From: Deltaproteobacteria bacterium
Lineage (GTDB): Bacteria > Desulfobacterota > Desulfobacteria > Desulfobacterales > ETH-SRB1
Length of the DNA stretch: 11,922 nt
Direction: 5' to 3'
NCBI GenBank assembly: GCA_003647525.1
Contig: QMMZ01000022.1
Location: forward strand, 1-11,922
The translations under genes and the position numbers were made by a program. The notes beneath the pieces are model-generated. The model did no database searches and was not told where the DNA came from. It worked only from the letters and a program-made list of their open reading frames with translations. This document shows positions 1 to 11,922 of this stretch, piece by piece (the stretch's first letter is position 1; each line of letters starts with the position of its first letter).

Positions 1-127
1 CACAGTTAACGGTTGATTGAAACATAAAGGCGAAAGGCCTTGATGCTAAACTGAGAACTCAAGTTTATATTGCATGTGAAGTTAAAATATTTTCTGAAAA
101 AATTCAAAAAACTAACTCAATAAAAAA

Positions 128-162
128 ACCGTGAACCGTGAACCGTGAACCGTGAACGGTTA
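128..162. repeat. Tandem 7-bp repeat (ACCGTGA x4) ahead of ribH
   Basis: Four perfect head-to-tail copies of ACCGTGA occupy 128-155, followed by a related ACGGTTA unit at 156-162. The junction also forms a small palindrome, AACCGT-GA-ACGGTT. The array ends 11 bases before the ribH Shine-Dalgarno sequence (GGGAGGA, 174-180). The same word recurs as single or decayed copies elsewhere in the window (about 1967-1978 inverted, 3895-3901 inverted, 3999-4019, and inside the 74-bp repeats). The rest of 1-186 carries no gene: all three forward frames have stops within the first 20 bases. The only other structure is a short hairpin, AAGGC-GAAAG-GCCTT, near position 27. Confidence 0.9.
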
Positions 163-186
163 CCTTATTAATCGGGAGGAACGTAA

Positions 187-660
187 ATGCCGAAAGTTAT
201 TGAAGGAAAACTTCTTGCCAAGGGGAAAAAATTTGCCATAGTTGTCAGTCGTTTTAATGATTTTGTTACCAGCAAGCTTACAGAAGGTGCAGTTGATGCA
301 TTGCTGCGTTCCGGAGCTGATACAGAAGATATTGAAATCATAAAAGTCCCGGGCGCCTTTGAGATACCGCTGATTGCGAAAAAGGCAGCAGAAAGAACTC
401 GCTATAATGCAGTTATATGTCTTGGCGCTGTGATTCGCGGAGCGACAGCGCATTTTGATTATGTAAGCGCTGAAGTAAGTAAAGGTGTTGCAATGGTCGG
501 CCTGGAATATGGAGTCCCTGTAATATTTGGAGTTATAACTACTGACACAATCGAACAGGCCATAGAACGTGCTGGTATGAAATCCGGCAACAAAGGATGG
601 AGTGCGGCATTAAGCGCCATAGAAATGGCTAACCTTATTGAGGCGGTTGATAAAACATAA
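187..660 (+). CDS. ribH: 6,7-dimethyl-8-ribityllumazine synthase
   Basis: RibH condenses 5-amino-6-ribitylamino-uracil with 3,4-dihydroxy-2-butanone 4-phosphate to give 6,7-dimethyl-8-ribityllumazine, the penultimate step of riboflavin synthesis in the cytoplasm. The 157-residue length is typical. Family landmarks are visible: SRFN (21-24) after the first beta strand, VPGAFEIP (54-61), and [14 protein letters not shown] (80-93) with the catalytic His at 89. The C-terminal NKGWSAA segment (135-141) is also normal. The ATG is well placed behind GGGAGGA (174-180). The upstream rib genes expected in many genomes are not in the window. nusB starts 2 nt after the stop, so the two are almost certainly co-transcribed. 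I see no FMN riboswitch upstream. Confidence 0.97.
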
Positions 661-662
661 GC

Positions 663-1085
663 ATGAGAAACCGACGCAAGGCGCGGGAACTTGCCATGCA
701 GGCTCTCTTTTATATAGATATGAGTCAGAATGACTCAAAAGAAGCGATTAAACTCTTTTATGAAAATTTTGTGACTTCAAAAAGAAATTTGTCCTTCTTT
801 TTTGAACTGATAAACGGTGTTATTAAGGCTTTGCCTGAAATTGACTCTGTAATTGAGCGTTTTTCCAGTAATTGGAAAATCAGCCGGATGTCCATTGTTG
901 ACAGAAATATTATGAGACTTGCGGTATATGAGATGCTTTTTTGTGACGATATTCCATCAAAAGTATCTATTAATGAGGCTATTGATATAGGGAAAAAATT
1001 CAGCGCCGAAGAATCAGGCGCTTTTATAAATGGAATTCTTGACAGCATACGCATTGCACTGGAAGAAGGAAAAATAAGTGCCTAA
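663..1085 (+). CDS. nusB: Transcription antitermination factor NusB
   Basis: NusB binds boxA RNA together with NusE (ribosomal protein S10) and supports processive antitermination, chiefly on rRNA operons. The 140 residues fit the family. The N-terminal Arg-rich helix (RRKARELAMQALF, 4-16) and the strongly conserved C-terminal helices are clear: W71, VDRNIMRLAVYEMLF (79-93), then DIPSKVSINEAIDIGKKF (96-113) and FINGILD (121-127). The ATG lies 2 nt after the ribH stop, a pairing common in bacteria. The last two codons and the stop overlap the left arm of an inverted repeat (1079-1219), so the final residues may have been altered by an insertion, but no conserved residue is missing. Confidence 0.96.
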   Translation: MRNRRKARELAMQALFYIDMSQNDSKEAIKLFYENFVTSKRNLSFFFELINGVIKALPEIDSVIERFSSNWKISRMSIVDRNIMRLAVYEMLFCDDIPSKVSINEAIDIGKKFSAEESGAFINGILDSIRIALEEGKISA

Positions 1086-1219
1086 AGTTGAGGAATGCGC
1101 CTTTGGCTCTGCCAATTTTAATTTTTTTTATACAACTTTGCTCACTTTGTTTCCGGCTGAAGTTATAATCAAGCACTAAAGATATATAGCACGCCGAAGG
1201 CGCACCATAACTTTAGGCA
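1079..1219. repeat. 141-bp inverted-repeat element overlapping the nusB stop
   Basis: Left arm 1079-1107 and right arm 1193-1219 are complementary. TGCCTAAAGTT (1079-1089) matches AACTTTAGGCA (1209-1219) over 11 bp without error. After a small internal loop, TGCGCCTTTGGC (1096-1107) pairs with GCCGAAGGCGCA (1193-1204) over 12 bp, one of them G-U. The enclosed 85 bases are AT-rich and hold no gene. The architecture resembles a miniature inverted-repeat element, and as RNA it would form a long interrupted stem directly after nusB. No target-site duplication was identified, so a mobile origin is an inference. Confidence 0.75.
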
Positions 1220-1248
1220 TTTTAGGCACTTTAGCTCACTTTAGGCAC
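1212..1248. repeat. Degenerate 9-bp tandem repeat (TTTAGGCAC)
   Basis: Four consecutive units read TTTAGGCAT (1212), TTTAGGCAC (1221), TTTAGCTCAC (1230, one base longer) and TTTAGGCAC (1240). The first unit is shared with the right arm of the preceding inverted repeat, and its complement occurs across the nusB stop. The array sits about 85 bases before the start of the hydrolase gene at 1335. Its function is unknown. Confidence 0.8.
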
Positions 1249-1334
1249 TCTTTACTCATCTATCCTATAGTACCGAATTCACTATGCATAAAGCGAAAAT
1301 TCCTATACTATCAAGGTAACACCAGGGAGGCATT

Positions 1335-1961
1335 TTGATTATTAAAGAGCTAACTGTTGGGATGCTTATGGCAAACTGCATAATATTGGGGTGTGAGAAA
1401 ACCAGACAAGCCGCAGTAATAGATCCTGGAGATGAGACAGAAAGAATCCTTTTATCTCTTGCAGACTCAAAGCTAAGATTAAAATATATAATAAATACGC
1501 ATGGCCATTTTGACCACGTCGGCGGCAACAAAAAAATGAAAGAAGCAACAGGCGCCGGTATTCTTATTCATTTTCTAGATGCGCCAATGCTGAGCCGGCT
1601 TTCGTCTGATGCAACTTTATTTGGATTTTCAGCGGAGAACTCGCCGCCGCCCGATAGAACACTGGAAGATAACGATACTATAAGCTTTGGCGAAATCAGA
1701 TTAAAAGTTATACATACTCCCGGGCATTCACCCGGAGGGATTTCGCTTTATACTGACAATAAACTTTTTGTTGGAGATACGCTTTTTGCTGGTTCGATTG
1801 GACGTAGTGACTTGCCTGGAGGAGATTTTAATACTCTAATATCAAGCATAAAGAACAGACTGTTTGATCTGGGTGATGATGTAAAGGTCTTCCCGGGACA
1901 TGGGCCTAACACTACCATAGGGAGAGAAAAACTATCTAATCCATTTGTCGGGCAATCCTGA
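1335..1961 (+). CDS. Metallo-beta-lactamase-fold hydrolase, glyoxalase II-like
   Basis: This 208-residue cytoplasmic protein has the full metal-binding set of the MBL-fold glyoxalase II-like group: THGHFDH (55-61, the HxHxDH motif), H131 in TPGHSPGG, D148 in GDTLFAGSIGRSDLPGGD, and H189 in FPGHGPNT. Such enzymes hydrolyse thioesters such as S-lactoylglutathione or related small molecules, but the short form here lacks the C-terminal domain of classical GloB, so the substrate cannot be named. The start is TTG at 1335, behind GGGAGG (1325-1330). The resulting N-terminus (MIIKELTVG) matches the usual family beginning, and no earlier start fits. It is separated from nusB by the repeat region and converges on the minus-strand mltF-like gene 49 bases downstream. 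Confidence 0.92.
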   Translation: MIIKELTVGMLMANCIILGCEKTRQAAVIDPGDETERILLSLADSKLRLKYIINTHGHFDHVGGNKKMKEATGAGILIHFLDAPMLSRLSSDATLFGFSAENSPPPDRTLEDNDTISFGEIRLKVIHTPGHSPGGISLYTDNKLFVGDTLFAGSIGRSDLPGGDFNTLISSIKNRLFDLGDDVKVFPGHGPNTTIGREKLSNPFVGQS

Positions 1962-2010
1962 TTTTGTAACCGTTCACCTGATTTTTTTATTCCACTTTTC
2001 CTTCCAGCTT

Positions 2011-3426
2011 TTATTCCGCATATGTATTATATTCTATTCCTCGACGCTTCAAAATATCATAATATATCATAATTTTGTTTATATATTCTATTGGCTCTGT
2101 TCCTCTGCAATATCCATACGTAGCTTTTTTATAATGTGTTTGATAAGTTAAAAGCCGCAGTGTTGTTGATAGTGAAGACCATTTATACGGGTCAAGATTC
2201 ATTTCACGTGCAATATTCTGAGCATCAAGAATATGTCCCTGGCCAACATTGTAAGCAGCTAAAGATATAAATAACCTGTTTGAATCTTCCGCGTTTTTGA
2301 AATAATTATAAAGAGCCTTCAAATGCTGAACCCCGGCATTAATATTTTGTTCCGGATCTAAAACATCTGTTACCCCGAGGCTTCTGGCAGTGGAATGGGT
2401 AAGCTGCATAAGGCCTTTTGCTCCTGCATAACTTAGTGCATTTGGGTTAAAATGAGATTCCTGGTATATCTGCGCTGCAATTAATCTCCAGTCAAAACCA
2501 TGGTAATCTGCCGCTTGCATGATAATTTCTTTATATTTGGGAAGCCTGCTTTTAAGCCTCCTGTGATATGCTCTTAAATCAACATAATCAAAAGCATCAA
2601 TATTTGCATAATATTTGTTATATATTTCATTAAATTTACCATTTTCTTTAATGATTTTGAAAAAGCAATTTATTCGATAGAGAAGATTTTGTGCATTTCG
2701 ACCTACAGCCCACCCAAGAAATTCCTGTTCACTTATCGGACATGCCAATACAGCCTTTGGATAGTACCTCTGATTAAGTAAGGCGATATTGCTATCAGCT
2801 ATTGTGACTTCTATCTTTCCTTCAGCGACCTGGTGTATGAGTTCTTCTGTAGGCAAATCATCATGCAGCTTAATTTCAAGATCAATCCCTTTATTTTTTA
2901 GCGATTTGAGGCTTTCCTCGTAGGAAGTGCCTGCTCTAATATGGACGGTTTTTCCAGCGAGATCCTCCGGGCCTCTAATTGATCTGTTGTTCCTATGTAC
3001 GATTACGTATTGTTGGATCGGCATATATCTGTTTGAGAAGGAGACCCACTTTTTCCTTTTCGGCATAATTGTCATGCTGGCAGCAATAAATGAACATGTT
3101 CCCTCAGTTAAGGCAGGAATCATACCTTCCCATTTTTCAGCAATTCTGACCTTTAAATTAACTCCCAGATAATCAGCAAAAGCCTTTGCAAGATCATACT
3201 CAAAACCCATTGCCTGTTCCCTGTACAGGTAGTAACAGTGGGCGTTATTACGGGTACAGACAGTAATTTCACCGGCTTTAAGAATGCCTTTAAGTACATT
3301 ATTAGAACCCCATTCCTTGTCACATCCATAATAACAGACTGAAAAAATAAACAATACAGCCACTATTGCCAAAATCAGGCAAGCCGACTTTTCATAGAAA
3401 GTTATTTTATCTTTAGAACAATGCAA
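2011..3426 (-). CDS. mltF: MltF-like membrane-bound lytic transglycosylase
   Basis: The 471-residue protein combines an N-terminal hydrophobic anchor (about 15-34), a periplasmic solute-binding domain of the SBP_bac_3 type (about 45-275) and a C-terminal lytic transglycosylase (SLT) domain (about 300-440). Enzymes of this type cleave the MurNAc-GlcNAc bond of peptidoglycan with formation of 1,6-anhydro-MurNAc; the SBP-like domain acts as an allosteric sensor in the best-studied MltF. The catalytic Glu is E323 in the QESHFNP motif, followed by AGAKGLMQL (334-342) and LAAYNVGQGHI (389-399). The start is TTG, directly after the stop of the upstream gene and served by GGGAG eight bases before it. 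Cys31 or Cys35 could be a lipid-modification site, but the lipobox is poor. It is the second gene of a two-gene unit. Confidence 0.88.
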   Translation of the reverse strand: MHCSKDKITFYEKSACLILAIVAVLFIFSVCYYGCDKEWGSNNVLKGILKAGEITVCTRNNAHCYYLYREQAMGFEYDLAKAFADYLGVNLKVRIAEKWEGMIPALTEGTCSFIAASMTIMPKRKKWVSFSNRYMPIQQYVIVHRNNRSIRGPEDLAGKTVHIRAGTSYEESLKSLKNKGIDLEIKLHDDLPTEELIHQVAEGKIEVTIADSNIALLNQRYYPKAVLACPISEQEFLGWAVGRNAQNLLYRINCFFKIIKENGKFNEIYNKYYANIDAFDYVDLRAYHRRLKSRLPKYKEIIMQAADYHGFDWRLIAAQIYQESHFNPNALSYAGAKGLMQLTHSTARSLGVTDVLDPEQNINAGVQHLKALYNYFKNAEDSNRLFISLAAYNVGQGHILDAQNIAREMNLDPYKWSSLSTTLRLLTYQTHYKKATYGYCRGTEPIEYINKIMIYYDILKRRGIEYNTYAE

Positions 3427-3879
3427 TTAGAATGCTCCCAGTTGGCACTCATGAATTTTAATATTCATGTCTTCGCATATACCGCTGACTGTCATCTTAT
3501 TTACTTTAAAGCGGGATGCGATATCCAACGCAATTTTGCACTCCAGCTTTCCTTCAACAAGATTGTCGGTAATTGTATTTTTAAGATTTTGGTTCCCAGT
3601 CTTTACAGGTTTTACAATTTTTTTATCAGGTCTATAGCCAAACAATCCCATCTGGCATTTTACCAACCTGTAATTAATTGAGTCGGCGATCATTCCAACC
3701 TTGTCCGGAGAGACATTGAACTCCTTTGCTATCAAAAATGCAGATGCACAGGAGAGTTCACTGTTTAATGAATGTTTTAAAATCTCATATTTAATCAAGC
3801 TGTCAGGTTTTGCATCAGGCCTGTGTTTATCAGCCGATTTTTTATTACTGTCTTCGGGAAGCATTTTTATCTTACTCAC
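3427..3879 (-). CDS. Unrecognised protein with two tandem 39-residue Cys units
   Basis: I cannot name this 150-residue protein. After a charged, probably disordered N-terminus (1-40) it holds two copies of one unit, residues 42-80 and 112-150, aligned without gaps and identical at 14 of 39 positions. Each has Cys at unit position 3, an alanine-rich helix (A..IA..F.V), a V...I turn, and ends in CQMGLF or CQLGAF. The linker (81-111) is basic. The helix-turn-helix-like spacing and paired cysteines could mean nucleic-acid or metal binding, but that is inference. The start is GTG at 3877-3879 behind AAGG; an ATG at residue 6 is an alternative. Its stop abuts the TTG start of the mltF-like gene, so the two are probably translationally coupled. 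It is divergent from ispG. Confidence 0.85.
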   Translation of the reverse strand: MSKIKMLPEDSNKKSADKHRPDAKPDSLIKYEILKHSLNSELSCASAFLIAKEFNVSPDKVGMIADSINYRLVKCQMGLFGYRPDKKIVKPVKTGNQNLKNTITDNLVEGKLECKIALDIASRFKVNKMTVSGICEDMNIKIHECQLGAF

Positions 3880-3947
3880 TGCCTTATTATTGTGTCACGG
3901 TTAACTGAATATCAAATATAATAATTATCAGACGATTTCTCTTTATT

Positions 3948-3966
3948 CAAGTGAAATAGACACTTG
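3948..3966. promoter_or_regulatory. Inverted repeat, possible operator between divergent genes
   Basis: CAAGTG (3948-3953) and CACTTG (3961-3966) form a 6-bp perfect dyad around a 7-base AT-rich centre. The dyad lies in the 156-base gap between the minus-strand two-gene unit and ispG, and overlaps the proposed -35 region of the ispG promoter. It could be a regulator-binding site, but the dyad is short and no regulator is known. Confidence 0.3.
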
Positions 3967-3992
3967 TGTTTCGCAATTGTTTTTCCTATAAA
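3964..3992 (+). promoter_or_regulatory. Candidate sigma-70-type promoter for ispG-proS-rel
   Basis: A TTGTGT hexamer (3964-3969) stands 17 bases before TATAAA (3987-3992). The -10 matches consensus at five positions, the -35 at three. This is the best promoter-like pair before the ispG operon, leaving a leader of roughly 35-40 bases that includes a decayed ACCGTGA repeat. It is supported only by consensus matching. Confidence 0.3.
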
Positions 3993-3998
3993 AAGGTA

Positions 3999-4019
3999 AC
4001 CGTGAACCATTAACCTAAC
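3999..4019. repeat. Decayed ACCGTGA-type tandem repeat ahead of ispG
   Basis: ACCGTGA (3999-4005) is followed in register by ACCATTA and ACCTAAC, a degenerate version of the array before ribH. An inverted single copy, TCACGGT, lies at 3895-3901 just upstream of the divergent minus-strand gene. Confidence 0.65.
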
Positions 4020-4035
4020 AACCTGAGAAATTATT

Positions 4036-5097
4036 ATGTCTTTTACTATAAATAGAAAAAAAACGCGCCAGATAAAGGTTGGAAAAGTAAAGATAGGGGG
4101 TATGGCTCCTATTGCTGTCCAGTCAATGACAAACACATTTACTCAGGATATTGCGTCAACTGTTTCCCAGATAAGACGGTTGGAAAAAGCCGGATGCGAA
4201 ATCATAAGGGTGGCTGTGCCTGATGAAGAGGCAGCCGATGCGATAAAACCGATAAAAGAAAAAATTTCAATTCCAATTATAGCTGATATACACTTTGACT
4301 TTCGGCTGGCTATAGCATCAGCAAGAGCCGGTGCTGACGGATTGAGGATAAATCCAGGAAACATAGGCAGTGTAAAAAAAGTAAAAGCTGTTGTTGAATG
4401 TGCAAAGGAGCTTAATATTCCCATTCGAATAGGGGTAAATTCAGGCTCACTTGAAAAGGACATATTAAAAAAATATAATGGTGCCAGCGCAGAGGCAATG
4501 GTGGAAAGCGCTGTCAGACATATAGAATTGCTGAAATCATTGGATTTCCATCAAATAAAAGTTTCAATAAAGGCATCTGACGTCCATCGCACACTAGAAG
4601 CTTACAGGCTTCTTTCTTCAAAAACCGACCTTCCTCTTCATGTCGGTGTTACAGAGGCAGGCACGCTTTTTCCTGGAATCGTAAAATCTTCTATAGGTAT
4701 AGGTATGCTGCTCGCAGAAGGTATTGGAGATACTATTCGTGTCTCTTTGAGCAGAGATCCGGCAGAGGAGGTGCGTGTAGGTTTTGAAATACTGAAAGCC
4801 CTTAATATCCGGAGGCGCGGACCTGAAATAATTTCCTGTCCCACCTGCGGACGTTGTAAAATCCCTCTTTTTGACATTGTTGAACGGGTGGACAAAGCAC
4901 TTTTAACAAGTTCTCTGGATATCAAAATCGCAATCATGGGTTGCATTGTAAATGGACCTGGAGAGGCAAAAGAGGCTGATATTGGTATTGCAGGGGGTGA
5001 TGGCAAAGGAATATTGTTTAAGAAGGGAAGAATTATAAAAAAAATTCCAGAGGAGAAACTTGTTGAAGTTCTGCTGGAAGAGGTACGGAAAGGATAG
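4036..5097 (+). CDS. ispG: 4-hydroxy-3-methylbut-2-enyl diphosphate synthase
   Basis: IspG (GcpE) is the [4Fe-4S] enzyme of the MEP isoprenoid pathway that converts MEcPP to HMBPP by reductive ring opening. The 353-residue bacterial form is present, with a TIM-barrel domain followed by the iron-sulfur domain. Early landmarks are VQSMTNT (28-34), ADIHFD (83-88) and RINPGNIG (104-111). The cluster ligands are Cys268 and Cys271 in CPTCGRC, Cys303 in MGCIVNGPGEA, and Glu310. The ATG at 4036 gives the standard N-terminus, although the Shine-Dalgarno sequence is weak. It heads a tight operon with proS and rel, with proS starting 2 nt after its stop. Confidence 0.97.
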   Translation: MSFTINRKKTRQIKVGKVKIGGMAPIAVQSMTNTFTQDIASTVSQIRRLEKAGCEIIRVAVPDEEAADAIKPIKEKISIPIIADIHFDFRLAIASARAGADGLRINPGNIGSVKKVKAVVECAKELNIPIRIGVNSGSLEKDILKKYNGASAEAMVESAVRHIELLKSLDFHQIKVSIKASDVHRTLEAYRLLSSKTDLPLHVGVTEAGTLFPGIVKSSIGIGMLLAEGIGDTIRVSLSRDPAEEVRVGFEILKALNIRRRGPEIISCPTCGRCKIPLFDIVERVDKALLTSSLDIKIAIMGCIVNGPGEAKEADIGIAGGDGKGILFKKGRIIKKIPEEKLVEVLLEEVRKG

Positions 5098-5099
5098 AT

Positions 5100-6620
5100 A
5101 TGAAAAAACAGGCAAAAGCCGCAATTACTCCAACAAGAGCTGAGGATTATCCGGAATGGTATCAAGAGGTTATAAAACATTCGGATTTGGCTGAAAGATC
5201 TCCGGTAAGAGGCTGTATGGCCATAAAACCCTGGGGTTATGCGATTTGGGAGAATATTAAGCAAGTACTGGATAATATGTTCAAAGATACAGGGGTTAAA
5301 AATGCATATTTTCCTCTTTTTATACCGTTGAGCTTTCTTGAAAAAGAGGCCGAACATGTTGAAGGTTTTGCAAAGGAATGTGCGGTGGTAACACACCACA
5401 GGCTTGAAAAAGGTCCTGACGGTGGCCTTGTCCCGGCAGGCCGGCTCAATGAGCCTTTAATAATCAGGCCCACTTCTGAAACAATTATAGGAGATTCATT
5501 TTCCAGGTGGGTAAGCAGTTATCGAGACCTTCCTGTTTTGATAAACCAGTGGGCGAACGTTGTCAGATGGGAGATGCGGACCCGCATGTTTTTAAGAACA
5601 AGTGAATTCCTGTGGCAGGAAGGACATACGGCACATGCCACTAAAGATGAAGCCATTGAGCGTACCAAAATGATGCTTGATATTTATGAAAAGCTTGCTG
5701 AAGAATACCTGGCTATGCCTGTGATAAAAGGAAGAAAAACAGCTTCGGAAAGATTTCCAGGCGCGGTTGATACCATGTGTATAGAAGCTATGATGCAGGA
5801 TCGAAAAGCTCTTCAGTCAGGCACATCACATTTTTTGGGTCAGAATTTCGCAAACGCATCTGATATAAAATTTCAATCTGCTGAAGAAAAAGAAGAATAT
5901 GCATGGACGACTTCATGGGGCGTTTCCACACGCCTTATTGGCGGACTTATAATGACCCATAGCGATGATGACGGGTTAATACTTCCTCCTAAAATTGCAT
6001 CTTCACATGTAGTTTTACTGCCTATTATAAGAAAGCTTAAGGACAGGCCTGAGGTGATGGAATTTACCGAAAGCCTTGCCAAAGAGCTGAAAGAAGAGTT
6101 TTATGGCCTCCGCAGAGTTGAAGTGGAAGTTGATGACCGGGATATAGGAGGAGCAAGAGGATGGGACTGGATTAAGAAAGGCATACCACTCAGAGTTGAA
6201 ATCGGTCCAAGAGACATCGCTGAGAATTCTGTGTTTGTCGGCAGGAGGGATCAGGAACATAATAATAAAACTTCTTTGGAAAGAAATCGCTTTGTCGCTG
6301 AAATAACAACGATTCTGGATGAAATACAAAAAAATCTATTTGAGCGGGCCGTTTCGTTTAAAAGACAACATACCGTAAAAATTGATGAAACGGGCAAATT
6401 TAAAGAATTTTTTACCCCTGAAAATCGTGAGAAGCCTGAAATTCACGGTGGGTTTGCTTTATCTCACTGGTGTGGATCTGATGAATGCGAATCCAGAATT
6501 AAAGAAGAACTTAGAGTTACAATACGGTGCATTCCCTTTGATAGTGAAAATGAGAAAGGGGAGTGTGTATACTGTGGACGACCAAGTACAAATCGGGTGG
6601 TATTTGCCAAGGCTTATTGA
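5100..6620 (+). CDS. proS: Prolyl-tRNA synthetase, short eukaryote/archaeal-like type
   Basis: ProRS attaches proline to tRNA(Pro). At 506 residues this is the compact form without the editing insertion of the E. coli-type enzyme. Class II motif 2 is in the RWEMRTRMFLRTSEFLWQEG segment (157-175), and motif 3 spans about 277-298 with SDDDGLILPP at its end. The anticodon-binding domain follows (about 303-410). The C-terminal zinc domain characteristic of this type carries Cys458, Cys463, Cys489 and Cys492, and the chain ends in Tyr506, as in Thermus ProRS where the terminal Tyr reaches the active site. The ATG follows AAGGA with good spacing, 2 nt after the ispG stop. rel starts 2 nt after its own stop. 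Confidence 0.97.
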   Translation: MKKQAKAAITPTRAEDYPEWYQEVIKHSDLAERSPVRGCMAIKPWGYAIWENIKQVLDNMFKDTGVKNAYFPLFIPLSFLEKEAEHVEGFAKECAVVTHHRLEKGPDGGLVPAGRLNEPLIIRPTSETIIGDSFSRWVSSYRDLPVLINQWANVVRWEMRTRMFLRTSEFLWQEGHTAHATKDEAIERTKMMLDIYEKLAEEYLAMPVIKGRKTASERFPGAVDTMCIEAMMQDRKALQSGTSHFLGQNFANASDIKFQSAEEKEEYAWTTSWGVSTRLIGGLIMTHSDDDGLILPPKIASSHVVLLPIIRKLKDRPEVMEFTESLAKELKEEFYGLRRVEVEVDDRDIGGARGWDWIKKGIPLRVEIGPRDIAENSVFVGRRDQEHNNKTSLERNRFVAEITTILDEIQKNLFERAVSFKRQHTVKIDETGKFKEFFTPENREKPEIHGGFALSHWCGSDECESRIKEELRVTIRCIPFDSENEKGECVYCGRPSTNRVVFAKAY

Positions 6621-6622
6621 AG

Positions 6623-8767
6623 ATGATCCGTATTAGCGACATAATAGACAAAGTTTCTGAACACAATCCTGACGCAGATATAGATATAATTGACCGAGCC
6701 TATATCTACTCTGCGAGAGTCCATGATGGTCAGATGCGTCTGTCCGGTGAACCTTATTTGTCGCATCCTCTTGAAGTTGCCGGCATCCTTGCAGATATGA
6801 AGCTGGATCCTGTCAGCATAGCGGCCGGTCTTTTGCATGATGTTATAGAGGATACCCATTCTACAGAAGAAGAAATAAAAGAGATTTTCGGTCAGGAAGT
6901 TGTTCATATAGTCTCCGGTGTAACCAAAATCAGTATTCTTTCCTTTGACAGCTCACAGGCACGCCAGGCAGAAAGTATCAGGAAAATGATTCTCGCTATG
7001 GCGGATGATATCCGGGTAATATTAATCAAGCTGGCAGATCGCCTCCATAACATGAGAACACTTCAATTTCAAAAGGAGAGTAAAAGGAAGCGGATCGCTC
7101 AGGAAACCCTTGATATTTACGCACCACTTGCTTCCCGCCTGGGTATTTACTGGATTAAAAATGAGCTGGAGGATATCTCATACAAGTATATTTATCCCGA
7201 AGAATATTCAAATATCGAAAAATTGATTAGCAAGGATAAGAAGGAGAGCGATAAATATATTGAAAAAGTTAAAAACATTATCAAGAAAAAAATGGATGAG
7301 GATAATCTGAAGTGTAAGGTCCTGGGCAGATATAAAAATATTTTCAGTATATACCAGAAAATGGTCAAACAGAATCTGCCGTTTGAAGAGATTTATGACA
7401 TTATAGCTTTCAGGATAATTCTCGATACAGTCTCTGATTGCTACAAGGCTCTAGGGCTCATACACTCCCTGTGGAAACCTGTTCCCAAAAAAATTAAGGA
7501 TTATATCGCGTCTCCAAAGCCAAATATGTATCAGGCGTTGCACACGACAGTTATAGGGCCTTTTGGGGAACGTATAGAAATCCAGATAAGAACCTGGGAT
7601 ATGGATAAGGTCGCAAAATCCGGAATCGCTGCTCACTGGAGCTATAAAGAAGGGAAAGATGTTGATGAAAGTATAAGTAAAAAATTTGCATGGATTCAGA
7701 ATCTTGTTGAAAATCAGGCAAGTTTCAGGAATCCGGATGAATTTCTTGAAAATGTTCGTATTGATCTATTCCCTGATGAAATATATGTTTTTACACCTAA
7801 CGGAGAGATAAAATCACTACCCAGGGGCGCCACGCCTGTAGATTTTGCTTATCAAATCCATACGGAAGTGGGCGGCCAGTGCACAGGCGCCAAGGTTAAC
7901 GGTCGTATAGTTCCTCTCAAATATGAGTTGCAGACAGGCAATATTGTTGAGATTATTACAACGAAAAATCATCATCCAAGCAAAGACTGGTTGAATTTTG
8001 TTAAAACCGTCAAGGCTCGCTCCAGGATAAGGCAATGGATAAAAACTCAGGAAAAAGATCGCAGCATTACTCTTGGCCGTGAGATGTGCGAAAAAGCCTT
8101 TCGCAAGTATCGTCTTAACTTTCATGAACTATTAAAATCAAAAGATATGGACACAGTTATTGAGCATTTTGGTTTTAAGACGATAGATGATTTGATCACA
8201 AGCGTGGGCTACGGTAAAATTACACCCCTCCAGATTATACGGAAAATTGTACCCAAACCCGAAACAGAAGAAGATCATGAATCTATCTTTAACAAGATAA
8301 TTGGCCATGTGCGGAAGAAGAAACCCAGGGCAGGTGTAATTGTAAAGGGTGTGGATGATATACTTATAAGGTTTGGCAAGTGTTGCCGGCCTGTTCCAGG
8401 GGATGCTATTACGGGCTATATAACAGTAGGGCATGGAGTTACTGTGCACCGGACAAATTGTATAAATGCTTTGAAAATGAATCCTGAAAGGCAGATCGAT
8501 ATAGAATGGAACAAGGATGTTGCAGAGACATATCCTGTAAAAATATGCGTTAGCTCTTCTGACAGAGTTGGTTTGTTAGCTGACGTTGCAGCCAATATCA
8601 GCAAAAGCGGTGCAAATATACTTAATGCGAGAACAGAAACAAGAGAAAACAGAATCGTTGATTCTTTTTTTACCCTGGCTGTTGAAGATGTAGAGCATTT
8701 GGATAGAGTAATATTAGCTATTAAAAAGGTAAAGCTTGTACATAATGTAAAGAGGGTGGACAATTAA
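6623..8767 (+). CDS. Bifunctional-type (p)ppGpp synthetase/hydrolase (RelA/SpoT family)
   Basis: This 714-residue cytoplasmic enzyme makes and degrades the stringent-response alarmone (p)ppGpp. The N-terminal HD hydrolase domain keeps its metal and catalytic residues: H48, H72-D73, E76-D77 in HDVIEDT, and N143. The synthetase domain (about 235-345) has the KDYIASPKPNMYQALHTTV region (292-310) and EIQIRT (319-324). TGS (about 385-447), a helical region, a CC-containing zinc-finger-like segment (K586-CC-R589 to C613) and a C-terminal ACT domain (about 637-712) follow. The intact HD site plus a basic KIKD in place of the usual RxKD loop (290-293) points to a bifunctional Rel/SpoT rather than a synthetase-only RelA. 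The ATG at 6623 was chosen because it lies 2 nt after the proS stop and begins the conserved domain; an upstream in-frame start at 6563 would overlap proS. Confidence 0.95.
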   Translation: MIRISDIIDKVSEHNPDADIDIIDRAYIYSARVHDGQMRLSGEPYLSHPLEVAGILADMKLDPVSIAAGLLHDVIEDTHSTEEEIKEIFGQEVVHIVSGVTKISILSFDSSQARQAESIRKMILAMADDIRVILIKLADRLHNMRTLQFQKESKRKRIAQETLDIYAPLASRLGIYWIKNELEDISYKYIYPEEYSNIEKLISKDKKESDKYIEKVKNIIKKKMDEDNLKCKVLGRYKNIFSIYQKMVKQNLPFEEIYDIIAFRIILDTVSDCYKALGLIHSLWKPVPKKIKDYIASPKPNMYQALHTTVIGPFGERIEIQIRTWDMDKVAKSGIAAHWSYKEGKDVDESISKKFAWIQNLVENQASFRNPDEFLENVRIDLFPDEIYVFTPNGEIKSLPRGATPVDFAYQIHTEVGGQCTGAKVNGRIVPLKYELQTGNIVEIITTKNHHPSKDWLNFVKTVKARSRIRQWIKTQEKDRSITLGREMCEKAFRKYRLNFHELLKSKDMDTVIEHFGFKTIDDLITSVGYGKITPLQIIRKIVPKPETEEDHESIFNKIIGHVRKKKPRAGVIVKGVDDILIRFGKCCRPVPGDAITGYITVGHGVTVHRTNCINALKMNPERQIDIEWNKDVAETYPVKICVSSSDRVGLLADVAANISKSGANILNARTETRENRIVDSFFTLAVEDVEHLDRVILAIKKVKLVHNVKRVDN

Positions 8768-9022
8768 GGTGCCATTGAAAACACTACTTATGATATCTGG
8801 AATACAGCCATATTTATGATATTGGCAAGTCCGAATTTCGTTTGGTATTCTCAATATATTTGTAGTGCGACGAGAAGTTGCGTATTTTGACGGATAACAT
8901 CACAAAGGTGATGATATCCAGGTCCGTATAATCACTTGTTCCAGGCGGCTTCGCCGTCTGGAATCACGGTGCTGACTACGTCCAGCACCTTGCCCCGGCG
9001 CTTGCGCCGGAACAAGGTATTG
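8768..9022 (+). other. Gene-free region after rel with a nested hairpin array
   Basis: No gene is visible. From 8892 the sequence is a run of strong dyads. The first hairpin, 8892-8919, has 5 + 6 bp around one A-A mismatch and an AAAG loop. CTTGTTCC (8935-8942) then pairs perfectly with GGAACAAG (9009-9016), and this outer stem encloses three hairpins: 8941-8961 (nine pairs including one G-U, TTC loop), 8968-8989 (GGTGCTG/CAGCACC) and 8995-9010 (CCGGCG-CTTG-CGCCGG). GGTCC (8921-8925) and GGACC (9022-9026) form a further outer match. The local GC content is much higher than in the neighbouring genes. The layout is cloverleaf-like but lacks tRNA signatures; it could be the end of a mobile element or a structured RNA. 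Bases 8768-8890 show nothing definite, and there is no clear rel terminator. Confidence 0.7.
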
Positions 9023-9096
9023 GACCGGACACCGTGAACCGCACAATCAAACTGCTTTTGCTTGCACGGCCCACGGCGCCGGTCAGCACCGCGATT
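9023..9096. repeat. 74-bp direct repeat, copy 1
   Basis: Bases 9023-9096 recur at 10899-10972, an exact offset of 1,876 bp, with only two substitutions (9056 T against G, 9074 C against T). It starts GACCGGACACCGTGAACC and ends CAGCACCGCGATT. It is GC-rich, contains the ACCGTGA word found elsewhere, and lies immediately before the AbiV-like gene. Sequence identity stops sharply at both ends. The two copies bracket the AbiV-like gene and the 240-residue gene. Confidence 0.95.
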
Positions 9097-9102
9097 AGTG
9101 AT

Positions 9103-9774
9103 ATGGAAGAAAATAACATATCTGAATTGACCATTGATTCATGCATCAAAAATGGCAGACGACTGCTTGAGGATGCTGAATGCTTACATGAAAATGAGCG
9201 ATATCCAAGTGCAAATGCGTTGGCAATTCTTGCTCAAGAAGAATTCTCAAAAGCTTTCATCCTTAAACTGGTAGGAGAAGGTGCTATTCCACTTTCTGTC
9301 GAAGTATTAAGGGCTACAAGGGACCATAGCTGCAAGCATCTAATGGCTGTAGTTATGGAATACCTATTTGTAGAATGGGACAATTTAGTAGAACATATGA
9401 AAAATTATTTCCAACAACCATATCCTCCCAGAATTCCGGACAAAATAGCTGATGCTTTGGATATATTTTGTCATGAAAAAATCCGCAAATGGAAATCTAA
9501 TAATTGGGTTTGGGCTAATGATTCGGGTTACGATAAAGAGGTAAGAAAAATTTCTAAAGGTAGCACAGACAAAATTAAACAGAACTCGATCTATGTATCA
9601 ATTACAAAAACCGGTGAGGTTGCGAACTGCCCGAGCTGTGACAGTGCAAGTGCGTTAAAACAAATCGAATATGCGAAAATTCTTGATGATGTTGCAAGTG
9701 GCCATTATATTTACAAGATATCAGAAAAAGAGCAAATTAAACCTGCTTTTAAAAATGTATTCGCAAGTTTTTGA
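9103..9774 (+). CDS. AbiV-like HEPN-domain protein, candidate phage defence
   Basis: The 223-residue product looks like the AbiV family of abortive-infection HEPN proteins: an N-terminal helix with GRRLLEDAECL (18-28), then RYPSANALAILAQEEFSKAF (33-52), which is the family's characteristic helix, and RDHSCKH (73-79), which fits the HEPN R-x4-6-H nuclease-type motif. The C-terminal half (about 110-223) is not recognisable; it contains CPSC (176-179), possibly metal-binding. Family members are proposed to halt translation or degrade RNA on phage infection. The ATG at 9103 is preferred because an earlier in-frame GTG at 9034 would add residues encoded by the 74-bp repeat. No good Shine-Dalgarno sequence precedes it. 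It appears as a single gene between repeats. Assignment is by motif memory only. Confidence 0.72.
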   Translation: MEENNISELTIDSCIKNGRRLLEDAECLHENERYPSANALAILAQEEFSKAFILKLVGEGAIPLSVEVLRATRDHSCKHLMAVVMEYLFVEWDNLVEHMKNYFQQPYPPRIPDKIADALDIFCHEKIRKWKSNNWVWANDSGYDKEVRKISKGSTDKIKQNSIYVSITKTGEVANCPSCDSASALKQIEYAKILDDVASGHYIYKISEKEQIKPAFKNVFASF

Positions 9775-9845
9775 TTTTACGCAGAATCACCAACCAGGGC
9801 TTTCAGTGGATCGCGAGGAGCATGCGCCCACTGAAGCCCGGCGTT

Positions 9846-9862
9846 CAGGTTAACTAAATGTT
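9846..9862. repeat. 17-bp repeat, copy 1
   Basis: CAGGTTAACTAAATGTT, identical to copies at 9957-9973 and 9974-9990. This copy lies within a dyad, TCAGGTT (9845-9851) pairing with AACCTGA (9864-9870), just after the attC-like palindrome. Confidence 0.9.
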
Positions 9863-9956
9863 GAACCTGACAACTGGTATCAGGATCATTTGAGTCTTTC
9901 AGAGGATAAATCAAGTTCTGTGAAAGTTAAGAAAGTTTTTTGCTTTTGACCCGTTG

Positions 9957-9990
9957 CAGGTTAACTAAATGTTCAGGTTAACTAAATGTT
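9957..9990. repeat. 17-bp repeat, copies 2 and 3 in direct tandem
   Basis: Two perfect, immediately adjacent copies of CAGGTTAACTAAATGTT (9957-9973, 9974-9990), 111 bp beyond copy 1. The last copy runs into GTTATACC (9988-9995), whose exact complement GGTATAAC occurs after the next gene at 10795-10802. Confidence 0.9.
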
Positions 9991-10062
9991 ATACCTACGT
10001 AAAAATTGCCCTCATAGCTGTAACAAAACAACATTATTACCTATATGTAACTGTACACGCTT

Positions 10063-10785
10063 ATGTATCTAAACAAACTACAAAAAATCTTAACGGAAAA
10101 CAACGAAAAGTACTTATTTCCATGTATTGTCGATTTAGTAGCGAACGGACTCAACCTGGAACGATTTTCTAATGAAGATAACATCCCTTCACGTCAGGAC
10201 ATAACTCAGTACATAGCGGCCTGGTTCAAATATATAGGACTATCTTCAGATGAATGTCGGGAATGGATGATTGAATACTGTATTGGTGTGCTATCAGCCA
10301 TATCGACCAGCTCCAAATCGCAAATACGGCACAGTACGAAGTGCAACATCAAGTATATTTACAAGTCCGATGTTACCTTTGATTGCAGATGCGAGAAAAA
10401 TCGGTTCAAAGCACCTTGTGAGTCAACGTGTCCCATTTATGAAGAAATGGCTCATAGAGCCAAAGAGAGCGAAGCAGCAAATATCGTTGAATCTTATGAA
10501 GCTATAGTTGAAGATAGGGTAGCCGATGAAATAGCGCCAATAAAATATTCTATTAAGGATGAATACAAAGACCAGTTTGAAAAAGCCATAGAGGCTGCGC
10601 AACATCATCTAAAACAAAGGGTTTCCAAAAAGGAGATTGTCAATTTATTGAATGAGAGCGGATTCAAAACTATAACAGGGAAAAAATGGTCATATTCGAT
10701 CTTAGCGAATGAGCTGAGAAAGCTCAACAGGAATATCAATAAAGCTGAAGCTGAGAAGATACGAGATAAAAAACCTATAAAATAA
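10063..10785 (+). CDS. Unrecognised protein with a Cys cluster and recombinase-like C-terminus
   Basis: I do not recognise this 240-residue soluble protein. An N-terminal helical part (1-90) is followed by a cysteine-rich patch, C94, C108, C110, C119 and C123 (CRCEKNRF then APCESTCP), which is plausible for zinc or another metal. A charged, Glu-rich helical stretch (130-185) leads to a C-terminal segment (186-222) whose pattern VSKKEIVNLLNESGF then GKKWSYSILANELRKL resembles the small helical domain found after the catalytic part of large serine recombinases and in some DNA-binding proteins. No catalytic recombinase domain is present. The ATG at 10063 is the first in frame but has no convincing Shine-Dalgarno sequence. 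It is bracketed by the 17-bp repeats and by the second 74-bp repeat. DNA binding is an inference. Confidence 0.75.
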   Translation: MYLNKLQKILTENNEKYLFPCIVDLVANGLNLERFSNEDNIPSRQDITQYIAAWFKYIGLSSDECREWMIEYCIGVLSAISTSSKSQIRHSTKCNIKYIYKSDVTFDCRCEKNRFKAPCESTCPIYEEMAHRAKESEAANIVESYEAIVEDRVADEIAPIKYSIKDEYKDQFEKAIEAAQHHLKQRVSKKEIVNLLNESGFKTITGKKWSYSILANELRKLNRNINKAEAEKIRDKKPIK

Positions 10786-10813
10786 GCAACCTATGGTATA
10801 ACAAGCGCATTGA

Positions 10814-10842
10814 CTCCGACCGGGAAAGCCGGAGAATTTTTT
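10814..10842 (+). terminator. Possible rho-independent terminator after the 240-residue gene
   Basis: CTCCG (10814-10818) pairs with CGGAG (10830-10834), or alternatively CCGG (10820-10823) with CCGG (10829-10832), followed by AATTTTTT (10835-10842). It starts 28 bases after the stop codon. Further dyads follow (GCGAA/TTCGC, 10849-10862), so the stretch may instead be part of a larger folded element reaching the 74-bp repeat: 10817-10830 is partly complementary to 10890-10904. Confidence 0.45.
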
Positions 10843-10898
10843 GCTATAGCGAAGTCTTTCGCAAAACTCGCTTTTACCAATATATAGTTGGCTTTCTC

Positions 10899-10972
10899 GA
10901 CCGGACACCGTGAACCGCACAATCAAACTGCGTTTGCTTGCACGGCCCATGGCGCCGGTCAGCACCGCGATT
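10899..10972. repeat. 74-bp direct repeat, copy 2
   Basis: This copy matches 9023-9096 at 72 of 74 positions, in the same orientation. It can fold around CCGTG (10908-10912) and CACGG (10941-10945), with an inner CGCA/TGCG stem that is weakened by the substitution in copy 1. It runs directly into the reading frame of the next small gene, which has no proper start, so this edge may be a recombination junction. Confidence 0.95.
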
Positions 10973-11186
10973 CGGCGGCTACAAGTTATGTACGACCCAC
11001 CGACGGACTTGCTTGGGTTGCATCTACCGTCATTTCTGCTATAATGTGTTTATCGGACATCCCCGTCGCCCTGAAGAAATCTTTGCCGCGGAAGACGAAA
11101 CCGACTGGAATGAGTGGATTGAGTTTTTCAGTCGCACACGTGAAGCCGATGGCCGGCGCAAAGGACTTGTGGAGGTCAAACCATGA
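10938..11186 (+). CDS. Probably 5'-truncated small gene with a cysteine motif
   Basis: The frame is open from 10914 to the TGA at 11184-11186 but has no in-frame ATG; a TTG at 10938 lies inside the 74-bp repeat. The residues encoded past the repeat look like genuine protein: CTTHRRTCLGCIYRHFC carries four cysteines (C-x6-C-x2-C-x5-C) suggestive of a zinc site, followed by an acidic, aromatic tail (EEIFAAEDETDWNEWIEFF). I do not recognise the family. The stop overlaps the ATG of the next gene (ATGA), typical of coupled pairs such as toxin-antitoxin modules. I infer that the original start was lost when the repeat was inserted or recombined here, so this is probably a remnant. Confidence 0.5.
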   Translation: MHGPWRRSAPRFGGYKLCTTHRRTCLGCIYRHFCYNVFIGHPRRPEEIFAAEDETDWNEWIEFFSRTREADGRRKGLVEVKP

Positions 11187-11386
11187 TTTTTAATCTGACG
11201 GAATACGAAAAAGCGCAGGAAGAAATGCGTATCCTTGAAGAACGATTGGAGCGGTTGCAACAGACCCACCCCATAGGTTCGAAAGGATTCACGAAGGCCG
11301 GCATTCGTAAAATGATTGCACGCCTACACGAGGAATTGGCTGTCTTTGAAGGGAGCGAAGAAGCAAGGCACTCCGTGTCGAGTTGA
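11183..11386 (+). CDS. Small coiled-coil protein, second gene of an overlapping pair
   Basis: The 67-residue product starts with a charged, heptad-like helix (TEYEKAQEEMRILEERLERL, 6-25), then GSKGFTKAGIRKMIARLHEE (32-51) and a short polar tail. A clear Shine-Dalgarno GGAGG (11171-11175) sits seven bases before the ATG, and the start overlaps the stop of the preceding frame. Size, overlap and placement next to a hicA fragment suggest a toxin-antitoxin partner, but I do not recognise the family, so this is a guess. Base composition is richer in GC than the AbiV-like gene. Confidence 0.65.
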   Translation: MIFNLTEYEKAQEEMRILEERLERLQQTHPIGSKGFTKAGIRKMIARLHEELAVFEGSEEARHSVSS

Positions 11387-11717
11387 ACATCAGTTGCCAG
11401 ATGCCGCCGAACAAAAGGATGAACTCTGACTGAAAAAGCCATGCCGTAATTTCAACAAGTTACATATCATAGCTTCTGGCGACACATGGCGAAAAATCAG
11501 GTGTTTACAAAGCAAGACAGGGCGATGTTTCCAAACCTGCATTGCTTTGTAGGGACTATCAGAAATCACAACTTAAAGAATTTTCTGCATCCATGCATAG
11601 AAAGCCAACAAAAAGTTTCAGCCGATAAAAACGGCTGAACCTGGTGATGTCCCCTCGTACCTCGGGGACATCGCCCAGGTAGATAAAGAAAAATCAAAAA
11701 TAGGGCATAACAAAACT
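11387..11717. other. Gene-free region with three hairpins before hicA
   Basis: No gene is visible in 331 bases. Three strong dyads occur. At 11506-11551, TACAAAGCAA pairs perfectly with TTGCTTTGTA over 10 bp, with an inner CAGG/CCTG stem. At 11617-11639, TTCAGCCG pairs with CGGCTGAA around a 7-base AT loop. At 11640-11679, CCTGG and GATGTCCCC pair with GGGGACATC and CCAGG, giving 5 + 9 bp around a small internal loop. The last two abut without a gap and end 38 bases before the hicA start. None is followed by a convincing T-run, so they are not obvious terminators. Confidence 0.7.
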
Positions 11718-11922
11718 ATGGCAAAGAAAATAAGAGAACTAATACAAGATCTCGTTGAAGTGGGGTTCTGCGAGATCAAAGGGACAGGTATAAAGGATCT
11801 CATAGAAAATACACGCATGCTCTTTATCCGGGTGCCGTAACCATCAGTGGAAAAGCAGGTGAAGATTCCAGGCGGTATCAGGAAAAACAAGTACGGCAAG
11901 CAATTGAAGAGGTAAAAAAATG
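11718..11922 (+). pseudogene. hicA: hicA-like mRNA interferase toxin gene, frameshifted and cut by the window end
   Basis: The first frame (11718-11840, 40 residues) starts with MAKKIRELIQDLVEVGFCEI, a typical HicA N-terminus, then runs out of family after GTGIK. From 11795 the sequence continues in the -1 frame with GSHRKYTHALYPGAVTISGK and on to YQEKQVRQAIEEVKK at 11920, a complete HicA core including the catalytic His in GSHRK. Restoring one G in AAAGGATCT (about 11792-11800) would join the halves. HicA is a small dsRBD-fold RNase toxin neutralised by HicB. The window ends on ATG (11920-11922), which may be the overlapping start of hicB. The break could be a real mutation or a sequencing error. 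Confidence 0.8.

Follow-up and report, generated by a model that had tools for sequence, protein, structure and literature searches.

A gene-less integron cassette as the probable source of 74-bp direct repeats around an AbiV-like gene in a deltaproteobacterial contig

Gene-less (ORF-less) cassettes are known from the superintegrons of Vibrionaceae (PMC11014356) and from integrons of the oral metagenome (PMC6557892), and both groups have been examined for promoter activity. We have analysed an 11,922-bp stretch of a deltaproteobacterial contig (the window) in which two 74-bp direct repeats lie around an AbiV-like gene and a second gene, and we consider it probable, at roughly 85%, that this repeat is the attC recombination site of an integron cassette that carries no gene and measures about 156 bp; the boundaries of the element, its attC anatomy, strand asymmetry and dispersal, and its integron neighbourhood elsewhere, all read from sequence, carry this interpretation (Table 1). 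Like the gene-less cassettes of those two settings, the element has an attC and no gene, and lies between gene cassettes or at attI; it differs from them in being one conserved, recurring family, GC-rich and almost wholly base-paired, without a promoter match and mostly with an A^TT core. With ordinary attC sites (PMC8946536) it shares the R''-L''-L'-R' arms, the AAC...GTT ends, the bottom-strand bias and the crossover at TT, whereas its body with inverted attC arms, its nested R'' sites and its short forms of about 58 bp set it apart. Anti-phage defence cassettes have been reported in integrons (Darracq 2025, Getz 2025, Kieffer 2025, cited in PMC12444791) and likewise hold a defence-type gene as an integron cassette; here the gene is AbiV and the hosts are Desulfobacterales-related bacteria. 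Finally, the Delta-attI cassettes of mobile integrons (PMC12901181) also involve attI-derived sequence acting away from the integrase, but the attI-like segments found here are chromosomally dispersed and precede a cassette instead of ending one.

Table 1. Features assigned to the repeat region of the window (positions in the window; assignments are predictions)
Feature	Position	Strand	Basis or detail
Promoter-like -35/-10 pair TTGGCA-18-TATTCT	8822..8851	+	consensus scan
attI-like segment ending ...TATAATCACTTG at crossover G8938^TT	8827..8938	+	dispersed repeat and similarity
Putative gene-less integron cassette (156 bp), the dispersed element at full length	8939..9094	+	dispersal, boundaries, fold, covariation
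Terminal hairpin, outer R'/R'' arms TTCCAGGC.../...GTCTGGAA	8939..8963	+	fold and covariation
Predicted attC of the gene-less cassette	9011..9096	+	R'' AAC 9011-9013, L''/L' arms, R' G(A)TT 9093-9096; crossover 9094^9095
Reported repeat, copy 1	9023..9096	+	L''-loop-L'-R' part of the gene-less cassette's attC
Predicted AbiV gene cassette, 749 bp	9095..9843	+	crossovers 9094^9095 and 9843^9844
AbiV-family HEPN protein, 223 aa	9103..9774	+	Pfam PF18728, NCBIfam TIGR04498, PADLOC AbiV
Predicted attC of the AbiV cassette, CACCAAC...GTT	9788..9845 (stem match 9792-9845)	+	score 34.0
Predicted second cassette, 1,127 bp	9844..10970	+	start inferred from the AbiV-cassette attC
240-aa protein, weak helix-turn-helix/recombinase-domain resemblance	10063..10785	+	PF20552, E 2.3e-4, below cut-off
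attC of the second cassette: 5' arm and loop (TATAAC...), extending into copy 2	10797..10898	+	arm pairing
Reported repeat, copy 2	10899..10972	+	truncated gene-less cassette without its left part

A sequence-only reading of this region had described near-perfect 74-bp repeats with unrelated flanks, different in composition from the DNA between them, as the paired ends of a single 1,876-bp unit movable by recombination between them. The repeats are real: the two copies agree at 72 of 74 positions (the differences being 9056/10932, T/G, and 9074/10950, C/T), their starts are 1,876 bp apart, and among the 20 of 27 repeat families shown they form by far the longest direct repeat, the next longest having 28 nt at no more than 75%. 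The enclosed DNA (37.9% GC) does differ from the repeats (62.2%), but it is the repeat that is the odd one, the enclosed DNA being close to relA (39.9%) and to the window (40.4%). Similarly, the flanks of copy 1 and copy 2 are unrelated to each other, but the family to which copy 1 belongs runs left to 8939, the 74 bp being the right part of a GC-rich 156-bp element (8939-9094) whose left part is absent from copy 2. The near-identity of the two window copies might suggest a simple local duplication that now permits deletion by homologous recombination. The 74-bp unit was, however, found elsewhere, both with other neighbours, in dozens of other genomes, and as single copies, this being the check that the sequence-only reading had put forward, and copy 1 continues for 84 bp further left within the same element; this dispersal and this extension refute a local duplication as the origin of the 74-bp sequence, and we regard such an account of the repeat as extremely improbable, even if deletion by homologous recombination between the copies is possible. 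Rather than paired ends of one unit moved by homologous recombination, each repeat is best read as an attC copy from a separate gene-less cassette.

Within the class, 51 of 389 genomes have a match to the element, and within the phylum 11 of 395 (E<=1e-4). Its family measures about 156-163 bp, with a mean identity of 83.5% between genomes (759 pairs) and 96.7% within them (21 pairs), and same-strand clusters occur, such as six copies in 41 kb (genome G064) or three full and two short copies in 8.5 kb (G040). The first of these clusters adjoins an integron-integrase gene at 3035682; element loci with integrase genes in cassette arrays were found in G064, G110 and G108, and an integrase lies beside attI and the element in L197 and L203, as does an integrase fragment in L114. 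Integron-integrase genes are not enriched in carriers (34/51 against 31/51 in a sample of non-carriers), which speaks against the cassette reading, and integrase presence was dropped as a predictor of the element. In a close relative (L003, RelA 96%) the flank downstream of relA is shared, divergence sets in no more than about 5 bp from the crossover point, and the locus has neither the repeat nor AbiV. Neither the region nor the element was matched in the plasmid collection, nor the element in the phage collection, and three exact patterns were unmatched in viral contigs; a 19-nt pattern that did occur in two viral contigs, where 20 nt align amid unrelated surroundings, was judged a chance match. 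No tRNA was found in the window, which thus gives no sign of a tRNA-site island.

Because RNAalifold gave no common structure for 16 attC sites, a simple stem scorer took the place of a covariance model. This home-made scorer does not tell the strands apart (the AbiV site scores 34.0 on the plus and 36.0 on the minus strand; matches at the G064 and G040 loci number 21 and 24 by strand, about as many on minus), and its chance rate per 10 kb-strand is 5.5 at a score of 22 and 0.2 at 30. With G(A)TT taken as R', the attC of the window's gene-less cassette has a stem score of 33.5, while the natural GTT-core versions in the G064 array (6/6) reach 36-36.5. An open frame of at least 70 aa is impossible inside this cassette, 156 bp being too short. 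The terminal hairpin comprises 11 pairs, Watson-Crick in 421 of 429 cells. In long forms of the element, inverted copies of both attC arms in the body give rise to nested R'' sites and make a three-way junction possible; in the short forms the outer stem alone is kept.

In the window, and in 36 of 42 copies, a G stands directly 5' of the TT with which the element begins, the remaining six copies speaking against a cassette. A predicted attC (score at least 20) ends exactly at the left boundary of 17 of 43 copies, compared with 59 of 1,500 random GTTs at the same loci, and an attI-like end takes its place in 8 of 43; on the opposite side of the ledger, no attC was scored over the 70 nt covered in 26 of 43 left flanks, and the left flank in the window itself reaches 18.5. 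At the right end the bases 3' of TT favour A[TG]RC (A in 29/42), and the six copies of the G064 array have a G^TT crossover there, the window and most other copies A^TT, this departure from the canonical G^TT also weighing against the cassette reading. One could instead see in the element a MITE (non-autonomous transposon) bounded by 15-bp terminal inverted repeats, which would target the GTT of attC or attI sites and duplicate 2 bp (TT) on insertion, its transposase being encoded elsewhere: the ends are inverted (AATCRCGGTGCTGAC/GTCAGCACCGCGATT), several copies occur per genome, contigs end inside copies and TT flanks both sides. The two TTs fit an IntI crossover equally, however, the element holds a complete attC (R'', L'', L', R'), the G064 copies finish in canonical G^TT, and the structure is selected on the bottom strand, with R'' and R' covarying. 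We therefore consider a MITE quite unlikely.

The consensus folds at -115.0 on the bottom strand and -79.4 on the top; wobble cells are bottom-only in 211 cases and top-only in 17; and the bottom strand has the lower fold in 40 of 40 element copies, compared with 11 of 16 ordinary attC sites. Such a bias is expected, since IntI recombines the bottom strand of attC (PMC8946536). Moreover, for column 78, the base before the R'' GAAC, the best pairing partner among all 166 other columns is column 5, which lies at the far left end of the cassette (35/40 against 15 expected; 0/10,000 shuffles). This R''-R' covariation links parts that circularisation would bring together, and is indirect support for excision and insertion by IntI; column 5 pairs with column 24 as well, in 40/40, and the circular-form signal is therefore not independent of the hairpin. 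The structure might alternatively be kept for an RNA function, the element being conserved as a regulatory sequence or small RNA within the 5' leaders of cassette genes, as several copies lie directly upstream of a gene start and gene-less cassettes of Vibrio have promoter activity (PMC11014356). Yet the pairs are kept through bottom-strand and not top-strand wobble, which makes a sense RNA unlikely, no promoter or terminator consensus was matched inside the element, an Rfam search of 8700-11922 gave no match at E<=1, and any cassette in that slot would be upstream of a gene. We hold this explanation to be improbable, although the element may still encode an antisense RNA or contain a promoter that escaped the scan, and a regulatory role is compatible with the cassette reading.

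The AbiV-like gene that had been proposed exceeds the curated cut-offs of both Pfam (HEPN_AbiV, PF18728: 72.6 bits against 27.1, E 5.3e-20) and NCBIfam (TIGR04498: 68.9 bits against 27), with a PADLOC AbiV match at E 5.5e-8. It is read as a phage-defence-like gene that may confer a defence phenotype. The score of its predicted attC was reached by 0 of 2,000 block shuffles of 9775-9960, and in three of three AbiV homologues elsewhere a predicted attC starts within 15 bp of the stop codon; these homologues are too divergent (35-39%) to show the same AbiV cassette with and without the element. Neither PADLOC nor NCBIfam gave a match at E<=0.01 for the 240-aa protein. AbiV and the second gene had been taken for one unit and would rather be two different cassettes, AbiV having its own attC at 9792-9845; a further scorer match at 9852-9973 (31.5 on both strands) goes against the cassette reading. 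The arms of the second cassette's attC pair with a score of 29.5, or 19.0 when the R' end of copy 2 is used instead, and copy 2 reads as a truncated element fused to this attC. The break of copy 2 could be placed inside a 6-bp GACCGG that it has in common with the second cassette's attC, but some of the other copies of the element have CTCGACCGG at this point, and the junction may be a few bases further to the left. The idea of an exchangeable defence cassette thus survives as to kind, the locus being cassette-like, exchangeable in appearance and endowed with a defence-type gene, but not as to unit and mechanism.

In the window, relA adjoins the attI-like site. The attI-like segment is a dispersed repeat with a common right end, present in 8 of 17 family genomes, and its end resembles segments beside integron-integrase genes in L138, L197 and L203; against the cassette reading, an attC scoring at least 30 lies downstream of only 5 of 15 other attI-like sites. 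The promoter-like pair at 8822-8851, identified solely by consensus scan (2 sites in 8760-9110 versus 0.5 expected), is a possible Pc reading into the array. As the sequence-only reading had held for recombinases, the window yielded no integrase (tblastn, one integrase query, E<=1e-10), which weighs against the cassette reading, nor does it contain a complete integron, with intI beside attI. AbiV thus seems to belong to a cassette array of the integron type whose integrase would lie outside the window, the order being an attI-like site downstream of relA, the gene-less cassette, the AbiV cassette and the second cassette. A trans-acting integron integrase would fold each attC bottom strand, and recombination at G^TT (A^TT for the window's gene-less cassette) would excise or insert AbiV and its neighbours; between the two element copies, IntI would release a circle of exactly 1,876 bp, which amounts to a double-cassette excision. 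IntI catalysis, the activity of the A^TT core, the integrase at work, any defence phenotype and the way in which copy 2 was truncated are inferred.

More tentatively, and with the balance of our judgement rather against it, the element may be a selfish gene-less cassette: minimal, almost fully palindromic and consisting of attC only, it would spread class-wide through integrons by replicative single-strand recombination, live off host integrases and seed identical attC sites for multi-cassette excisions such as the AbiV-containing 1,876-bp circle. 

On the cassette reading itself, one conserved gene-less family dispersed across a bacterial class, with several near-identical copies in some genomes, would demonstrate that cassettes are able to last and multiply while carrying no gene, and it offers a natural test for the existence of integron parasites. 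This reading also places AbiV, in Desulfobacterales-related bacteria, with the defence-type genes borne by integrons, and where cassettes are separated by identical attC sites, joint movement of multi-cassette blocks is predicted.

Based on its location, its own predicted recombination site and the way its strands fold, we read the GC-rich element that includes the 74-bp repeat as a gene-less integron cassette, with a probability of roughly 0.85. The direct repeats noticed in the sequence-only reading are present, with 72 identical positions and a spacing of 1,876 bp; they enclose a gene for a 240-aa protein of unknown function and, as proposed there, an AbiV-family gene (Pfam 72.6 bits, cut-off 27.1; NCBIfam TIGR04498 68.9, cut-off 27; PADLOC AbiV). 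The suggested contrast in base composition is real (62% GC in the repeat against 38% in the enclosed DNA), but it is the repeat that stands out, as the enclosed DNA is similar to relA and to the window (40% each). The host is a relative of Desulfobacterales, its closest RelA matches (95-96% identity) coming from MAGs with Deltaproteobacteria as title (loci L001, L002 and L003), with Desulfobacteraceae and Desulfobacterales next in rank.

Several lines of evidence place the element at what would be integron crossover points. The left flanks of many copies are recognisable sites, either an attC (RYYYAAC...L''...L'...GTT) or an attI-like end such as ...AAT[CT]ACTTG. When 70 nt of each flank were inspected with a custom attC stem scorer, 17 of 43 had a predicted attC (score at least 20) whose end coincides with the junction, compared with 59 among 1,500 random GTTs from the same loci; another 8 had an attI-like end instead. 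G precedes the leading TT in 36 of 42 copies, and the closing TT is followed by the consensus A[TG]RC (A in 29 of 42), which resembles the core-site consensus GTTRRRY. At the right end, genome G064 has the canonical G^TT (CACCGCG^TT), and the window and most genomes have CACCGCGA^TT, with a matching extra T in their left arm (AATC in place of AAC); A^TT as a working core is putative. In each of the genomes G110 and G108, an integron-integrase gene has an attI-like site with one copy directly after it, and a copy in G004 lies next to a fragment of an integrase gene. The attI-like site of G064 is occupied first by an ordinary cassette, with the element placed after the attC of this cassette.

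The element is also predicted to carry its own attC, of which the 74-bp repeat forms the L''-loop-L'-R' part. In block-shuffled windows the scorer gave 5.5 matches per 10 kb per strand at a score of 22, falling to 0.2 at 30; at 34, 20 such windows had no match. All six copies of the G064 array scored 36-36.5 with their own ends (R'' being the inner AAC in four and the outer AAC in two). The scorer is blind to strand: it assigns 36.0 to the AbiV site on the opposite strand, and the G064 and G040 loci give 21 minus-strand and 24 plus-strand matches at 28. Alignment column 78, the base before the inner GAAC, pairs with column 5, the cassette's fourth base, in 35 of 40 copies (15 expected by shuffling); this is its best partner among all 166 columns, the local hairpin partner pairing in 19 of 40. 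The two columns would meet as R''/R' only in a circular cassette. Column 24 is likewise a partner of column 5, in 40/40 copies, so the signal and the outer hairpin are not independent of each other; the two partners of column 5 may both be readable as R'' copies following R'.

The strand that folds is the bottom one, which IntI recombines about a thousand times better according to PMC8946536. For 39 distinct copies, the consensus fold reaches -115.0 kcal/mol on the bottom strand and -79.4 on the top; the bottom strand folds better in 40/40 copies, compared with 11 of 16 ordinary attC sites. Non-Watson-Crick cells able to pair on the bottom strand alone (A.C on top) number 211, and those able to pair on the top alone 17. 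Since such cells are inherited in common, counting by column is safer: bottom-only cells occur in 28 and top-only cells in 14 of the 66 paired columns. Of the 66 pairs, 24 have at least two Watson-Crick types.

Predicted cassettes and other features of the window
Feature	Position	Remarks
Short GTGAACC / GGTTAACGG repeats	120-170, 3990-4016	around ribH and ispG; unrelated to element
AttI-like, promoter-like segment	8827-8938	ends at G8938
Whole element, predicted gene-less cassette	8939-9094	after attI-like segment
Predicted attC of element	AAC 9011-9013 to G(A)TT 9093-9096	stem score 33.5
74-bp repeats	9023-9096, 10899-10972	
Predicted AbiV cassette	9095-9843	attC at end, score 34
Near-copies (three) of GTTCAGGTTAACTAAATG	9843-9859, 9954-9996	leader of second cassette
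Predicted second cassette	9844-10970	attC 5' arm from TATAAC 10797, running into truncated element copy 2
Additional scorer match	9852-9973	31.5 on both strands; unexplained; spans GTTCAGGTTAACTAAATG near-copies
Gene remnants	10973-11922	
Frame with DUF6932-like end	10938-11186	E 1.1e-3, below cut-off
67-aa frame	11183-11385	
Broken frame	from about 11719	end presumably resembles toxin-antitoxin protein

The attC score of the AbiV cassette was reached by none of 2,000 shuffles. AbiV homologues occur in 3 of 389 genomes of the sampled class, which we infer to be Desulfobacteria, and in all three a predicted attC starts within 15 bp of the stop codon or overlaps it by 2 bp. If IntI recombined the two element sites, 9095-10970 would be set free, a length of exactly 1,876 bp; no integrase was found in the window, in line with the earlier remark that the unit carries no recombinase of its own there. 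Locus L003 (RelA 96% identical) has the relA-downstream flank in common with the window, diverges within ~5 bp of the crossover and has neither repeat nor AbiV. The GTTCAGGTTAACTAAATG near-copies are possibly remnants of small attC units.

Segments like the attI-like one (110-130 bp; loci L205-L223) are dispersed in multiple copies in 8 of 17 family genomes, with different genes following at the G^TT point. Where the right end is complete (16 copies, window included), the next base is G in 14 and the next three are GTT in 10; only two (window and G011) hold the gene-less cassette, so the slot is usually filled by something else, and an attC scoring at least 30 lies downstream of only 5 of the 15 other sites. 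The segment was not found next to the integrase loci retrieved from the family; the dispersed segments are perhaps orphan attI sites. A consensus scan found promoter-like sites inside the segment and none in the gene-less cassette. At locus L195 (G040:C1, about 3760456, 3763498 and 3768855), three near-identical segments within 9 kb are each followed by a gene-less cassette or its short form. Integrase genes are equally common in carriers (34/51) and sampled non-carriers (31/51) of the element; like the missing integrase in the window, the strand-blind scorer, the unexplained match at 9852-9973 and the few attC sites after attI-like segments, this speaks against the cassette reading. Many integron-integrase matches in the class (G132, G074, G110, G108, G005, G011 and others) lie in unusually long open frames of about 430-500 aa, against a 315-position model.

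The repeat does occur elsewhere: three (G001, G004, G005) of seven genomes around the best RelA matches have full-length copies at 95-97% identity, which extend left, like copy 1, to a 15-bp inverted repeat and, except in G004, a further hairpin. The element was matched in 51 of the 389 class genomes (E<=1e-4) and in 11 of 395 of a phylum sample, copy numbers being lower bounds with at most two candidates scored per genome. A deeper search of 16 carriers, scoring every candidate (40/52 in G322), found between 1 and 13 matches per genome, with partial copies counted. Same-strand clusters include six copies in 41 kb in G064 and three full plus two short ones in 8.5 kb in G040; deletion forms of ~58 bp, outer stem only, are also present. 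Identity averages 96.7% within genomes (21 pairs) and 83.5% between them (759 pairs, best 99.4%), the nearest copy being in the same genome in 12 of 19 cases. Searches of plasmids, phages and viral contigs did not find the element; two 19-nt viral-contig matches were judged chance.

Gene-less cassettes have been described (PMC11014356, PMC6557892), some of them with promoter activity. The present element lacks a promoter match in the consensus scan and forms one structured family dispersed over a class. We found no description of this family in the open-licence literature, and such a class-wide structured gene-less family would be what is new here. Phage protection by AbiV and a host benefit of the gene-less cassette are putative. 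Integrons that serve as anti-phage gene libraries are known in Vibrio and among mobile integrons, according to works that PMC12444791 cites, and the AbiV cassette would add one more to the defence-type genes already known to be carried by integrons.
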